NCBI RefSeq assembly: GCF_024138165.1
Contig: NZ_CP100000.1
Coordinates: 3,720,001 to 3,784,000, forward strand
Length of the DNA: 64,000 nt
Direction of reading: 5' to 3'
From: Halorussus vallis
GTDB taxonomy: Archaea; Halobacteriota; Halobacteria; Halobacteriales; Haladaptataceae
Shown here: piece after piece, positions 1-64,000 of the stretch
Position numbering within the stretch: the stretch's first letter is position 1
How the letters are laid out: each line of letters begins with the position of its first letter
Made by a program: the position numbers and the translations under genes
The notes under the pieces: model-generated
What the model saw: only the letters and a program-made list of their open reading frames with translations
Databases searched by the model: none
Told to the model about the DNA's origin: nothing

Positions 1-288
1 GCTCCCGCCGGCGGTGGCGATGAGGTTCTCGGGCGGCACCGAGTAGTCGTTGTCCCGGTCGTGCTTCGCGCTGATGGCCTCCCGGAGTCCGAGCGTCCCT
101 TTGTTCGAGGTGTAGGCGTCGGACTCGCCCGACTCGATGGCGTCGACGGCCGCCCGCTTGGCGTGGTCGGGCGTGGGGAAGTCGGGTTGGCCGATGCCGA
201 GGTTGATGGCGTCCTCGCCGGCCGCCTCGAACACTTCGCGGATGCCGCTGATGGAGACCTGCTCGACTCGCTCGGAGAAGTCCGTCAT
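1..288 (-). CDS. Class I/II aminotransferase, N-terminal part (aspartate aminotransferase-like)
   Basis: The gene runs off the left edge, so only the first 96 residues are seen. They begin MTDFSERVEQVSISGIREVF and contain NLGIGQPDFPTPDH followed by YTSNKGTLGLREAIS, the N-terminal arm and first helices of PLP-dependent fold-type I aminotransferases (aspartate, aromatic or branched-chain type). The PLP lysine lies outside the window, so the substrate cannot be settled. The family transfers the amino group of an amino acid to a 2-oxoacid in the cytoplasm. The ATG at 288 is the natural start because the conserved sequence begins within about 30 residues. It is divergent from the HTH-10 regulator at 500, with a palindrome-bearing spacer between them. 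Confidence 0.85.
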   Translation of the reverse strand, partial: MTDFSERVEQVSISGIREVFEAAGEDAINLGIGQPDFPTPDHAKRAAVDAIESGESDAYTSNKGTLGLREAISAKHDRDNDYSVPPENLIATAGGS

Positions 289-365
289 GTGTTCGTCTGT
301 GCCACCCGGCACGATAATTCTTGATACTCTTCGGGCCGCCGGACCCGGTCGGTGTCTCGACGGGT

Positions 366-396
366 GTTACTACGTTCGAAGTAACGCGCGCGTTAC
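366..396. promoter_or_regulatory. Two overlapping inverted repeats in a divergent promoter region
   Basis: GTTACT at 366-371 and AGTAAC at 380-385 form an inverted repeat with an 8-nt spacer. GTAACGCGCGCGTTAC at 381-396 is a perfect 16-bp palindrome that shares GTAAC with the first repeat. They lie between the divergent aminotransferase (start 288) and HTH-10 regulator (start 500). That is the usual place for an operator; its binding protein is unknown. Confidence 0.5.
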
Positions 397-499
397 CACC
401 GGAGGGATACGACCGAGACTATGGTCCCTGAATCGAGACGGGGATACTGTCCGACGAACGACCTCGCGAAACGATTCGTGCGACGACGGGAGCCTCCGA

Positions 500-1141
500 A
501 TGCCGATAGCTGAACTCCAACTCGACTCGTGCATCCTCCGAACCGCGATGACGTCCGCGCCCGACGCGGTCCTCAGATACGAACAGTGCCACCGCTCGGC
601 GGACGGCGTCCGACTGTACGCCTGGGTGGAAACCGACGACTTCGGCGCGTTCGCCGAGGCGCTTGCGGCCGACGACACCGTCGCGAACCCGGCCGTCCTC
701 GCGGTGGACGCCGGCCGTCGCCTCTACCGGGTCGAGTTCACCGAGGCGGGACGCGCCGCCTCGCTCTCGCCCGTTCGGGCCGAACTCGACATCGTCGTCC
801 TCGACGCGCGGGCGACGGCGGAGGGGTGGACGGTTCGGCTGTTCACCCCGGACAACGAAGCGCTCTCGGCGTTCACCGACGAGTGCGACGAGCGAAACCT
901 CTCGTTCACCGTCGAGACGCTCCAGCAGGCGCCGCCGCGGTCCGGGCAGACCGCGGCGGAGTTGACGTCTCCCCAGCGGGAGGCCCTGGAGGTCGCGCTG
1001 GAGGAGGGGTACTTCGAAGTTCCGCGCCGGGCGGCGCTGCGGGACGTCGCGGAAAAACTCGGCATCTCGGCGCAGGCGGCGTCCGAGCGCCTGCGCCGGG
1101 GCGTGGCGTCGTTCCTCCGGACCAGACTCCGCGAGGAGTGA
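500..1141 (+). CDS. Bacterioopsin-activator-type HTH-10 transcriptional regulator
   Basis: A 213-residue cytoplasmic protein. Residues about 1-155 form the variable sensor-like region of haloarchaeal Bat-type regulators. The C-terminal 55 residues carry the HTH_10 domain: LTSPQREALEVALEEGYFEV, then RDVAEKLGISAQAASERL, the recognition helix region. This family regulates transcription in haloarchaea, but most members have no known target. The ATG at 500 was chosen because the conserved region begins there and further upstream the frame reads through the promoter palindromes. It is divergent from an aminotransferase gene, its most obvious candidate target. A second protein of the same family lies at 13888-14544. 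Confidence 0.85.
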   Translation: MPIAELQLDSCILRTAMTSAPDAVLRYEQCHRSADGVRLYAWVETDDFGAFAEALAADDTVANPAVLAVDAGRRLYRVEFTEAGRAASLSPVRAELDIVVLDARATAEGWTVRLFTPDNEALSAFTDECDERNLSFTVETLQQAPPRSGQTAAELTSPQREALEVALEEGYFEVPRRAALRDVAEKLGISAQAASERLRRGVASFLRTRLREE

Positions 1142-1153
1142 CGCCCGCCGCTC

Positions 1154-1693
1154 TCAGGACAACCGCGCCGCGATGTCGGCCTCGGTGATGATGCCGACGG
1201 TGTTACCGCGCTCGGTGACGATGACCGCCTTGTTGTGGCCGAGGTCGGTGCTGATCTCGTCGAGCGTGGCGTTGGGCGACTTGGTGGGGAAGCTCTCGCC
1301 CATGAACTCCTCGACTGGCTGGTCGCGGGCGTCCTCGTCGACGCTCATCAGGTCTTCGAAGCTGATGGACCCGACCGGGACGCCGTCCTCGATGACCGGC
1401 AATTGCGAGAACCCCGCGTCCTGCATCCGGGTGACGGCCCGGCTCACCGGGTCGTCGGGGGCCACGCTGACGACTTCCTCGTGCATCAGGTCGCCCGCCC
1501 GGACGATGTCGCCCTCCGACTCCTCGAGGGCTTCGACGATTCGCCGGAGCGTCGAGAGCCGGGGGTCGACGTCGCCGCCCTCGATTCGGGCGATGAGCGG
1601 CTGGGAGACGCCCGCGCGGTCGGCCAACTCGCTCTGGGTGAGCCCGAGGTCGGTCCGACGCTCGCGGACGTCCTGTGGCGTCGGTAATTCCAT
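1154..1693 (-). CDS. XRE-family HTH plus paired CBS domains regulator
   Basis: This 179-residue protein starts with an XRE-type helix-turn-helix (residues about 5-60; [20 protein letters not shown] is the HTH core). Two CBS domains follow, at about 65-120 ([19 protein letters not shown]) and 125-179 (ending [13 protein letters not shown]). CBS pairs typically bind adenosyl ligands such as AMP, ATP or SAM, so the protein probably couples DNA binding to nucleotide status. This architecture is common in euryarchaea; targets are unknown. It is convergent with the HTH-10 gene, with only 12 nt between their stop codons. The length fits the family, and I see no frameshift or missing part. Confidence 0.88.
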
Positions 1694-1806
1694 ACCTCCG
1701 GATTACCATGGGTTATGGATAAAGCTTCGGACTGTCGACGCCCGAGAATCGTTCGCCCCGTCACGCTCCGATTACGCGGAGAAATCGCCCGATTCGGTCG
1801 CCGAAC

Positions 1807-2184
1807 TCACTCCTCGCTGCCGAACTCGATCTCCTCGTCCTCGGCGTACTCGAGGGTTTCCACCACGTCGAGCGGAACGTCGCGGAGCGCGCCGCCGATT
1901 TCGCTCTTGGCGATGCGCTGGGCATGTTCCTCGCCCTCGGCGTTGAACACCTTCATCTCCAGCAGCAGGCCGACCAGCGCGGTGCCGGCGGCGATGAACG
2001 CCGAGTCGAACGGTTCGCCGCAGGCGGGACAGCCTGTCGCGCCGACCTCGACCTCGACATAGTCCATGTTCTTCTGATTCAATCGCTTGCCGGCCTCGCT
2101 CACGGCGACGCCGATTGCATCGTCGATGTCTTCGACGTCGCGGACGAGCCACGCGGCTTCCATCGCAACGAGATAGTTGCTCAT
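1807..2184 (-). CDS. UPF0212 (DUF555) family protein
   Basis: This 125-residue protein starts [20 protein letters not shown]. It contains a single CPAC pair ([16 protein letters not shown], near residue 60) and a hydrophobic stretch [15 protein letters not shown]. It matches my memory of the archaeal UPF0212/DUF555 family, whose members are about this length and whose function is unknown. The frame is open well upstream, but the translated extension is Arg-rich and unlike the acidic body, so the ATG at 2184 is preferred. It looks monocistronic. Acidic composition suggests a cytoplasmic protein; the two cysteines could bind metal if the protein dimerises, which is inference. Confidence 0.85.
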
Positions 2185-2553
2185 ACCTACCAGTCGGTTC
2201 GCGTAGTTTCGTGCTTTTTGGTTTCGTCCCGCCGCGTTTGCCGCGTCGACGTGGGTTTCGGTGACGTCGTGCAACCACCGAGTTCGGACGCGGCCGGTTC
2301 CGGCACGGCGACACCGCCGGCCCACCGGTCGCGCTCGGAGCGCGCACGTAATTCCGATAATGCTCATAACTTATGCCTACGCCGAGCGTCGCCAAACCCC
2401 GGTATACGACTGCGCGGCGCGCCACCTCTACGAGATTGGACGTAACGCAAACCGAGTTGAATCGATAGACGGCGCCGGGGTGAATCAGTCGGATAAACCG
2501 TTATGAATAATATCTGCACGAAAACGTTTTATGTAGGCTCGGCCGACCGCCGG
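2185..2553. other. Intergenic region between divergent UPF0212 and small membrane protein genes
   Basis: No convincing gene is seen in these 369 nt. There are A/T-rich promoter-like segments at about 2361-2372 and 2495-2512. A TATA-like TTTTATG at 2527-2533 lies about 25 nt before the ATG at 2554. Open frames here are Arg/Pro/His-rich and look non-coding. Confidence 0.5.
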
Positions 2554-2739
2554 ATGAGGTACGACCGTCCGATGTACACGCGGATCCACAACGCAATCGT
2601 GTTCGCCCTGTATCAGACGAGCGTCGCCGCCAGCATCCTGCTGCTCCCGCTGGCGGTGCTCGCCCGACAGATCGGCGTCCCGCTCCCCGCCCACAGAATC
2701 GTAGACCGACTCGCCCGTGCGTACGACGCGGCCGCCTGA
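2554..2739 (+). CDS. Small haloarchaeal membrane protein (61 aa)
   Basis: The protein starts MRYDRPMYTRIHNAIVFALY. One hydrophobic segment, ALYQTSVAASILLLPLAVLA (about residues 18-37), is followed by an amphipathic tail ending ARAYDAAA. It is probably a single-pass membrane protein, or two short helices. The ATG at 2554 is chosen because a TATA-like element lies about 25 nt upstream, which fits a leaderless transcript; an earlier ATG at 2503 would precede that element. Function is not recognised. It stands alone in front of psmB on the same strand with a 178-nt gap, and nothing ties the two together. Confidence 0.6.
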   Translation: MRYDRPMYTRIHNAIVFALYQTSVAASILLLPLAVLARQIGVPLPAHRIVDRLARAYDAAA

Positions 2740-2917
2740 GGCGTCCGAGCGAATCCGAGAGGAGAACCGCTTTTCGCGCCAGACCGTCCAGACCAAGCGC
2801 TCGCTGAACTTCCCGACTGTCTCGCCGGAGACGCCCCGCGAGCGGCCCGTCGCTGAAAAGGGACTTCGTCCACCGGAAAGGTTGGTTTTATCAGTGCTGA
2901 CGGACTACTGTCTGGCA

Positions 2918-3649
2918 ATGCGTAATCCGATGCACGGTTCCGAGTTCTCGCAGAACGCGTCGCGTCTCGCAGCCGACCAGAACCCCTACGAGCCGGAGCT
3001 CGGCTCGATGCCGGACCGCTCGGGTTCGGTCGACATGGAGGACGTCCAGCAGCTCAAGACCGGGACGACCACCGTCGGCCTGACGACGAACGACGGCGTC
3101 GTGATGGCGACCGACCAGCGCGCCAGCCTCGGCAACATGGTTTCGAGCAAGACCGCCCAGAAGGTCGAGCAGGTCCACCCGCAGGGCGCGCTCACCATCG
3201 CCGGGTCGGTTTCGGCCGCCCAGTCTCTCATCCGCACGCTCAAGGTCGAGGGTAACCTCTACGAAACCCGCCGCGGCGAGGACATGAGCATGCAGGCGCT
3301 CTCGACGCTCACCAGCAACCTCCTGCGCTCGGGCGCGTTCCTCATCGTCGTCCCCATCCTCGGCGGCGTCGACGACGAGGGCGGCCACGTCTACTCCTTC
3401 GACGCGCTCGGCGGCGTGACCGAGGAAACCTACACCGTCTCCGGTTCGGGTTCGCAGTTCGCGCTCGGCGTTCTCGAACAGGACTACCACGAGGACCTCA
3501 GCCAGGACGAGGCCCGCGAGGTCGCGGTGCGCTGTATCAAGAGCGCGACCGAGCGCGACACCGCCTCCGGCAACGGCATGTGGCTCGCCGAAATCGACGC
3601 CGAGGGCGTCGAGATCTCGAACTACGAGAACTACGACGACGCGCTGTAG
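2918..3649 (+). CDS. psmB: Proteasome beta subunit
   Basis: A 243-residue proteolytic subunit of the archaeal 20S proteasome. The precursor has a 49-residue propeptide, and autocleavage is expected in LKTGTTTVGL between Gly49 and Thr50, giving the N-terminal nucleophile Thr50. Other family residues are visible: the Asp in GVVMATDQRAS, the Lys in SSKTAQKVE (usual active-site Lys33 region), and GSVSAAQS. Two heptameric beta rings sit between alpha rings; the alpha gene is not in this window. A TATA-like GGTTTTATC at 2884-2892 lies about 26 nt before the ATG, so the transcript is probably leaderless. Length and propeptide size match haloarchaeal PsmB as I recall it. It is monocistronic here. Confidence 0.97.
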   Translation: MRNPMHGSEFSQNASRLAADQNPYEPELGSMPDRSGSVDMEDVQQLKTGTTTVGLTTNDGVVMATDQRASLGNMVSSKTAQKVEQVHPQGALTIAGSVSAAQSLIRTLKVEGNLYETRRGEDMSMQALSTLTSNLLRSGAFLIVVPILGGVDDEGGHVYSFDALGGVTEETYTVSGSGSQFALGVLEQDYHEDLSQDEAREVAVRCIKSATERDTASGNGMWLAEIDAEGVEISNYENYDDAL

Positions 3650-3852
3650 GAGTCCTCTCTTCCCTCTCTGCGGATTCCGTTCGGAGTCTTTCGAGAGCCG
3701 GCGGCATTCGCATCACGCCGGGAGTCCCGTTCGCGGCCCGGGCTTCTCGGCGCGACCGTTCCACCCTCCGCCGCGTCTGAAGAAATCGGGGGTCCCCGCC
3801 CGCCCGCGGTTGAACTACCGAAATATTTATATTTTCTCGCCGGAACGTTCGG

Positions 3853-4000
3853 TTGCAGTGCTGGTCGCGTGCCAGTAACTGTCACCCCCTGGGCTCACCA
3901 CCCACCATTACCACCCCCCGAGGCTCCGATTTTTCGTCGGGGCCTCCCCACCCACCTACCCGCCGAGTCGCATCGCCGACGGCGATGCGACTCGGCGGAC
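3853..4000 (+). ncRNA. Possible C-rich small RNA downstream of psmB
   Basis: A strong AT element (AAATATTTATATTTT, 3821-3835) is followed about 25 nt later by a segment that does not look coding. In order it holds a very C-rich, G-poor stretch at about 3882-3919 (blocks of ACCCCC, CCACCCACC and ACCACCCCCC), a hairpin GAGGCTCCGA / TCGGGGCCTC with one G-T pair and a T-rich loop (3920-3946), and a perfect 18-bp hairpin (3960-3998). Promoter, unpaired region and terminal stem-loop together resemble a small RNA whose C-rich region could pair with G-rich leaders. The RNA ends are inferred. It could instead be the psmB 3' UTR plus a chance element. Confidence 0.35.
3960..3998. repeat. Perfect 18-bp palindrome with 3-nt spacer
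   Basis: CCGCCGAGTCGCATCGCC (3960-3977), spacer GAC, then the exact reverse complement (3981-3998). It is intergenic, between psmB and the convergent GCS2-type gene, and could act as a bidirectional terminator, although no T-run follows. It is one of a recurring class in this window. Confidence 0.9.
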
Positions 4001-4054
4001 GGTCGGACGGTTCCGTCGTCGAAAAACGGTCGCGTGGCCGAGCGCTCGCCGTCG

Positions 4055-5599
4055 TCACTCGCGTTCCATCTCGGTGCCGCCCCGGCCCACCCAGTCGGCG
4101 AAAGTCCCGTCGATGAGCGTCATCGACTGGTGGTCGATGTACGCCCGCTGCATGCCGTAGACCGCCTCCTCGAAGTCCATCCCGTCGTCCAGCCGATTTC
4201 GGACCTGCTCGCGCTTCCAACTCGCGGGGGTGAGGCCGTGGCGGGCGCGCTGGCGGAGCGGCCAGAGGTATTTGGCGGCCTCTTCGTCGCTCAACCCCCG
4301 GGCCTGGAGGCCGTCCTTCGCGTAGGCGAACAGGTCGGCGTAGAGTTTCTCGCGGTCGGTCGTCTCCTCGCCCGCGTTGGTAATCCAGTAGATGTCGGCG
4401 TCGAGGCCGTCCTCCATCGCGGCGTAGAAGTTGTCCTTGGCGACCACCCAGTCGAGGTGGCGGACCGGGTGCTCGTGGCGGAAGGTCGCCTCGAGCAGGC
4501 CCGCGAACGCCGCCTGGAACGCGATGGAGTCCCGGACCGTGGGCTGGGCCGCGATGGGTCGGAACTCGATGCGAGCGTTCGCGGACGACTCGGTGGCCCC
4601 GCCGAACACCGGCCGAACCCACCGCCAGTAGGTGCCGTGTTTCATCCGGAAGTTGGCGAACTGGTCGTCGAAGCGGTCGGTCGTGGCGACGGGCATCGGG
4701 ACGAGCGTGCGGTCCTCGACCACGTCCCGGATGGCGTCCTCGACCGACTCGATGTCCTCGGGGAACCGGACCTTGCCCGGCGCGTCGGCGTCGTGGTTCA
4801 GCACCGACTCGAACACCGAGATGCGGTGTTCGTCGTAGCCGTCGTCGAGGATGGCCTCGGGGTCGGCGTCGTCGTCGTAGAGGTCCGGTGGGAAGAACGG
4901 GGAGTTGACTCCGAGCGCGAGTAGGGGCGCCGCGATGCGGACGGCGTAGGTGAAGTACGTCGGCAGGTCGCGGGCGTGGGGCACCTGGTAGTGGGGCTGG
5001 ATGGAGGTGATGAGGCTCTCGGGTAACACCGTGTCGTCCTGGAGGTGGACGTGCGGGGCGTCGAGCGCCATCCGGGCCTGCGCGTCGGTGTTGGCCATCG
5101 CGTGGTAGCGCACCGAGTCGCTCATGTTCGAGGCGATCTTCACCCCGCGGTCCTCGACGCTGTCGGTGAGGTAGTGGTGGGCCGTCTCGCCCTCCGGCGG
5201 GATGGTCCAGAGCGCGTCGCTGACCAGCCGCATCCCCTCCGCGCCGGTCCGGTCCTCGGCCGCCGACAGCCTGGCCTTGACCTCCGACTCCTGGGCCGCC
5301 AGTCCGTGGGAGTTCAGCGGCTGGGGACTGGTCGACATCTCGGCGTTGTGGAGGCCGAGTTCCTTCTCGAAGCCGATGAGTTCGAGCAGTCGCCGCGGCA
5401 CCCGAGTCAGCGCGGCGGTTTCGGCGTCGACGGCGTAGAACTCGTACTCGAAGCCGATGATGGCCTGGGGGTTGTCGAACGTCCCCGCCTCTACTTCCTC
5501 GACGATGACCTCGGCGTCGGCCTCGACGCTGGCCTGGAACTCCTCGGGGTCCACGTCGAGGACCTCCGTCACCGCCGCGGCGAGGTCGGACTCTGGCAT
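4055..5599 (-). CDS. Glutamate-cysteine ligase-like (GCS2 family) protein
   Basis: A 514-residue cytoplasmic protein. IIGFEYEFYAVDAETAAL (about residue 45) resembles the conserved GxExE metal/ATP site of gamma-glutamylcysteine ligases, and SSANARIEFRPIAAQPTVRD is typical of the GCS2 core. The family joins glutamate to an amine with ATP. Haloarchaea make gamma-glutamylcysteine as their main thiol, but the haloarchaeal GshA I recall is about 360 residues, so this longer protein may be a paralogue with another amine acceptor. The ATG at 5599 is chosen because upstream in-frame sequence is Arg-rich. It lies 38 nt downstream of the membrane operon on the same strand. Confidence 0.7.
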   Translation of the reverse strand: MPESDLAAAVTEVLDVDPEEFQASVEADAEVIVEEVEAGTFDNPQAIIGFEYEFYAVDAETAALTRVPRRLLELIGFEKELGLHNAEMSTSPQPLNSHGLAAQESEVKARLSAAEDRTGAEGMRLVSDALWTIPPEGETAHHYLTDSVEDRGVKIASNMSDSVRYHAMANTDAQARMALDAPHVHLQDDTVLPESLITSIQPHYQVPHARDLPTYFTYAVRIAAPLLALGVNSPFFPPDLYDDDADPEAILDDGYDEHRISVFESVLNHDADAPGKVRFPEDIESVEDAIRDVVEDRTLVPMPVATTDRFDDQFANFRMKHGTYWRWVRPVFGGATESSANARIEFRPIAAQPTVRDSIAFQAAFAGLLEATFRHEHPVRHLDWVVAKDNFYAAMEDGLDADIYWITNAGEETTDREKLYADLFAYAKDGLQARGLSDEEAAKYLWPLRQRARHGLTPASWKREQVRNRLDDGMDFEEAVYGMQRAYIDHQSMTLIDGTFADWVGRGGTEMERE

Positions 5600-5637
5600 A
5601 GGGGCTACTCGTCTCGGAATCGCCTTGAATCCACGGG

Positions 5638-6276
5638 CTACGGTTCCGACGCGGGGTCGGGGTTTCGGGACTCTGCGGCGTCGGAGGACGCCGGGGAGTC
5701 CGGGCCGAGCCTCGCCGCGACCCGGAATGCACCCGCGTCGAAGAGCGCGAACAGGCTCCCGACGACGGCCCCGACGAGGAACGCCAACAGCGAGGCCACC
5801 GCGGCCGCGAAGACGAAGAACGCGACCGTGTCGGCCTCCATACGAGCGAGGTCCCGGAGTCGAACCCGGGGGACGAGAGCGACGACGACGATGGCCCAGA
5901 GGAAGCAGACGCCGTCGACGCCGCCCCACTTCATCCCCGCGCCGAACATCTCGGAAAGCGCCGGTTTCGCGTCTGCGTCCGTCTCCGCGCCCCCGTCCGA
6001 CCCTGCGCCGGCCACTTCTGCGAGCGTGCAACGAGTCGTCCACCACGTCGCGGCCCACAGCAGGACGTAGAGCGCGAGGCCGACGAGCGTCGACAGGCCC
6101 CCGAGCAGTTCGCCGAGCGCGCCGGCGAGGTACAGCGCCGCAACCAGCGCGGCGACGAACGCGGCGGTGTGGAACGTCGCCAGCGTCCAGACGACGAGGG
6201 GGTCGTCGGCGCCCGCGAACGCACCCTCCGCGTCGGCGGAGGGCGCGTTCGCATCCAAATCCACCTCCTCAGCCAT
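5638..6276 (-). CDS. Haloarchaeal multi-pass membrane protein
   Basis: A 212-residue protein with an acidic N-terminus (MAEEVDLDANAPSADAEGAF) and about four hydrophobic segments: residues about 27-50, 52-78, 118-137 and 150-178. A polar acidic loop sits between the second and third, and a Ser/Pro/Asp-rich tail ends it. No catalytic motif is recognised. The ATG at 6276 overlaps the stop of the upstream CopD-like gene by 8 nt (ATGGCTGA), which supports both the start and translational coupling. It is the last gene of a three-gene membrane operon and may assist the CopD-like partner, though that is inference from position only. Confidence 0.65.
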   Translation of the reverse strand: MAEEVDLDANAPSADAEGAFAGADDPLVVWTLATFHTAAFVAALVAALYLAGALGELLGGLSTLVGLALYVLLWAATWWTTRCTLAEVAGAGSDGGAETDADAKPALSEMFGAGMKWGGVDGVCFLWAIVVVALVPRVRLRDLARMEADTVAFFVFAAAVASLLAFLVGAVVGSLFALFDAGAFRVAARLGPDSPASSDAAESRNPDPASEP

Positions 6277-6763
6277 GGGCGAGCACCTCCGCCAGCGCCA
6301 CAAGCACCGCGAACGCCAGCGCCGTCGCGCCGTAGCTCCGCCGGAGGCGCCGCCGGCCCGCGCGGCCGAGTTCGTCGGCGCGGCGGTAGCGGTGGACGAC
6401 CAGCGTCCGGACGAGCGAGAGCGCGAGCACCGCCAGCACGAGCGCCAGTTTCGCGACGAACGCGGTCCCCCACGGCGTCTCCGTCCCCGGGACGTAGGGC
6501 GCGAGGCTCCCGAGGTTGCCGACGCCGGTCATCACGAGGACGCCGGTCGCGGCCCAGAACAGTCGCTCGTAGCCCGCCGCGACGGCGAGCGCGGGGACGC
6601 CCGTGCTCGCCGTCGCGACCTCGCTCGCATCTCCCGTCCCGGACTCGCTCTCGCCGACCGGCGCCGTGTCGAATCCCGTCGTCCGGAACAGCCACCACGC
6701 CAGGGTCGCACCGCCGAGCGCCAGCGCCGCGCCGAGCAGGTGGAGCCAGCGAATCGCCAGCAC
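6269..6763 (-). CDS. CopD-family-like membrane protein
   Basis: A 164-residue integral membrane protein starting at GTG with LAIRWLHLLGAALALGGATL. The early helix with WLHLLG and a following GG is typical of CopD/YccM-type copper-resistance membrane domains. Further helices cover about residues 55-80 (VAAGYERLFWAATGVLVMTG), 100-122 and 143-163. The family is linked to copper transport or a cytochrome-like membrane role; metal specificity cannot be read from sequence. The GTG begins 1 nt after the stop of the upstream gene, so the genes are tightly coupled. The next gene overlaps it by 8 nt. Confidence 0.65.
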   Translation of the reverse strand: MLAIRWLHLLGAALALGGATLAWWLFRTTGFDTAPVGESESGTGDASEVATASTGVPALAVAAGYERLFWAATGVLVMTGVGNLGSLAPYVPGTETPWGTAFVAKLALVLAVLALSLVRTLVVHRYRRADELGRAGRRRLRRSYGATALAFAVLVALAEVLAHG

Positions 6764-6764
6764 G

Positions 6765-7739
6765 CTACTCCCACCCCGCGTTCGTGCCGGACTGTCGACC
6801 GGAGTCGCCCGAGGCGGCCGCGAAGTCTCCCGAGTTCGCGGCCGCCATGTCGGCGACGAACTCGGTCGTGGCGAACGCCAGCGCCAGCGCGACGGGGGCG
6901 GTCAGCGCCGTGCCGACCACGACGCCGACCGCGCCGAGGTTGACCACGACCGGAGTGACGACCGCGGAGACGACCGCGCCGAACACCAGGTATCCCAGCG
7001 CGAACGAGAAGTACGGCCCGCCCGAAAGCGCCCAGTCGAGACTGCGCGAGAGCGCCGCCGCGAGGCCGGCACCCTCCACTACCACCAGGTACGGCGTCGC
7101 GTAGAAGCAGTACGCCGCGACGAAGTACAGCGGAATCGCCAGCAGGACGAGCGGTCCCGCGGCGAGTCCCAGGCCGACCAGCGCGAACGTCGGCGCCGAA
7201 ATCAGCGCCTGCCACCCTAGCACCGGCAGGAAGTACCGCCGGACGTTGCCGACGAAGTCGTACTCGTTGACGCGGAGGAGGTCGGCGACGCTCCCGAGGT
7301 AGCCCGCGACGAGCGCCGCGTTGACGACCAGAAACACCGGAAACAGCCACAGCGGCGACGAGACGTGGACTCCGGGCCCCTGGTTTGGTAGGCTTACGAA
7401 CGTCCAGAGGTCGGCCACCGTCATCGGGAACGGGAACTTGACGCCGAAGTGGCCGCCCTCGAACGCCGCGACCCGCCGGATGGCGTCGACGTTCAGCACG
7501 CTCGAAAGCACGGGGACGGCCGCCAGCGGCAGGTGGTCGCTCGCGCGCTCCCACCCGGCCCCCAACCGGGCGGTGAACGACCGCCCGGTGCTCCTGGCGT
7601 CTCCGGAGGAATTCGGAGTGTCGGTCGGCGCGGTGGAGGCGTCGTCGGGGGACTCGGAGACGTCGTCGGGAGCGTCCGGCGCATCGTCGGTCGAATCGTC
7701 TGGAGAGTCCTCGGGGGCGTCGTCTGGCGGGGAGGGCAT
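6765..7739 (-). CDS. Haloarchaeal multi-pass membrane protein (324 aa)
   Basis: Residues 1-65 are a low-complexity Ser/Asp/Pro-rich cytoplasmic tail (repeated DDAPDAP and ESPDDAS-like units). The rest holds about five or six hydrophobic segments, including PLWLFPVFLVVNAALVAGYL, PTFALVGLGLAAGPLVLLAI and AVVSAVVTPVVVNLGAVGVV. It resembles DUF4013-like or stomatin-unrelated membrane proteins of haloarchaea, but I do not recognise the family with confidence. The ATG at 7739 is preferred over one 16 codons upstream, which lies in Arg/Cys-containing sequence. It is the first gene of the operon with the CopD-like and 212-residue membrane proteins and is divergent from the DNA ligase gene. Confidence 0.65.
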   Translation of the reverse strand: MPSPPDDAPEDSPDDSTDDAPDAPDDVSESPDDASTAPTDTPNSSGDARSTGRSFTARLGAGWERASDHLPLAAVPVLSSVLNVDAIRRVAAFEGGHFGVKFPFPMTVADLWTFVSLPNQGPGVHVSSPLWLFPVFLVVNAALVAGYLGSVADLLRVNEYDFVGNVRRYFLPVLGWQALISAPTFALVGLGLAAGPLVLLAIPLYFVAAYCFYATPYLVVVEGAGLAAALSRSLDWALSGGPYFSFALGYLVFGAVVSAVVTPVVVNLGAVGVVVGTALTAPVALALAFATTEFVADMAAANSGDFAAASGDSGRQSGTNAGWE

Positions 7740-7839
7740 CGTCCGTCCGTGCGTCCGGCCGCAGAATAAATCTTCCCGAGGCGACACGTCGGACGGGGAG
7801 TCGGTCGGTTTATCTGGGGCTACCGACTACCCTCGCTCG

Positions 7840-9582
7840 ATGGAGTTCGGGGAGTTCGCCGACGCGGCGGCCGAAATCGAGGAACTGAGCGCCGACACGG
7901 AGATAATCGAGCGCGTGACCGAACTGCTGTCGCGCGCCGACGCCGAGAGCGACGGCGCCGCGGGCGAGGACAGCGCGACCGACGAACTCCCAGTGCTCGC
8001 GCGGTTCGTCCAGGGCCGAGTGTTCCCCGCCTGGTCGTCGACGACGCTCGACATCGGGCCGAACTACTGCTACGAGGCCATCGCGCGGGCGGCCGGGACG
8101 AACGTCTCGGCGGCCGACGTCGAGTCCCGACTCGCAGAGGTCGGCGACATCGGCGAGGTGGCCGCGGGCTACGACTTCGGCGGCCAGCAGGGGCTGGCGG
8201 CGTTCGGTTCGGGCGGCGGGAGCGAGGACCTCACGGTCGCCGAAGTCGCCGAGGAACTGGCGACGCTCGCCGCCGCCGAGGGGTCGGGGAGCCAGGACAA
8301 GAAGATAGACCTGCTGTTCGCGCTGTTCAACCGCGCGAGTTCGCGGGAGGCGCGCTACCTCGCTCGACTCGTGCTCTCGGAGATGCGCATCGGCGTCGGC
8401 GAGGGCACCGTCAGGGACGCCATCGCGGCCGCCTTCGACGTGCCGGTCGAGTCGGTCGAGCGCGCCCTCCAGGTGTCGAACGACTACGGCGAGGTCGCCC
8501 GCGTCGCGCGCGACGCGGGCGAGGCCGGCCTCGACGAGATGGACCTCGAAGTCGGTCGGCCGGTCCAGGCGATGCTCGCGCAAGCCGGCACCGTGAGCGA
8601 TGCGCTCGACGATTGGGAGGAGACTGCGGTGGAGTGGAAGTTCGACGGTGCGCGCGTCCAACTCCACTACGACCCCGACGGACTCGCCCGCTCGGCCGAC
8701 GACGACGCGTCGTCGTCGGCCGAGCGCACGGTCGCGGTCTTCTCGCGCAACATGGAGGACGTGACCGACGCGCTCCCCGAGGTCGTCGAGTACGTCGAGG
8801 AGCACCTCGACGTGCCGGCCATCCTCGACGGCGAGGTGGTCGCCACCGACGACGACGGCGACCCCCTGCCGTTCCAGGAGGTGCTGCGACGGTTCCGCCG
8901 GAAGCACGACGTCGCCCGCGCCCGCGAGGCGGTCGAACTCGACCTGTTCGCGTTCGACTGCCTCCACGCCGACGGCGACGACCTGCTCCGCGCACCCCTC
9001 ACGGAGCGCCACGACCGCCTCGAAGACGTCCTCTCGGGAGGCGTGTCGGCGCTGTGGGTTTCCGACGACCCCGACCAAATCGCCGAGATAGAGGAAAACG
9101 CCCTCGACGCGGGCCACGAGGGCATCATGCTCAAGAATCCCGACTCGACGTACTCGCCGGGCCGCCGCGGGAAGAACTGGCTCAAGCGCAAGCCCGACGT
9201 CGAGACGCTGGACCTCGTGGTCACGGGCGCCGAGTGGGGCGAGGGCCGGCGGGCGAGCTTTCTAGGAACCTTCCTGCTGTCGGCTCGAACCGACGACGGC
9301 GACTTCGAGACGCTCGGAAAGGTCGCCACCGGCATCACCGACGAGGAACTCGCGGAGTTGACCGAACTGCTCGAACCGCACATCCGGACGCAGGACGGCC
9401 AGGACGTCGAGATTGCTCCCGAGGTCGTCTTCGAGGTCGGCTACGAGGAGATCCAGGAGTCGCCGACCTACTCGTCGGGCTACGCGCTCCGGTTCCCCCG
9501 GTTCCTCGGCGTTCGCGACGACAAGACGCCCGAGAGCGCCGATTCGCTTTCGCGAGTCGAGCGACTCGCAGACGCCCAGTAA
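7840..9582 (+). CDS. ligA: ATP-dependent DNA ligase
   Basis: A 580-residue enzyme that seals nicks in DNA during replication and repair. An N-terminal DNA-binding domain (about 1-225) precedes the adenylation domain with motif I VEWKFDGARVQLH, in which Lys267 is the AMP-accepting lysine. FDCLHADG, then GHEGIMLKNPDS and KNWLKRKPD (motifs IV-V) follow, and an OB-fold domain ends the protein. Size and domain order match archaeal LigA. The ATG at 7840 has a TATA-like GTTTATC about 30 nt upstream. It is divergent from the membrane operon, and the downstream membrane protein begins 38 nt after its stop. Haloarchaea often also carry an NAD-dependent ligase; none is in this window. Confidence 0.96.
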   Translation: MEFGEFADAAAEIEELSADTEIIERVTELLSRADAESDGAAGEDSATDELPVLARFVQGRVFPAWSSTTLDIGPNYCYEAIARAAGTNVSAADVESRLAEVGDIGEVAAGYDFGGQQGLAAFGSGGGSEDLTVAEVAEELATLAAAEGSGSQDKKIDLLFALFNRASSREARYLARLVLSEMRIGVGEGTVRDAIAAAFDVPVESVERALQVSNDYGEVARVARDAGEAGLDEMDLEVGRPVQAMLAQAGTVSDALDDWEETAVEWKFDGARVQLHYDPDGLARSADDDASSSAERTVAVFSRNMEDVTDALPEVVEYVEEHLDVPAILDGEVVATDDDGDPLPFQEVLRRFRRKHDVARAREAVELDLFAFDCLHADGDDLLRAPLTERHDRLEDVLSGGVSALWVSDDPDQIAEIEENALDAGHEGIMLKNPDSTYSPGRRGKNWLKRKPDVETLDLVVTGAEWGEGRRASFLGTFLLSARTDDGDFETLGKVATGITDEELAELTELLEPHIRTQDGQDVEIAPEVVFEVGYEEIQESPTYSSGYALRFPRFLGVRDDKTPESADSLSRVERLADAQ

Positions 9583-9620
9583 CGCGAATCTATTTCTGTC
9601 GGCGAGCGAAACAGTCTCGG

Positions 9621-10079
9621 GTGACAGGAGACGGTGTCGCAATCGAACGCGGGCGGTCCTCCACCCCGGCCAGCGCGCCGTCGAAGTGGCGATTCCTCGT
9701 GGTCCTCCCCGCGCTGGAACTACCGGTCGCCGTCCTCGCACTTCTGTCGTCCGCGGCGGTCGGGCCGTCTCACGCCGTCACGGCCTCGCTCGCTATCTTC
9801 CTCATGTACGCGACGCCGGTCGTCGGCCCGCTGTCGTTCGCCGGTCTGTACCTCGACGGTTCGCGCCGAACTGCCACCAGCGGTCGCCGCGAGCGCGGCG
9901 ACCGCTGGTGGCTCTACGCCCTCGTCGCGCTCGCGTTCGCGGCCGTCCTCACCTACCACGCCTCCGGCGGCACCGAAGGCAACGCCGCACTGTTCGGCCT
10001 CTGGGAACCCTCGGTCGCGCTCGCGCTGGCGATGGTCCCGGTCGGCGTTGCGAACTTCCTCCGTCGCTACGCGTTCTGA
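9621..10079 (+). CDS. Small multi-pass membrane protein
   Basis: A 152-residue protein with a GTG start (VTGDGVAIERGRSS). Four hydrophobic segments are visible: LVVLPALELPVAVLALLSSA, AVTASLAIFLMYATPVVGPL, YALVALAFAAVLTYHA and PSVALALAMVPVGVANFL. It ends LRRYAF. No motif gives a function. The loop TATSGRRERGDRWW is encoded by a near-perfect 40-bp palindrome (9873-9912), which makes part of this loop look like inserted DNA. The GTG is inferred: no ATG precedes the first hydrophobic segment in this frame after the ligase stop. It is probably cotranscribed with ligA (38-nt gap). Confidence 0.6.
   Translation: MTGDGVAIERGRSSTPASAPSKWRFLVVLPALELPVAVLALLSSAAVGPSHAVTASLAIFLMYATPVVGPLSFAGLYLDGSRRTATSGRRERGDRWWLYALVALAFAAVLTYHASGGTEGNAALFGLWEPSVALALAMVPVGVANFLRRYAF
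9873..9912. repeat. Perfect 19-bp palindrome with 2-nt spacer, inside a gene
   Basis: GCCACCAGCGGTCGCCGCG (9873-9891), spacer AG, then its exact reverse complement (9894-9912). It lies in the coding sequence of the membrane protein at 9621-10079 and encodes a polar Arg-rich loop. It is the longest of the palindrome class seen in this window. Confidence 0.9.
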
Positions 10080-10425
10080 TTCGGATCGGACGGCGCTCGC
10101 GGGTTCGCCGACTCCCGACCTTCGACTCGCCGAGTGCCGACCTGCAGGCCCGCCAGGTGCCCGACGTCCGTCACCTGGCCGCGAAGGTTCAAATAGGAGA
10201 ACGGGACCAACCCAGGACGTGACCTGAGCGGTCCCCGGAGCGGGACGCGGTCGCGCGGTGCGCGCCGCTTCGGGGTGACAGACCCTCGCGAGGACGCGCA
10301 CCGCCTGTTAGCCCTCTCGACCGCCGTTCCGGAGCAACTGCGTCGAAGGCAGACGACTTTCGAGGCCATTTTTCGAGACGTCCGAAGCCGAACCGTTTAG
10401 GCCGCTTCCCCACCAACGCCCGGCC
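10080..10425. other. Intergenic region with possible structured RNA
   Basis: No protein gene is seen. A TATA-like CAAATAG at about 10189-10195 precedes two consecutive stem-loops. The first is GGGACC / GGTCCC (10203-10208 / 10230-10235) with an inner CAGG / CCTG pair. The second is GCGGTGCGCG / CGCGCACCGC (10255-10264 / 10295-10304) enclosing GGGT / ACCC. It lacks the hallmarks I know for SRP RNA or RNase P RNA. The 3' part carries the promoter-like CCGTTTAGG about 32 nt before the next gene. Confidence 0.35.
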
Positions 10426-11178
10426 ATGACGATTCGCCACGACGGACTCCTCGTCGACTGGCTCGGCTACGCGACGCTCCGCATCGAAGCGCCCGGCGGT
10501 CCCGTGGTCTACCTTGACCCAGGGCGCTACGGCGTCCTGACCGGCGAGTGGCGCCCCGACAGCGCCGACGCGACCCACCCCGAAGCCCGCGACTACCGGC
10601 CAGAAGACGGCGATTTGGTGCTGGTCACCCACGACCACCACTACGATTCGGACGGCATCGAGCGCGTGGCGGCAGACGACGCCACGGTCGTCGTCTACGA
10701 CGCGGTCTACCCGAAGGGAATCGACCGCGACGTCAAGGACCTCGGCGACCTCCCCTACGAGGTGGTCAAGGTGAGCGACGGGACCGACCGGATGTTCGGC
10801 GACGTCATCGTCCGAACCGTCGAGGCCTACAACGAACCGGACGGTCCGCACACCCGCGAGAACGGCGAACCGTTCCACCCCGAGGGCTCGGGCACGGGGT
10901 ACATCGTCACCGTGGACGGGACCGACGTCTTCTGGCCGGGTGACTCCGACGCGCTCGACGGCCACGCCGCGCTCGACGTCTCGCTGTTCTGTCCGCCCAT
11001 CGGTGGGTCGTTCACGATGGACCGCCGCGAGGCCGCCGACCTGGCCGAGGCGATGGACCCGGACCTCGTGTTGCCGATTCACTACGACACGTTCGAGGCG
11101 CTCGAAACCGACTCGGCCGCGTTCGCGTCCGACGTGGCGTCCCGCGGCGTCCCCGTGGTGCTCGACGAGCGCGAGTAG
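10426..11178 (+). CDS. Metallo-beta-lactamase-fold hydrolase (UlaG/COG2220-like)
   Basis: A 250-residue cytoplasmic protein. THDHHYDSDGI (about residues 66-76) takes the place of the HxHxDH metal site. DVFWPGDSDALDGHA (about 166-180) gives a metal Asp, and LPIHYDTFEAL near the C-terminus a metal His, in the pattern of UlaG-like metal-dependent hydrolases. The true substrate is unknown; such proteins act on lactones, phosphodiesters or nucleic acids. HDHHYDSDG is a slight departure from the canonical motif. The ATG at 10426 has a TATA-like GTTTAGG about 32 nt upstream. It is followed at 42 nt by an alpha/beta hydrolase on the same strand, perhaps as a unit. Confidence 0.85.
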   Translation: MTIRHDGLLVDWLGYATLRIEAPGGPVVYLDPGRYGVLTGEWRPDSADATHPEARDYRPEDGDLVLVTHDHHYDSDGIERVAADDATVVVYDAVYPKGIDRDVKDLGDLPYEVVKVSDGTDRMFGDVIVRTVEAYNEPDGPHTRENGEPFHPEGSGTGYIVTVDGTDVFWPGDSDALDGHAALDVSLFCPPIGGSFTMDRREAADLAEAMDPDLVLPIHYDTFEALETDSAAFASDVASRGVPVVLDERE

Positions 11179-11220
11179 TCGACCCCAACCTCTTTTCCGC
11201 TCTCCGTCGTTCCGTCGACC

Positions 11221-12048
11221 ATGGGACGCGAACGGGGCCTCCTCCGGACCGAGACGGGCGAGTACCCGTTCGTGAAGTTCGGCGACGGCGAGCGTCCGCT
11301 GGTGATCTTCGCCGGCCTGAGCGACGCGTTCCAGCCGGAACGCCCCGCGCCGTTCTTCGCGCTGCTGCTCGAACGCTACTACTATCGGCTCTTCACCGAC
11401 GAACACACCCTCTACGTCGTCGGTCGAAGACGGCGACTCCCCTACGGGACGACGACCCGCGACATGGCCGGCGAGTACGCCGACGTGCTCTCGAATCTCG
11501 ACCTCGGTCCGGCGGACGTGCTGGGCGTCTCGCTCGGTGGTTTGATCGCCCAGCACCTCGCGGCCGACCACCCTGGTCTGGTCCGGCGACTCGTCCTGGG
11601 CGTCTCGGGCGCGCGCGTCGGCGTCGCGGGCCGCCGGACGCTCGAACGCTGGCGCGAGTGGGCCGACCGCGGGTGGTGGTTCGACGCCTACCTCGACGCG
11701 ATTCCGGTGACCTACACCGGCTACCGTCGGTGGCTCTACCCGCCGTTGATTCGGACGGTCGGTCGACCGTTGCTCTCGGAACCCGCGGCGGTTTCCGACG
11801 TCGCCGTCTCCTGCCAGGCGTGTCTCGACCACGACTCGAGCGACCGCCTCGGCGAAATCGAGGCGCCGACGCTCGTGATCGGCGGCACCGAGGACCACTT
11901 CTTCCCCGAGGCGACCCTGCGAGGGACCGCCGAGGCGATTCCGAACGCGCGTCTCGAACTCATCGAGGGGACGGGCCACGGCGCGTTCGAGGAGCGAAAG
12001 CGGGCGTTCGACCGGACCGTGAAGGTGTTCCTCGACGATAGCGCGTAG
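11221..12048 (+). CDS. Alpha/beta hydrolase
   Basis: A 275-residue protein with the alpha/beta hydrolase fold. The nucleophile elbow is GVSLGG (Ser at about residue 103). The acid Asp is likely in PTLVIGGTEDHFFPE and the catalytic His in EGTGHGAFEE near the C-terminus, completing a Ser-Asp-His triad. The N-terminal strand LVIFAGLSDAF provides the oxyanion-hole region. Substrate is unknown; esterase, lipase-like or haloperoxidase-like activity is possible. No signal peptide is seen, so it is cytoplasmic. A 14-bp hairpin begins 10 nt after its stop and could be its terminator. Confidence 0.88.
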   Translation: MGRERGLLRTETGEYPFVKFGDGERPLVIFAGLSDAFQPERPAPFFALLLERYYYRLFTDEHTLYVVGRRRRLPYGTTTRDMAGEYADVLSNLDLGPADVLGVSLGGLIAQHLAADHPGLVRRLVLGVSGARVGVAGRRTLERWREWADRGWWFDAYLDAIPVTYTGYRRWLYPPLIRTVGRPLLSEPAAVSDVAVSCQACLDHDSSDRLGEIEAPTLVIGGTEDHFFPEATLRGTAEAIPNARLELIEGTGHGAFEERKRAFDRTVKVFLDDSA

Positions 12049-12057
12049 TCCACGCGA

Positions 12058-12088
12058 GCGGGTCGGGCGTCGACGACGCCCGACCCGC
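12058..12088. terminator. Perfect 14-bp hairpin after alpha/beta hydrolase gene
   Basis: GCGGGTCGGGCGTC (12058-12071), loop GAC, exact reverse complement (12075-12088), 10 nt beyond a stop codon. Position suggests a terminator, but no T-run follows, and similar perfect palindromes occur elsewhere in the window, some within genes. Confidence 0.5.
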
Positions 12089-12173
12089 CCGACACTGCGC
12101 TCTACCGCGTCCGCGCCGCCCGCTTCGAGAACCGGTTAGATTATTTACCCGTGCGTCCGAATCGACGTCCAAG

Positions 12174-12632
12174 ATGCGTTTCGAAAGTCCCGGCGTCGAA
12201 CCCCCTGCGGAGTGGCCCTACGCCACGGAGGCGACGGTCTGCGCCGCCTGCGGTCGGGCGAGCGACCGCCACCTCGTCGTCGATTCGCTGGGACTCGTCT
12301 GGGGCGCGGCGACTCGCGGTGGCCTCGCGCCGAGCGAGGTCGGTGAGTACGTCGGCACGTTGGAGTTTCGGTGCTGTACCGACTGCTGGACCGATGCGGG
12401 CGTCGCCGCGCTCGACGGTGCTCGGACGCTCCTCGCCCGGGAAACCCGCGCCGAGGACGGCCGACCGTTCGCGCTCGACGCGCGGAAGGTCGCGGCCGCC
12501 GCACGACTCGACGCGCAGAAGGTCGCGGTCGCCGACCTCTGGCCGCTCGGTCGGACCGGTCCCGAACTCGAACACGTCAGGGCGCAGGACGCAGCGGTCG
12601 AGGACCTGTTGGCGTCGCTGTCCGGGGAGTGA
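12174..12632 (+). CDS. Haloarchaeal protein with putative zinc site
   Basis: A 152-residue acidic protein. CAAC (about residue 24) and CCTDC (about 65) give two cysteine pairs separated by some 40 residues, compatible with one bound zinc. Between them is HLVVDSLGLVWGAATRGGL, a compact hydrophobic core. The C-terminal half is helical and Ala/Asp-rich (ARKVAAAARLDAQKVAVADL). I do not recognise the family. A TATA-like TTATTTA at 12141-12147 lies about 28 nt before the ATG, supporting a leaderless start. It is convergent with the Mop-like gene. Confidence 0.65.
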   Translation: MRFESPGVEPPAEWPYATEATVCAACGRASDRHLVVDSLGLVWGAATRGGLAPSEVGEYVGTLEFRCCTDCWTDAGVAALDGARTLLARETRAEDGRPFALDARKVAAAARLDAQKVAVADLWPLGRTGPELEHVRAQDAAVEDLLASLSGE

Positions 12633-12681
12633 CGCGCCGCGTCGGCGAACCGCCGGACCGGCGCCGACGCAGGGTCGGCCG

Positions 12682-12891
12682 TCACTCGGCGTCGATCATC
12701 ACTTCGGTCGCCTTGACGACCGCGTTCACCTCGTCGCCCTCCTCGATGCCGAGTCGGTCGACCGAGTTCGCGGTGATGACCGCGGTCACCCGCTGGCCGC
12801 CGTCGGTTTCGACCGCGACCTCGGCCATCAGTCCCTCGGTTTCGACCGATTGGACCGTTCCCGCGAGCCTGTTGCGTGCACTGAGCGTCAT
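12682..12891 (-). CDS. Molybdopterin-binding-like (TOBE/Mop) protein
   Basis: A 69-residue protein made almost entirely of one TOBE/Mop domain: SARNRLAGTVQSVETEGLMA is the typical N-terminal strand pair, and GQRVTAVITANSVDRLGIEE with DEVNAVVKATEVMI completes the fold. Mop-type proteins (molbindins) store or sense molybdate or tungstate as oligomers in the cytoplasm. The length equals that of single-domain molbindins. No molybdate transporter is next to it here. The start ATG at 12891 is the only sensible one. Confidence is high in the domain and moderate in the ligand. Confidence 0.88.
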   Translation of the reverse strand: MTLSARNRLAGTVQSVETEGLMAEVAVETDGGQRVTAVITANSVDRLGIEEGDEVNAVVKATEVMIDAE

Positions 12892-13001
12892 GCGAACCGG
12901 CTACGACGTTCCGCGTGTTAAGCGTTCGAGCCGAGAATCGCGCGGACGATACGTCGCCGATGCTACACAACCTTCTTGTTACCGCGACGACGATTTCTCG
13001 T

Positions 13002-13874
13002 ATGGCAACCCGCGATACGCCGAACTTCTGTTCGCAATGCGGCGACGCCCTATCGCCGGGAGACGCCTTCTGCTCGCAGTGCGGGGCCGGCGTCGACGAC
13101 GACTTGGGACGGTCTGGGTCGCGCGCCACCGCCGGCGCGAGCGCCGGCGGTGGCGCGTCCACGCGGTCGGCCCGCTCCGGGCCGCGGTCGGACTTCCGCC
13201 GCCGGGTCGAGGACCTCACCGTCGAAGGCTGGGACGTGAAACACGACTACGGCGACCGCGTGGTGATGATAAACCGCGGCTTCGGTTCGATACCGGTCCA
13301 CCTGCTCCTGCTGGTGTTCACCAGCGGCGTGGGGAACGTCCTCTACGCCGCGTACCGTTACTCGCCGGGCGCCGAACGAATCGAACTCCGCGAGGACGGC
13401 ACCGACCGCTACTCGCCCGGCCGCGGACTCGACACGGAGTGGAGTCTGTCGGGGGCTATCGCGCTGGTCGCGAGCATCGTCTTAGGCGGTTTCCTCGCGT
13501 TCGCCGGACTGGGACTGATGGTCGACTCCGCGATTCTCCTCGGAACGGCGGTGCTATTCGTCGGCGTCGCGTCCGTCGCGTTCGCCGCGCAGTTCGTCCC
13601 CGGGTTCGAGTCGCCGACCACCTTCGGCCGGCGTCGGACCACCGACGAGGAGGTCGTCACCGCCCCGGAGACGCCCTGCGTCGCCTGCTCCCGGCCGGTC
13701 GGAACCGGCGTAAAACGGAGCTTCACCGAACGCCGATACGTCGCCGGAGTGCCGGTCGAGACGGTCGAGTCCGGCGAGAACCACTACTGCCGGTCCTGCG
13801 CGAACGGCGACCCGTTCACCGGCGAGTTCGAATTCGAGCGAGCGACCGGCGAGAAGAGCCGAGAGTTCGTCTGA
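13002..13874 (+). CDS. Double zinc-ribbon membrane protein
   Basis: A 290-residue protein. The N-terminal zinc ribbon is NFCSQCGDALSPGDAFCSQCG (CxxC-x11-CxxC, residues about 9-28), followed by a low-complexity Ala/Gly/Ser linker (about 34-58) encoded by a palindrome. A short hydrophobic segment PVHLLLLVFTSGVGNVLYAA (about 100-118) and two membrane helices (about 150-175 and 180-202) follow. A second CxxC pair set sits at the C-terminus (CVACSRP near 227 and YCRSC near 266). Zinc ribbons of this type are common in haloarchaeal membrane proteins of unknown role. The ATG at 13002 starts directly before the ribbon. Confidence 0.75.
   Translation: MATRDTPNFCSQCGDALSPGDAFCSQCGAGVDDDLGRSGSRATAGASAGGGASTRSARSGPRSDFRRRVEDLTVEGWDVKHDYGDRVVMINRGFGSIPVHLLLLVFTSGVGNVLYAAYRYSPGAERIELREDGTDRYSPGRGLDTEWSLSGAIALVASIVLGGFLAFAGLGLMVDSAILLGTAVLFVGVASVAFAAQFVPGFESPTTFGRRRTTDEEVVTAPETPCVACSRPVGTGVKRSFTERRYVAGVPVETVESGENHYCRSCANGDPFTGEFEFERATGEKSREFV
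13122..13157. repeat. Perfect 17-bp palindrome with 2-nt spacer, inside a gene
   Basis: CGCGCCACCGCCGGCGC (13122-13138), spacer GA, exact reverse complement (13141-13157). It encodes the low-complexity linker between zinc ribbon and membrane part of the gene at 13002, and belongs to the recurring palindrome class. Confidence 0.9.
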
Positions 13875-13887
13875 CCCGCGTTCGTCC

Positions 13888-14544
13888 TCAGCGAACGAGC
13901 GCGCCGAACACTCGCTCCTCGATTTTCCTGAGGTGTTCGCCCGCCGTCGTCGGTGCGATTCCGACCGCCGACGCGACGTCTTCGTGCGTTGATTCCCGCG
14001 GTGACCGGTAGTATCCGAGTTCCACCGCTGCTTCGAGCACTTCCCGCTGACGGGTCGTCAGCAGTCTCGTGAACGACTCGACCTCGGGGTCGTACTCGCC
14101 CGTTTCCACGACCTCGAAATCGAGGACCGTCTCGTCGGCGACCTTTTGAAACAGCTCCCGGAGGTCGGCGTCGCTCCCGAGGTGCGTTATCCGGAGCGAA
14201 CCGTCGTCGTTGATGCGTATCGGCGTCTCGACGACGACGTCCGACTCGCGGCCGAGTTCCAGCACGCGCCGCGTCGAGTCGGTCGGTTCGAACTGGCTCA
14301 CCGCCATCCACCGCTCGTCACCCGAGACGAGCGAGTCGACGACGTGGGGCGACTCCCGCATTATCTCCTCGTACCGTTCCCGGTCGCCGCTCCCTTCGGC
14401 GAACAACAGAACGGTCCCGTCAGCGAGGAGTTCGACGTGGTGGATCGCCTCCCGCGAAATCGAGGGCTCTTCGGCGAGTTCCGCTCCGAGCGGGTGGAAC
14501 GCTCCGCTCTCGCCGGGGCGGGCGACCACCGTGAGATATCGCAT
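13888..14544 (-). CDS. Bacterioopsin-activator-type HTH-10 regulator
   Basis: A 218-residue regulator. Residues about 1-155 are a sensor-like region (FHPLGAELAEEPSISREAIH; LLADGTVLLFAEGSGDRERY), like the Bat-type N-terminal region. The C-terminal HTH_10 domain reads LTTRQREVLEAAVELGYYRS then EDVASAVGIAPTTAGEHLRK. It is divergent from the FAD monooxygenase starting at 14629, with an 84-nt spacer that contains a 12-bp inverted repeat at the monooxygenase start, so that gene is its most plausible target. It is convergent with the zinc-ribbon gene, with 13 nt between their stops. Confidence 0.87.
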   Translation of the reverse strand: MRYLTVVARPGESGAFHPLGAELAEEPSISREAIHHVELLADGTVLLFAEGSGDRERYEEIMRESPHVVDSLVSGDERWMAVSQFEPTDSTRRVLELGRESDVVVETPIRINDDGSLRITHLGSDADLRELFQKVADETVLDFEVVETGEYDPEVESFTRLLTTRQREVLEAAVELGYYRSPRESTHEDVASAVGIAPTTAGEHLRKIEERVFGALVR

Positions 14545-14593
14545 ACGAGCGCGGAGACGCCGACCGAACTTAAAGAGGCGCGGATGGCCCGCA

Positions 14594-14627
14594 GTCGACG
14601 CTTCGTATTCGGGTGCGAAGCGTCGAC
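14594..14627. promoter_or_regulatory. 12-bp inverted repeat just before the FAD monooxygenase start
   Basis: GTCGACGCTTCG (14594-14605), a 10-nt spacer, and the exact reverse complement (14616-14627), ending 1 nt before the ATG at 14629. Its position between a regulator gene and its divergent neighbour suggests an operator. As RNA it would form a hairpin at the start codon. Confidence 0.55.
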
Positions 14628-14628
14628 C

Positions 14629-15834
14629 ATGTCACGAGAGTACCCCGACGTCGCGATAGTCGGCGGCGGCATCTGCGGACTGACCGCGGCGCTCGCGCTC
14701 GAACGGCGGGGGTGGACACCGACCGTCTACGAGGCGGCGTCCGAGTACCGCCCCGTCGGCGCAGGCATCCTCCTGCAGACGAACGCCCTCCTCGTCCTGG
14801 ACCGTCTCGGTGTCGCCGAACGGGTCCGGGACGCGGGAGTCTCCCTCGCCGACACCGAGATTCGCTCGCCGAGTGGGCGCGTCCTGCAACGGTTCGGCCT
14901 CGACGCGGTCGAGCGCCGCGAGTTCGGCTACGGATTCGTCGCGATTCACCGCGCCGCCCTCCAGCGGATTCTCCTGGACGAACTCGACGCCGAGGTCCGG
15001 ACGGGGATGAACTGCATCGCGGTGACCGATACGGAGACGCCGACGGTCCGGTTCGCCGACGGGACGACGGTCGGTCCGGACGTCCTCGTCGGCGCCGACG
15101 GCATCGGGTCGGCCGTTCGCGAGGCCGTCTCCCCAAGCGTCGGCCCGCAACCGTTCGACGGCGTCGTCTACCGCGCCGTCGCCGGGGTAGAACTGGCCGA
15201 GGAACACCGCGCCAGCGGGTTCGAGGTGTGGGGCGACGGAACCTACGCCGGCGGGGCGCCCGTCGACGGCGACCGGTTCTACCTGTTCGCCACGGCGCCC
15301 GAACCGCTGGCGGTCGACGGGACGGACGCCCGGGCGACGGTCGCGGCGCTCCGGAACCGCCTCGACGAGTTCCCCGACCCGGTCCCGGCCGTCGTCGAGT
15401 CGCTCGAACCGGGCGACGTGTTCGCCACCGGCCTGGCGGACGTCCCGCCGCTCGACCGCTGGCACCGCGACGCCGTCGTCCTCGCGGGCGACGCGGCCCA
15501 CGCCATGCTCCCGTTCGCCGGACAGGGCGCGGCCCAGGGCGTCGAGGACGCGCTCGCACTGGCCCACGCGCTCGACGCCCACGAGGAGCGGTCGGCGGCC
15601 TTCCGGGCCTACGAAACCGAGCGAAAGCCCCGGGCCGACCGGATTCGGTCCGAATCGCGCAGGCTGGGGGAACTCGGGACGATGCGGTCGACCCTCGGCT
15701 GTCGGGTCCGAAACGCCGCGGCCGGCCTCCTCCCGGCCGCGCTCCTGCGACGGTCCCGGCGGCGCCGCGCCGCCGGGACGTCGCTCCCGGAAACCGGTCC
15801 TACTCCGCGTCCGAAGACCGGCGCCGACGACTGA
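14629..15834 (+). CDS. FAD-dependent monooxygenase
   Basis: A 401-residue flavoprotein of the aromatic-ring hydroxylase type (group A monooxygenase). The N-terminal dinucleotide site is VAIVGGGICGLTAALALERR (GxGxxG), the GADGIGSAVRE motif near residue 160 marks the DG motif that touches FAD and NAD(P)H, and LAGDAAHAMLPFAGQG (about 285-300) is the GD motif that binds the FAD ribityl chain. The family adds one oxygen atom to aromatic or related substrates, using NAD(P)H. The substrate is unknown. The C-terminal 35 residues are Arg-rich and poorly conserved. Its neighbour on the other side of an inverted repeat is an HTH-10 regulator. Confidence 0.9.
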   Translation: MSREYPDVAIVGGGICGLTAALALERRGWTPTVYEAASEYRPVGAGILLQTNALLVLDRLGVAERVRDAGVSLADTEIRSPSGRVLQRFGLDAVERREFGYGFVAIHRAALQRILLDELDAEVRTGMNCIAVTDTETPTVRFADGTTVGPDVLVGADGIGSAVREAVSPSVGPQPFDGVVYRAVAGVELAEEHRASGFEVWGDGTYAGGAPVDGDRFYLFATAPEPLAVDGTDARATVAALRNRLDEFPDPVPAVVESLEPGDVFATGLADVPPLDRWHRDAVVLAGDAAHAMLPFAGQGAAQGVEDALALAHALDAHEERSAAFRAYETERKPRADRIRSESRRLGELGTMRSTLGCRVRNAAAGLLPAALLRRSRRRRAAGTSLPETGPTPRPKTGADD

Positions 15835-15887
15835 CTCCGCGTGCGGTCGCTCGTGCAGTCGGGTCGAAAGAAAGAGTCGTTCGGGAG

Positions 15888-16979
15888 TTACAGCACGCCC
15901 ATGTCGCTCAGCCGTTCGGGCAGGTACTCTTCGGTCACGAAGTCCAGGCCGTGGGAGGCCAGCGACTGCTGTTCGGACTTCTTCTCGATGTCGAGTTGGA
16001 TCTCGATCTGCTCCTCCCAGTAGTCGGTCTGGAAGCGCGGGTCCTCCAGTTCCGATTCGAGCGCGTTGACGTCCGAGTCGCTGAGCGGGTCGGTCGGCAG
16101 GTCGTACTCCACGATGTCGGAGGGCTGGATGCCGATGAACTGGGCGTCGGGCGTCGCGAGGTAGTCGCTCAGGTGGGCCGACTTGATGGAACCGTAGGCC
16201 ACCGAGCCGAAGATGCGGTACGACCACGGGTCGCCGTCAGTGAAGACGGTCACCGGCAGGTCGAGTTCGTTGTGGAGTCGCTTGGTCAGCCGGCGGGTCG
16301 CCCGCGCCGGTTGGCCGCCCAGGTGGACGATGATGGTGTTGTACTCCTCGTCGAACCCGTTCTCGACGAGTCGGTCGCGCATCCCACCGGTTTCGACGCA
16401 GAGCACGAAGTCGGCGTCGTTGTCGAGGAACTCGATGGTGTCGATGTTGTTCGGGATCTGGTAGCCGCCCTGTCCCACGTCGTCCTGACAGTGGATCTCC
16501 CGGTCGCCGCGGTTGGTCTGCTCCCGGAGCAGCAGCGGTCCCATCACCTTCGCGCCGGACTCCTCAGGGCGCATGTGGAAGTCCTCGCGGGTGACTTCCG
16601 AGACGATCTCCAGGTCCTCGATTAGCTGGTTCGATTCGTCCTGGTTCGAGAACTGCGCCTCCTTGGAGTCCCAGCTCTCGCTGAGGTAGTAGAGCTCACG
16701 CAGGGTGGACGAGCGGTCCTGGTCGAGTTGTTCGGCCAGGAAGTCGATGGTGTAGACGGCCTTCAGGAGCTTCCGGGCGCCCCGGACGCTGTTGGCGCTC
16801 CGGGTGCTCTCTCGGTCGCCGTACACCCAGACGCGGTCGTCCTCGTCGTACTCGATGTTGCTCTTCGTCCGCGTCGGGATCGACATCTCGGGGATGTCGC
16901 CCCGGTCGAACTGGTCGTAGAACTCCGCCGCGAGGTCGATGAGTTGCTCGCGTGCTCGTTCTTCGTTGTCTGCGCTCAT
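15888..16979 (-). CDS. top6A: DNA topoisomerase VI subunit A
   Basis: A 363-residue DNA-cleaving subunit of the type IIB topoisomerase. The winged-helix CAP domain contains [12 protein letters not shown], where the second Tyr of RELYY (Tyr98) is the expected catalytic tyrosine by comparison with Spo11/Top6A. The Toprim domain shows FVLCVETGG (Glu) and [13 protein letters not shown] (DxD metal site). With subunit B it relaxes and decatenates DNA, using ATP. The start overlaps the stop of top6B by 4 nt (ATGA), giving translational coupling. Length is as in other haloarchaea. The downstream end is convergent with the FAD monooxygenase. Confidence 0.97.
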
Positions 16980-19384
16980 TGGTTAACTGTGAGTTTGGGG
17001 TCTTCGATTCCTTCGACGTTGACGTCGAACGATGCGTCCTCGCTGACTTCGTACTCCAGGGCGGCCTCGTCGCCGCTGGCGACGGTGGCCGACCACTTGA
17101 CGAACCACTCGCCGTCCATGTCGACGACGGTCGCGCCGTCGGAGAGGTTCGTCGGTTCGGCGCTCACGATGTCGGTGACCTCCACCGTCTCGTTCGTGGT
17201 GGTGTGGTTCTCGACGACGAGTCGGACCTTCCCGTCCTCGACTTCGCGCTCGACGAGCACGTTGTTCATGATGCGCGCCAGCGCGTCGTCGTACTTGGGT
17301 TCGTCCTGGTCGGTCACGTCGGCGAGCTTCCGGGCCATCTCCGGCAGGATGGAGGCGATGACGCTCTGTTTCTTCTTGCGCTTCTGGAGCGACTTGCGCT
17401 TGTTGAGGTACGATTTGAGTTCGCGGGCGGCTTCCCGGATGGCGAGTTCGATTTCGTCCTCGATTTCGGGGACGTTCGCCACCGCGTCCTTGGACTCGCT
17501 GGTGAACGGGACGTTCGTCGAGGCGACGTGGATCATGATGACCGCCGGGCCGTTCGGGATGCCCGACCCGCCGGGTTGGTCGAGGTTGTAGTTGCGCCAG
17601 CCGATGGACTTCACCACGTCGGTGGTCGCACACGCCCCGCGCTGGTAGACCAGCGGCACGCGGTTGGCGAACCGCAGCACCTCGGCTTTCCCCTCGGCTT
17701 CGAGTTCACCGCCGTAGGCGATGCCGGCCTCGACGATGAACGGGTCGCCGCCGTGGACGCCCGCGTCGCGGGTCGCCGCCGCGTAGAAGTCGGCGTCGTA
17801 CTCCTTGCGGAGGCCGGCCTCGACGAGGTCGGCGTCGATGGGCGACAGGCAGTCGGTCGGCGGCGCGATGATGTCGGTGTCCTTCATCGCGTTCAGGAGC
17901 TCGCCGGTCGCGTCGCGGTCGTCGGCGAGTTCCCGGACCTTCGGCACGTCGTCGGTCACCGTCCGCATCACCGACCAGAGCTCCGTCACGACGTTCTCGC
18001 GGGCCGTCTCGCCGAACGTCGCGTCGTCGTATTCTTCGGTGTCGTCGGCCGCGCGGTCGACGTACTCGACGAGTTCGTCGTAGGTCGCGCGGTCGCGTTC
18101 GCGGCCTTTCTCGAACCGCCGGGCGACGCGCTCGGCCAGGCCGTGGACGGTTTCGTCGTCCTTCCGAGTGCTGGTGGCCTTGTCGACCAGTCCGTAGATG
18201 TCGCTCGTGCGGTCGGCGGTGAGTTGCTCCCAGGCGGCCTCGACGGCGTTCTCCTGGACGGTTTCGCCGAACGTGACCTCGTGGGCCTCACCGGCCGAGT
18301 GGGCGGCCTCGGCCACGATTTCGACGAGTTCGTGGTGGGAAACCCGGTCGCGGGCGTCGACCTTCTTCGCCACCTCGTCGGCGAACGCGTTCGTCGCGTC
18401 GGCGCCCTTGTTCGAGACGGCGGCCTGGACCGCTCGGGCGATGTCGGCCTCGTCGTGGGCTTGCGGGGGTTTCCACGACGCCTCGCGGCCGAAGTGTCTG
18501 TCGCGGAAGTTGTCCAGGATGGAATCCGCGGTCTTGCGGCCGACCCGGGTGAACTCCTCCTGGACGAACCCCGAGATGCTGTGGGAATCGGTCGCGCCGA
18601 GCATCTTCAGCACGGTGCCGAGTTCGACCCCGTGGGGGTGCGGGCGAATCTCTTTCGTCTCTTCGGGGAGCGTCGCGCCATCGGCCCGGTCGAACACCTG
18701 CTGGCCCTCCATCCCGGGCTCCTCGAAGATGATCTGGGCGTGGGGGTTGACGACCGCGGTGTGCTTGATGTACTGCAGCAACTGCTGGCGGGCACGCATG
18801 TTCGCCTCCATCTGAAGCTCGATGCGCGTCCCGTGGGTGTCGTTGACGTGTTTGCCCGTCGGCGGCGTGTCCGACTCCTTCTGGATTTCGGGCTCGTTCT
18901 CGTCGGTATCGATGATGAGCTCGAAGTACTGCTCGCTACCCTCTCGGGTCTTGCTCGTAATCTTCGCGGGGGAGCCGCTGGTGAGCTGGGAGTAGAGAAC
19001 GGCCGCGGAGATACCGATACCCTGCTGGCCGCGGGACTGCTCGCGCGCGTGGAATCGAGAACCGTAGAGGAGTTTCCCGAACACCTTGGGGACCTGCTCT
19101 TTGGTGATGCCGGGACCGTTGTCCTCCACGACGAGCGTGTAGTAGTCGCCGTCGTCGCTGATTTTGACGTAGATAGTCGGTTTGAAACCCGCCTCCTCCG
19201 TCGCGTCGAGCGCGTTGTCGACTGCCTCCTTCACTGCCGTCACCAACCCTCGGGCCCCGCTGTCGAACCCGAGCATATGCTTGTTCTTCTCGAAGAACTC
19301 GGCGATGGAGATCTGGCGCTGGCTCTCTGCCAGCTCCTCCGCGATGCCCTCCTCTTCACCGAGTGTCGACTGGATGGATGGCAT
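16976..19384 (-). CDS. top6B: DNA topoisomerase VI subunit B
   Basis: An 802-residue ATPase subunit. The GHKL domain is clear: EAVDNALDA (N box, about 53-61), VVEDNGPGI (about 85-93) and [19 protein letters not shown] (about 119-137). The transducer domain lies in the second half, with [12 protein letters not shown] (about 661-672) near the usual switch/WKxY region. It is much longer than the roughly 530-650 residues I recall for Sulfolobus and Methanosarcina subunits. An insert at about 310-485 contains two similar segments, each with a VTFGET/ATFGET block (see findings). A TATA-like TTTAAATG (minus strand, about 19410-19417) lies about 26 nt before the ATG. It overlaps top6A by ATGA. Confidence 0.97.
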
Positions 19385-19723
19385 TCTGTGAGGGGACGTT
19401 ACGTCGGGCCATTTAAAGGCTTCTCGGTGGTGCGGAGTGAAAGTGAAAGTGATGGCAACAGCGCCCGAAACGGCGCATTTCCGTCTCGCGACCGCGGATA
19501 AACCGGGGCTTGCTATATCAAATGTTGCTCGAAGCCCCTCACCGTCTTCGAAGGAGAGCGCCATTCGCTTTCGATTTCGGTCGAATCAGACTCCGTCGCG
19601 GTCACGTTCTGCCGACGCGGTCGGCGACCGCGTCGCGTCGGCGAACCGAATCGGTTCGACGAGTACCCTCGCTCGAGCGCAGAACTCTGACATGCAATAA
19701 CCACTATGCGAGAAGTCGGACGG
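19385..19723. other. Intergenic region upstream of top6B
   Basis: No gene is seen in 339 nt. The right part of the top6B promoter is at about 19405-19420. Two short perfect hairpins with 3-nt loops occur: GACGCGGTC / GACCGCGTC (19614-19634) and CGAACCG / CGGTTCG (19642-19658). The rest shows no structure that I can interpret. Confidence 0.5.
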
Positions 19724-19855
19724 TCAGCGGCGAGCGAGCAGGTATCCGGTCGCGGCACCGACCAGAATCGTTCCGCCGCGGGTGAGGATAATCGCGATTA
19801 CGCCCAGAACCAGCGGTGCGGCGACGAGGAGGAGCAGGTTGTTGAGCGCCTGCAT
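19724..19855 (-). CDS. Small membrane protein, 43 aa
   Basis: It reads MQALNNLLLLVAAPLVLGVI followed by ILTRGGTILVGAATGYLLAR. That is two hydrophobic helices joined by TRGG, probably a small membrane protein. It starts at 19855, where its ATG shares one A with the TGA of the upstream gene (TGATG), a strong sign of translational coupling. It ends at a TGA at 19724-19726. No family is recognised, but the tight pairing with the other small membrane protein suggests that they form one unit. Confidence 0.6.
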   Translation of the reverse strand: MQALNNLLLLVAAPLVLGVIAIILTRGGTILVGAATGYLLARR

Positions 19856-20055
19856 CACGGGGTCGTGCCGAGAAGCGGGTCGAAGGGAATCCCTTCGAGC
19901 GCGAGCGTCGCGAACTCGAGGAGGTATATTGGTACCGGCAGCGCCAGCAGTCCGAACGCCCCGCTGACCGTGGCGCCTCTGAGCGGGGACTCGCCCGCCC
20001 CGAGTCGCGTCCAGAGCAACCCCGCGACCAGCGCGGTGCCGACGACGCGAATCAC
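19855..20055 (-). CDS. Small membrane protein, 66 aa
   Basis: It reads from GTG: VIRVVGTALVAGLLWTRLGA (first membrane segment) and GAFGLLALPVPIYLLEFATL (second), ending FDPLLGTTP. No ATG is available between the upstream in-frame stop and the first helix. The frame stays open to about 20130, so a start nearer the AT-rich element at 20129-20145 is possible only with an unusual codon. It is coupled to the next small membrane protein through a TGATG overlap and is divergent from a Tat-signal protein at 20196. Function is unknown. Confidence 0.55.
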   Translation of the reverse strand: MIRVVGTALVAGLLWTRLGAGESPLRGATVSGAFGLLALPVPIYLLEFATLALEGIPFDPLLGTTP

Positions 20056-20128
20056 GTCCAGATCGGAGGAAACGGAGACGCCGCGGTCCGCCGCCAGTTG
20101 CCGGGCAGAGGTCGCGGCGACCGGGAAG

Positions 20129-20160
20129 GTTAATTTTTATTCACTAACACGTGTTTTAAT
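20129..20160. promoter_or_regulatory. AT-rich divergent promoter with AACACGTGTT palindrome
   Basis: GTTAATTTTTATTCAC (20129-20144) contains TATA-like elements readable on both strands. It is directly followed by the 10-bp palindrome AACACGTGTT (20146-20155). The site lies between the small membrane gene pair and the Tat-signal protein and may be a shared promoter and operator. Confidence 0.45.
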
Positions 20161-20195
20161 CACCTCCGAGAACGTCCGTTGGGCCGGTGTCAGAG

Positions 20196-20822
20196 ATGGA
20201 AGACCACGACTCGAACGCTTCACGAACCGACGATACCGCTCGAACGTCGCGCCGTCGATTCCTCGGGGCGTGTGCGACGACCGGCCTCCTGCTCGGGACG
20301 ACCGTCCCGGGGTCCGGACGAACCGCCGTCGGCGGAACTCCCGCGACGAAACGAGTCGACGGGCGCAGGCGGTCGGCGGCGGCCGCCCGCGCCGAGGACC
20401 CCGCGGCCGCGGAATCGACTACCACGCCGACGGACGGGGCGAGCGTGTCGTTCACCGCCCAGACTAGCGACGGCGAGACGGTCACCGTCGATTCGGCGAC
20501 GCTCCCCAAGGACGGTTTCGTCGCGATATACGAGACGCGGGCCGGAGGCGACGCGCCCGCCGAACGCGTCGTCGGCGTCTCCGAGTACCTCCCGTCGGGA
20601 ACCCACGAGAACGTCGAAATAACGCTGTTCGACGTGCCCGGCGCCGACTTCGACCGGACGCGACTCTCGACCGACCGGAGACTCCTCGCGGTGGCCCACC
20701 AGGATACGGACACGAACCGGCAGTTCGAGTTCGTCTCGTCCGGCGGCACGCAGGACCCGCCGTTCGTCGCGGGCGGCGAGCGAGTCGCCGACGTCGCCTG
20801 CGTCTCGGTGCGTCGCTGCTGA
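20196..20822 (+). CDS. Tat-exported protein, DUF7282-like
   Basis: A 208-residue protein with a twin-arginine signal near the N-terminus (TSRRRFLGACATTGLLLGTT), so it is probably exported folded. The body (about 85-200) has ASVSFTAQTSDGETVTVDSA then LPKDGFVAIYET and DVPGADFDRTRL. That matches my memory of the haloarchaeal DUF7282 domain, a secreted beta-rich domain of unknown role. A GTG at 20187 is an equally possible start; the ATG at 20196 is the first ATG. A Ser/Thr/Ala-rich linker separates signal and domain. The cysteine after the signal does not form a clear lipobox, so the mature protein may be free. Confidence 0.7.
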   Translation: MEDHDSNASRTDDTARTSRRRFLGACATTGLLLGTTVPGSGRTAVGGTPATKRVDGRRRSAAAARAEDPAAAESTTTPTDGASVSFTAQTSDGETVTVDSATLPKDGFVAIYETRAGGDAPAERVVGVSEYLPSGTHENVEITLFDVPGADFDRTRLSTDRRLLAVAHQDTDTNRQFEFVSSGGTQDPPFVAGGERVADVACVSVRRC

Positions 20823-20883
20823 CCCCGGACCGACTGCGGAAGAATCAGTATCCACCGCCGTCAACGTCCGGGTGAGTTACACG

Positions 20884-21573
20884 ATGGTCCTCCCGATACG
20901 GATGGGGTGGCGACACCTCCTCTTCGCCAACTGGCCGGTCGACCCGTCGCCGGTCGCGACGCAACTCCCGGACGCGCTCGACGTCGAAACCTACGACGGG
21001 CGGGCGTGGCTCTCGGCGGTCCCGTTCACCAACGTCGCCGTCCGCCCGGCGGGCGTTCCCCGCCGACTCGGCTTCCGCCTGCCGGAACTCAACCTCCGGA
21101 CGTACGTCACCCACGACGGCGAACCGGGCGTGTACTTCTTCAGCCTCGACGCCCACGGCGTTCTGGGCGTGGTCGGCGCGCGCGTCCTCCACCAACTCCC
21201 GTACTACTACGCCCGGATGTCGCTCGAAGTCGAGGCGGGCACCGTCGACTTCGAGAGTCGACGGCGTCACCCGGGGGCGCGCTCGGTCGACTTCACCGCC
21301 GCGTACGGTCCCGCCGGCGAGGAGTTCGTCGCCGAACCGGGGTCACTGGCCGCGTTCCTCACCGAGCGCGACCGGTACTACGCCGAGGGCGCGTCCGGAG
21401 ATATCTGCCACGCCGACGTCCACCACGGCCCCTGGCCGCTCTACCCAGCGGAAGCGACCGTCGAGGGTGACTCGCTCTTCCGCGCTAACGGATTCGAGCG
21501 CCCCGACGGCGAACCGGTCTGTTACTACAGTCCGGGCGTCGACACCGTCGCCTCGCCGAGCGGCGGGTGGTGA
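20884..21573 (+). CDS. YqjF/DUF2071 family protein
   Basis: A 229-residue protein beginning MVLPIRMGWRHLLFANWPVD, characteristic of DUF2071 (YqjF). PFTNVAVRPAGVPRRLGFRL, LNLRTYVTHDGEPGVYFFSL and HQLPYYYARMS are further conserved blocks. The fold resembles acetoacetate decarboxylase-like beta-barrels, but no activity is established that I know of. A GTG at 20872 could add four residues. No signal or membrane segment is seen. It lies in a run of same-strand genes with the DCC-family oxidoreductase starting 59 nt after its stop. Confidence 0.85.
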   Translation: MVLPIRMGWRHLLFANWPVDPSPVATQLPDALDVETYDGRAWLSAVPFTNVAVRPAGVPRRLGFRLPELNLRTYVTHDGEPGVYFFSLDAHGVLGVVGARVLHQLPYYYARMSLEVEAGTVDFESRRRHPGARSVDFTAAYGPAGEEFVAEPGSLAAFLTERDRYYAEGASGDICHADVHHGPWPLYPAEATVEGDSLFRANGFERPDGEPVCYYSPGVDTVASPSGGW

Positions 21574-21632
21574 CCGACCGCCGACCCGAGTCCGAACGCT
21601 GAACATCCCCGCCCGCCAAGTTTCCGCCACGA

Positions 21633-22082
21633 ATGAGCGCCGATGGCCCCGACCGCGCCGACCCGGCGGACGTCTCCGACGACCACCCGGTCCTGTTGTT
21701 CGACGGCGTCTGTAACCTCTGCAACGGGGCGATTCAGTTCGTCGTCGACGCCGACCCGGATGCCGTCTTCCGGTTCGCGCCGCTCCAGTCGCCGGTCGGC
21801 CGCGACCTCCTCGCCAGTTGCGGCCTCCCGACCGACGAGATGGACACCGTGGTCCTGGTCGAGGACGGCGAGTGCTACACGAAGTCGGCGGCCGCGCTCC
21901 GGGTCGCCCGGCGACTCGGCGTCCCCTACTCGCTCCTGTGGCCGTTTCGGTTCGTCCCGCGGCCGATTCGGGACGCCGTCTACGACGTTGTCGCCGCGAA
22001 CCGCTATCGGTGGTTCGGCCGGCGCGAGGGGTGCATGGTGCCCTCGCCCGACGTCGAATCGCGGTTCCTCGACCGGAACTAG
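21633..22082 (+). CDS. Thiol-disulfide oxidoreductase DCC family protein (DUF393)
   Basis: A 149-residue protein. VLLFDGVCNLCNGAIQFVVD (about residues 20-39) contains the DGxCxxC signature of the DCC family; here the pair is CNLC. FRFAPLQSPVGRDLL follows, and the central LVEDGECYTKSAAALRVARR and Arg/Trp-rich LWPFRFVPRPIRDAVYDVVA are also family features. DCC proteins have a thioredoxin-like fold and are thought to exchange thiols and disulfides, but substrates are unknown. The ATG at 21633 starts an acidic N-terminus typical of the group. Confidence 0.9.
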   Translation: MSADGPDRADPADVSDDHPVLLFDGVCNLCNGAIQFVVDADPDAVFRFAPLQSPVGRDLLASCGLPTDEMDTVVLVEDGECYTKSAAALRVARRLGVPYSLLWPFRFVPRPIRDAVYDVVAANRYRWFGRREGCMVPSPDVESRFLDRN

Positions 22083-22198
22083 GGGCGAGTGTCCCGCGGC
22101 CCTGGGTCCGTCCCACGCCCGGCCCGAAGAGTCGAGCGCCGAGACGCGGGCGTAAACCTCGTACCGCTTGCCCCCGTACGTCCGGCGAGGCTAATACG

Positions 22199-23086
22199 GT
22201 GGGGGACGACGCTATCTCGAAATCGGCGGAAGGGACCGGGGGCGACGAACGGGTGCGCGACGCCGCGATTCGCCTCGACGGCGTGAGCGTGGAGTACGAC
22301 GGCGTGCGCGCCCTCGCCGACGCGGAGCTCCGCGTCGGCGAGGGCGAGTTCGTCACCGTCATCGGGCCGTCGGGGTGCGGCAAGACGACCATGCTCCGGA
22401 CCGTCGGCGGGTTGCAGGAGCCGACCGCGGGGTCGGTCCGCGTCGCCGGCGACCCGCCAGAACGGGCCAAACAGGCCGGCGACGTGGGATTCGTCTTCCA
22501 GCGCCACGCGCTCCTGCCGTGGAAGTCGGCGCTGGGTAACGTCACCTTCCTCCGGAAGATGGCCGGCGAGTCGCCCGACCCCGAGGGGGCCAGAGAACTG
22601 CTCTCGACCGTCGGCCTCGGAGGCTTCGAGGACGCCCGGCCCGCCGAACTCTCCGGCGGGATGAAACAGCGCGTCGCCATCGCGCGAGCGCTCCACCTGG
22701 GGGCCTCGGTGCTACTGATGGACGAACCGTTCGGCGAACTCGACGAACTCACCCGCGAGGAGATGGGCGTCGAGGTCCGGCGGGTGTGGCGCGAGGAGGG
22801 AAAGACCGTCCTCTTCGTCACCCACAGCGTCCCGGAGGCGGTGTTCCTGGCCGACCGATGCGTCGTGATGAGCGGCGACCCCGGCCGCATCGAGGGCGTC
22901 TTCGACGTCGACCTCCCCCGCCCGCGCGACGAGTCGGTGTACGGCACCGCGGCGTTCCAGGAGCAGGTCGCCCGCGTCCGGACCGCGCTCCACGCCGGGG
23001 CCGGGTTCGGCGCGTCGAACTCGGGCACGGAGAGCGCGGGGAACGTCTCACCGGAGCGAGGTGACATCGACGGTGACCGTCGCTGA
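22199..23086 (+). CDS. ABC transporter ATP-binding protein (NitT/TauT/ThiZ type)
   Basis: A 295-residue ATPase from a GTG start. Walker A is GPSGCGKTTM (about residue 55), the Q-loop FVFQRHALLPWKSALGNV (about 98), the signature LSGGMKQRVAIARAL (about 145), Walker B SVLLMDEPFGELDE, and the switch His is in VLFVTHSVPEA. The LLPWKSALGNV block is typical of nitrate/sulfonate/taurine and thiamine-precursor importers. It energises import with the permease that starts inside its 3' end (26-nt overlap). The related second permease and binding protein lie next on the opposite strand. The substrate is probably a small organic compound. Confidence 0.9.
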   Translation: MGDDAISKSAEGTGGDERVRDAAIRLDGVSVEYDGVRALADAELRVGEGEFVTVIGPSGCGKTTMLRTVGGLQEPTAGSVRVAGDPPERAKQAGDVGFVFQRHALLPWKSALGNVTFLRKMAGESPDPEGARELLSTVGLGGFEDARPAELSGGMKQRVAIARALHLGASVLLMDEPFGELDELTREEMGVEVRRVWREEGKTVLFVTHSVPEAVFLADRCVVMSGDPGRIEGVFDVDLPRPRDESVYGTAAFQEQVARVRTALHAGAGFGASNSGTESAGNVSPERGDIDGDRR

Positions 23087-23903
23087 CTCGCCCGCAGACG
23101 GAACGCCCGCCGACGAAGCACACGCTAACGGGTCGTCCGGTCCCGAATCGCTCGCCGACCGGACGCCCGCGGCGAGTGTCGTCCTCCCGACGGCCGCGCT
23201 CGCGGTCGGCGTCTTCGCGTGGTGGGCGGTGGTCACCCTCTTCGGCGTCCCCGCATACCTCCTGCCCTCGCCGGTCGCCGTGGCGGCCAGACTCCTCGAC
23301 CGACCCGACCTCTACGTCCGGAACGGGTGGGTGACTCTCCAGACGGTGCTGTCGGGCGGCGCGCTCGGCGCGCTCGCCGGACTCCTCGCCGCGGTCGGCG
23401 TCGTCCAGTCGTCGCTGCTCCGGCGCGCGCTGTACCCCTACCTCGTCACCGCGCGCGTGCTCCCGAAGGTCGCGCTCGCGCCGGTCCTGCTGGTGTTCGT
23501 GGGGACGGGTACCGGGACCGCCCAGACGTTCGTCGCGCTGGTGGCGTTCTTCCCGGTGTTCGTCGACGCCGTCGCGGGGTTGGACGAGACGCCCGACCGC
23601 TACCTAGACCTGCTCGAATCGGTCGACGCCGGCCCGGTCCGGACGTTCCTGTTCGTCCGACTCCCGGCCGCGCTCCCCGCCGTGTTCGCCGGCCTCAAGC
23701 AGTCGGCCGCGCTGGCGGTCGTCGGCGCCGTCGTCGCCGAGTGGATTCTCACCGACGAGGGACTCGGTTTCCTCGTCCTGGTCGGCGCGGAGAACGTCCA
23801 GACGGCGGCCGTGCTCGCGGCGGTCGCGGTACTTTTCATAGAGGGATATGCGGTTTATGGGCTGGTGGCGCTGGCCCAGAAGCGAGTGGACTGGCGGTCG
23901 TGA
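23061..23903 (+). CDS. ABC transporter permease (BPD type)
   Basis: A 280-residue membrane protein beginning at GTG (VTSTVTVADSPADG), although another in-frame GTG is 12 nt later. About six membrane segments are visible. The cytoplasmic EAA-like loop is ESVDAGPVRTFLFVRLPAAL followed by PAVFAGLKQSAALAVVGAVV (about 195-235), which contacts the ATPase. The N-terminal 35 residues are a low-complexity acidic stretch. It overlaps the ATPase gene by 26 nt and is coupled with it. Its 3' end faces the second permease tail-to-tail, with 37 nt between the stops. Confidence 0.88.
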   Translation: MTSTVTVADSPADGTPADEAHANGSSGPESLADRTPAASVVLPTAALAVGVFAWWAVVTLFGVPAYLLPSPVAVAARLLDRPDLYVRNGWVTLQTVLSGGALGALAGLLAAVGVVQSSLLRRALYPYLVTARVLPKVALAPVLLVFVGTGTGTAQTFVALVAFFPVFVDAVAGLDETPDRYLDLLESVDAGPVRTFLFVRLPAALPAVFAGLKQSAALAVVGAVVAEWILTDEGLGFLVLVGAENVQTAAVLAAVAVLFIEGYAVYGLVALAQKRVDWRS

Positions 23904-23940
23904 CGAACGCCCGAATTGCCGAAAAAACCGGTTCCGCGGG

Positions 23941-24744
23941 CTACCTCCGACGAATCCGCCGCTCGACGAACGCGGGCACGAGGTAGAACGCCACGCCGAG
24001 CGCCGCGAGCGCGAACAGCGCGGCGATCATCCGCGGCGTCTGGAGTCGCGTCGAGGCGTGGAACACCCGGTAGCCGAGTCCCGCGGTGAGCGTCAGGAAC
24101 TCCGCGACCACCGCCCCGACGACGCTCGCGGCGGCCGCGACCTTCAGCCCCGCGAACGTCTCGGGCGCGGCGGCCGGAAGCCGAACCCGCACCAGTCGCG
24201 CGCCGGTCGGCGCGCCGACCGACCGCGCGAGGTCGAGGTACTCCCGCGGAGTCGCCCGGAGGCCGTCGTAGGCCGCGACCGTCACCGGGAAGACCGCGAG
24301 CGTGGCCGCGAGCAGCGCCCGCGCGCCGAGGCCGTGGCCGAACCACCGGAAGAGGAGCGGCGCGACGGCGACCAGCGGGACGATTCGGAGCGCGACCACG
24401 TAGGGCCGGGCGACCGCCGCGGCCGTCTCGGAGGCGACCATCGCGAGCGCGAGCGCGACGCCGACGGCGCCCCCGGCGATCAGTCCGAGTCCCGCAGTCG
24501 CGGCCGTGATTCCGGCCGCACCTAGGAGCGTCTGCCACTCGGCGGCGAGTGCGACCGCCACGTCCCGGGGGCCGGGAAAGACGACGGGCGGCACGCCCGA
24601 CGCCTGGATGGCCCACCACCACCCGACGACCCCGAGCGCGGCGACCGCCAGCGGCGGTCCCGCGCTCGCGGCGAGTTCGCGTACGCGCGAACCCGCCCGC
24701 GTCCGCCGCCGATGTCCGTGGTTCGCTCCGCGGTCGGTCGCCAT
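23941..24744 (-). CDS. ABC transporter permease (BPD type), second
   Basis: A 267-residue permease on the opposite strand from the first one. The EAA-like loop is ARSVGAPTGARLVRVRLPAA followed by PETFAGLKVAAAASVVGAVV, and ALRIVPLVAVAPLLFRWFG lies upstream. It is clearly homologous to the permease at 23061. Starting just after a short His/Arg-rich N-terminus, it has about six membrane helices. Its ATG begins 2 nt after the stop of the substrate-binding protein gene, with which it forms an operon. The two permeases could form a heterodimer served by the single ATPase, which is inference. Confidence 0.88.
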   Translation of the reverse strand: MATDRGANHGHRRRTRAGSRVRELAASAGPPLAVAALGVVGWWWAIQASGVPPVVFPGPRDVAVALAAEWQTLLGAAGITAATAGLGLIAGGAVGVALALAMVASETAAAVARPYVVALRIVPLVAVAPLLFRWFGHGLGARALLAATLAVFPVTVAAYDGLRATPREYLDLARSVGAPTGARLVRVRLPAAAPETFAGLKVAAAASVVGAVVAEFLTLTAGLGYRVFHASTRLQTPRMIAALFALAALGVAFYLVPAFVERRIRRR

Positions 24745-24746
24745 CG

Positions 24747-25859
24747 CTATCCGTTGGAGGTCGTCGTGGTGTTTCCGGTCGCGGTGGTCGTCCCGCCGGT
24801 CGTCGTCGTTCCGGACCGCCCGACGCGCACGAGCGAGGCGTACTCCCCGACTGCTCGGGCGTCGGTCGGGAGGTGGTCGTTGGTCCACGCCGCCGCCGGG
24901 TCGGTCTTCCCGCCGAGCAGGCCGCCGTCGCGGAGCGCCCGGTACATCGTCCGCCAGGGCTTCGACTCGCTCCACCCCCAGCCGTGCTCCCGGACCGCGT
25001 TCGAGAGGACGTACTGGCGGGCCATCTGCTCCCACTTCGCGCGCTGTACCTCGCGCGTCTCGGCGAGCGAGGGTTCGGCCTTCACCAGGATGTCGGTGGC
25101 TTTCCCGGGGTTGTTCGTCGCCCACGCCGCGCCGCGGGCGGTCGCCCGCAGGAAACTCCGGACGGTCCCGGCGTTCTGCTTCGCGTAGGACTCCTCGGTC
25201 GCGACGACGTGACCGTAGGAGGGTATCGCCTCGGCGACCGAGACGGACGAAACCCGGTTACCCTTCTGGCGGGCGACCACCGCGTCGCCGAAGACGCCGC
25301 CCGCGGCGTCTATCTTCCCGCCCAGTAGCTGCTGGACCGTGTCGTAGCCCGTGTCGACCAGTTCGACCTGCGAGAGGACGCCCTTCTCCTTCAGCAGGAG
25401 CCTCGTCAGGAGCTTTACCATCCCCGGCCCGGTGCCGACCGTCTTGCCCGTTAGCTGGTCGACGCTCGTGAGTTTCCCGCCGAACGTCTCGCGCGTGGTG
25501 AACACCACGACCGGACTCCGCTGCATCATCACCCCGACCGAACGGGGCGAGAGGCCGCGGCTCCGGACGTTGAGCACCTGGTCGGCGCTGGTGACGGCGA
25601 ACGGGACGTTGCCCAGGCCGACCTGCTTGGCCGAGAAGTCCGAGCCCTGCCCGGCTTTTATCTCGCTCACCGGCGCCCTGGCTTGCTGGTAGTACCCCCT
25701 CGCCTTGGCCACGTAGTACGGGACGTGAAGCCCGCTCGGCTTCCAGTTCAACAGCAGGCTGACGCCGTCCGACTGGCCGGCCGCACCGCCGACCGCGCCC
25801 GCGAATCCGACCGCCGAAGCACCCGTCGCTCGAAGGAACTGTCGTCGTGTCTCCCCCAT
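24747..25859 (-). CDS. ABC transporter substrate-binding protein (NMT1/THI5-like)
   Basis: A 370-residue binding protein. The Tat signal is TRRQFLRATGASAVGFAGAV. The mature part starts SDGVSLLLNWKPSGLHVPYY then VAKARGYYQQ, the hallmark of the NMT1/THI5 class that binds HMP (thiamine precursor), riboflavin, nitrate or sulfonates. VTSADQVLNVRSRG and TVGTGPGMVKLLTRLLL are further features. The C-terminal tail is a Thr/Gly-rich linker ending TTTTSNG, with no visible membrane anchor. It carries its ligand to the neighbouring permease. The substrate class is inferred; HMP is possible but unproven. Confidence 0.88.
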   Translation of the reverse strand: MGETRRQFLRATGASAVGFAGAVGGAAGQSDGVSLLLNWKPSGLHVPYYVAKARGYYQQARAPVSEIKAGQGSDFSAKQVGLGNVPFAVTSADQVLNVRSRGLSPRSVGVMMQRSPVVVFTTRETFGGKLTSVDQLTGKTVGTGPGMVKLLTRLLLKEKGVLSQVELVDTGYDTVQQLLGGKIDAAGGVFGDAVVARQKGNRVSSVSVAEAIPSYGHVVATEESYAKQNAGTVRSFLRATARGAAWATNNPGKATDILVKAEPSLAETREVQRAKWEQMARQYVLSNAVREHGWGWSESKPWRTMYRALRDGGLLGGKTDPAAAWTNDHLPTDARAVGEYASLVRVGRSGTTTTGGTTTATGNTTTTSNG

Positions 25860-26021
25860 GTTATCCGAGAAGCTGTTCGGCTGTCAGCCGTATAACGTTT
25901 CGGGCGGACCGGGGGTGGACGCGCCCGCCGGCCCCACGTTCGATTCCGTCTCGTCCGGTCCCTCACGCTCGTCCGGGTCCGATTCGATTCCGGCGGAACG
26001 GTACGTCCCGTCGGTGACTCC

Positions 26022-27032
26022 TCAGCCCTCGGTCTGGTTGCCGTCGTCCGACGTGGTCGTGCCCTCGTCGGTCGCGCCGCTGCGAGCCTCCGCTTTTACG
26101 GTTTCGGTCGTGCCGGTCGTCTGTCCGCCCGCAGTGGTTCGGGTTTCGCCGGTCGCGGTGGTCCGCTGGGCCGCGGTCGTGGTTCCGGCCGCGTCGGCCG
26201 TCGTCTCGGCGGTCCCGTTCTGACCGGCCTGGCCGAGCGAGACGCCCGACAACCGGAGTTGGGTCAGCGTGTAGTTCTCGACCACCGCGGTTTCGGCGGC
26301 CAGCGCGGGCTGACCGGTCGACTCGGCCGCCCCGCCGGTCGCGCCGCCGGCCTGCGAGAGGGAGACGTTCTCGGTCGCGCCGACGTAGACCGTCGCGTTC
26401 TCGACCGCGAGGCCGTCGACGGTCTGGTTCTGGAGGACCGCCTCGTCGATGACGAGCCGAGTCTCGATGCGGACGCGTCCGCTCTCCTCGATGAGCGCCT
26501 TCGCGAGCGTGTCGTTCCGGATGGTGACGTTCTCGACGGTCAGGTCGGTCACGAACCCGGTCGACTCGATGCGCTGGACCGCCACGTCGTTGTAGGTTCG
26601 GTTAGTGGCGTTCTCGCCCGACGCGTTCACCAACGTCAGGTGTCCGAACTGCGCGTTGCGGACCGTGACGTTACGCAGCGTGAGTTGCTCGACGGTCACG
26701 TTCCGGGCTTCTACGTGAGTCCCGGAGCCCTGGGTCGCGTTGCCGGCCTGCTGGGTCGCGTTCGTCCCCGGGGCCTGGGTTTCGTTCGCGCCCTGGGCCT
26801 GCTGGGTGTCGTCTGTCGCCTGCGTCTGCTGGGCCGCGGTGGTCGTGCCCTCGTCGGTCGCGCCGCTGCGGGCCTCGGCCTTCGTGGTTTCGGTCTGCGT
26901 GGTCGTCTCCTGCAGGGCCGAGTCGGCGGACCCCGCTCCCGGTTGGGCAGGGCCGACGTCGCCGATGAGTCCGGCCGCCCCGCCGGTGAGCGCGAGCAGC
27001 AGTGCTACCAGTATCGCCAGTGTGTCGTTCAT
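26022..27032 (-). CDS. Secreted NVT-repeat surface protein
   Basis: A 336-residue protein with a Sec-like signal (MNDTLAILVALLLALTGGAA). Residues about 40-105 are Thr/Gln/Ala-rich low complexity. The central part (about 106-270) has repeated strands of the type NVTVEQLTLRNVTVRNAQFG and NVTIRNDTL, suggesting a parallel beta-helix-like solenoid. A second Thr-rich stretch ends the protein. I count 16 N-glycosylation sequons (NxS/T), an exceptional density for 336 residues, which fits a heavily glycosylated cell-surface protein. KAEARSGATDEGTTT occurs at both ends, encoded by an exact 32-bp duplication. A TATA-like TTTATC lies about 27 nt before the ATG. It is divergent from a related protein at 27302. 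Confidence 0.75.
   Translation of the reverse strand: MNDTLAILVALLLALTGGAAGLIGDVGPAQPGAGSADSALQETTTQTETTKAEARSGATDEGTTTAAQQTQATDDTQQAQGANETQAPGTNATQQAGNATQGSGTHVEARNVTVEQLTLRNVTVRNAQFGHLTLVNASGENATNRTYNDVAVQRIESTGFVTDLTVENVTIRNDTLAKALIEESGRVRIETRLVIDEAVLQNQTVDGLAVENATVYVGATENVSLSQAGGATGGAAESTGQPALAAETAVVENYTLTQLRLSGVSLGQAGQNGTAETTADAAGTTTAAQRTTATGETRTTAGGQTTGTTETVKAEARSGATDEGTTTSDDGNQTEG
26053..26084. repeat. 32-bp direct duplication (copy 1; copy 2 at 26839-26870)
   Basis: An exact 32-bp sequence starting GTGGTCGTGCCCTCGTCGGT and ending CGCCGCTGCG occurs at both positions, 786 bp (262 codons) apart and in the same frame inside the NVT-repeat gene. It encodes the same acidic Thr/Gly-rich peptide at both ends of the protein. 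Confidence 0.95.
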
Positions 27033-27262
27033 TCCGCGACTCGCTACGCCGAGGCCGCGGATAAACGACCGAGTCCGTTTTGGCGACCGCGCGCCGACAT
27101 TTCGCTCCGTTTCGTATTACAGCGCCGTTTCGATTCCGAGCGGGTCGTTACACCGAGGTTAACCGGGGCGACCGGCCGCGACCGAGGGAGAGGGTCCGTC
27201 GCGGGCCGGCGGAGGAACGAGCCACTACCGGCGGGAGGACGCAACCGCGCTCCCGTAACGGT

Positions 27263-27282
27263 GACGCCAATTTAAGGGCGTC
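27263..27282. promoter_or_regulatory. Promoter of the second NVT-repeat gene with flanking inverted repeat
   Basis: GACGCC (27263-27268) and GGCGTC (27277-27282) flank a TATA-like AATTTAAG (27269-27276), about 30 nt before the ATG at 27302. A repressor binding this inverted repeat would block TBP access. The 269-nt spacer (27033-27301) is shared with the divergent gene and holds no coding sequence. Confidence 0.5.
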
Positions 27283-27301
27283 TGCGTGTGGTTTCCCGTA
27301 G

Positions 27302-28009
27302 ATGTTCGACACAGACCATGCGACCCTGATAGTCGGAGTAGTAGCGCTCGCGGTCGTCGCGCCGCTCGCGGCCGGCGCCGGCGTTCCGGCCGCGCAGAAC
27401 GACCGGCCGACTCAGTCGGCCGGTCTACAGTCCGCCTCCACCGCCGACGGCCCGGCCCAGACCGGGCAGGGCGTCGGCGTGGGCAGGCTCTCGGCCGAGA
27501 CGGTGATGCTCCGCAACGTCACGGCGACCGACGTGGTAGTACGGGATCTAACCGTCCGCCGGATGGGCCAGCACCGGAACGTGACGTTCGCGAACGTCTC
27601 GCTCGACCGCGTTGTCGTCCAGCGGGCGAACCTCTCGGACGTGCAAATCCGTGATGCGACGATACGAAGCCGGGAACTGCTCTCGGCCCTCGGCATTCCC
27701 TTCGGCGGGTTCAACCTGAGCAATCGTTCGGTCCGGCGCGTCACCATCCGGAACCGGACTGTCGACGGCGTGGTCGTCCGGAGCCTGACCGTTCGGTCGG
27801 CCCCGGGACTGAACCTCTCGAACACGGAGAGCGTCGCGGGCGACGCCGCGGTGAACGTTTCGTCGCCGGCGCTCACGGCAGGCAACGTGACCGTGAGCCA
27901 AGTTCGGTCGTTCCAGGTTTCGGTCGCCGGGCAACCACCGGCGAACGCGACGGCCGAGGCGGCCAGATTGACGGGACTGAATGCCGAGACGGCCGCGGAA
28001 TCGGCGTAG
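27302..28009 (+). CDS. Secreted NVT-repeat protein, second copy of the family
   Basis: A 235-residue protein with an N-terminal hydrophobic signal (LIVGVVALAVVAPLAAGAGV). Residues about 58-175 contain the same strand repeats as its divergent neighbour: VMLRNVTATDVVVRDLTVRR, NVTFANVSLDRVVVQRANLS, NRSVRRVTIRNRTVDGVVVR. I count about 11 N-glycosylation sequons. It lacks the long Thr/Gln-rich segments of the neighbour. Repeat periodicity suggests a beta-helix-type solenoid (inference). The ATG at 27302 follows the TATA-like element described above. Function is unknown; both proteins are probably cell-surface partners. Confidence 0.72.
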   Translation: MFDTDHATLIVGVVALAVVAPLAAGAGVPAAQNDRPTQSAGLQSASTADGPAQTGQGVGVGRLSAETVMLRNVTATDVVVRDLTVRRMGQHRNVTFANVSLDRVVVQRANLSDVQIRDATIRSRELLSALGIPFGGFNLSNRSVRRVTIRNRTVDGVVVRSLTVRSAPGLNLSNTESVAGDAAVNVSSPALTAGNVTVSQVRSFQVSVAGQPPANATAEAARLTGLNAETAAESA

Positions 28010-28105
28010 TCCCTCCTTTTTCGTCGAGACACCGAAATCGGCTCCGGAACGTCCGGAAACCGGAGAAGGGCGAGCGTCAGAAACCGGAGAGAGCGTCGCG
28101 GGACC

Positions 28106-30202
28106 TTACTCCTCGAAGCCGCCCGACGACCAGACCGTTATCTCGTCGTCGGCCGCGACCGCGACGTACTGGATCTGCTCGGTCGGGTCCTCCCACACCA
28201 CCGGCGCGGGGGTGATGCGGTCGGCGTCGGTCTGGGCGCTCCAGATGCGCTCGCCGGTCTTGGCGTCGAGCGCGTAGAGGTGGCCGCCCGAGGAGGCGAC
28301 GAACAGGACGCCGCCGGCGGTCGCGGTCGTGCCGCCAGGCCAGATGCGCCAGTGGGACCACTCGGGGCTGACGTCCGGGAGTTCGGTCCGCCACGCGAGG
28401 TCGCCGCTGGCGGGGTCGACCGCCTGAACGTACGCGTTGTGGGTGGTGTCTTCGGAGGCGAGTCGCGAACCGCCCTCCGCGAGCGTGATGTCGCCCTCCG
28501 TCACGTACTCCCAGTCGGGGTCGTAGGAGACCCGCTGGGCCGCCTCGACGGCGGCGATGTACCGCATCCCGGTTTCGGGGTCGTACGCGCACGGCGGCCA
28601 CTCGGTCGCGCCGATGGTGCCCGGCCAGGCGGTCGCGGCGTTCTTCTCGCCCCGAGGCGGGAGTGCGAGAAAGTGCTCGGCCCACTCGTGGTCCTGCTTG
28701 GTCCAGGGCGCGGTGCGTTCGAGCAGTCGGCCGGTTTCGGCGTCGTAGACGTAGGTCCAGCCGGCCTTCTGGTCGGTCGAGACCGCGCGCCGGGTTTCGC
28801 CGTCGACCTCCAGGTCGAAGACGGTCGGGGTGGCGTGGCTGTCGTAGTCCCACAGTTCGTGGGGAATCTGCTGGCTGGCCCAGTTGATCTTGCCCGAGTC
28901 GAGGTCCACGGCGACGATGGAGTTCGAGTGGTGGTTCGGCCCGGGCCGGACGAGTCCGTTCATCATCGGACACGGGTTGCCGACCGCGTAGAACACCGTG
29001 TTCGTCTGGGGATCGACCGAGGGACTCATCCACGGGGCGGCGCTGGCGAACCGCCAGCTCTCGTCGACCCAGGCGTCCTCCGGGGCCATGTTGACGGTCC
29101 ACTGGACGTCGCCGGACTCGGCGTCGACCGAGGAGGCGACGCACCAGCCGCCGAAGTCGCCGCTCATGCCGACGAGGATTCGGCCGTCGTAGGCGATGGG
29201 CGCCTGGCTGATGGACATCCGCTTGGGGTACTCCATCTCGCGCTGCTGGCGCTCCGTCAGCATGTTCGTCTCCCACTCCTTCTCGCCGGTGTACCGGTTG
29301 AGCGCGACCAGGTGCGTGTCGGTCGTCGCGAAGTACACCTTGTCCTTCCACACCGCCACGCCGCGGTTGCGGCCGGTCTGTCCGACCGCGTCCTCCGGTA
29401 GCGCGTACTTGAACTGCCAGTACTTCTTCCCGTTCCGGGCGTTGGCCGCGACGACCGAGAGGTTGCTCGTGGTGTAGTACATCACCGGCGGGTCGGTCGG
29501 GACGATGATCGGGTTCGTCTCGATGCCCGCGCTGTCGGTCGGGATGGAGTACTTCTGGGTGAGGCTGGCGACGTTGTCGGAGTCGAGCCTGTCGACCGGC
29601 GTGTAGCCGCGCTGGCCCAGTCCCTTGTCGTAGGTGAGCCACGAGTCGCGGCGCTCGCCGTCCTCCCGGAGCATGTTCGTCGTCACGGAGAGCTTCGGCA
29701 TGTCTTCCTGTGCGGCCCCCGGACCCGGCGGCTGTTGGATGGGTTGCTGCTGTTGCTGGCCGTCACCGCCGCCGCGGACCTGCATGTCGCCGACCATCGA
29801 GTTCGGGTGGATGGTGCAGATGTACTGGGACATCTCCTCGGTCGCCGTGAACACCAGCGTGACCGTCGCGCCCTGCGAGGAGTACACCTCGGTCCCCATC
29901 AGCCGGTTACCGTCGGCGTCCTGGATGACGAAGTTGTGCGGGGCGCCGTCGATGTTCTCCCAGCGGACCCGGTAGCGGTTGCCCGCCTCCAGGTTCAGCG
30001 TGGGGTTCACCTGCCCCTCGATTCGCTTGGGTTGGCGACCGTGCCAGCCGGAGATGCCGCCGCCGAACACGAACTCCGTGTCGTAGTCCTGCATGAAGTT
30101 GACGTGCTCGTCCTCGTCGCGGGCCTCCGGCCCGGTGTCGATGTAGTGCGGTCGCTCCTCCGGTTCGATCTCCTCGGTCTCGGGGTCGATATCGGCGGAC
30201 AT
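28106..30202 (-). CDS. Cupredoxin-fused PQQ-type quinoprotein
   Basis: A 698-residue two-domain protein. Residues about 35-145 form a cupredoxin with probable type-1 copper ligands His89 (GAPHNFVI), Cys129, His132 (ICTIHPNSM) and Met136. A Gln/Pro-rich linker (about 148-168) leads to an eight-bladed quinoprotein propeller of the PQQ alcohol/glucose dehydrogenase type. HHSNSIVAVDLDSGKINW and IPHELWDYDSHATP (about 447-458) match the PQQ dehydrogenase pattern, where an Asp of WDYD is the expected catalytic base. It would oxidise an alcohol or sugar and pass electrons to copper. No signal peptide is visible at the N-terminus (MSADIDPETEEIEPEE). It forms an operon with the Tat-signal protein 2 nt upstream. 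Confidence 0.85.
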   Translation of the reverse strand: MSADIDPETEEIEPEERPHYIDTGPEARDEDEHVNFMQDYDTEFVFGGGISGWHGRQPKRIEGQVNPTLNLEAGNRYRVRWENIDGAPHNFVIQDADGNRLMGTEVYSSQGATVTLVFTATEEMSQYICTIHPNSMVGDMQVRGGGDGQQQQQPIQQPPGPGAAQEDMPKLSVTTNMLREDGERRDSWLTYDKGLGQRGYTPVDRLDSDNVASLTQKYSIPTDSAGIETNPIIVPTDPPVMYYTTSNLSVVAANARNGKKYWQFKYALPEDAVGQTGRNRGVAVWKDKVYFATTDTHLVALNRYTGEKEWETNMLTERQQREMEYPKRMSISQAPIAYDGRILVGMSGDFGGWCVASSVDAESGDVQWTVNMAPEDAWVDESWRFASAAPWMSPSVDPQTNTVFYAVGNPCPMMNGLVRPGPNHHSNSIVAVDLDSGKINWASQQIPHELWDYDSHATPTVFDLEVDGETRRAVSTDQKAGWTYVYDAETGRLLERTAPWTKQDHEWAEHFLALPPRGEKNAATAWPGTIGATEWPPCAYDPETGMRYIAAVEAAQRVSYDPDWEYVTEGDITLAEGGSRLASEDTTHNAYVQAVDPASGDLAWRTELPDVSPEWSHWRIWPGGTTATAGGVLFVASSGGHLYALDAKTGERIWSAQTDADRITPAPVVWEDPTEQIQYVAVAADDEITVWSSGGFEE

Positions 30203-30204
30203 CG

Positions 30205-31152
30205 TTAGTTAGGAATTTCCAGGTCGTTGTCGCGCTCGGCGCGGGCCTCCTCGTCGATCCAATATGCGTCCTCGGGCAGCAGGTTCTGGGCGATGGCCTG
30301 CAGTGCGAACCCGCTGGATAGTAGTCCGGCAAGTTCGTCGTCCGTGGTGTCGGCGCCGCGGGCATCGCCGTCCGCGACGCGGCGGGCGCCGTCGACCATC
30401 AGGTCGAACCCGGCCGCCATGGCGCGGGCGTCCCACGTTGCGTCGGCCAGGATGTCGTCGGTCAGCAGCACCGCGTTCGTCCAGATGTGTTCGTCGAGGT
30501 CTTCGAGCCACAGCAGGACGCCGCCGGCCGCGGCCTTGGTCATCGGCGGGACGTACTTGGCGAACTCCATCTGCTCGCGGGGCAGTTGGTCGGTCGACAC
30601 CCAGTGGCGGTCGCCGATGCGTTCGCGGTGGTTGACCGTGGTCGCCAGCAGGTCGACCAGTTCCCGCTGGTCGAAGCCGAGTTCTGACAGCGACCCCGCC
30701 AGCCCTTCGCTCACGACGAACCGCCGGACGCTGTCCTCGATGTACCCCGGCGTGAACTCCGGCAGTCGCTCGGTCGTGCTCTCGAAGAAGCCGACCTCGC
30801 CCAGGTGGTCGTAGACGGGGCGGGCCGCCTCCGCGACCGCCGCGAACTCCCCGCGGGGCCCCTCGTTCATTCCGGGGAGGCCGCGCTCGGGGACCGCGGT
30901 CAGTCCCGACGCCGCCTCGGCGACCGCCGCCTGACGGTCGGCGAGCAGGCTAGCGTCGAGTTCGCCCGCGAGGTCCGACCGAATCGCCTCGCCGACGCTC
31001 GCCAGTCGCTCGGACCCGCCCGTAGAGAGTTCCGACCGCACGTCGTCGAGGGTCGCCCCGCCGGCGGCGACGGCACCCCCGACGCCGAGTGCCTTCAGAA
31101 ACTCCCGGCGCTGTTCGTCAGTTACACGTTCGTCTCCGTAGCCGTGAGCCAT
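30205..31152 (-). CDS. Tat-signal protein, partner of the quinoprotein
   Basis: A 315-residue protein. QRREFLKALGVGGAVAAGGA near the N-terminus is a twin-arginine signal (RRxFLK). The mature part is mostly helical and Asp/Glu/Ala-rich, with no cysteine. It contains conserved-looking TTVNHRERIGDRHWVSTDQL and LEDLDEHIWTNAVLLTDD. I do not recognise a family. It ends 2 nt before the quinoprotein start, so the two are probably coexpressed. Because the quinoprotein shows no export signal of its own, this protein might carry it out through the Tat pathway or serve as its membrane partner (inference). Confidence 0.65.
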   Translation of the reverse strand: MAHGYGDERVTDEQRREFLKALGVGGAVAAGGATLDDVRSELSTGGSERLASVGEAIRSDLAGELDASLLADRQAAVAEAASGLTAVPERGLPGMNEGPRGEFAAVAEAARPVYDHLGEVGFFESTTERLPEFTPGYIEDSVRRFVVSEGLAGSLSELGFDQRELVDLLATTVNHRERIGDRHWVSTDQLPREQMEFAKYVPPMTKAAAGGVLLWLEDLDEHIWTNAVLLTDDILADATWDARAMAAGFDLMVDGARRVADGDARGADTTDDELAGLLSSGFALQAIAQNLLPEDAYWIDEEARAERDNDLEIPN

Positions 31153-31530
31153 GTTCTCCAGTTCGGGTAAGGGAAGAATCCCGAAAAGGAGCCGACATAG
31201 TTTCCCAGCGTTCCGCGTTTCAATGCCCGATGTCGCCGATTCTAAGACGGTGGGCTTCGAACCGAAACGGCCCGGGTCGTTCGAGGCTCCGCCTAACGCG
31301 TCGCCGCCGGTCCGGCGGTTCGCCGACGCGCGGGGAACGACCGATTACTCCGCCGCCGACCGGGTCCCGGCGGTCGTCCGAACGTCGGACGACCGCCGGG
31401 GAACGACCGCGAACCCCGCGGAAAAACGGCGGTAAATTCTGCGGGAAACCGCGACGAGAGGCTCCTCCTCGGCGCAGTCCGGACTTCGGCCCGAATCCCT
31501 TTAGTAAGCGTCGTGGTACGACGAGGGGGT
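31153..31530. other. Intergenic region upstream of mscS with perfect palindrome
   Basis: No convincing gene. A perfect 16-bp palindrome with 3-nt spacer (ACG) occupies 31366-31400. A 13-bp direct repeat CGGGGAACGACCG occurs at 31331-31343 and 31397-31409, the second copy overlapping the palindrome's right end. The open frame from 31221 has no coding character (Pro/Arg/Ser-rich). Confidence 0.55.
31366..31400. repeat. Perfect 16-bp palindrome with 3-nt spacer
   Basis: CCCGGCGGTCGTCCGA (31366-31381), spacer ACG, exact reverse complement (31385-31400). It belongs to the same class as those at 3960, 38521 and 55528. Confidence 0.9.
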
Positions 31531-32508
31531 ATGTTAGACGCTCTCAGACGGGCGGCGCTCGGTTCGACGGGACGGGCGCCCTCCCTGACCGACCGGGGAG
31601 TCGTCGCGCTGTTGCAGGACGGGGGCGGCGGCTTCGAGTGGCCCACCACGACCGAGGAGTTGATCGCCGAGTTCGGCGGCCTCATCGGCGACGTGATCGC
31701 GTTCGTGCTGGCGTTCGTCGTCGTCTACTTCGTCGGCAGGTACCTGCTGGTCAACCTGGTCGACCGTACGATGCGGGCGCGGGGAATCGACGAGACGGTC
31801 CGGCAACTGGCGACCAGGACGGCCGGAGCGGTGGCGCTGTTCGTCGCCGTCGCGGTGGCGTTCACCGTGGCGGGGTTCGGGGCGTTCCTCGCGGCGTTCG
31901 CCACGCTGGGCGGCGCGCTCGCGCTGGCGGCCGGTTTCGCGGCCCAGGACCTCGTCGCCAACTTCGTCGCCGGGGTGTTCATCCTGAAGGACGAACCGTT
32001 CGAGGTCGGCGACTGGATAGAGTGGTCGGACTACGCGGGCGTCGTCCGGGAGATCGACCTCCGGGTGACGAAGGTCGAGACGTTCAACAACGAGGTCGTC
32101 ACGGTGCCCAACTCCGAACTGGCGAACAACCCGGTGACGAACCCGATGGCCAACGAGAAGCTTCGGATGCAGTTCACCTTCGGCATCGGCTACGACGACG
32201 ACATCGACGAGGCGGCCGACATCATCGTCGCCGACGCCGAGAGCTGTGAGGAGATACTCTCGGACCCGGCGCCGTCGGTCCGGACGACCGAACTGGCCGA
32301 CTCCTACGTCGGACTGGAGTCCCGAATCTGGATCGACGACCCCGGCCGCGGGAAGTTCAAGGAGGTGCTGTCCGAGCACGTCGAAGGGGTCAAGGAGCGT
32401 TTCGACGCCGAGGGCGTCGAGATGCCCTACCCCTACCGAGAGCTGACGGGCGGTATCGGCATCGAGGAGGTGAACAACGTCGACCAGGTCCGGGTAACGG
32501 GCGATTGA
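31531..32508 (+). CDS. Mechanosensitive channel of the MscS family
   Basis: A 325-residue membrane protein. Hydrophobic segments lie at about residues 47-70 (GLIGDVIAFVLAFVVVYFVG), 93-112, and the pore-lining TM3 (about 115-140: AAFATLGGALALAAGFAAQD), which is rich in Gly/Ala as in MscS. The beta domain begins FILKDEPFEVGDWIEW and contains ETFNNEVVTVPNSELANNPV, the family signature. It opens under membrane tension during hypo-osmotic shock. The ATG at 31531 is preferred over a GTG six codons upstream. It stands immediately upstream of gyrB on the same strand. Confidence 0.92.
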   Translation: MLDALRRAALGSTGRAPSLTDRGVVALLQDGGGGFEWPTTTEELIAEFGGLIGDVIAFVLAFVVVYFVGRYLLVNLVDRTMRARGIDETVRQLATRTAGAVALFVAVAVAFTVAGFGAFLAAFATLGGALALAAGFAAQDLVANFVAGVFILKDEPFEVGDWIEWSDYAGVVREIDLRVTKVETFNNEVVTVPNSELANNPVTNPMANEKLRMQFTFGIGYDDDIDEAADIIVADAESCEEILSDPAPSVRTTELADSYVGLESRIWIDDPGRGKFKEVLSEHVEGVKERFDAEGVEMPYPYRELTGGIGIEEVNNVDQVRVTGD

Positions 32509-32549
32509 CCGGCTTCCATGACGGCATCCTGTCGACGGAGAGGGAGTTA

Positions 32550-34522
<1,973 letters not shown>

Positions 34523-34564
34523 GAACCGTTTCGACCACGAAAACCAACAGAAACACGACAATAC

Positions 34565-37069
<2,505 letters not shown>

Positions 37070-37152
37070 CGCCGAACGACCGCCTCTCGCGATTCTTCTC
37101 TCATTTCCGTGGGTCGTTCGTTCTTCGTCGGTCGTTCGTTTTCAGCAGTTGG

Positions 37153-37842
37153 TCACTTTTTCGCGGTCGTTCGCTCGCCGTTCGCTATCCGCTCGACGTC
37201 GTGGAGGTCGGCGACCTCGTACGTCGGTTCGACCGAGAGTTCGAGGTCGGCGCGGTGGGCGCGCCGGACGAACGCCGAGTCCATCCCGGCCCGGCGGGCG
37301 GCCTCGACGTCGCTCTCGCTGTCGCCGACGTAGAGCGCGCGGTCGGGGTCGGCGCCTATGTCGGCGAGCGCGCGTTCGAGGTAGTAGGGTTCGGGCTTCT
37401 TCCGGGCGACGCTCTCGATCGTCGCCTCCCGGCCGTAGTAGGTTTCGAACAGGTCGCCGAACTCGAAGAACTCCAGGATGAACTCGATGGTTTCGTGCTG
37501 GTTCGAACTCACGATACCGAAGTAGTGGTCGAAGTTCGCCAGCGCGACCACGTCGTCGTAACAGTCGCGCACGCCGTCCTCGAACTCCGCGCGCTGGCCC
37601 TTCGAGGCGAGGCGGTCGCGGGCCGCCCAGAAGGTCTCCCGGTCGACGCCGTAGGCCCCGCAGACGTCCCGGAGGAGGTCGGGGGTGACTCCGTACATCA
37701 CGTCCTCGACGTGGGACTCCTCGGCGTCGTCGATGCCGACCGCTTCGAAGGCGCTCCGCGCCGCCTCCCTGAGGGTGTCAATGCTCGGCGGTTCGACCAG
37801 CACGCCGTCGTTGTCGAACAGCACCGCGTCGTAGGCCGTCAT
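37153..37842 (-). CDS. HAD-superfamily phosphatase
   Basis: A 229-residue protein with the HAD motifs in order: VLFDNDGVLVE (motif I, first Asp in DND; note Asn in place of the usual xDx), GIVSSNQH (motif II Ser), KKPEPYYLERAL (motif III Lys) and YVGDSESDVEAARRAG (motif IV). The cap is helical. It resembles phosphoglycolate phosphatase-like HADs, but the substrate is unknown. The acidic pair in DNDGV is intact. Three 14-bp tandem repeats lie just upstream, between it and the next gene. The ATG at 37842 is taken because the preceding sequence is Arg-rich. Confidence 0.88.
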   Translation of the reverse strand: MTAYDAVLFDNDGVLVEPPSIDTLREAARSAFEAVGIDDAEESHVEDVMYGVTPDLLRDVCGAYGVDRETFWAARDRLASKGQRAEFEDGVRDCYDDVVALANFDHYFGIVSSNQHETIEFILEFFEFGDLFETYYGREATIESVARKKPEPYYLERALADIGADPDRALYVGDSESDVEAARRAGMDSAFVRRAHRADLELSVEPTYEVADLHDVERIANGERTTAKK

Positions 37843-37878
37843 TTCGCTCGTGCGTGCTCGCGGCGGCGACTTGAGGTC

Positions 37879-37920
37879 GTCGGTTCGCGGACGTCGGTTC
37901 GCGGACGTCGGTTCACGGAC
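37879..37920. repeat. Three tandem copies of a 14-bp unit
   Basis: GTCGGTTCGCGGAC occurs at 37879-37892 and 37893-37906, with GTCGGTTCACGGAC at 37907-37920 and a decayed partial copy after it. It lies between the HAD gene start (37842) and the stop of the next gene (37928), so it could affect the HAD promoter. Likely a simple slippage expansion. Confidence 0.9.
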
Positions 37921-37927
37921 ATCGGCT

Positions 37928-38311
37928 CTACTCGTCGAGGTCGGCGCCGGCAAGCGCGCCGACGGTCGCGCCGACCGCCGCCGGGTCGGGCGCGACGCCG
38001 ACGAAGACGCCCATCTCCTCGTCGGCGTCCCACGCGACGACGTGGGCGGCGCGCTCGAACGCCCGTACCGTCACCTGGACCTCACCGAGGAGGTGGGTCA
38101 GTTCGTCGTGGTCGTGGGCCGCCAGTTGTTCGCCGACCACGGTATCGACGAGGTCGAGGATTTCGTTCGGGGAGTACCCCTCGTGCACGTCGTCGTGGAG
38201 GTACGCCAGGGTGTAGTCGTGGGCCGGGAGGTTCCCGTAGAACACGCCGTGGAGGTCCTCGCCGAGTTCCGCGCGGAGTTCGTCCACGAGCGAATCGACC
38301 TGCTCTCGCAT
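37928..38311 (-). CDS. Haloarchaeal conserved acidic protein
   Basis: A 127-residue protein beginning MREQVDSLVDELRAELGEDL. It reads as a compact alpha/beta domain (HGVFYGNLPAHDYTLAYLHD; GYSPNEILDLVDTVVGEQLA) ending ATVGALAGADLDE, resembling small haloarchaeal domains of the roadblock or profilin-like kind, but I cannot name it. It is cytoplasmic and acidic. A TATA-like TTTATTATCG (minus strand) lies about 25-28 nt before the ATG, consistent with a leaderless transcript. The frame is open upstream, but that sequence crosses three hairpins and looks non-coding. Confidence 0.65.
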   Translation of the reverse strand: MREQVDSLVDELRAELGEDLHGVFYGNLPAHDYTLAYLHDDVHEGYSPNEILDLVDTVVGEQLAAHDHDELTHLLGEVQVTVRAFERAAHVVAWDADEEMGVFVGVAPDPAAVGATVGALAGADLDE

Positions 38312-38520
38312 ACGCTCGGATTCTCCAGCGCGATAATAAATCCACCAGATAATCGTTGAAGGAGGCCGATTCGACGTAATATCTACACCATCGACGAAGA
38401 AACCGGGGCTCGAAGGCAGGAGTCCGATGCGTCCAAACAGGACGTCTTGCGAACGCTCCCCCGGTATCGCGATGCGGTCGACAGGGCGCGAAGCGCCCGC
38501 ACCAACGGGTTGTAGGATGT

Positions 38521-38557
38521 GAGCGAGACGACGGCGCATCGCGCCGTCGTCTCGCTC
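38521..38557. repeat. Perfect 17-bp palindrome with 3-nt spacer, followed by T6
   Basis: GAGCGAGACGACGGCGC (38521-38537), spacer ATC, exact reverse complement (38541-38557). A T6 run at 38566-38571 gives a plus-strand terminator shape, though no plus-strand gene ends here. The GAGCGAGACG core also occurs in the palindrome at 55528. Confidence 0.9.
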
Positions 38558-38597
38558 GCGTGTCCTTTTTTGGTCCAGATTTTTTCGAGAAGTGGTG

Positions 38598-38624
38598 GCC
38601 GAGCAGGCCGAAGGCCTGCTCGGC
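38598..38624 (-). terminator. Hairpin downstream of the arginase gene
   Basis: GCCGAGCAGGCC (38598-38609), loop GAA, exact reverse complement (38613-38624), 26 nt beyond the arginase stop on its 3' side and flanked by T-rich runs on the minus strand (TTTTTTCTTCG before, then GAAAAAATC after). It is a likely terminator of the arginase transcript. Confidence 0.6.
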
Positions 38625-38649
38625 GACCCGACGAAGAAAAAAGGTGGTT

Positions 38650-39570
38650 TTAGAGGATGCGCTTTCCGAGCGCGCTCGCGGCGAGTTCGACCGCGAGTTC
38701 GGCGGTTTCGTTGTGTTGGTCGAGAATTGGATTCACCTCCACGACTTCGAGCGACCGGAGCGCGTCGTCCTCCTCGCCGCGCTCGGCGACCATCTCCAGG
38801 GCGGTGTGCGCCTCGCGGTAGGTGACGCCGCCGCGGACGGGGGTGCCGACGCCGGGCGCCTCCTTGGGGTCGAGCCAGTCGAGGTCGAGGCTGACGTGGA
38901 TGCCGTCGGTGCCGTTCGTCACCACGTCCAGCGCGTCCTCGACGACCGGCGCGATGCCGCGTTCGTCGATTTCGGACATCGGGTAGGCGGTGACGTCGCT
39001 GTCGCGGATGGCCTCGCGTTCGGTTTCGTCGAGGCTCCGGAGACCGACGATGGCGACGTTCTCCTCGCGGATGTTCGGGGCGTTGGCCCACTCGGTGTCG
39101 GCGAAGTCGCCGATGCCGAGCAGCGCGGCCAGCGGCATCCCGTGGACGTTGCCGCTCGGGGAGGTCTTGGGGGTGTTGAAGTCGCCGTGGGCGTCGAACC
39201 AGATCACGCCGAGGTCGGCGTCCCGGGCCGCGCCGCCGGCGGTTCCGATGGCGATGGAGTGGTCGCCGCCGAGCACGAGCGGGAAGGTTTCGTCGTCGAG
39301 GGCGGCAGCGACCTCGTCGCTCAGGCGCGTACAGACGTCGGCCGTCTCGCGCAGGAACTTGGCCTTCCCCTCGACGGGGGCCTCGGCCTCGGGGTCGCGC
39401 TCCTCCGCGCGGGGGACCCGCAGGTCGCCCGCGTCGGTCGTCTCGACGCCCGCCGCCCGGAGTTCGTCAGCGAGGCCGGCGTAGCGGATGGCCGACGGTC
39501 CCATGTCGACGCCGCGTCGGTTCGCGCCCAGGTCCATCGGCGCGCCGATGATCTGCACCTGTCTGCTCAT
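38650..39570 (-). CDS. rocF: Arginase
   Basis: A 306-residue ureohydrolase. The metal-binding motifs are GGDHSIAIG (about 96-104), WFDAHGDFNTPKTSPSGNVH (about 124-143) and SLDLDWLDPKEAPGVGT (about 226-242), which bind two Mn ions. The SPSGNVHGMPLAALLG stretch is arginase-like rather than agmatinase-like. It hydrolyses arginine to ornithine and urea in the cytoplasm. The sequence starts at ATG (SRQVQIIGAPMDLGANRRG), the typical ureohydrolase start. It is preceded by a 591-nt non-coding region. An agmatinase or formiminoglutamase cannot be fully excluded. Confidence 0.9.
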   Translation of the reverse strand: MSRQVQIIGAPMDLGANRRGVDMGPSAIRYAGLADELRAAGVETTDAGDLRVPRAEERDPEAEAPVEGKAKFLRETADVCTRLSDEVAAALDDETFPLVLGGDHSIAIGTAGGAARDADLGVIWFDAHGDFNTPKTSPSGNVHGMPLAALLGIGDFADTEWANAPNIREENVAIVGLRSLDETEREAIRDSDVTAYPMSEIDERGIAPVVEDALDVVTNGTDGIHVSLDLDWLDPKEAPGVGTPVRGGVTYREAHTALEMVAERGEEDDALRSLEVVEVNPILDQHNETAELAVELAASALGKRIL

Positions 39571-40161
39571 GTCCGGAATCTCGGCGGCCGGGCGTAAAGA
39601 AGGACGTGCTTTCGGTTTGTGGCGAGAATTGCGACTGGACGATTCTCCTGCCGTTCGTCCTCCCGCCTTCGACTGTGCAGCAGCGACCGTCGCGAAAGTC
39701 TTCCACGGAACGCAGACGCTATCGTAACGACGACCGCCCCGAAAGCCCCCGGTCGCTGGCGGTCGTTCCGCGGGATATTCGACTCGTGCCTATGGCGCGA
39801 GTCGAATAGTGGCCCGTCGGAAGCGACCGAGGGCCTGCGGCCCGCCAGCGACCGGCCCCTTTCAGTCCCGCCACGTCGGCTGGTCCGCCGTCGGGTTCCG
39901 GGGAAAGATTCACCGGGCGCAAGCCGGCTTCGATGAAAATGCGCGACGCTACTCTTAGGTCACGGCGTGCACGACGCGGTGCGGTTTCGTAGTCATCGTG
40001 CGAGTAGCGGTCGCGGTTGCGGTCGTGGTTGTGGTTGTGGTGGCGGTGCGGTCCTTCAGTGATGTGCGAGACGGAGATACCGGCGTTAGATTTGCCTTCT
40101 CTTCGTCTACGCCACACGGGTTCCCTCTCGAAATTCGACCAAGCACTACGACCGAACGAAC
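39571..40161. other. Long intergenic region with nested hairpins
   Basis: These 591 nt lie between the arginase start and the epimerase stop. No frame has the acidic composition of the real genes. It holds nested inverted repeats: CCGGTCGCTGGCGG (39749-39762) with its reverse complement (39842-39855); an 11-bp stem at 39776-39786 / 39798-39808; and GGGCC / GGCCC (39829-39841). A Gly/Val-type GGTTGTGGTTGTGG run is at about 40014-40045. A structured RNA is possible; see findings. Confidence 0.45.
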
Positions 40162-41082
40162 CTACTCGTAGTACGAACAGACCTCTTTCAGCCCCTCTTC
40201 GAAGCTGATCTCCGGTTCCCAGCCCGTCGCCTCCTTCATCTTCGTGTTGTCGGCCATGGTGTCGTGGACGTACACCTTCTCCGGGATGGGATTCTCGACG
40301 TACTCGGGTTCGACGTCCGCGCCCAGTTCCTCGTTCAGGCGCTCGACCAGCGTGTTGATGCTGTAGCTCTCGCCGGTGCCGAGGTTGTAGATGCCGTCAA
40401 GTTCGTGGTCGGCCGCGAGTTCGAGGCCGCGGACGATGTCGTCGACGTGAGTGAAGTCGCGGGTCTGGGTACCGTCGCCGTAGATGACCGGCGATTCGCC
40501 GTGGGCGATGTCGTCGGCGAACTGCGCGATGAGGTTCGCGAACTCGTCTTTGTGCTCCTCCGCGCCGCCGAAGCCCTCGTAGACGCTGAAGAATCGCGTC
40601 CCCGCCATCGACATGTCGTAGTGGTACGAGAAGTACTCCCCGTAGCGCTCGCGGGCCAGTTTCGAGGCCTCGTAGCCCGTCCGGGCCTTCACCGGCATAT
40701 CTTCGGGGGAGGGTTCGGTCCGGTCGCCGTAGATCGAGGAGGTCGAGGCGTAGACAACGGTGTCACAGCCGTCGTCGCGGACCTGCTCGACGGTGTTGAC
40801 GAACCCCTCGACGTTGACCCGCGCGCCCTTCACGGGTTCGTCCTCGTGCATCTGGTACGACGACAGCGCCGCGATGTGAAAGAGGACGTCGACGCCCTCC
40901 GTCGGCAGGTCGTCGTCCAGCACGCTCGCGTCGTGGAACTCGACGGCGTCGTCGAGGTTCTCGGGCGTCCCCAGATAGAGGTCGTCGACCGCCACGACGT
41001 CGTTGTCCTCCGCGAGGTGGTTCGCGAGGTTCGAGCCGATGAACCCCGCGCCGCCAGTCACGAGAACTCGCTTTCCGTTCAT
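40162..41082 (-). CDS. NAD-dependent sugar epimerase/dehydratase
   Basis: A 306-residue extended SDR enzyme. The Rossmann motif is VLVTGGAGFIGSNLANHL (GxxGxxG), DDLYLG follows, and the catalytic set is STSSIYGD (Ser/Thr) with GYEASKLARERY (YxxxK). TQTRDFTHVDDIVRGL and GIYNLGTGESYSINTL are typical of UDP- or dTDP-sugar 4-epimerases and dehydratases. It would convert a nucleotide sugar in the cytoplasm, likely for glycosylation or exopolysaccharide. The ATG at 41082 puts the Rossmann loop at the correct distance from the start. The specific sugar is unknown, and no glycosyltransferase is adjacent. Confidence 0.88.
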   Translation of the reverse strand: MNGKRVLVTGGAGFIGSNLANHLAEDNDVVAVDDLYLGTPENLDDAVEFHDASVLDDDLPTEGVDVLFHIAALSSYQMHEDEPVKGARVNVEGFVNTVEQVRDDGCDTVVYASTSSIYGDRTEPSPEDMPVKARTGYEASKLARERYGEYFSYHYDMSMAGTRFFSVYEGFGGAEEHKDEFANLIAQFADDIAHGESPVIYGDGTQTRDFTHVDDIVRGLELAADHELDGIYNLGTGESYSINTLVERLNEELGADVEPEYVENPIPEKVYVHDTMADNTKMKEATGWEPEISFEEGLKEVCSYYE

Positions 41083-41300
41083 GTGTCGAGGCACCGTCGC
41101 CACCGTCAAAGGGGTATCGCTCCGTCGCCGCTTGTGGCGTCGGGCGGACCGCCCATACGCGCCCGTCGCGGGGGGAAGGCCGTCTCGTCGTGGCCGGGGA
41201 GCCGGGCCGGTTAAGTACCCCGGCCGGGAACTGTCAAGGTATACGTGCGAGCTCGGGCGGTCCGTCGGATTTAAGGAAATCTATTACCAAGAATTGCATA

Positions 41301-41834
41301 ATGTCGACCATCGAACTCACACCGAGCCAGAAAACGATTCTCACCGCGCTCGTAAATCTCCACCGGGAGTCCGAGGACGCGGTCAAGGGCGAGGACATCG
41401 CCGACGAAGTCGACCGCAACCCCGGCACCATCCGCAACCAGATGCAGAGCCTAAAGGCGCTGCAGTTGGTCGAGGGCGTCCCCGGCCCGAAGGGCGGCTA
41501 CAAGCCGACCGCCACGGCATTCGAGGCGCTCGACGTCCAGGAGATGGAGAGCGCCGCCGAGGTCCCGCTGTTCCACAACGGCGAGGAGGTCGAGGAGGCC
41601 AACGTCGAGGAGGTCGACCTCACGAGCGTCCACCACCCCGAACTCTGCCGGGCGGAGATCCACCTCCGCGGGTCGGTCCGCGACTTCCACGACGGCGACT
41701 CGGTCCGCGTCGGCCCCACGCCGCTGTCGAAACTCGTCATCGACGGGACCCTCGACGGTAAGGACGACACCAGCAACATCCTCGTCCTGAAGATTGACTC
41801 GATGGAAGCGCCGGCCGAAGAGCCCGAACACTGA
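41301..41834 (+). CDS. Winged-helix transcriptional regulator (Rrf2/TrmB-like)
   Basis: A 177-residue protein. Residues about 1-75 form a winged helix: SQKTILTALVNLHRESEDAV then GEDIADEVDRNPGTIRNQMQ (HTH) and VPGPKGGYKPTA (wing). The C-terminal part (about 80-175) is an acidic beta-rich domain with LCRAEIHLRGSVRDFHDGDS. It resembles haloarchaeal Rrf2-type regulators, but I see no cysteine cluster for an iron-sulfur site; its single Cys is in ELCRAE. The ATG at 41301 follows a TATA-like ATTTAAG at about 41269-41275. It is divergent from the epimerase gene, with a 218-nt spacer. Confidence 0.8.
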   Translation: MSTIELTPSQKTILTALVNLHRESEDAVKGEDIADEVDRNPGTIRNQMQSLKALQLVEGVPGPKGGYKPTATAFEALDVQEMESAAEVPLFHNGEEVEEANVEEVDLTSVHHPELCRAEIHLRGSVRDFHDGDSVRVGPTPLSKLVIDGTLDGKDDTSNILVLKIDSMEAPAEEPEH

Positions 41835-42002
41835 ACCGTCCGCGGCTCGGTCACTGATTCTCTCCGCTACTCGCTGTCTCGCGACGACCGCGCTCGAACC
41901 TGTTCGACCGAGTGCCGAACCGCCGAATTCACGTTAGACAACCTCTCACAGTGCGTCCGGGGTTTCAAAGCCTTTGTATCGGAGGACTCCGGAGTTTCCC
42001 AC

Positions 42003-43160
42003 ATGACGGAGAACGTCGTCGTGCTCGGTGCGGGGTACGCCGGTGCTGGCGCGATTCAGCAACTCGAAGACGAACTGGACGGTCGCGACGCGGAACTGAC
42101 CTGGATTTCCGAGAACAGCTACCACTTGGTTCTCCACGAGTCCCACCGCGTCATCCGCGACCCCAGCGTGCAGGACAAGATCACGATTCCGGTCGGCGAC
42201 ATCGCCTCCCCGTCGACGGAGTTCGTGCAGGGGCGCGTCGAGCGCGTCGACACTGACGAGCGGACCGTCGAACTCGACGACAGCGAGTCGGTCGACTACG
42301 ACTACCTCCTCGTGGCCATCGGGAGCCAGACCGCCTATTACGGCATCCCCGGGATGGAGGAGAACGCCCTGACGCTGAAGAGCCTCGACGACGCGCTCGA
42401 AATCCACGAGCGGGTCAAGGAGGCGGCGAGCACGGCCTCGCGCAACGACCCCGCGAAGGTCGTCATCGGCGGCGCGGGCCTGTCGGGCATCCAGAGCGCG
42501 GGCGAGGTCGCGGAGTTCCGCGACAAGCACCGCGCGCCCATCGACGTCTACCTCGTGGAGGCGCTCGACGAGATCATGCCCGGCCAGGACTCGGAACTTC
42601 AGGGCACCGTCCGGCGCTACCTCGAGGAGGCCGACGTCGAGATTCTGACCGACGACCCCATCACGGAGGCCGACGAGGACACCATCCACTTCGACGAGGG
42701 CGACCCGCTCGACTACGACGTGTTCGTCTGGACCGGCGGCATCACCGGCCAGGACGCGATGGACGACTGCGGCCTCGACAACGAGCACAACCGCGTAACC
42801 TGCGAGTCGAACTTCCGGACCAGCGACGACCGCGTGTTCGCCATCGGAGACTCGGCCATCGTCGACCAGGGCGACAACCCCGCGCCGCCGACCGCCCAGG
42901 CCGCCTGGCAGGCCGCGGAGGTCGTCGGCGAGAACATTGCCCGCGCGATGAACGACCAGCCGCTGAAGACCTGGACCTACCAGGACAAGGGGACGCTCAT
43001 CTCCATCGGGGAAACCGCGGTGGCCCACGACGTCGACGCCGTGCCGGTCCGGACGTTCAACTCCTACCCCGCGAAGTTCCTGAAGAAGATGGTCGCCGCG
43101 CGCTGGATCGCCGACCTCACCTCGTGGCCGCGCGCGCTGAAGGCCTGGGACGTGCTGTAG
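42003..43160 (+). CDS. NAD(P)/FAD-dependent oxidoreductase (NDH-2-like)
   Basis: A 385-residue flavoprotein starting MTENVVVLGAGYAGAGAIQQ, the FAD GxGxxG site. ISENSYHLVLHES is typical of NDH-2/sulfide-quinone reductase types, the second Rossmann site is VVIGGAGLSGIQSAGEVAE (about 158), and RVFAIGDSAIVDQG is the C-terminal FAD-contacting ATG/GD motif. It would transfer electrons from NADH to a quinone at the membrane face, or from a related donor. No membrane helix is visible, but the C-terminal AKFLKKMVAARWIADL is amphipathic and could anchor it. The ATG is close to the Rossmann strand. Confidence 0.88.
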   Translation: MTENVVVLGAGYAGAGAIQQLEDELDGRDAELTWISENSYHLVLHESHRVIRDPSVQDKITIPVGDIASPSTEFVQGRVERVDTDERTVELDDSESVDYDYLLVAIGSQTAYYGIPGMEENALTLKSLDDALEIHERVKEAASTASRNDPAKVVIGGAGLSGIQSAGEVAEFRDKHRAPIDVYLVEALDEIMPGQDSELQGTVRRYLEEADVEILTDDPITEADEDTIHFDEGDPLDYDVFVWTGGITGQDAMDDCGLDNEHNRVTCESNFRTSDDRVFAIGDSAIVDQGDNPAPPTAQAAWQAAEVVGENIARAMNDQPLKTWTYQDKGTLISIGETAVAHDVDAVPVRTFNSYPAKFLKKMVAARWIADLTSWPRALKAWDVL

Positions 43161-43208
43161 CGACCGGCGAACTACGGCGGTAGCCGACCGCGACTTCCGT
43201 TTCGATTC

Positions 43209-44645
43209 TCAGTTTCCGAGTTCCCGGACGAGTCCCGCGTCGCTCGCGACGAAGACCCGGCCGTCCCGGCCGACCGCGGGGCGGAACAACTGCTCGCTCG
43301 TCTCGAACGTCCAGCGCGCGCTCCCGTCGGACGCGTCAAGCGCGGAGACGAACTCCCGACTTCGCGTGTGACTCCCGACGACCAGCGACTCGCCCGCGAC
43401 CTGCAGGAAGGTGGCGAATCCGCGGACCGAGACGCGCCAGCGTTCCTCGCCGGTCACCGCGTCGAGGGCGTGTACTGCGTCGGGGCGGCCGTCGTTGTAC
43501 GCGCCGACGTAGAGCGTCCCGTCCGCGACGGTCGGCGGCTCTCGGGTCTGGCCGTCGGCGTCGAACGTCCAGCGCTCAGCCCCGTCCGTCACGTCGAGGG
43601 CGAACACGGCACCGTCGTACCCGGTTCCGACGACGATGTCGCCCGCGACGGCCGCGCCGGTCGGGACGAACGGCCTGTCGGCCACCGGGACCTCCGCGTA
43701 GGTCCAGCGTTCGGTTCCGTCGGACAGTTCGACGGCCGCGAACGCCGAGTCGCCGTCGGTTCGGGTTTCGGCGAATAGCGCGCCGTCGGCGACGACGAAC
43801 GACTCCGTCGCCGACGAGAGCGCGCCGACCTTCCCCGACCACTGCCGGTTCCCGGTCGCGGGGTCGTGGCTCGCCGTCGCCTGTCCGCCGCCGGGGCCGA
43901 CCAGCAGCGTCTCGTCGAGGTAGTGACCCTCGAAGGCGTCGCCGCTCTCGACCGACCACGCCGTCTCGCCGTCGCTGAGACCGACAGCCGACAGCGTCTG
44001 GCCTTCGACGTCCAGCGCGTCGTCGCTGGTGGCGAGGTACGCCCGGCCGCCGCCGAACGCGAGGACGTTCAGGAACTGGTCGACCGGGTCGGTGCGCCAC
44101 CGTTCGCTCCCGTCCGAACCGAACCGGAGGAGTCGAACGTCGGTGCCCCAGAAGCCCGAACTGCCGCCGGCGACGCAGAACGCGTCGCCGCCGTGGACTC
44201 GCGGGGCGGCCATCGGCGCGGCGGGGAGGTCGGCCGTCCACCGCGGTACGCCGTCGCTCGCCGCGCTCGCGGCGAGCGACCCCTTCGCGTCCGACTCGCC
44301 GTCGGTCGTCTGCATCTCGACTTCGCCGACGGGGACGTACACCGCGCCGTCGCCGACCGCCGGCGCGTGGGCGAGCGGGGCGTCGAACGCGACCCGCCAG
44401 CGAACCGCCTCCGATTTCGGCGATTCGGGTCGCGGCTCGTGGCCAGTCTTGGTCGTCGTCGGGGATGTCGTCCCTGCGGTCGTCGTCTCGGCGTCGCGCT
44501 CGGTCGTTTTCGTCGACCCGGTCGTCGCGGTGCTGTCGGTCGGCGCGTCGCGGCCAGCGCAACCGGCGAGGCTCGACGCGACGGCGGCGCTCACGAGGAA
44601 CCGTCTGCGGGTCGAGGAGACCGGCTTCTCTTCGGGGGAGGGCAT
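43209..44645 (-). CDS. PQQ-like beta-propeller lipoprotein
   Basis: A 478-residue exported protein. SSTRRRFLVSAAVASSLAGC has a Tat motif and an LAGC lipobox, so it is probably a Tat-exported lipoprotein. A Thr-rich linker (about 40-70) precedes an eight-bladed repeat propeller with strands such as GSARWTFETSEQLF, GAERWTFDADGQ and GEERWRVSV (PQQ-repeat type). Unlike the quinoprotein at 28106, no WDYD-like catalytic motif is visible, so it is likely a structural (BamB-like) propeller. It faces outwards at the cell surface. Function is unknown. Confidence 0.85.
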   Translation of the reverse strand: MPSPEEKPVSSTRRRFLVSAAVASSLAGCAGRDAPTDSTATTGSTKTTERDAETTTAGTTSPTTTKTGHEPRPESPKSEAVRWRVAFDAPLAHAPAVGDGAVYVPVGEVEMQTTDGESDAKGSLAASAASDGVPRWTADLPAAPMAAPRVHGGDAFCVAGGSSGFWGTDVRLLRFGSDGSERWRTDPVDQFLNVLAFGGGRAYLATSDDALDVEGQTLSAVGLSDGETAWSVESGDAFEGHYLDETLLVGPGGGQATASHDPATGNRQWSGKVGALSSATESFVVADGALFAETRTDGDSAFAAVELSDGTERWTYAEVPVADRPFVPTGAAVAGDIVVGTGYDGAVFALDVTDGAERWTFDADGQTREPPTVADGTLYVGAYNDGRPDAVHALDAVTGEERWRVSVRGFATFLQVAGESLVVGSHTRSREFVSALDASDGSARWTFETSEQLFRPAVGRDGRVFVASDAGLVRELGN

Positions 44646-44755
44646 GGGCGTGGCTGTCGCCCGGGGTCGGTATAAGTCTTCTATCTAAACGGTTCGCTCC
44701 CCCGCGCTATCGTCCTGGCACGGTTCACTCGGCGCCGGCCGCGCTCGCGGCGCTC

Positions 44756-45184
44756 CTATCCGCGCTCTTCGAGAATCCGGTCGATGATGCGGCCCGTCGA
44801 GAGCAGTTCGCCCTCGTAGGCGGGTTCCCGGGGGCCGGCGCGCCGGACCTCGCACTCGATGCCCCTGCGGGTGAGTTCGTCCTCGATGGCGGCCTCGTCG
44901 TGGTGTTGGTCGTGGCCGAGGACGATGTAGTCGGGTTCGAGTTCCTCGATGGGCACGAAGATGTCCTCGGGGTGGCCGACGACGGCCTCGTCGACCATCT
45001 CCAGGGCCGCGACCACGTCGCGGCGCTGGCGGTTCGGCAGAATCGGGGGTTGCTTGTGGGTGACGTTCTCGCGGCGGGCGACGATGACGGTGAGTCGGTC
45101 GCCCATCGCCGCGGCGTCCCGGAGGTAGTGGAGGTGTCCGGGGTGGAGCAAGTCGAAGGTTCCCTGTGCGATGACGTGGGTCAT
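44756..45184 (-). CDS. ribL: FAD synthase (archaeal RibL type)
   Basis: A 142-residue cytidylyltransferase-like enzyme. [17 protein letters not shown] (about 8-24) is the HxGH nucleotide motif, and [18 protein letters not shown] has the second conserved block. [14 protein letters not shown] (about 127-140) corresponds to the STxxR-like motif. It transfers AMP to FMN to make FAD, as in archaeal RibL. The ATG at 45184 overlaps the stop of the JAMM gene by 4 nt (ATGA), so the pair is coupled. The single Cys (IECEVRR) fits RibL's known cysteine importance in part only. Confidence 0.9.
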
Positions 45185-45705
45185 TTGGTGTCCTCGTCGT
45201 AGTCTCGTTCGCGGTCGTATTCGTAGCCCATTTCGGCGTCGATGTCGGCCTGCGTGAAGTCGAAGAACGACTCGCCCTCCGGGAGCGAGACGTCGAGCAC
45301 GTCTAGATCGCGGGGCTGTCCGTCGTTGTCGAACGCCCGCCAGTCGTCGCGCTCGTAGGGGTAGCCGATGATGATGTGGACCTTCCCGCGGCCGAACGTC
45401 GCGAGGTCGGCGTCGCTCGGTTGCAACACGCCGTTGGGGTGGGAGTGGACCGACCCGACGCCCCGCGAGTCGTTGGGAATCTGGCTGGTCTTGACGGTGG
45501 CGCTCACGCTGTTGGACTCGGTCCCGGGGATGACCAGCACGTCGGTGATGACCGTGCCGTCACGTTCGAGTCCGAGGCTCCGGGCGTCCTCGCCGCGGAG
45601 GAAGCCCATGTACTCGTGGGGATGGGAGTCTTCCGACGCTTCGAGCGCGAACTGGAGGGCCTCCTCGGCGATGCCGAGGATTTCGCTCGACCTGAACAAC
45701 CGCAT
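45181..45705 (-). CDS. JAMM/MPN+ metalloprotease (desampylase-like)
   Basis: A 174-residue protein of the JAB1/MPN/Mov34 fold. [11 protein letters not shown] gives the catalytic Glu (about residue 32), and [20 protein letters not shown] (about 92-111) is the JAMM motif HxH-x-P-x5-P-S-x2-D that binds zinc. In haloarchaea such proteins cleave SAMP (ubiquitin-like) tags from proteins, and the archaeal proteasome (psmB is in this window) is functionally linked. It is coupled to ribL by an ATGA overlap, and the pair is divergent from the recJ3-like gene across a 464-nt spacer. The target tag is inferred. Confidence 0.87.
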
Positions 45706-46169
45706 ACTGATGAGTCCGGCCGGGCGCGTTCTAAACGTTGCGAACGTCGCGTCGAACCGTGCGAGAAGTTGTCCCTCGTAACGGAACAAATTCGTCCTTC
45801 GCGCGCACTCTTAGCGCGCCCCCGTGGCGCGGTGCGGTGGCTATGCGGTCCGGGTGGATGAAAGGGGCCGCTCGGTCGCGCCCGAAGGGTGTGGTCGTCT
45901 CAGCGCGGCCACTATCTCGGGCGCGACATCGCCGCGCCCGAGATATCCCGCTGAGCGAACGCAAGCGGGCAGAGGCTTTCGAGGCAGTTTTCACTGCGGT
46001 CGCTCCGACCTGTGGCGAGCAGATGGATGACGAGGCCGCAACACTCGAGACGAATTCGGCGGTTCGTGGGTCGAACGTAATCGCTCACTCCCTCCATCTT
46101 CGAACCTCCACTTCCCACGAACCCACTTGCAAACCGTTAAAAACGGCCGCGCCGAAATCACGCCTAACA
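45706..46169. other. Divergent spacer with a 57-nt rod-like hairpin
   Basis: The spacer between the JAMM gene and the RecJ-like gene has no coding character. It holds an extended inverted repeat at 45899-45955: outer CTCAGCG / CGCTGAG (7 bp) and inner TATCTCGGGCGCG with its exact complement (13 bp) around ACATCGC. A TATA-like GTTAAAAAC at about 46136-46144 lies about 26 nt before the RecJ start. Confidence 0.6.
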
Positions 46170-48071
46170 ATGACTTCGTCTACCGACGACCCCGAGCAGG
46201 GGTCCGTCGTCGTCTACGACCTCGACCCCGATTGCACGGTCGAGGACGTCGAAGCGGGCAACTACTACCACGCGACCGTCAACGGCGTGGTCGACTACGG
46301 CGTGTTCGTCGACCTCTCGGACTCCGTCTCGGGACTCGTCCACGAGTCGACCTACGACGGGAGCTACGCGGTCGGCGACGAGTTCGTCGTCGAACTCACC
46401 GAGATTCTGGAGAACGGCGACCTGAGCTTCGAACCGTACGAGGGCGACTACGAGACCGAGTCGGTCGCCCACGACTACGACATCACGGACGCCGGCGACC
46501 TGCCCGACCGCGTGGGCGACACCGTCCACCTCGAAGGCGAGATCGTCCAGATCAAACAGACCGGCGGCCCGACCATCTTCCACGTCAGCGACGAGACGGG
46601 CGTCGTCCCCTGCGCCGCCTTCGAGGAGGCCGGCGTCCGGGCCTACCCCGAGGTCGAGATCGACGACGTGGTCCGGGTCACCGGGATGGTCGAGGAGCGC
46701 GACAACTCCCTTCAGGTCGAGGTCGAGAAACTCGACGTGCTCGAAGGCGAGGAGGCCGACGAGGTCCAGGACCGACTCACCGCCGCGCTCGAAGAGCGCG
46801 CGGAACCCCACGACGTCGAACCGCTCGTCGAGTGGCCCGCGCTGACCCAGCTATTCCCCGACCTGAAGGAGGTCGCCAAGCACCTCCGGCGCAACGTGCT
46901 GGAGAGCCGGCCGATTCGGATGCGCCACCACGCCGACGGCGACGGGATGTGCGCCTCGATTCCGGTCCAACTCGCCCTGGAGAAGTTCATCGAGGAGACC
47001 CACCAGAACCCCGCCGCCAAGCGCCACCTGTTCAAGCGCCTGCCGAGCAAGGCACCGTTCTACGAGATGGAGGACGTCACCCGCGACCTGAACTTCGCGC
47101 TCGAAGATCAGGCGCGCCACGGCCAGAGGCTCCCGATGTTGCTGATGCTCGACAACGGGAGCACCGCCGAGGACGTGCCCGCGTACAAGAACCTCGCCCA
47201 CTACGACATCCCCATCGTGGTCGTCGACCACCACCACCCCGATCCGGAGGCGGTCGAACCGTTCGTCGACGCCCACGTCAACCCCTACCTCCACGACGAG
47301 GACTACCGCATCACCACGGGGATGATGTGCGTCGAACTCGCCCGGATGATCTGGCCCGACATCACCGACGAACTCCGCCACGTCCCCGCGGTCGCGGGGC
47401 TGTGCGACCGCTCGAAGGCCGACGAGATGGCCGACTACGTCGAACTCGCCGAGTCGGAGGGCTACGAGGAGTCGACCCTGCGCGACATCGGCGAGGCACT
47501 CGACTACGAGGCGTTCTGGCTGAAGTACGACGACGGCCGTAGCCTCATCAACGACGTGCTCAACGTCGGCAGCGACGACGAGGAGCGTCACCGCGAACTC
47601 GTCTCGTTCCTCGCCGACCGCGCCGCGTCCGACGTCGAGGAGCAACTCGACGCCGCGATGCCCCACGTCGAACACGAGCGCCTGGAGAGCGACGCCCACC
47701 TCTACCGCATCGACGTGGAGAACCACGCCCACCGCTTCACCTACCCCGCGCCGGGCAAGACGACCGGCGAGATCCACGACCGGAAGGTCCAGCAGACCGG
47801 CGAACCCGTCATCACCATCGGCTACGGTCCGGACTTCGCGGTCCTGCGGAGCGACGGCGTGCGCCTCGACATCCCCGAGATGGTTTCGGAACTCAACGAG
47901 GAGATCGTCGGCGGCGGCGTCTCCGGTGGCGGCCACCTCGTGGTCGGCTCCATCAAGTTCGTCCCCGGCATGCGCGAGCAGGTTCTCGACGCGCTGGTCG
48001 AGAAGATGGCCGACGCCGAGATAGACGAACAGCTCCAGAGCACGACGGTCGGTCACGAGCGCGACGACTGA
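46170..48071 (+). CDS. recJ3: RecJ-like DHH-family phosphoesterase (RecJ3 type)
   Basis: A 633-residue protein with an N-terminal S1-like domain (about 28-85: YHATVNGVVDYGVFVDL) and an OB-fold domain (about 110-190). The DHH core has motif I MRHHADGDGMCAS (about 250-262), DNGST, and the DHH motif IVVVDHHHPDPEA (about 348-360). A DHHA1-like C-terminus contains GGGVSGGGHLVVGSI (about 575-590). All catalytic blocks are present, unlike the protein at 55585. From memory it corresponds to Haloferax volcanii RecJ3, a single-strand exonuclease or 3'-5' nuclease acting in DNA or RNA processing. The transcript is probably leaderless (TATA 26 nt upstream). Confidence 0.85.
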   Translation: MTSSTDDPEQGSVVVYDLDPDCTVEDVEAGNYYHATVNGVVDYGVFVDLSDSVSGLVHESTYDGSYAVGDEFVVELTEILENGDLSFEPYEGDYETESVAHDYDITDAGDLPDRVGDTVHLEGEIVQIKQTGGPTIFHVSDETGVVPCAAFEEAGVRAYPEVEIDDVVRVTGMVEERDNSLQVEVEKLDVLEGEEADEVQDRLTAALEERAEPHDVEPLVEWPALTQLFPDLKEVAKHLRRNVLESRPIRMRHHADGDGMCASIPVQLALEKFIEETHQNPAAKRHLFKRLPSKAPFYEMEDVTRDLNFALEDQARHGQRLPMLLMLDNGSTAEDVPAYKNLAHYDIPIVVVDHHHPDPEAVEPFVDAHVNPYLHDEDYRITTGMMCVELARMIWPDITDELRHVPAVAGLCDRSKADEMADYVELAESEGYEESTLRDIGEALDYEAFWLKYDDGRSLINDVLNVGSDDEERHRELVSFLADRAASDVEEQLDAAMPHVEHERLESDAHLYRIDVENHAHRFTYPAPGKTTGEIHDRKVQQTGEPVITIGYGPDFAVLRSDGVRLDIPEMVSELNEEIVGGGVSGGGHLVVGSIKFVPGMREQVLDALVEKMADAEIDEQLQSTTVGHERDD

Positions 48072-48153
48072 CCCGCTTTTCGACTCCGTCTCTCGAATTC
48101 GTCTCCCGACTGCTTCTCGAACCCGTCTCCTGACCCTTCCTTCGCCGTCGAAC

Positions 48154-49899
48154 TCACTTCTCGAACGTCACCTCCCGCCTGGCGACCAGTATCGCGACGA
48201 CCGCGCCGACGACGATTGCCGCGAGCAGACCGACCGGTAGTCGGCCGACGCCACCCGCGCCGTCGCTGCTGGCGCGCCAGTCGCGGTCGAACACCGCGGC
48301 GTAGTACCCGGCGGGCGCTTCGCCGTGTAATACGACCGCCACCTCCCGGTTTTCGCGGGCGGAGTTGTTGTTCCAGTTGAGACTGCCGACCACCGCGGCG
48401 TCGCCGTCGACGACCACGCCCTTGGCGTGAATCTTCTTGTACCTCCCTCGGGGGTCGGCCACCCGCGCGGTCAGCGGAATTCCCTCGCGGTCGGCGCGTT
48501 CGTTCAACCGCGCCGCCAGCGCCCGGTTGTCCTCCGCGACGTACCACGCGCTGGAGAGCAGGATTCGGACCTCGACGCCCCTGCGGGCCGCCCGTCGGGC
48601 GGCCCGCAGGAAGGGTTGGCCGGGACCGCCAATGGAGACTTGCTGGACGCGAATCGACTCGCGGGCCGAGTCGAGCAGGGAGACGACCGATTCCTCGGCG
48701 TTGTCCGGCGCGACGACGATGTTTGCGGACTCGACGGAGACGGTCCGGGGGTCGAAGTGGGAGGGGAACGACCCATTCTCCGGGCCGCCGGGTTCGAACG
48801 TTCGGCCCCGCCGGAACTCCCGCCACGGCACGGCGTCGCGCCACCCGGCGTCGGCCGTAAACACGGTTGCGAGGCGGTCTGCGGCCGCCTCGCTCCGTAA
48901 GACGACGCCCCACCCGCGGCTGGCCCGGCCGCCGGTCCCCGAGGGCTTCCAGTTCTCGGTGAGCACCAGCGCCCGGTCGTCTGCGACGGCGTACTTCGGG
49001 TGGTGGAAGGCGTAGCGCGCCAGCGGTCCGGCGACCACCCGGACCTCGATTCCCTTCCGGGCGAGTGAGTCGAGGAGTTCGGCCTGCCGGCTCGAGATAC
49101 CCCCGACGGGCGCGCCCTCGACGAGTAGGCGGACCGTTGCCCCGCGACGGTCTGCGGCGACGAGCGCGTCGGCCGCCCGCTCGGAGGTGAACGTGTACCC
49201 CGCCAGCAGGAGTCGGTCGTCGGCGCTCCGGAGCGTCTCCACCGGAACGCCCGGCGCGTCGGGGAGGACGAACGTCCGGGCGCGAGCGGGGCCGACCGAC
49301 GCGACCGGGAAGTCGGTCGCGCCGAGCGGCGTCCAGCGCCATGCGCCCGAGTCGGCGCGGTTCCAGCGCTCGCCCGCAGGGGCGTCAGCGTAGGTAACGT
49401 CGGGAGATCGGTCGGCCCGGCCGGCGCGAGCTCCAGCCGGGCCAACCAGCCGAACCGTCTCGCCGGCGTTCGACAGCGAGAGGTCGCCGTGGAGTCCGAG
49501 GACTCGAAGTTCGGTTCGGTTTCGGGCCGTCTCGGGGTCGGCCGAGAGCGCGACCCGGCCCGAGACGGTCGCGTCCGGGAGCGAGACGTTCGCCTCGCCG
49601 TCGGCGAGGCGGTACTCAGAGAGGTTCGTCGCCCGAGGGACGTCCAGGACCACGAACTCGCCGACGTCGTCGGGCGCGACGGGATTGGGGTAGACGGCCG
49701 CTATCGTCGGCGACCTTGTGGCGTTCGTCGCGTTCGTCCTATCCGAGGCATCCCACCCGGCCGCGGGCGGAACCGGGCGGGACCCCGCGCTCGCCGCCGG
49801 TGCGAGACAGACGGCCGCGAGGGACCCCGCGAGCAGAAGCGCGAGCACGACTCGGGCCGCGGGCGCGCGACGGACGAGGCGTTCCTGGCGCACCCCCAC
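48154..49899 (-). CDS. Secreted phospholipase D-like protein with lamin-tail-like domain
   Basis: A 581-residue protein with a Sec-like signal (ARVVLALLLAGSLAAVCLAP), a lamin-tail-like beta domain (about 65-160: IAAVYPNPVAPDDVGEFVVL), two PLD-type domains and one C-terminal membrane helix (LLAAIVVGAVVAILVA). The HxK(x4)D motifs are HHPKYAVADD (about 305) and IHAKGVVVDGD (about 500); both have His and Lys. It is anchored facing outward. It may hydrolyse phosphodiesters of nucleic acids or lipids. A 29-bp palindrome lies within its coding sequence at 48581-48609. It is convergent with recJ3 and divergent from the small gene at 49973. Confidence 0.87.
   Translation of the reverse strand: MGVRQERLVRRAPAARVVLALLLAGSLAAVCLAPAASAGSRPVPPAAGWDASDRTNATNATRSPTIAAVYPNPVAPDDVGEFVVLDVPRATNLSEYRLADGEANVSLPDATVSGRVALSADPETARNRTELRVLGLHGDLSLSNAGETVRLVGPAGARAGRADRSPDVTYADAPAGERWNRADSGAWRWTPLGATDFPVASVGPARARTFVLPDAPGVPVETLRSADDRLLLAGYTFTSERAADALVAADRRGATVRLLVEGAPVGGISSRQAELLDSLARKGIEVRVVAGPLARYAFHHPKYAVADDRALVLTENWKPSGTGGRASRGWGVVLRSEAAADRLATVFTADAGWRDAVPWREFRRGRTFEPGGPENGSFPSHFDPRTVSVESANIVVAPDNAEESVVSLLDSARESIRVQQVSIGGPGQPFLRAARRAARRGVEVRILLSSAWYVAEDNRALAARLNERADREGIPLTARVADPRGRYKKIHAKGVVVDGDAAVVGSLNWNNNSARENREVAVVLHGEAPAGYYAAVFDRDWRASSDGAGGVGRLPVGLLAAIVVGAVVAILVARREVTFEK
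48581..48609. repeat. Perfect 13-bp palindrome with 3-nt spacer, inside a gene
   Basis: CTGCGGGCCGCCC (48581-48593), spacer GTC, exact reverse complement (48597-48609). It encodes an AARRAARRG stretch in the second PLD domain. Confidence 0.9.
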
Positions 49900-49972
49900 A
49901 GGTGGCCCCGGCTTCGAATTTAAACTCTCGGGGACCGGTGGATATTTGGCTCGTACGTCCGCCGGTGACCGT

Positions 49973-50212
49973 ATGGACTACGTGCTGATGCTCGAACTCG
50001 CGGGATACGCGGTCGGGGCGCTGGGCGGCGTGCTGGTGTTCTTCGAGTTCTTCCAAACGCCGAGTTACATCTCGTACGAACCCGAGTTCAACGACTACAA
50101 CGTCGACATCTCGCCGCACGAGGTCGAACAGTACACGTGGTCGGGGCGAATCGGGGCCTTCCTGCTGTCGGTGGCGTTCGCCCTGGAGTTCCTCGCGGCG
50201 TTGCTCGGCTGA
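49973..50212 (+). CDS. Small membrane protein, 79 aa
   Basis: The protein begins MDYVLMLELAGYAVGALGGV. It has an N-terminal hydrophobic segment (about 3-24), a polar middle (FQTPSYISYEPEFNDYNVDI) and a C-terminal helix (about 60-79: GAFLLSVAFALEFLAALLG). Both ends are probably membrane-embedded, with the middle outside or inside the cell. A TATA-like ATATTT (49942-49947) is about 28 nt before the ATG, so the message may be leaderless. I cannot assign it to a family. Confidence 0.6.
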   Translation: MDYVLMLELAGYAVGALGGVLVFFEFFQTPSYISYEPEFNDYNVDISPHEVEQYTWSGRIGAFLLSVAFALEFLAALLG

Positions 50213-50242
50213 ACCGGCGACGGCCGCGGAACCGAAGCGCCG

Positions 50243-50398
50243 TCACTCGTCCCGTGGATGGACGACATCCCGGCAGTCGGGACACTCCGCGAACTTCGCG
50301 GGCGTGCCCTCCGACACGTACTCGATGAGAAGATAGTCGCGCGGGATGGCTCTGGCGCAGTTCGGGCATCGTCCGAGCGTCTTCGTTTCGGCTGACAT
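50243..50398 (-). CDS. Small zinc-finger protein, 51 aa
   Basis: A short gene: MSAETKTLGRCPNCARAIPR then DYLLIEYVSEGTPAKFAECP and DCRDVVHPRDE. It has two CxxC pairs (CPNC at 11-14 and CPDC at 39-42), a typical zinc-ribbon of the tiny zinc-finger proteins found in haloarchaea, where several are reported as regulators of metabolism or biofilm. The ATG at 50398 and the TGA at 50243-50245 give a complete frame. It is convergent with the 79-residue membrane protein, 30 nt apart. Confidence 0.8.
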   Translation of the reverse strand: MSAETKTLGRCPNCARAIPRDYLLIEYVSEGTPAKFAECPDCRDVVHPRDE

Positions 50399-50552
50399 GG
50401 CCCGTGTCCGTATTACACGAGGGAGAGGGCCATCTTTGTTATTGTCGTACTAACTAGACGTAACGCCCGATAGTGTGTCACAGAAAACCCCGACGAATCG
50501 GAAATGTAGCACTGAAATGCCGTAACTGGTGGTTACGGCGTCTTCTCGCCGG

Positions 50553-51893
50553 TCACGCGACCGTCTCGACGTCGTTCTCGACGGCCTTCTCGGCCTCGGA
50601 CTGGACGAGGAAGTCGCGGTCGTCGCTGTACGGGCGGACCGCTTCGAGCGCGCGCTCGGTGCCGATCTGGTTGAGCGCCCACGCGGCGCTGGCGCGCACC
50701 TCGCCGGACTCGTCGTCGGCGAGCGTGTCGGCGAGCGGTTCGATGGCGCGCGTGTCGCCGATGAGGCCGAGCGAGCGGGCGGCCTGACTCCGGACGGAGG
50801 CGTCGTCGGCCACGAGCTGGTTGGCGACGTCCTGGGTGGTTTCCTCGCTGCCGATCTCGCCGATGGCCTTCAGCACGGGTTTGGCCATCCCGGGGTCGGC
50901 GTCGATGTAGTCGAGGATGGCGTCGAGTCCGTCCTCGTCGCCGATCTTGCCGATGATGTGGATGGCGGGCTTGTCGCGGCGCTGGGCGCGCTGTTTCATC
51001 GCGTCGAGCGACTCGGAGTTGCCCATCCGTTCGAGCGCCTCGACGCAATGTTCCTCCATGAAGTTCGACTGGAGCTTCTCCAGCGCGAGCAACACCATGT
51101 CGACGCGGTCGCGCTTCTCCCAAATCTTCAGCGCGTGCCACTCGGGCGGGTAGTCCTTGCGGTGGTCGAGCACGTCGAAGAAGCCCTCGGCCTGGAGCTG
51201 TTCGCGGGTCGAGAGGTCCTCCCACGTCTCGGCTTCCTCGACGCCCGCTTCGAGTTCCTCGGCGGCCGCCAGGAGTTCCTCGATGGTTTCGGCGTCGTCG
51301 TCGGGGTCGAGGCCGGCCTCGCCGATCGCGACCGCGGCGTCTTCGAGCGCGGCCACCACGTCGTCGGTGTCCGTCGTGACGTTGACCGCCAGGTCGGTGT
51401 CGAGGATCTCCTCGACCTGGGAGACGAACTCGACGGTCGTCTCCTCGAGTTGCGCTTTGCCCCGCTCGGTCCAGCGCTCTTCTTCGACGGTGGTCCCGGC
51501 GTCCGAGACGATCTCGACGACGTCCTCGGCGTAGGGACCGCGGGCCGCTTCGAGTTCGTCGCGGAGGTCGGCGAGGCGAGCCTCGTACTGCTCGCGCGGA
51601 CTCTCCACGTCCTCGTCTTCGTCCTCGGGTTCGGGGAGGTCGGCCGCCTCGAGCATGCCCTCTATCTTGTCGAGTTTGGCCTCGACGGCGTCGAGGTCGG
51701 CTTCGGTTTCGGCGGCCTCGAGTTCGGCCTCGGCGTCGTCCAACTGCTCCTCGATGGAGTCCTGAGAAACCAGCTCCTGGGTGTCCTCCTCGTCGGCCGC
51801 CTGCTCGTCGGCTTCGGCCTCGGTCTCTGGCTCTTCGGTCTGCGCTTCAGTCTCCTCGTCGGCGGCGTCGGCCGCCTCCTCGTCCTCGCTCAT
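50553..51893 (-). CDS. HEAT-repeat domain protein
   Basis: A 446-residue acidic protein. Residues about 1-85 are extremely acidic and low-complexity with coiled-coil character (EEQLDDAEAELEAAETEADL). A helical middle follows, and residues about 270-440 contain HEAT/PBS-like repeats: MGNSESLDAMKQRAQRRDKP, IGKIGDEDGLDAILDYIDAD, IGEIGSEETTQDVANQLVAD, LGLIGDTRAIEPLADTLADD and LNQIGTERALEAV. Such solenoids bind protein partners. No enzyme motif is seen. Start ATG at 51893. It ends 153 nt before the tiny zinc-finger gene on the same strand. The partner is unknown. Confidence 0.85.
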   Translation of the reverse strand: MSEDEEAADAADEETEAQTEEPETEAEADEQAADEEDTQELVSQDSIEEQLDDAEAELEAAETEADLDAVEAKLDKIEGMLEAADLPEPEDEDEDVESPREQYEARLADLRDELEAARGPYAEDVVEIVSDAGTTVEEERWTERGKAQLEETTVEFVSQVEEILDTDLAVNVTTDTDDVVAALEDAAVAIGEAGLDPDDDAETIEELLAAAEELEAGVEEAETWEDLSTREQLQAEGFFDVLDHRKDYPPEWHALKIWEKRDRVDMVLLALEKLQSNFMEEHCVEALERMGNSESLDAMKQRAQRRDKPAIHIIGKIGDEDGLDAILDYIDADPGMAKPVLKAIGEIGSEETTQDVANQLVADDASVRSQAARSLGLIGDTRAIEPLADTLADDESGEVRASAAWALNQIGTERALEAVRPYSDDRDFLVQSEAEKAVENDVETVA

Positions 51894-51950
51894 GCTGCCC
51901 ACCCCGTTGCGCTGACTCGGTCCATATGGTGGAAACTCGGTCCGTACGCA

Positions 51951-52688
51951 TCAAGAGCGTTTCCCTTCCACCTCGCGGCGGGGTTCGCCGGCGGGGGAGG
52001 TTTCGTGGCAGTCGCGCCAGTAGAACCGCGGCCCCAGAAGCAGGTACGCCAGCGCGGCCCCCAGCAGCGCTCTCGGGAACGCCCGGTCGAACGCGAACGG
52101 AACCAGGATGGCGAGCGCCTGCACGCCGCCCATCGCCAGCGCGTCCCGGGCGTAGAGGTCCGGGTACGGAATGTCGGTCACCATCAGGTACGCGAACGCG
52201 CCGGTCGCGCCGAGGAGCACGGCGGCGTCGTCGACTCCCGCGAGGACGGCGGCGGCAAGCAGGGTCGCACAGAGCGTCGTCGGCACGCCCTCGGTGTGCT
52301 GGTTCGCGAGGTCGTAGGCGGTGTAGAGGCCGAGGCGGACGACCGCCATCGCGACGAACACCGCGGGGACGCAGAACGCGGCCGCGGTCGCGAGCGAGGG
52401 TTGGGTGAGGTTCCACTCCGCGCGCGCGACGACGAACACGAGCACCGCGGGCGCGACCCCGAACGAGGCCACGTCGGCCAGCGAGTCGAGGTACTCGCCG
52501 GCAGCCGTGCCGCCGGTCTTCCGGGCGATGACGCCGTCGAGGCCGTCGGCGACCGCCGCGAGCAACAGCAGGCGGGCGGCGAGTTCCGGTTCGACGGTGG
52601 CCGCGACGGCCGCGAGGAAGCCGAGCGCGGCGTTCGTCACCGTGACGGCGTCGGCGAGGCCGAGCCGTCCCACGAACCGGGGTTGCAT
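51951..52688 (-). CDS. pssA: CDP-alcohol phosphatidyltransferase (archaetidylserine synthase type)
   Basis: A 245-residue membrane enzyme. The CDP-alcohol signature is DGLDGVIARKTGGTAAGEYL then DSLADVASF (about 49-78; D-G-x2-A-R-x8-G-x3-D-x3-D), the metal and CDP site. Six or more membrane helices follow, such as VFVAMAVVRLGLYTAYDLA and ALAILVPFAFDRAFPRALLG. It moves an archaetidyl group to serine or another alcohol in membrane lipid synthesis. The AGEYLDSLADVASFG segment matches the archaeal serine enzyme as I recall it. It is 57 nt upstream of the HEAT-repeat gene and divergent from the halocyanin-like gene. Symbol inferred from the motif. Confidence 0.8.
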   Translation of the reverse strand: MQPRFVGRLGLADAVTVTNAALGFLAAVAATVEPELAARLLLLAAVADGLDGVIARKTGGTAAGEYLDSLADVASFGVAPAVLVFVVARAEWNLTQPSLATAAAFCVPAVFVAMAVVRLGLYTAYDLANQHTEGVPTTLCATLLAAAVLAGVDDAAVLLGATGAFAYLMVTDIPYPDLYARDALAMGGVQALAILVPFAFDRAFPRALLGAALAYLLLGPRFYWRDCHETSPAGEPRREVEGKRS

Positions 52689-52972
52689 ACGTGCGGGATG
52701 GGCGGCGGCCGTTCATACGTCTTTATATCCGCGCGATTCTCGGCGGCCGGACAGGTCGGGCGGTAGAGCGAAGCCGAATCGCGGCGGGCGAGAATCTCGG
52801 AAGGCGAGCGTCTGCCCCGTGCTCGCGAGCGCGGACTACGCTCGGAGACCGGAGACAGACGCTCGTAGACCTGAGACGGTCGTTCACAGGTCCCGGGGAA
52901 GCCGCTCGCAGGCCCGGCCGACACGGGCGGCCTTTCGCACCACATAAATCCCTCGCGCTCCGAAGGGCCGAC

Positions 52973-53401
52973 ATGGACCGCCGAACCTTCCTCGCCGGGA
53001 CCGCGGCGCTCTCGTCGGTCGGCCTCGCCGGCTGTAGCGCCCTCCGGAACAGCAACGCGAGCGCGAGCGAGGAGTACGACGTCGGCATGGGGTCGGCATT
53101 CTTCCGTCCGAAGAAGCTGACCGTGACGGTCGGCACGACCGTCGTCTGGCGGAACACAGGCAACCGCCGCCACACGGTCACCGCCTACGAGGGTCAACTC
53201 CCCGAGGGCGCGGCGTTCTTCGCCTCGGGCGGCTTCGAGTCGGAGGAGGCCGCCCGACAGGGCTGGATGAACGGCCTGAAGGGCCACATCGACGCGGGCG
53301 AGACGTTCGAACACACCTTCGAGGTGCCGGGCGACCACCACTACTTCTGTATCCCCCACGAACCGACCGGCATGGTCGGGACGGTCGTCGTCGAGGAGTG
53401 A
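52973..53401 (+). CDS. Halocyanin-like copper lipoprotein
   Basis: A 142-residue exported blue copper protein. MDRRTFLAGTAALSSVGLAG then Cys21 forms a Tat motif (RRTFL) with a lipobox (LAGC), so the mature form is probably lipid-anchored. The copper ligands are His67 (RRHTVTAY), Cys126, His129 and Met134 (YFCIPHEPTGM). It should carry electrons at the membrane outer face. A TATA-like CACATAAATC lies about 27 nt upstream (52941-52950). Spacing of Cys-x2-His-x4-Met is standard. The quinoprotein at 28106 bears a similar domain. Upstream, in 52689-52972, is a non-coding spacer with CGAGCGTCTG / CAGACGCTCG. Confidence 0.88.
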   Translation: MDRRTFLAGTAALSSVGLAGCSALRNSNASASEEYDVGMGSAFFRPKKLTVTVGTTVVWRNTGNRRHTVTAYEGQLPEGAAFFASGGFESEEAARQGWMNGLKGHIDAGETFEHTFEVPGDHHYFCIPHEPTGMVGTVVVEE

Positions 53402-53434
53402 GGGTTCTCGGGACGGGGCTTCGACGGTCACCCC

Positions 53435-54469
53435 TCACGCGGACGAGGTTCGCGTCAACTGGAGCGCCGCCACCGTCGCGCCCCCGAGGACGATGGGAAA
53501 CAGCAGCGTCGCGCTCCGGAAGACGAGCGCCGCGGCCGTCGCGGTCGCGGCGGGGAGGCCCGTGAGCGCGACGAGGAGCACCACCAGCGCGGCGTCGACG
53601 CTCCCGATGCCGCCCGGTAGCGGGACGAGGTCAGTGACGGTCACGAGCGAGACGACCAGTACCGGAATCGCCGGTCGTACGCCGGCGCCGACCGCCGACA
53701 GCGAGAGCCACAGCGCGGTTGCCTGCAACAGCCACCCGAGCGCCGACGAGCCGATTCCGAGCGCGAGCACGCGCCGGTCGGCGGCGACGCGTTCGAGTCC
53801 GTCGACGAACGTCCCGATTCGCGCCTGGAGGTCGGCTGGCGACGGGAGTCGGACGCTCGGGACGACGCGGACAGTGACTCGCTGGAGGGCAACGAGCGCG
53901 CCGACCGCCCGAACTTCGAGCCACCGCCGGTATCGCCACGCCAGGCCGCCGCCGACCGCCAGCAACGCGGAGATGCCGAGCATCGTTCCCGCGACGACCT
54001 CCAGTTGCTGCCCGACCGTCGTCGTCGCGCCGACGTAGAGCACCCCCAGGAACGCGAACGCCGGCGCGGGTAGGTAGTTGATGACGTCGGTGCTGACCAC
54101 CGACAGGAGCGCGGTTTCGTAGTTCGCCCGGGTCGCCCGCGAGACGAACAGCGCCGCGATGGGTTCACCGCCCCCGACCGAGAACGGCGCGACCTGGTTG
54201 GCGAACAGCACGTTCAGGTAGACGAGCGTCGCCCGTCGCCGCGACGCCGACACGTCGAGGACGCCGAAGACGAGATAGAGGGTGTAGCTCCACGCCGTCA
54301 TCCAGCACAGTGCGACCGCGAAGACGGCGCCGACCGTGAGGCGGTCGGCAGTCGCGAGCGCCGCGACCACCTCGGAGACGCCGACGACGCCGACGAGAAC
54401 GTACAGGACGACCGCCGCGGCGAGGAAGCCGACGAGTATCGTCCGCGCCGAAACGGAGTTCGTCTTCAT
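53435..54469 (-). CDS. UPF0104/LPG-synthase-TM-like membrane protein
   Basis: A 344-residue multi-pass protein with about eight hydrophobic segments. APFSVGGGEPIAALFVSRAT (about 95-114) contains the conserved GG(E)P of the lysylphosphatidylglycerol synthase TM region (UPF0104), and PLPGGIGSVDAALVVLL (about 285-300) the second conserved PxPGGxG-type block. Lipid flipping or aminoacyl-lipid synthesis is known for bacterial relatives; the archaeal role is unknown. The ATG at 54469 begins a short cytoplasmic tail (MKTNSVSARTILVGFLAAA). It is convergent with the halocyanin-like gene, 33 nt apart. Confidence 0.82.
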   Translation of the reverse strand: MKTNSVSARTILVGFLAAAVVLYVLVGVVGVSEVVAALATADRLTVGAVFAVALCWMTAWSYTLYLVFGVLDVSASRRRATLVYLNVLFANQVAPFSVGGGEPIAALFVSRATRANYETALLSVVSTDVINYLPAPAFAFLGVLYVGATTTVGQQLEVVAGTMLGISALLAVGGGLAWRYRRWLEVRAVGALVALQRVTVRVVPSVRLPSPADLQARIGTFVDGLERVAADRRVLALGIGSSALGWLLQATALWLSLSAVGAGVRPAIPVLVVSLVTVTDLVPLPGGIGSVDAALVVLLVALTGLPAATATAAALVFRSATLLFPIVLGGATVAALQLTRTSSA

Positions 54470-54644
54470 TCGACTCCGAATTGGACCTTCTCCCCCGAGT
54501 GCGTTACCGCCGTTTTCGGTTCCCGCTCCGGGTCGCTCCGTCGCGGTCGTGGTCGCGGTCGCTCGCGGGGAATTCGAGCGCTGTCGCTCGGGGGACGCGA
54601 GTTCGGCGGTCGATAAAACGAGTGGTCGATTCGGTTCGAAGGCC

Positions 54645-55280
54645 TCAGACTTCGACGTCTTCTTCGTCGACGTCGACCGCGGTTTCCTCCTCGGCGGCGA
54701 CCTCCTCGGGGCGCGCTTCGAGCGTCGCCTTCTGGATCTCGACGCGGCGGAGCGGGTAGATGGTCTTGGCCTCGCCGTAGATGGCCGAGGAGAGCCGACC
54801 CTCGACGACGCTGTCGATGAGGTCCTCGAAGGTGCGGTCCTCGGCGGCGTCCTCGACGAGGTCGATCATCGTGCGGCGGATGGCCTGCTCCTGGCTCGCG
54901 TCGGCGCTCTTGGTCGTGAACGCGACGGGCTGGATCTGGACGCGGTAGTCGTCGGTCGTCAGCACCGTGATGTACGCCTCGATCTTCGAGGCGCCGCGGC
55001 GCACGAGGCTCCGCAGGTAGTCGCGGGTGAGTTCGTGCTTGACGAACTCGGTGTAGGCCGCGTCGCTGCCCACGTCGTTGATCTTGAACGTGAGCTTGGT
55101 GTTGTTCTCGCTGGCGTCGTTGCTGAGTTCGCCCAGCGTGGTTTCGATGTCGCGTCCGAGTACCTTGTCCGGTTCGTCTGCGGGGGTCTGACCCAGCTCC
55201 TGTCGGTCGAACTGCTGGGGAGCGTGGATGGTGTACCACCGCTTTTCCTGTTTCTGCTTGGAGACTGAACGTTCGCTCAT
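54645..55280 (-). CDS. rps1e: 30S ribosomal protein eS1 (S3Ae)
   Basis: A 211-residue ribosomal protein. RSVSKQKQEKRWYTIHAPQQ and SLVRRGASKIEAYITVLTTD are highly conserved eS1 blocks, as are RTFEDLIDSVVEGRLSSAIY and IYPLRRVEIQKATLEARPEE. It sits on the 30S subunit near the platform, binding mRNA and uS11. An acidic Glu/Asp tail (EEETAVDVDEEDVEV) ends the protein, as typical of haloarchaea. Its ATG at 55280 overlaps the stop of pcc1 (ATGA), the last gene in the rps15 operon order, so it is cotranslated with it. Well assigned. Confidence 0.97.
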   Translation of the reverse strand: MSERSVSKQKQEKRWYTIHAPQQFDRQELGQTPADEPDKVLGRDIETTLGELSNDASENNTKLTFKINDVGSDAAYTEFVKHELTRDYLRSLVRRGASKIEAYITVLTTDDYRVQIQPVAFTTKSADASQEQAIRRTMIDLVEDAAEDRTFEDLIDSVVEGRLSSAIYGEAKTIYPLRRVEIQKATLEARPEEVAAEEETAVDVDEEDVEV

Positions 55281-55588
55281 GATTGGTGTGTATCTGTGTT
55301 CGCGTGTCGGTCGGCTGCCTGTACCACTTTCCGCGCCACCGTGAGGTTCACGACGTAGTCGTCGACAGTCGTCTGCAGTCCGCCGGTCGTCTCTCGTTCG
55401 ACGGTCGTCACCACGGCGTCCGGGCTGGACTCGCCCGCCTCGACTCGGGTGTCTATCTCGGGCGTGTTGTCCGGGCGGACCGCCGCCGCGACGACGTCGG
55501 CGCGGTCTAACTCCGTTCGAATCCGCGCCGAGCGAGACGCCGTCGTGGACGGCGTCTCGCTCGGGTCCTCGCGTCGTTCCTCGGTCAC
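55277..55588 (-). CDS. pcc1: KEOPS complex subunit Pcc1
   Basis: A 103-residue protein from a GTG start (VTEERREDPSETPSTTASRS). The core AAAVRPDNTPEIDTRVEAGE and GGLQTTVDDYVVNLTVARKV then VQAADRH fits Pcc1 (about 80 residues). KEOPS makes the N6-threonylcarbamoyl modification of tRNA. It overlaps both neighbours: GTGA with the RecJ-like gene upstream and ATGA with rps1e downstream. The N-terminal 20 residues are Ser/Thr-rich and encoded by a perfect 37-bp palindrome (55528-55564), so that stretch may be an insert not part of the fold. Translation coupling is very tight. Confidence 0.85.
   Translation of the reverse strand: MTEERREDPSETPSTTASRSARIRTELDRADVVAAAVRPDNTPEIDTRVEAGESSPDAVVTTVERETTGGLQTTVDDYVVNLTVARKVVQAADRHANTDTHQS
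55528..55564. repeat. Perfect 17-bp palindrome with 3-nt spacer, inside pcc1
   Basis: CCGAGCGAGACGCCGTC (55528-55544), spacer GTG, exact reverse complement (55548-55564). It encodes the Ser/Thr-rich region near the Pcc1 start and shares GAGCGAGACG with the palindrome at 38521. Confidence 0.9.
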
Positions 55589-56793
55589 GTTCGGGCCTCC
55601 CGGAACGCGGCGAGGAAGTCGGTCGCCTCGGTGTCGAACTCGGCGTAACCGCGGGTCGCGGTGCCGCCGCCGCGGCCGCCGGTTTCGGCGGCCGCGGCGG
55701 CCATCGCGTCCCCGACCGAAACCGCGTCGGCCTCGTCGTCGAGGACGGCCTGTTCGGTCGCCGCCGCGGCGGCCTTCCCGTCGCCGACGACGAGTGCCGT
55801 CGGTTCGGGCGACCGGAAGTCCCGCAGGAGGCGGGCGACCGTCTCGACCGGGGCGTCTTCGGTTCGGAGTACGAACAGGCCGTCGTACCGGCCGGTCGTC
55901 CCCTCCCGCAGGGCCGCGTGGGCGCTGGCGGCGTGGTCGCGCCACGCCTCCAGCGCGTCGGTCCGCGCGTCGTGGCCGAGCGCCAGCGCGACGCCCGCGC
56001 CCGGTCGCTCGCGCGCGACCGATTCGAGCACGTCGGCGTAGCCCTCGACCGTGACGAACGGTCCGTCTTCGAGTTCGTGGGGCCGGAGCGCGCGCTCGAC
56101 GGCGTCGGCCGCGCGGTCGGTCGTCCACTCCGCGCCCGCGACGGCGAGCGCGAGGTCCGAGGCGACGTCGCGGTGGGCCGACTCGTCGAGTTCGGCCGGC
56201 AGGTCGAGTTCGGCCAGCGTCGCCTGGACCGACCCCGCGTCGCCGGAGTAGTCGGCGTGCGCGAGGGTCGTGTGCGCGAGGCCGTCGGCGAGGTCGCCGG
56301 TCGGAACGCCGACGCCGGGTCGGCGCTCGAGCCCCGCTTCGCGGGCCTCTTCGTAGACGTGGGCGCTCTCGCCGGCGCCCGGCGGGCGACCGGCCGCGAC
56401 CACGCCCGCGAGTGCGAGCGTGCGGTCTGGCGACGCGTCGAGTTCCCGGGCTGCGTCGAACGCGGTGACGCTCGCCGGGGTCGCCTCGGCCGCGAGCGAG
56501 ACGTCGGCAGCGGGGTCGAGTCCCACGCCGACCGTCGTCTCGCCCGCGCCCGCGTGGGCTTCTCCGTCGGTGTCGGCACCGCCCCCGACGAGCGTCGTGC
56601 CGAAGCGGCCGACCCGAACCTGGTAGGGGACCGCCCGCTCGCTCAGTGCGCGCGCGAGCAGTCCCGCCGCGGCGAGGCAGTCGCCGTCCGCACGCGCGAG
56701 CACGCGGACGAACTCCGCCTCGCCGAGTGCGGCGGCCACGTCGCTACCCGAGGGGGCGTCGGCGCCGCTTCCGGTTCGACCCGAGGTGGACAT
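55585..56793 (-). CDS. RecJ/Cdc45-like protein (GAN-related), degenerate
   Basis: A 402-residue protein between rps15 and pcc1. In place of RecJ motif I it has LARADGDCLAAAGLLARAL (about 33-51), and the C-terminal half ends with a GGRGGGTATRGYAEFD block like the DHHA1 GGGH-type loop. No DHH triad is seen where motif III should be, so nuclease activity is doubtful. From memory it matches Haloferax RecJ2, and relatives are the archaeal Cdc45/GINS-associated RecJ proteins of the replication helicase (CMG). The ATG at 56793 directly follows the rps15 stop (TAGATG), and the stop overlaps pcc1 as GTGA. A scaffold or degenerate nuclease is the best inference. Confidence 0.8.
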   Translation of the reverse strand: MSTSGRTGSGADAPSGSDVAAALGEAEFVRVLARADGDCLAAAGLLARALSERAVPYQVRVGRFGTTLVGGGADTDGEAHAGAGETTVGVGLDPAADVSLAAEATPASVTAFDAARELDASPDRTLALAGVVAAGRPPGAGESAHVYEEAREAGLERRPGVGVPTGDLADGLAHTTLAHADYSGDAGSVQATLAELDLPAELDESAHRDVASDLALAVAGAEWTTDRAADAVERALRPHELEDGPFVTVEGYADVLESVARERPGAGVALALGHDARTDALEAWRDHAASAHAALREGTTGRYDGLFVLRTEDAPVETVARLLRDFRSPEPTALVVGDGKAAAAATEQAVLDDEADAVSVGDAMAAAAAETGGRGGGTATRGYAEFDTEATDFLAAFREART

Positions 56794-57258
56794 CTATTCG
56801 ATGAGTTGCTTGGCGGTTTCGTAGGAGTACGTGAAGTCCTCGTCGAGCTGGTCGCCGCGGTAGTAGTCGACGAGGCGACGGACCTTCGACTGGGTGTTCT
56901 GGAGCGCGCGCTTGTTCTGGTGGTCCTGGGGGTTCTCGTCCATGTGCTCGCGCAGTCGGACGGCCCGCTCGAAGAGGTTCCGGAGGTCCTCGGGGAGTTC
57001 ATCGTCGGCGTCGTTCTCCTCGAGGATCTCGCTGACCTTCTTGCCCGTCGCCAGTTTCACGTCCGGGACGGGGGTGCCCTTGACGCCTTCGTCGCGCAGT
57101 TTCAGCCCGATGACGCTGGGGCTGTGGCCCTGCTCGGCCAGTTCAACGACGCGCTCTTCGACGGCGTCTTCGTCTACGTCGCTCCACTCCGGGGGTTCGT
57201 CTGCCACCGGCTTGTCGGAGTCCGACGAGCCGCGGCGGCGGGTGTGCATTCGTGCCAT
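56794..57258 (-). CDS. rps15: 30S ribosomal protein uS15
   Basis: A 154-residue ribosomal protein starting MARMHTRRRGSSDSDKPVAD. The archaeal N-terminal extension (WSDVDEDAVEERVVELAEQG; PSVIGLKLRDEGVKGTPVPD) precedes the conserved core helices (NLFERAVRLREHMDENPQDH; NTQSKVRRLVDYYRGDQLDE). It binds 16S rRNA early in assembly of the small subunit. As the first gene of the operon, it is followed with no spacing by the RecJ/Cdc45-like gene. The GC-rich leader up to the tRNA gene (57259-57521) has no gene. Length and order match other haloarchaea as I recall. Confidence 0.96.
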   Translation of the reverse strand: MARMHTRRRGSSDSDKPVADEPPEWSDVDEDAVEERVVELAEQGHSPSVIGLKLRDEGVKGTPVPDVKLATGKKVSEILEENDADDELPEDLRNLFERAVRLREHMDENPQDHQNKRALQNTQSKVRRLVDYYRGDQLDEDFTYSYETAKQLIE

Positions 57259-57521
57259 AGTTTGGATTGGAACTGCACAGACCGCTCGTGACTGAGAGTG
57301 TCTGCGTGCTGGTGCGTCTGTTCGACGCGGTGCACGTCCGCAATCCCGAGCCACCCAATCGGATGGCGAGTCAGATTTGCGGCTGTGCTGTTCCCGTACT
57401 CGAAGAACGGGTCAGGTCGTGTTAAAGGGTTTCCATTCGCTCCGCCGTGGGAGGCGTGAACGCAGTGGGGCGATTCCGAGAGGTTTATCAACACCGGCGG
57501 GGAACGTAGAATTGCAATCGC

Positions 57522-57593
57522 GGGCTCGTAGATCAGCGGTAGATCACTCCCTTGGCATGGGAGAGGCCCCGGGTTCAAATCCCGGCGAGTCCA
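57522..57593 (+). tRNA. tRNA-Ala (anticodon GGC)
   Basis: A 72-nt cloverleaf: acceptor GGGCTCG / CGAGTCC with one G-T pair, D stem GATC / GATC around AGCGGTA, anticodon stem CTCCC / GGGAG with loop TTGGCAT (anticodon GGC, reading GCC and GCU alanine codons), and a T arm CCGGG-TTCAAAT-CCCGG. CCA is not encoded. A TATA-like GGTTTATC lies about 40 nt upstream (57482-57489). A GGC anticodon gives alanine; the acceptor G3-T70 pair is the alanine identity element (G-U). Confidence 0.95.
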
Positions 57594-57679
57594 CTTCCTT
57601 CCCTCACTTCGTTCGGTCAGTCAGTGAACTCGCCGACCTTCGCGAACGAACCGCGTTCGCTCAGTCCCGGCGAGTCCAC
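57580..57679. repeat. Repeated tRNA 3' end (15-bp direct repeat, 85 bp apart)
   Basis: TCCCGGCGAGTCCAC (57580-57594, the T stem and acceptor end of tRNA-Ala) recurs exactly at 57665-57679. Such duplications mark sites where elements integrate into tRNA genes. No integrase is visible in the window, so it would be a scar. The DNA between has small inverted repeats (GCGAAC / GTTCGC). Confidence 0.75.
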
Positions 57680-57830
57680 CGCAGAAAATTTCCCGTCATT
57701 CGAGTGAGGCCGTCCTATTCATTCGCTTTCTTCAAGTACTGTTTCACCGTCAGAACCCGATTTGATGGGATGTTCCGGCAGTTACGTCCTTGCTAATTTG
57801 ATTCCGACCGTGCGTATTGCGTACCGGTGG

Positions 57831-58085
57831 TTAATCGTCACCGTGAACGGCTGGTGCGGGGGAAGCATCAACTCCCTTCGTGATAGCGTAAAGCAGTGCA
57901 GTAAGGAGCGCAGTATAGCGGAGGACAGCGATGAGAGTACTTCGCACCCCATAGAGGAGTTCGATACCGAATGCGGCAATAAATTCGCTCAGGAAATGGG
58001 CGAGGAGAAATCCGACCAAGACGATACTTCCGATACGGAGGCTTTCGGCAAGCAACCACCGACCATCAACGCCAAATGCGTTCAT
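57831..58085 (-). CDS. Small membrane protein in the post-tRNA patch (84 aa)
   Basis: The protein reads MNAFGVDGRWLLAESLRIGS, then IVLVGFLLAHFLSEFIAAFG and STLIAVLRYTALLTALLYAI, two hydrophobic stretches, ending APAVHGDD. The ATG at 58085 is preceded at about 24-29 nt by TTTATC (leaderless case). Alternatively a TTG at 58097, four codons earlier, follows a GGAGGAG Shine-Dalgarno-like sequence at ideal distance. Both starts are in frame. It may be a small integral membrane protein; no family is recognised. The duplicated 57-bp element lies directly upstream of it. Confidence 0.5.
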   Translation of the reverse strand: MNAFGVDGRWLLAESLRIGSIVLVGFLLAHFLSEFIAAFGIELLYGVRSTLIAVLRYTALLTALLYAITKGVDASPAPAVHGDD

Positions 58086-58117
58086 ATCACTCGTCAACTC
58101 TCTCCTCCGATAAATCT

Positions 58118-58174
58118 ACGTTCTAAATCTCCCATCAAGGGACGCTGGCCTGCACCGAATCGTATCGGAGGCCG
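58118..58174. repeat. 57-bp element, copy 1 (copy 2 at 59016-59072)
   Basis: The two copies match at 47 of 57 positions. The shared core is CTGGCCTGCACCG, with an AGGCCG end that pairs with GGCCT to form a hairpin in each copy. Both lie upstream of minus-strand membrane protein genes (starts 58085 and 58928). A shared promoter, regulatory RNA or mobile repeat is possible. Confidence 0.85.
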
Positions 58175-58177
58175 CGG

Positions 58178-58309
58178 TCACTCCTCTCGAGTAAGATTGA
58201 GCATCTGCATGGCCTCTCGGATGTGGAAGTTCTTCTGTGCTCCATTCTCGGCATCTAGGGCCAACTTCAGTTGTTTCTCCACACCGCCCTTGAGTTCATC
58301 TCTCTCCAT
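58178..58309 (-). CDS. Very small conserved-looking protein, 43 aa
   Basis: The protein reads MERDELKGGVEKQLKLALDA then ENGAQKNFHIREAMQMLNLT and ends REE. It is a charged, helical, soluble peptide with good haloarchaeal codon use, clearly unlike a shadow frame. The TGA at 58178 is followed by the 57-bp element, and the next gene starts at 58085. Length is too short for motif assignment. It could be a small regulator or part of a toxin-antitoxin-like pair with the membrane protein downstream (inference). Confidence 0.65.
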   Translation of the reverse strand: MERDELKGGVEKQLKLALDAENGAQKNFHIREAMQMLNLTREE

Positions 58310-58457
58310 GTGAAACCACCAAGGAATCCAACCGAGTTAACACTTCTCCTCCGGGTCATTATGCCTGGTTTTCCGGACCGTGCGAGAGGCGAAGGGCCAG
58401 TACAGCGGCATCACGCAGAAAGAAGGGAGAATATCGGAGATGAGGAACGCGTCGTTC

Positions 58458-58928
58458 TCAGCTGGTCTGCCACGGCAGCGACTTCGGGAAATGGTGGCGG
58501 CGAACCGCTTCGCCCATCATCAGCAGGCCGCCGACAGCGAGTCCGATGGTCGCCATCCCTTTCGGTACCGTCGCCGGGAAGATGAGTCGATAGGTGAACG
58601 TGTGGGTCGTTCCCTGTATCTTCACCTTCACGTGCTGTGGCTGGAGGGGAATCTTGGCTGTGCCGGGAAGCGGCTCGCTGGTTTCGAGCACGTACGTCTT
58701 TCCATCGAGCGCACCGTCGACGATGCGTCGTTCCTGAGGCGTAAGCGATTCGTACCGATTGACGTGTTCCCCCTCGGCGTATGCGCTCGCATCCTGTTGA
58801 AACTCGTACTGAATCGCAGGGATGAACATGACCACCCCGGCGACGAGCGTGAAGACGCCGACAATGAACAACCCGTAGTGGATCCGCTTCCGTCTGGACC
58901 TCTCTTTAGAATCGACCGTTGGAGCCAT
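58458..58928 (-). CDS. Membrane protein in the post-tRNA patch (156 aa)
   Basis: A 156-residue protein starting MAPTVDSKERSRRKRIHYGL, with a membrane helix FIVGVFTLVAGVVMFIPAIQ (about 22-41), an acidic extracytoplasmic domain RYESLTPQERRIVDGALDGK (about 59-78) and a second hydrophobic helix MATIGLAVGGLLMMGEAV near the C-terminus. It resembles a haloarchaeal family of unknown function with a YESLTPxxRRxVDGAL core (DUF7979-like by memory). Its ATG is 87 nt from the second copy of the 57-bp element. Confidence 0.6.
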   Translation of the reverse strand: MAPTVDSKERSRRKRIHYGLFIVGVFTLVAGVVMFIPAIQYEFQQDASAYAEGEHVNRYESLTPQERRIVDGALDGKTYVLETSEPLPGTAKIPLQPQHVKVKIQGTTHTFTYRLIFPATVPKGMATIGLAVGGLLMMGEAVRRHHFPKSLPWQTS

Positions 58929-59015
58929 AGCCCGGACTGGCGGACCACACATCATAAGTTTTCTCCACTTCGAACGGGTTAATATCGGCCCGTTGTCGGT
59001 GGCAGTGACAGAGAC

Positions 59016-59072
59016 ACGCTCTAAAGCTCTCATTGAGGGACACTGGCCTGCACCGTACCCTATCGCAGGCCG
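59016..59072. repeat. 57-bp element, copy 2
   Basis: See the copy at 58118-58174: 47 of 57 positions match. In this copy the hairpin GGCCTGC / GCAGGCC is perfect (7 bp) around ACCGTACCCTATC. Confidence 0.85.
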
Positions 59073-59215
59073 GGAGTCTTCTAGCCGGTTACTCTCTCCG
59101 GACGACAGAACCAGGCGGGAAACGGACGATGACCCGACCGCCGTTACCCCACTAATTAATGAAACGGTTGCAATCATAATGCTGATTAAGTAGACTCGAC
59201 GTGTGGTTCATAACC

Positions 59216-59407
59216 GTGAGCGTCTTTACGATCGAATGCACCGGGTGTGGGACGACCCGAACTGCTCGGCAGAAATCTGACGAAGTCCTCCCCTTCGATC
59301 CCGTTTGCCCGGACTGTCTTTCGCAGGAATTCGAGGTAGTCAAGGGGGCGGACGAGGGAATCCCGGATAGCGCGCCCGTGAAAAGCGAGGGGACCCGCGA
59401 CGTTTGA
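59216..59407 (+). CDS. Small zinc-ribbon protein (63 aa)
   Basis: From GTG it reads VSVFTIECTGCGTTRTARQK, then SDEVLPFDPVCPDCLSQEFE, ending EGTRDV. CTGC and CPDC make a CxxC-x18-CxxC zinc ribbon. The tail is short and charged. A TATA-like ATTAAG (about 59184-59189) is about 28 nt before the GTG, so the message would be leaderless. An earlier GTG at 59201 is in frame. Small zinc-ribbon proteins are frequent in haloarchaea, and this one shows no further clue. Confidence 0.65.
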   Translation: MSVFTIECTGCGTTRTARQKSDEVLPFDPVCPDCLSQEFEVVKGADEGIPDSAPVKSEGTRDV

Positions 59408-59546
59408 CTGCCGGCTTGCTGTACCGACCGCGCCGCGCTTCTCGACGAGATTCCTTCCCCGGCAAGCAGGAGAATATGGCAATTGACGGTGTCGGCCACC
59501 TCGGGCCGGGTTCGAGGCGAGACTACGTCGGGGAGGTCACGCAATT

Positions 59547-59738
59547 TCAGAAGTCCGCGTTCGAAATCCACTCCACGGCCGCCGAGACGAACCACGCCAT
59601 CCAGAGCGCGAAGACGACCAGCCACGCCCCGTACCGCGCTTCCGGCGACCCCACCACCAGATAGCCGACGGCCAGCACCAGTGCGGCGGCGGCGAGGGCG
59701 GTCAGCGTGCGGCGAGTCGGGGTGAGTTTGTCGGTCAT
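59547..59738 (-). CDS. Small two-helix membrane protein (63 aa)
   Basis: It reads MTDKLTPTRRTLTALAAAAL, with helix one TLTALAAAALVLAVGYLVVG and helix two AWLVVFALWMAWFVSAAVEW, ending ISNADF. It is a probable two-pass membrane protein without a recognised family. The ATG at 59738 is the first in frame, and its 5' side precedes the 45-bp tandem repeat array by about 95 nt. Confidence 0.6.
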   Translation of the reverse strand: MTDKLTPTRRTLTALAAAALVLAVGYLVVGSPEARYGAWLVVFALWMAWFVSAAVEWISNADF

Positions 59739-59833
59739 CGTGACGGTTTCGTCGTTCGTGGTCCGAACGCAACGGTCGCGTGTTGCTAAGAACGCGGCGC
59801 GACGTAGTCCTAACGTCTGTGGGAGCATTTCGT

Positions 59834-60012
59834 TCGAACAGCGCGCTCTGCTCGTACTCTACGAGATTCACGAGATAGGGGTTTCAGTCGAACGGAGCGT
59901 TCTGCTCGCATTCTACGAGATAAGGATTTCAGTTAAATGGAGCGTTCTGTTCACACTCTACAAGATAAGGATTTCAGTTGAATGGAGCGTTCTGCTTGCA
60001 CGATTCAAATGA
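59834..60012. repeat. Tandem array of a 45-bp unit (about 3.8 copies)
   Basis: Copies at 59834-59887 (54 nt, extended), 59888-59932, 59933-59977 and a partial copy from 59978. Each holds a block like GGAGCGTTCTG and ends TACGAGATAAGGATTTCAG or a close variant. The unit is a multiple of three and could encode a 15-residue repeat on the plus strand (VERSVLLAFYEIRIS-like). Not CRISPR, because there are no spacers. Confidence 0.85.
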
Positions 60013-60265
60013 GTACCGCAACCGCACCGCGACCGCCACACACCTCCCCAACCGATTCCTTCGCGCCTGCCGGCGCTCAGTCATCCCTCGCGCGTGTTGG
60101 TGCGGCCGAAACCGCCGGCCGCACCAGCACGCGCCGATGGTGAACGTGAAGATTCGGGGCTGAAGATGAACGCGAAGATTCGATGCCGAGGTGGTTTCGA
60201 CTGGTGAACCGGTTCGTCGAGAAAACGTTACGAGAATCGCCAACGACCGCGTCTCGAAGACGGTT
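60013..60265. other. Non-coding region with a 17-bp hairpin
   Basis: A hairpin at 60091-60133 has arms CGCGTGTTGGTGCGGCC and GGCCGCACCAGCACGCG (one G-T pair) around GAAACCGCC. Otherwise nothing is seen in these 253 nt that I can interpret. The region joins the lower-GC patch to the normal GC-rich region. Confidence 0.6.
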
Positions 60266-60589
60266 TCAGCTTCGGACGACGATACGGCCGTCCGAGAACA
60301 CCGTCACGTGGTAGATGTCGTAGGGGAACGAAACCGAGACGTCGTCTCGGAGGTCCCCGTACCGCCGGGTGTGAAACAGCAGTTGGAGCGCGTCGCAGTC
60401 GACGACGGAACTGAGCGGGACCATCTGCTCGGGCGGTCGTTCGACCACCTTCGAGAGCGCGAGCGCGATACCCGTACACACTTCGCCGTGAATCATGTGG
60501 TCGCTGACGTTGAAAACGTAGGTCGACGATTCGTCGCCGTCGGCGTCCGCAACCTCGATTTCCACGGGGTCGATGCCATCTCTCGCCAT
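60266..60589 (-). CDS. HalOD1 output-domain protein
   Basis: A 107-residue protein. ALSKVVERPPEQMVPLSSVV followed by DCDALQLLFHT (about 45-72) is the typical HalOD1 pattern (proline-rich turn, then a hydrophobic core), and VSVSFPYDIYHVTVFSDGRI closes it. HalOD1 is a short haloarchaeal output domain often found in signal proteins. Here it stands alone, so its partner is unknown. The ATG at 60589 is the only start giving the domain. It is divergent from the pilin-like gene at 61036 with 446 nt between. Confidence 0.82.
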   Translation of the reverse strand: MARDGIDPVEIEVADADGDESSTYVFNVSDHMIHGEVCTGIALALSKVVERPPEQMVPLSSVVDCDALQLLFHTRRYGDLRDDVSVSFPYDIYHVTVFSDGRIVVRS

Positions 60590-61035
60590 GCTACTCGGTT
60601 CGATACGCCTCCTCGGGGAGGGACGTACATATGCTTTCCGGACAGGGTAAAATCGGGGTACTGCGGCGGGTTTCGACGCCGCTCGCCTGAAGATTCTGAG
60701 GCTATTTTTCGATTCGGCGAAGGTTCTTCAACGGTTGGGTCGCCTCCCCGTCGGTTCGGGTGTGACGACGGTCCGGAAGACGAGGCGCGGAGGACGGCGG
60801 CGCGGAAGACGACGGCGCAGCGGATGGCGGCACGGAGAGCGACAGCGCAGAAGACGGCTCCCCAGTGTCGGCAGGAAGAACGGTTCCCGTCCCGACGGAT
60901 GCACCGACGGTCGGGAACCTCCCCAAAACGCCCGACTCCGACGGGAACGAACCGTCGTGCCGCACCCCGAACAACGTGAAAATTTCTCGAAGGGAGGCGG
61001 GGTAGTTTAAGACCCCCTGGTTCGTTGGGCCGACT
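60590..61035. other. Intergenic region upstream of pilin-like genes
   Basis: No gene is supported in 446 nt. Open frames on both strands are Arg/Ser/Thr/Pro-rich. A/T-rich GGTAGTTTAAG at about 61001-61011 is a TATA-like element about 25-30 nt before the ATG at 61036. Confidence 0.5.
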
Positions 61036-62523
61036 ATGTCGGGACGACCCAGGGGCGGTCGGAGTCGCGCACAGTCGAACGTCATCGGCGTCGTCCTCCT
61101 ACTCGGACTCACGGTCCTCGGCACGGGCCTCATCGTCGCGTACGGATCGTCGGCGCTGGACGACTCTCGCCAGGCCTCCGAGGTCGGCGGCGCGGAACAG
61201 GCCATGGCCCAGTTCGACTCGCGGGCGGCGATGGTCGCGCTCGGCGATTCTGCGGTGCAATCGGTGCCGTTCGGGGGGACCGACGGGGCGTACAGCGTCG
61301 ACCCCGACGCGGGGTCGATCAAGATTACCCACGTCGACTTCTCCGGGACCCACGACCACGTCATCCTCCCCGAGACGAGTCTCGGCTCGGTCGTTTACGA
61401 GAACGGTGACGCGACCGTCGCCTACCAGGGCGGCGGCGTCTGGCGCGAGGGCGAACACGGCGGGACGACCATGGTTTCCCCGCCCGAGTTCCACTACCAG
61501 GGCGCGACGCTCACGCTTCCCATCGTCCGCGTGTCCGGGTCCGGAAGCGTCGCCGGGTCGCCGACCGCCCGCATCACCGAGGTGACCCGCGCCGAACCGG
61601 TCTTCCCGTCGAGCGAGACGTATCCGGCGCCGGACGACGACCGGCCCTACGAGAATCCGCTCGAGAACGGCAAGATGATAGTCGAAATCCAGAGCCGGTA
61701 CTACGAGGCGTGGGCCGACTACTTCCGCAGCAGGACCGCGGGAACCGTCACCGTCGACGCGTCGACGAACCCTGGCACCGTCACCGTCGACCTAATATCC
61801 ACGGGGACGACCGGGACGTTCGGGATGCCCAACGACGGTAGCGGCGTCGACATCCGGGGCATCGCGGGCGGCCACTCACTGAACGAGTACGCCATCACCC
61901 TCCAACCGGACGACACCGACAGCTCCGACTTTTCGAACCTCCAGTGGTCGATGTACGCCGAGAAGGGCGACCGGCAGTTCGAACTGCACCTCCGCCGCCA
62001 GAGCGGAAGCGACTGCGACGACATGGTGGTGAGCGCGACGGTGTACTACTCCGAGAACGACGGCTCCACCTATCAGGGCTGGTACGACGGCGACGCGTAC
62101 ACGAGCGAGTGCTTCGACGCCGACGGCGACGGCGCCCAGGACGAGGTGCGTCTCGTCGCGAACTTCGTCGACGGCGACTCGGCCGACCCCGAACTGACCT
62201 ACCAGTCGCTGTCGTCGAATCAGCTCTCGCACTTCAGCCTCTCCGGCGCGTCGCAGGCGCCCTCGCCCAGGTTCGACGAGCACGACGAGAGCGTGGAGTG
62301 GGAACCGAAGTCGTACTCCGACGGCTCGGTCGAGCGCATCGACCCCCTGATGAAACACTACCTCGCGCTCATGGGTCCGGGTTTCGAACTGCGAGTCGAC
62401 GACAAGAACTCCGACACGGTGAACGAGGGCGTCTCCTCCGGCACGATCTACTACCCCGGCTCCGGCGAGTTCGTCACCTACCTCCACATCACCGAGAACG
62501 AGGTGCAGGTCGAACTCACGTGA
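61036..62523 (+). CDS. Pilin-like surface protein (DUF7289-type, type IV pilin N-terminus)
   Basis: A 495-residue protein. SRAQSNVIGVVLLLGLTVLG (about 10-29) resembles the class III (type IV pilin/archaellin) signal and hydrophobic helix of haloarchaeal surface proteins. The large exposed body has VTVDLISTGTTGTFGMPNDG, many Gly/Ser/Asp loops and a repeated negative surface. It would be processed by the prepilin peptidase and assembled at the cell surface. The DUF number is from memory. Its 3' end overlaps the convergent gene at 62516 by 8 nt. A TATA-like element precedes it. Confidence 0.7.
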   Translation: MSGRPRGGRSRAQSNVIGVVLLLGLTVLGTGLIVAYGSSALDDSRQASEVGGAEQAMAQFDSRAAMVALGDSAVQSVPFGGTDGAYSVDPDAGSIKITHVDFSGTHDHVILPETSLGSVVYENGDATVAYQGGGVWREGEHGGTTMVSPPEFHYQGATLTLPIVRVSGSGSVAGSPTARITEVTRAEPVFPSSETYPAPDDDRPYENPLENGKMIVEIQSRYYEAWADYFRSRTAGTVTVDASTNPGTVTVDLISTGTTGTFGMPNDGSGVDIRGIAGGHSLNEYAITLQPDDTDSSDFSNLQWSMYAEKGDRQFELHLRRQSGSDCDDMVVSATVYYSENDGSTYQGWYDGDAYTSECFDADGDGAQDEVRLVANFVDGDSADPELTYQSLSSNQLSHFSLSGASQAPSPRFDEHDESVEWEPKSYSDGSVERIDPLMKHYLALMGPGFELRVDDKNSDTVNEGVSSGTIYYPGSGEFVTYLHITENEVQVELT

Positions 62524-63277
62524 TGGCGACGTCGACCCTCGTCGCCGTCACGTACAGCCGTTCCGCGTCGAACGAACACTCCACGGTGTCGGCGTCGGTC
62601 CCGACGACGTCGCAGTTGCCGTTCCACCGCGGGTCGTCGAGTCGAGCCTCGAAGTAGCGCCGCCAGACGGGCGCCCGGGCCGGCGCGGTGTCGACGGTCA
62701 CCGTCACTCTGTACCCGCCGGACGTCCGCGCCGACAGCACCTCCGAGACGGCGCGCGTCCCCCGGACCAGCACCGTCTTCGAGCCGCCGACACCGCCGGA
62801 CCCCGTCGCCCGCGTCTGAACGACCGGGAGTATCACGACCCCGCCGTCGGCGCGGAACACCATGTCCGGCGCTCGCTTCATCACCGCGCCGCCCGGGTCC
62901 GTGCGGATGACGGCGCCCGCCTCGTAGACGAGCGTCGACTCCGACCGCCCGGAGTAGACGAGCGGCGCGATTTCGACCGTGTCTGCGGGCGTGCCGGCGA
63001 CGTCGACGCTGACTGTCATCGTCGTAGGTTCGCCGAACCCCAACTGCGCCTCGGCGAGTTTGATCTCGGTCGCGCGGCTGGGCGCGTCCTGCCGGTGGAG
63101 GTCGGCCATGTTGTCGGCCAGAACGTCGAACGCGCGCTCGGCGTTGTTCAACTGCTCGGCGTCGCGGGCGTCGGTCAGCCCGTCGATTCCGACGACGTAC
63201 ACCGTGGCCACCGTCAAGGTGATGAGCGCGAAGACGAGGACGAACCCGACCGTCTCGCTCACGCCGCGGTCAGCCAT
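62516..63277 (-). CDS. Pilin-like membrane protein (253 aa)
   Basis: MADRGVSETVGFVLVFALIT (about 1-20) is a class-III-like signal with hydrophobic helix to about residue 30. The rest (RDAEQLNNAERAFDVLADNM; DVAGTPADTVEIAPLVYSGR) is an extracellular domain of about 210 residues. Two cysteines lie near the C-terminus (NCDVVG; VECSFD). Its ATG overlaps the stop of the preceding gene (63270) by 8 nt, and its end overlaps the convergent pilin-like gene by 8 nt. It belongs to the haloarchaeal DUF7289 type by memory. A pseudopilin-like role is inferred. Confidence 0.72.
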   Translation of the reverse strand: MADRGVSETVGFVLVFALITLTVATVYVVGIDGLTDARDAEQLNNAERAFDVLADNMADLHRQDAPSRATEIKLAEAQLGFGEPTTMTVSVDVAGTPADTVEIAPLVYSGRSESTLVYEAGAVIRTDPGGAVMKRAPDMVFRADGGVVILPVVQTRATGSGGVGGSKTVLVRGTRAVSEVLSARTSGGYRVTVTVDTAPARAPVWRRYFEARLDDPRWNGNCDVVGTDADTVECSFDAERLYVTATRVDVAIT

Positions 63278-63770
63278 GCTGCACCTCCAACTCGTCGGCG
63301 CTCGGGTCGTAGACGACGCGAACGTCGCCGCCGGAGACGGCGGTTTCGGCGACGGTCGTCTCGGACGTGAGTTCCACCCGGACGCTGACCTCCGGGCGGT
63401 CCACCGAGAGGACGAGGTACCGGTCGGCCCCGTCGGCTCGGACCGCTATCGTGTACTGTTTGCCGGTGACCCGTTCGGGGAGGTTCCGGTCGACGGTCAC
63501 CGTCCCCGTCTCGACGGTCTGTGCGAGTCGGTCGACCGCGGCGACGTCGGCCGACACCTGCTGGCCGATGACTTCGAGTTCGTTGCGGACCGTCCGTTCG
63601 CGCTGGTCCTCGACGAACCCGCCGCCGGCGATCAGGAGGCCGCCGACGAGGAGCGTCGCCACCGTCAGGCTCAGCGCGTAGCCGAGCGTGGTCGAGACGC
63701 CTCGCTCGTCGGTCGCCAGTCGCCGCGCGCGCCCGTCGACCGCGGCGTCTGACCGGAGTCGGTCGCTCAC
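63270..63770 (-). CDS. Pilin-like membrane protein (166 aa)
   Basis: From GTG: VSDRLRSDAAVDGRARRLAT; then RGVSTTLGYALSLTVATLLV is the class-III-like signal and helix (about 25-55), and GQQVSADVAAVDRLAQTVET with TVDRNLPERVTGKQYTIAVR follows as the exposed part. It resembles DUF7266 proteins (by memory). GTG overlaps the upstream stop as GTGA, and the TGA overlaps the next ATG by 8 nt, so the three minus-strand genes are a tightly packed operon. Confidence 0.72.
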   Translation of the reverse strand: MSDRLRSDAAVDGRARRLATDERGVSTTLGYALSLTVATLLVGGLLIAGGGFVEDQRERTVRNELEVIGQQVSADVAAVDRLAQTVETGTVTVDRNLPERVTGKQYTIAVRADGADRYLVLSVDRPEVSVRVELTSETTVAETAVSGGDVRVVYDPSADELEVQHG

Positions 63771-64000
63771 GGCGGACACCTCGTTCCGTCGACCACGTGC
63801 TCTTTCGACGCGGTTCTGTCGTTTCCGTCCGCATCGGTCGCGGTGATGGCGACGGTGAAGCGGTCGCCGGTGCTCCCGAAGTCGACCGTTTCGCTCCCGG
63901 ACGTCGCGGCGTACGTCTGCGAAGTGCCGGTGTTCTGGTTCGTGACGGTGACGTCCACGGTGTCGAGGTTCCCGTCCGGGTCGGACACCGACCACGAGAT
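63767..64000 (-). CDS. Surface protein, C-terminal part, truncated by the window edge
   Basis: The gene enters from the right edge. The visible 77 residues read ISWSVSDPDGNLDTVDVTVT, then GTSQTYAATSGSETVDFGST and DRFTVAITATDADGNDRTAS, ending GTRCPP. Two beta-sandwich-like strands with SDPDGNLDTVDV suggest a bacterial-Ig or PKD-like domain. It is the first gene seen in the minus-strand pilin-like operon, ending with GTGA overlap. The N-terminus is not visible. Confidence 0.65.
   Translation of the reverse strand: MSWSVSDPDGNLDTVDVTVTNQNTGTSQTYAATSGSETVDFGSTGDRFTVAITATDADGNDRTASKEHVVDGTRCPP

Follow-up and report, generated by a model that had tools for sequence, protein, structure and literature searches.

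A helical Tat-motif protein as putative export partner of a cupredoxin-quinoprotein fusion in Halorussus vallis and other haloarchaea

As far as we know, characterised quinoprotein dehydrogenases carry a signal of their own and pass their electrons to cytochromes or membrane quinones; in type II quinohemoprotein alcohol dehydrogenases, a cytochrome c is built in at the C-terminus. The PQQ alcohol dehydrogenases of the ExaA/PedH/XoxF type (6zcv, 1flg, 6dam; TIGR03075) are eight-bladed propellers with a conserved Arg, Trp, Asn and W-D-x-D set. Among FAD dehydrogenases, a small helical protein with a Tat signal, such as the gamma subunit of BcGDH (Gluconate_2-dh3 family, PF13618), is paired with a catalytic subunit that needs its help for secretion (PMC6719666). 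A search for papers on haloarchaeal PQQ enzymes, on cupredoxin-quinoprotein fusions, or on the gene pair described below found none in a literature collection of restricted reach.

The pair lies in the window, by which we mean the whole stretch of 64,000 nucleotides of the Halorussus vallis genome that was analysed. On the reverse strand, P1 (28106..30202) is a cupredoxin-quinoprotein fusion of 698 residues without a signal peptide, matching PF01011 (E=1e-57) and TIGR03075 (E=8.6e-87), and directly upstream on the same strand lies P2 (30205..31152), a predicted all-helical partner of 315 residues with a Tat motif and without a recognised domain. The P2 stop and the P1 ATG are 2 nt apart, and the pair adjoins gyrB. 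A first-pass annotation, made from the DNA letters alone, had described this arrangement, and its coordinates, lengths, strand, and 2-nt gap were confirmed.

In profile searches, the PF01011 and TIGR03075 matches cover residues 172-683 of P1, the region over which it is homologous to the ExaA/PedH/XoxF-type enzymes; among solved structures, its relatives come from the quinoprotein ethanol dehydrogenases and the quinohemoprotein alcohol dehydrogenases. P1 shares with the ExaA/PedH/XoxF type the R, W, N, and W-D-x-D residues and the eight-bladed propeller (residues 172-694; 28121..29689, reverse strand), in which eight propeller motifs were found. The WDYD that had been noted at residues 451-454 (28841..28852, reverse strand) is indeed there; by homology, one of its Asp residues is the catalytic base and the other is the additional one characteristic of lanthanide-type enzymes. 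Unlike the ExaA/PedH/XoxF enzymes, P1 has no signal of its own, is accompanied by the gene of a helical candidate escort, and deviates at the Cys pair and the Glu ligand; none of the PQQ synthesis genes passes its cut-off here, and the TIGR03075 score of 291.9 bits is below the curated cut-off of 480, which none of the haloarchaeal matches in 145 genomes passed.

The type-1 copper domain occupies approximately residues 43-143 of P1 (29774..30076, reverse strand), and its ligands H89, C129, H132, and M136 were found exactly where the first-pass annotation had placed them. Copper-bind (PF00127) matches residues 78-142 with E=0.0014 and 19.4 bits against a cut-off of 21.2, a cut-off that is passed by the separate cupredoxins of five related loci (L026, L035, L067, L070, and L096). 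All eight fused P1 orthologues keep the H...C-x2-H-x3-M pattern, as do nearly all of the separate relatives; the shorter cupredoxin of L095 matches it in part. Neither a CxxCH motif nor a cytochrome c domain was found in P1 by sequence and domain search. The fusion of an acceptor domain to the propeller is shared with the type II quinohemoproteins (1kb0, 1kv9, 1yiq), but in P1 this is a type-1 copper domain at the N-terminus in place of their C-terminal cytochrome. A second type of copper-quinoprotein fusion, a large cupredoxin joined to a glucose/sorbosone dehydrogenase (GSDH), was seen in Natrialba/Natrinema, next to the pair but on the other strand (L067:9056-11332 and L070:8894-10879); these fusions resemble P1 in joining a cupredoxin to a quinoprotein-type dehydrogenase and differ in dehydrogenase family (PF07995) and in having their own predicted Tat signal.

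A misplaced P1 start with a signal upstream of it was considered and rejected. A stop codon 5 nt upstream of the ATG closes the frame, and the N-terminus, M(S/P/A/T)ADIDPE..EERPHYIDTGPEAR, is nearly unchanged in all orthologues, directly after the P2 stop; the start is therefore not misplaced, there is no space for a hidden signal, and the earlier statement that P1 lacks a signal peptide stands. In P2, the RREFL of the Tat motif falls at residues 15-19 (31096..31110, reverse strand), is part of RREFLK, and is followed by the hydrophobic ALGVGGAVAAGGATL. TIGR01409 matches DEQRREFLKALGVGG... above its cut-off (20.0 against 16.7) and Pfam TAT_signal matches the P2 N-terminus below its own; profile searches gave no other domain or family, which agrees with the description of P2 in the first-pass annotation. 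No relative of P2 was found in the PDB by sequence, and comparison of its predicted structure gave no fold match there (best E 0.64). The AlphaFold model is all-helical (pLDDT 88, pTM 0.89), and in it the Tat motif region forms a confident helix (pLDDT ~90), which is unusual for a cleaved signal. P2 resembles the Tat hitchhikers of FAD dehydrogenases as a small helical Tat-motif protein paired with a catalytic chain, and the layout of such a pair is seen here, with a Tat motif on P2, none on P1, and adjacent genes. Assignment of P2 to Gluconate_2-dh3 (PF13618) itself was rejected, as the two show no sequence homology (hhalign probability 0.9%) and no fold match; P2 also differs in length (315 residues against 168) and in having a quinoprotein as its presumed cargo.

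Across 145 haloarchaeal genomes, sampled evenly and independently, 26 matches to the P2 profile fell in 16 genomes, and TIGR03075 gave exactly 26 long propellers of at least 229 bits in the same 16 genomes, each beside one P2 gene when matched by coordinates; the best TIGR03075-type propeller without a P2 in these 145 genomes scored 65 bits. Since the adjacency is 26 out of 26 in an independent, class-wide sample, the pairing is not a matter of chance. Relatives of P2 occur in many haloarchaeal genera, with the propeller gene directly downstream wherever the flanks suffice, except at L045, where P2 and propeller appear to have been lost together. A decayed P2 fragment (L045:5786-6352) is present there at the matching gyrB-side place, with no propeller match. 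The Halorussus vallis genome holds three P2-P1 pairs and no further full-length propeller of the PQQ-dehydrogenase type. P2 and P1 distances correlate with r=0.93 (permuted maximum, 0.17), a mirror-tree correlation that is partly trivial, the genes being linked. Overall, the partnership is close to obligate. The third pair of the genome (L027:7693-10358) is immediately preceded by RNA polymerase and nusA-like genes and closely followed by the ribosomal protein genes rpsL and rpsG, and six related pairs (L041, L043, L044, L081, L092, and L094) also come straight after RNA polymerase and nusA-like genes; the place is odd and presumably highly expressed.

Among 60 non-redundant P2-P1 pairs, no propeller has a signal-like N-terminus; a Tat, lipoprotein, or Sec-like signal is present in 15 of the 18 other (BamB-type) propellers examined in the Halorussus vallis genome. 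RR-x-[FL]-L is aligned in P2 of 32 of these 60 divergent pairs at ~37% identity, and the longer form of the motif, RR-x-[FL]-L-x-x-[LI]-G, likewise counted in 32 of the 60, shows only two changes of state on the tree. In relatives, the cupredoxin has a gene to itself, usually includes a predicted Tat signal and in some cases (L026, L035, L037, and L095) has APGFG or SPGFG followed by a hydrophobic C-terminal tail; only in the Halorussus clade of the window is it fused to the propeller chain, and the fused form lacks a signal. A blue-copper domain would be expected to act outside the cell, so that the P1 chain needs another carrier, and within the locus P2 is the evident candidate; with the cupredoxin fused to a signal-less propeller, the simplest interpretation is export through P2. 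The one-to-one neighbourhood likewise suggests that the helical partner carries the folded enzyme out of the cell. Co-export of the two proteins, as the first-pass annotation had proposed, appears well supported on comparative grounds, and better so than sequence alone could show its reader; what speaks against it is a clade of 27 loci in which the Tat motif is missing, together with the confident helix predicted for the motif region. A linked AlphaFold model of low quality, made by reading through the in-frame pair of L040 with 18 sequences, gave a pTM of 0.62.

We judge P2-P1 to be a putative Tat-escorted, cupredoxin-coupled quinoprotein, and we give a probability of roughly 0.6 to the reading in which P2, as escort, and P1, as catalytic chain, would form a single extracytoplasmic oxidoreductase with Tat export and a copper outlet. 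What we infer for P2-P1 binding, Tat export, cofactor identity, substrate, and electron path is the following. P1 would fold in the cytoplasm and then bind P2, whose signal would take the complex through the Tat translocase. Outside the cell, the propeller would oxidise what is probably an alcohol or a compound of the aldehyde type by means of a quinone cofactor, most likely PQQ acquired from the environment, with Ca2+ or a lanthanide ion holding it in place. The type-1 copper domain fused to the propeller would then accept the electrons, in the role that cytochrome c has in bacterial quinohemoproteins, and hand them on to membrane or halocyanin-type carriers.

The clade without the Tat motif, made up mostly of Natrialba, Natrinema, and Halorubrum relatives, keeps the P2-P1 pair at all 27 loci; L095 is the single further Tat-less locus outside it. 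Either the escort role has moved in this branch or the pair acts inside the cell. Intact pairs of this kind, together with an LG and a helix that are conserved in the motif region of P2 relatives with or without the RR, would suit a cytoplasmic P2-P1 throughout, with the RR as a surface feature of the first P2 helix, P2 as a structural subunit, and P1 active inside. A 2Fe-2S ferredoxin gene points the same way: it is present in the flanks fetched for 15 loci that have neither the Tat motif nor a cupredoxin (L036:4245-4706 and 14 others) and in those of no other locus; three cupredoxin-less, Tat-less pairs have no ferredoxin nearby. We nevertheless regard a cytoplasmic pair as unlikely, given that the hydrophobic stretch after RR-x-[FL]-L in P2 is as strong as in the other Tat signals of the genome, that P1 carries a fused blue-copper domain whose separate relatives usually have a predicted Tat signal, and that the ferredoxin, absent from loci with the motif, is linked to Tat loss through a few evolutionary events, with too few independent changes on the tree for testing. 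The ferredoxin may reflect plain synteny or a cytoplasmic electron acceptor, and we take its association with Tat-less pairs as a lead. Rather doubtful, too, is an archaeal system in which quinoproteins would receive their cofactor in the cytoplasm and be shipped folded by a dedicated escort, with a cytoplasmic, ferredoxin-coupled Tat-less branch; we know of no characterised PQQ enzyme from the cytoplasm. At 11 Tat-less loci (10 of the 27 in the clade, and L095), a separate cupredoxin is the sole bearer of a predicted Tat signal, which would be in keeping with P2 as a dedicated chaperone or electron-transfer subunit and with export of P1 by another route or another Tat protein. That reading strikes us as improbable, as the pair of the window clade has no other signal and no conserved cysteine in P2 points to electron transfer.

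Site roles in P1 were assigned by homology to aligned solved enzymes; R280, W391, N409, D452, D454, and K479 are kept, and the same Arg, Trp, Asn, both Asp, and Lys are present in all eight orthologues. In the window clade, the vicinal Cys pair is absent (GQT-GRNRG against CCxxNNRG in most other propellers), and the metal-ligand Glu is replaced, by D349 in P1; most other clades have the full lanthanide-type set of CC, GGE(Y/F)G, the N in GNP, W-D-x-D, and Lys. The cut-offs for PqqB and PqqC were passed in none of 58 genomes, and the cut-off for PqqE was missed in the Halorussus vallis genome, in searches in which general relatives of PqqB and PqqE score and no control genome passed. With the Cys pair lost, Glu changed to Asp, and no PqqB, PqqC, or PqqE over the cut-off, the use of PQQ by P1 is uncertain; PQQ, if used, is most likely scavenged. 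The enzymatic reading is weaker for the P1 of the window than for its paralogues, and the outward quinoprotein with a built-in copper outlet of the first-pass annotation seems plausible still, albeit with a non-canonical site and no PQQ synthesis gene over the cut-off. These same features would be expected if P1 were an "empty" quinoprotein, exported by P2, no longer binding PQQ, and serving the copper domain as scaffold or sensor; the second-best match of P1 is acido-empty-quinoprotein group A (TIGR04528), a propeller relative. We consider this possible, though well short of probable. P1 scores 257.7 against that family's cut-off of 650 and retains most of the site residues, without exception among the eight orthologues, and it differs from the clearly degraded propeller site of a Halolamina locus (L057), in which the Asn is lost as well; moreover, bacteria that do not make PQQ use PQQ from outside.

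The neighbouring genes offer hints of function. A possible functional partner in the window is an NMT1/SsuA-type substrate-binding protein with a Tat-like N-terminus (24747..25859, reverse strand), directly followed by the gene of an ABC permease (23941..24744, reverse strand; named from hydrophobic sequence and position); an ABC ATPase of uncertain start (21872-23086) and a second permease (23061-23903), both on the forward strand, make up the rest of the possible partner transporter, so that the NMT1/SsuA-type ABC transporter of window 21872-25859 consists of two convergent gene pairs. An NMT1-type binding protein is found near 33 of 66 P2-P1 loci, in several genera, against an expectation of ~2% (8 such genes in 5.05 Mb, an estimate that ignores shared ancestry). 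Five loci (L026, L040, L042, L090, and L091) have aldehyde ferredoxin oxidoreductase genes nearby, in keeping with a substrate of the alcohol or aldehyde type; both kinds of neighbour are hints. Also beside the pair, two secreted-looking proteins (window 26022-27032 and 27302-28009) abound in NVTV/LTV repeats and N-glycosylation-type sites, with weak pentapeptide or NosD-like matches only; the one at 27302-28009 is conserved in the Halorussus clade.

P2-P1 opens a clear test of whether a quinoprotein crosses the membrane folded and of where its PQQ comes from. For the haloarchaeal P2 family, which is found in many genera and was previously without a role, there is now a partner and a likely role, and an archaeal lineage seems to place the export of its quinoprotein on a helical partner family of its own, with blue copper as the electron outlet.
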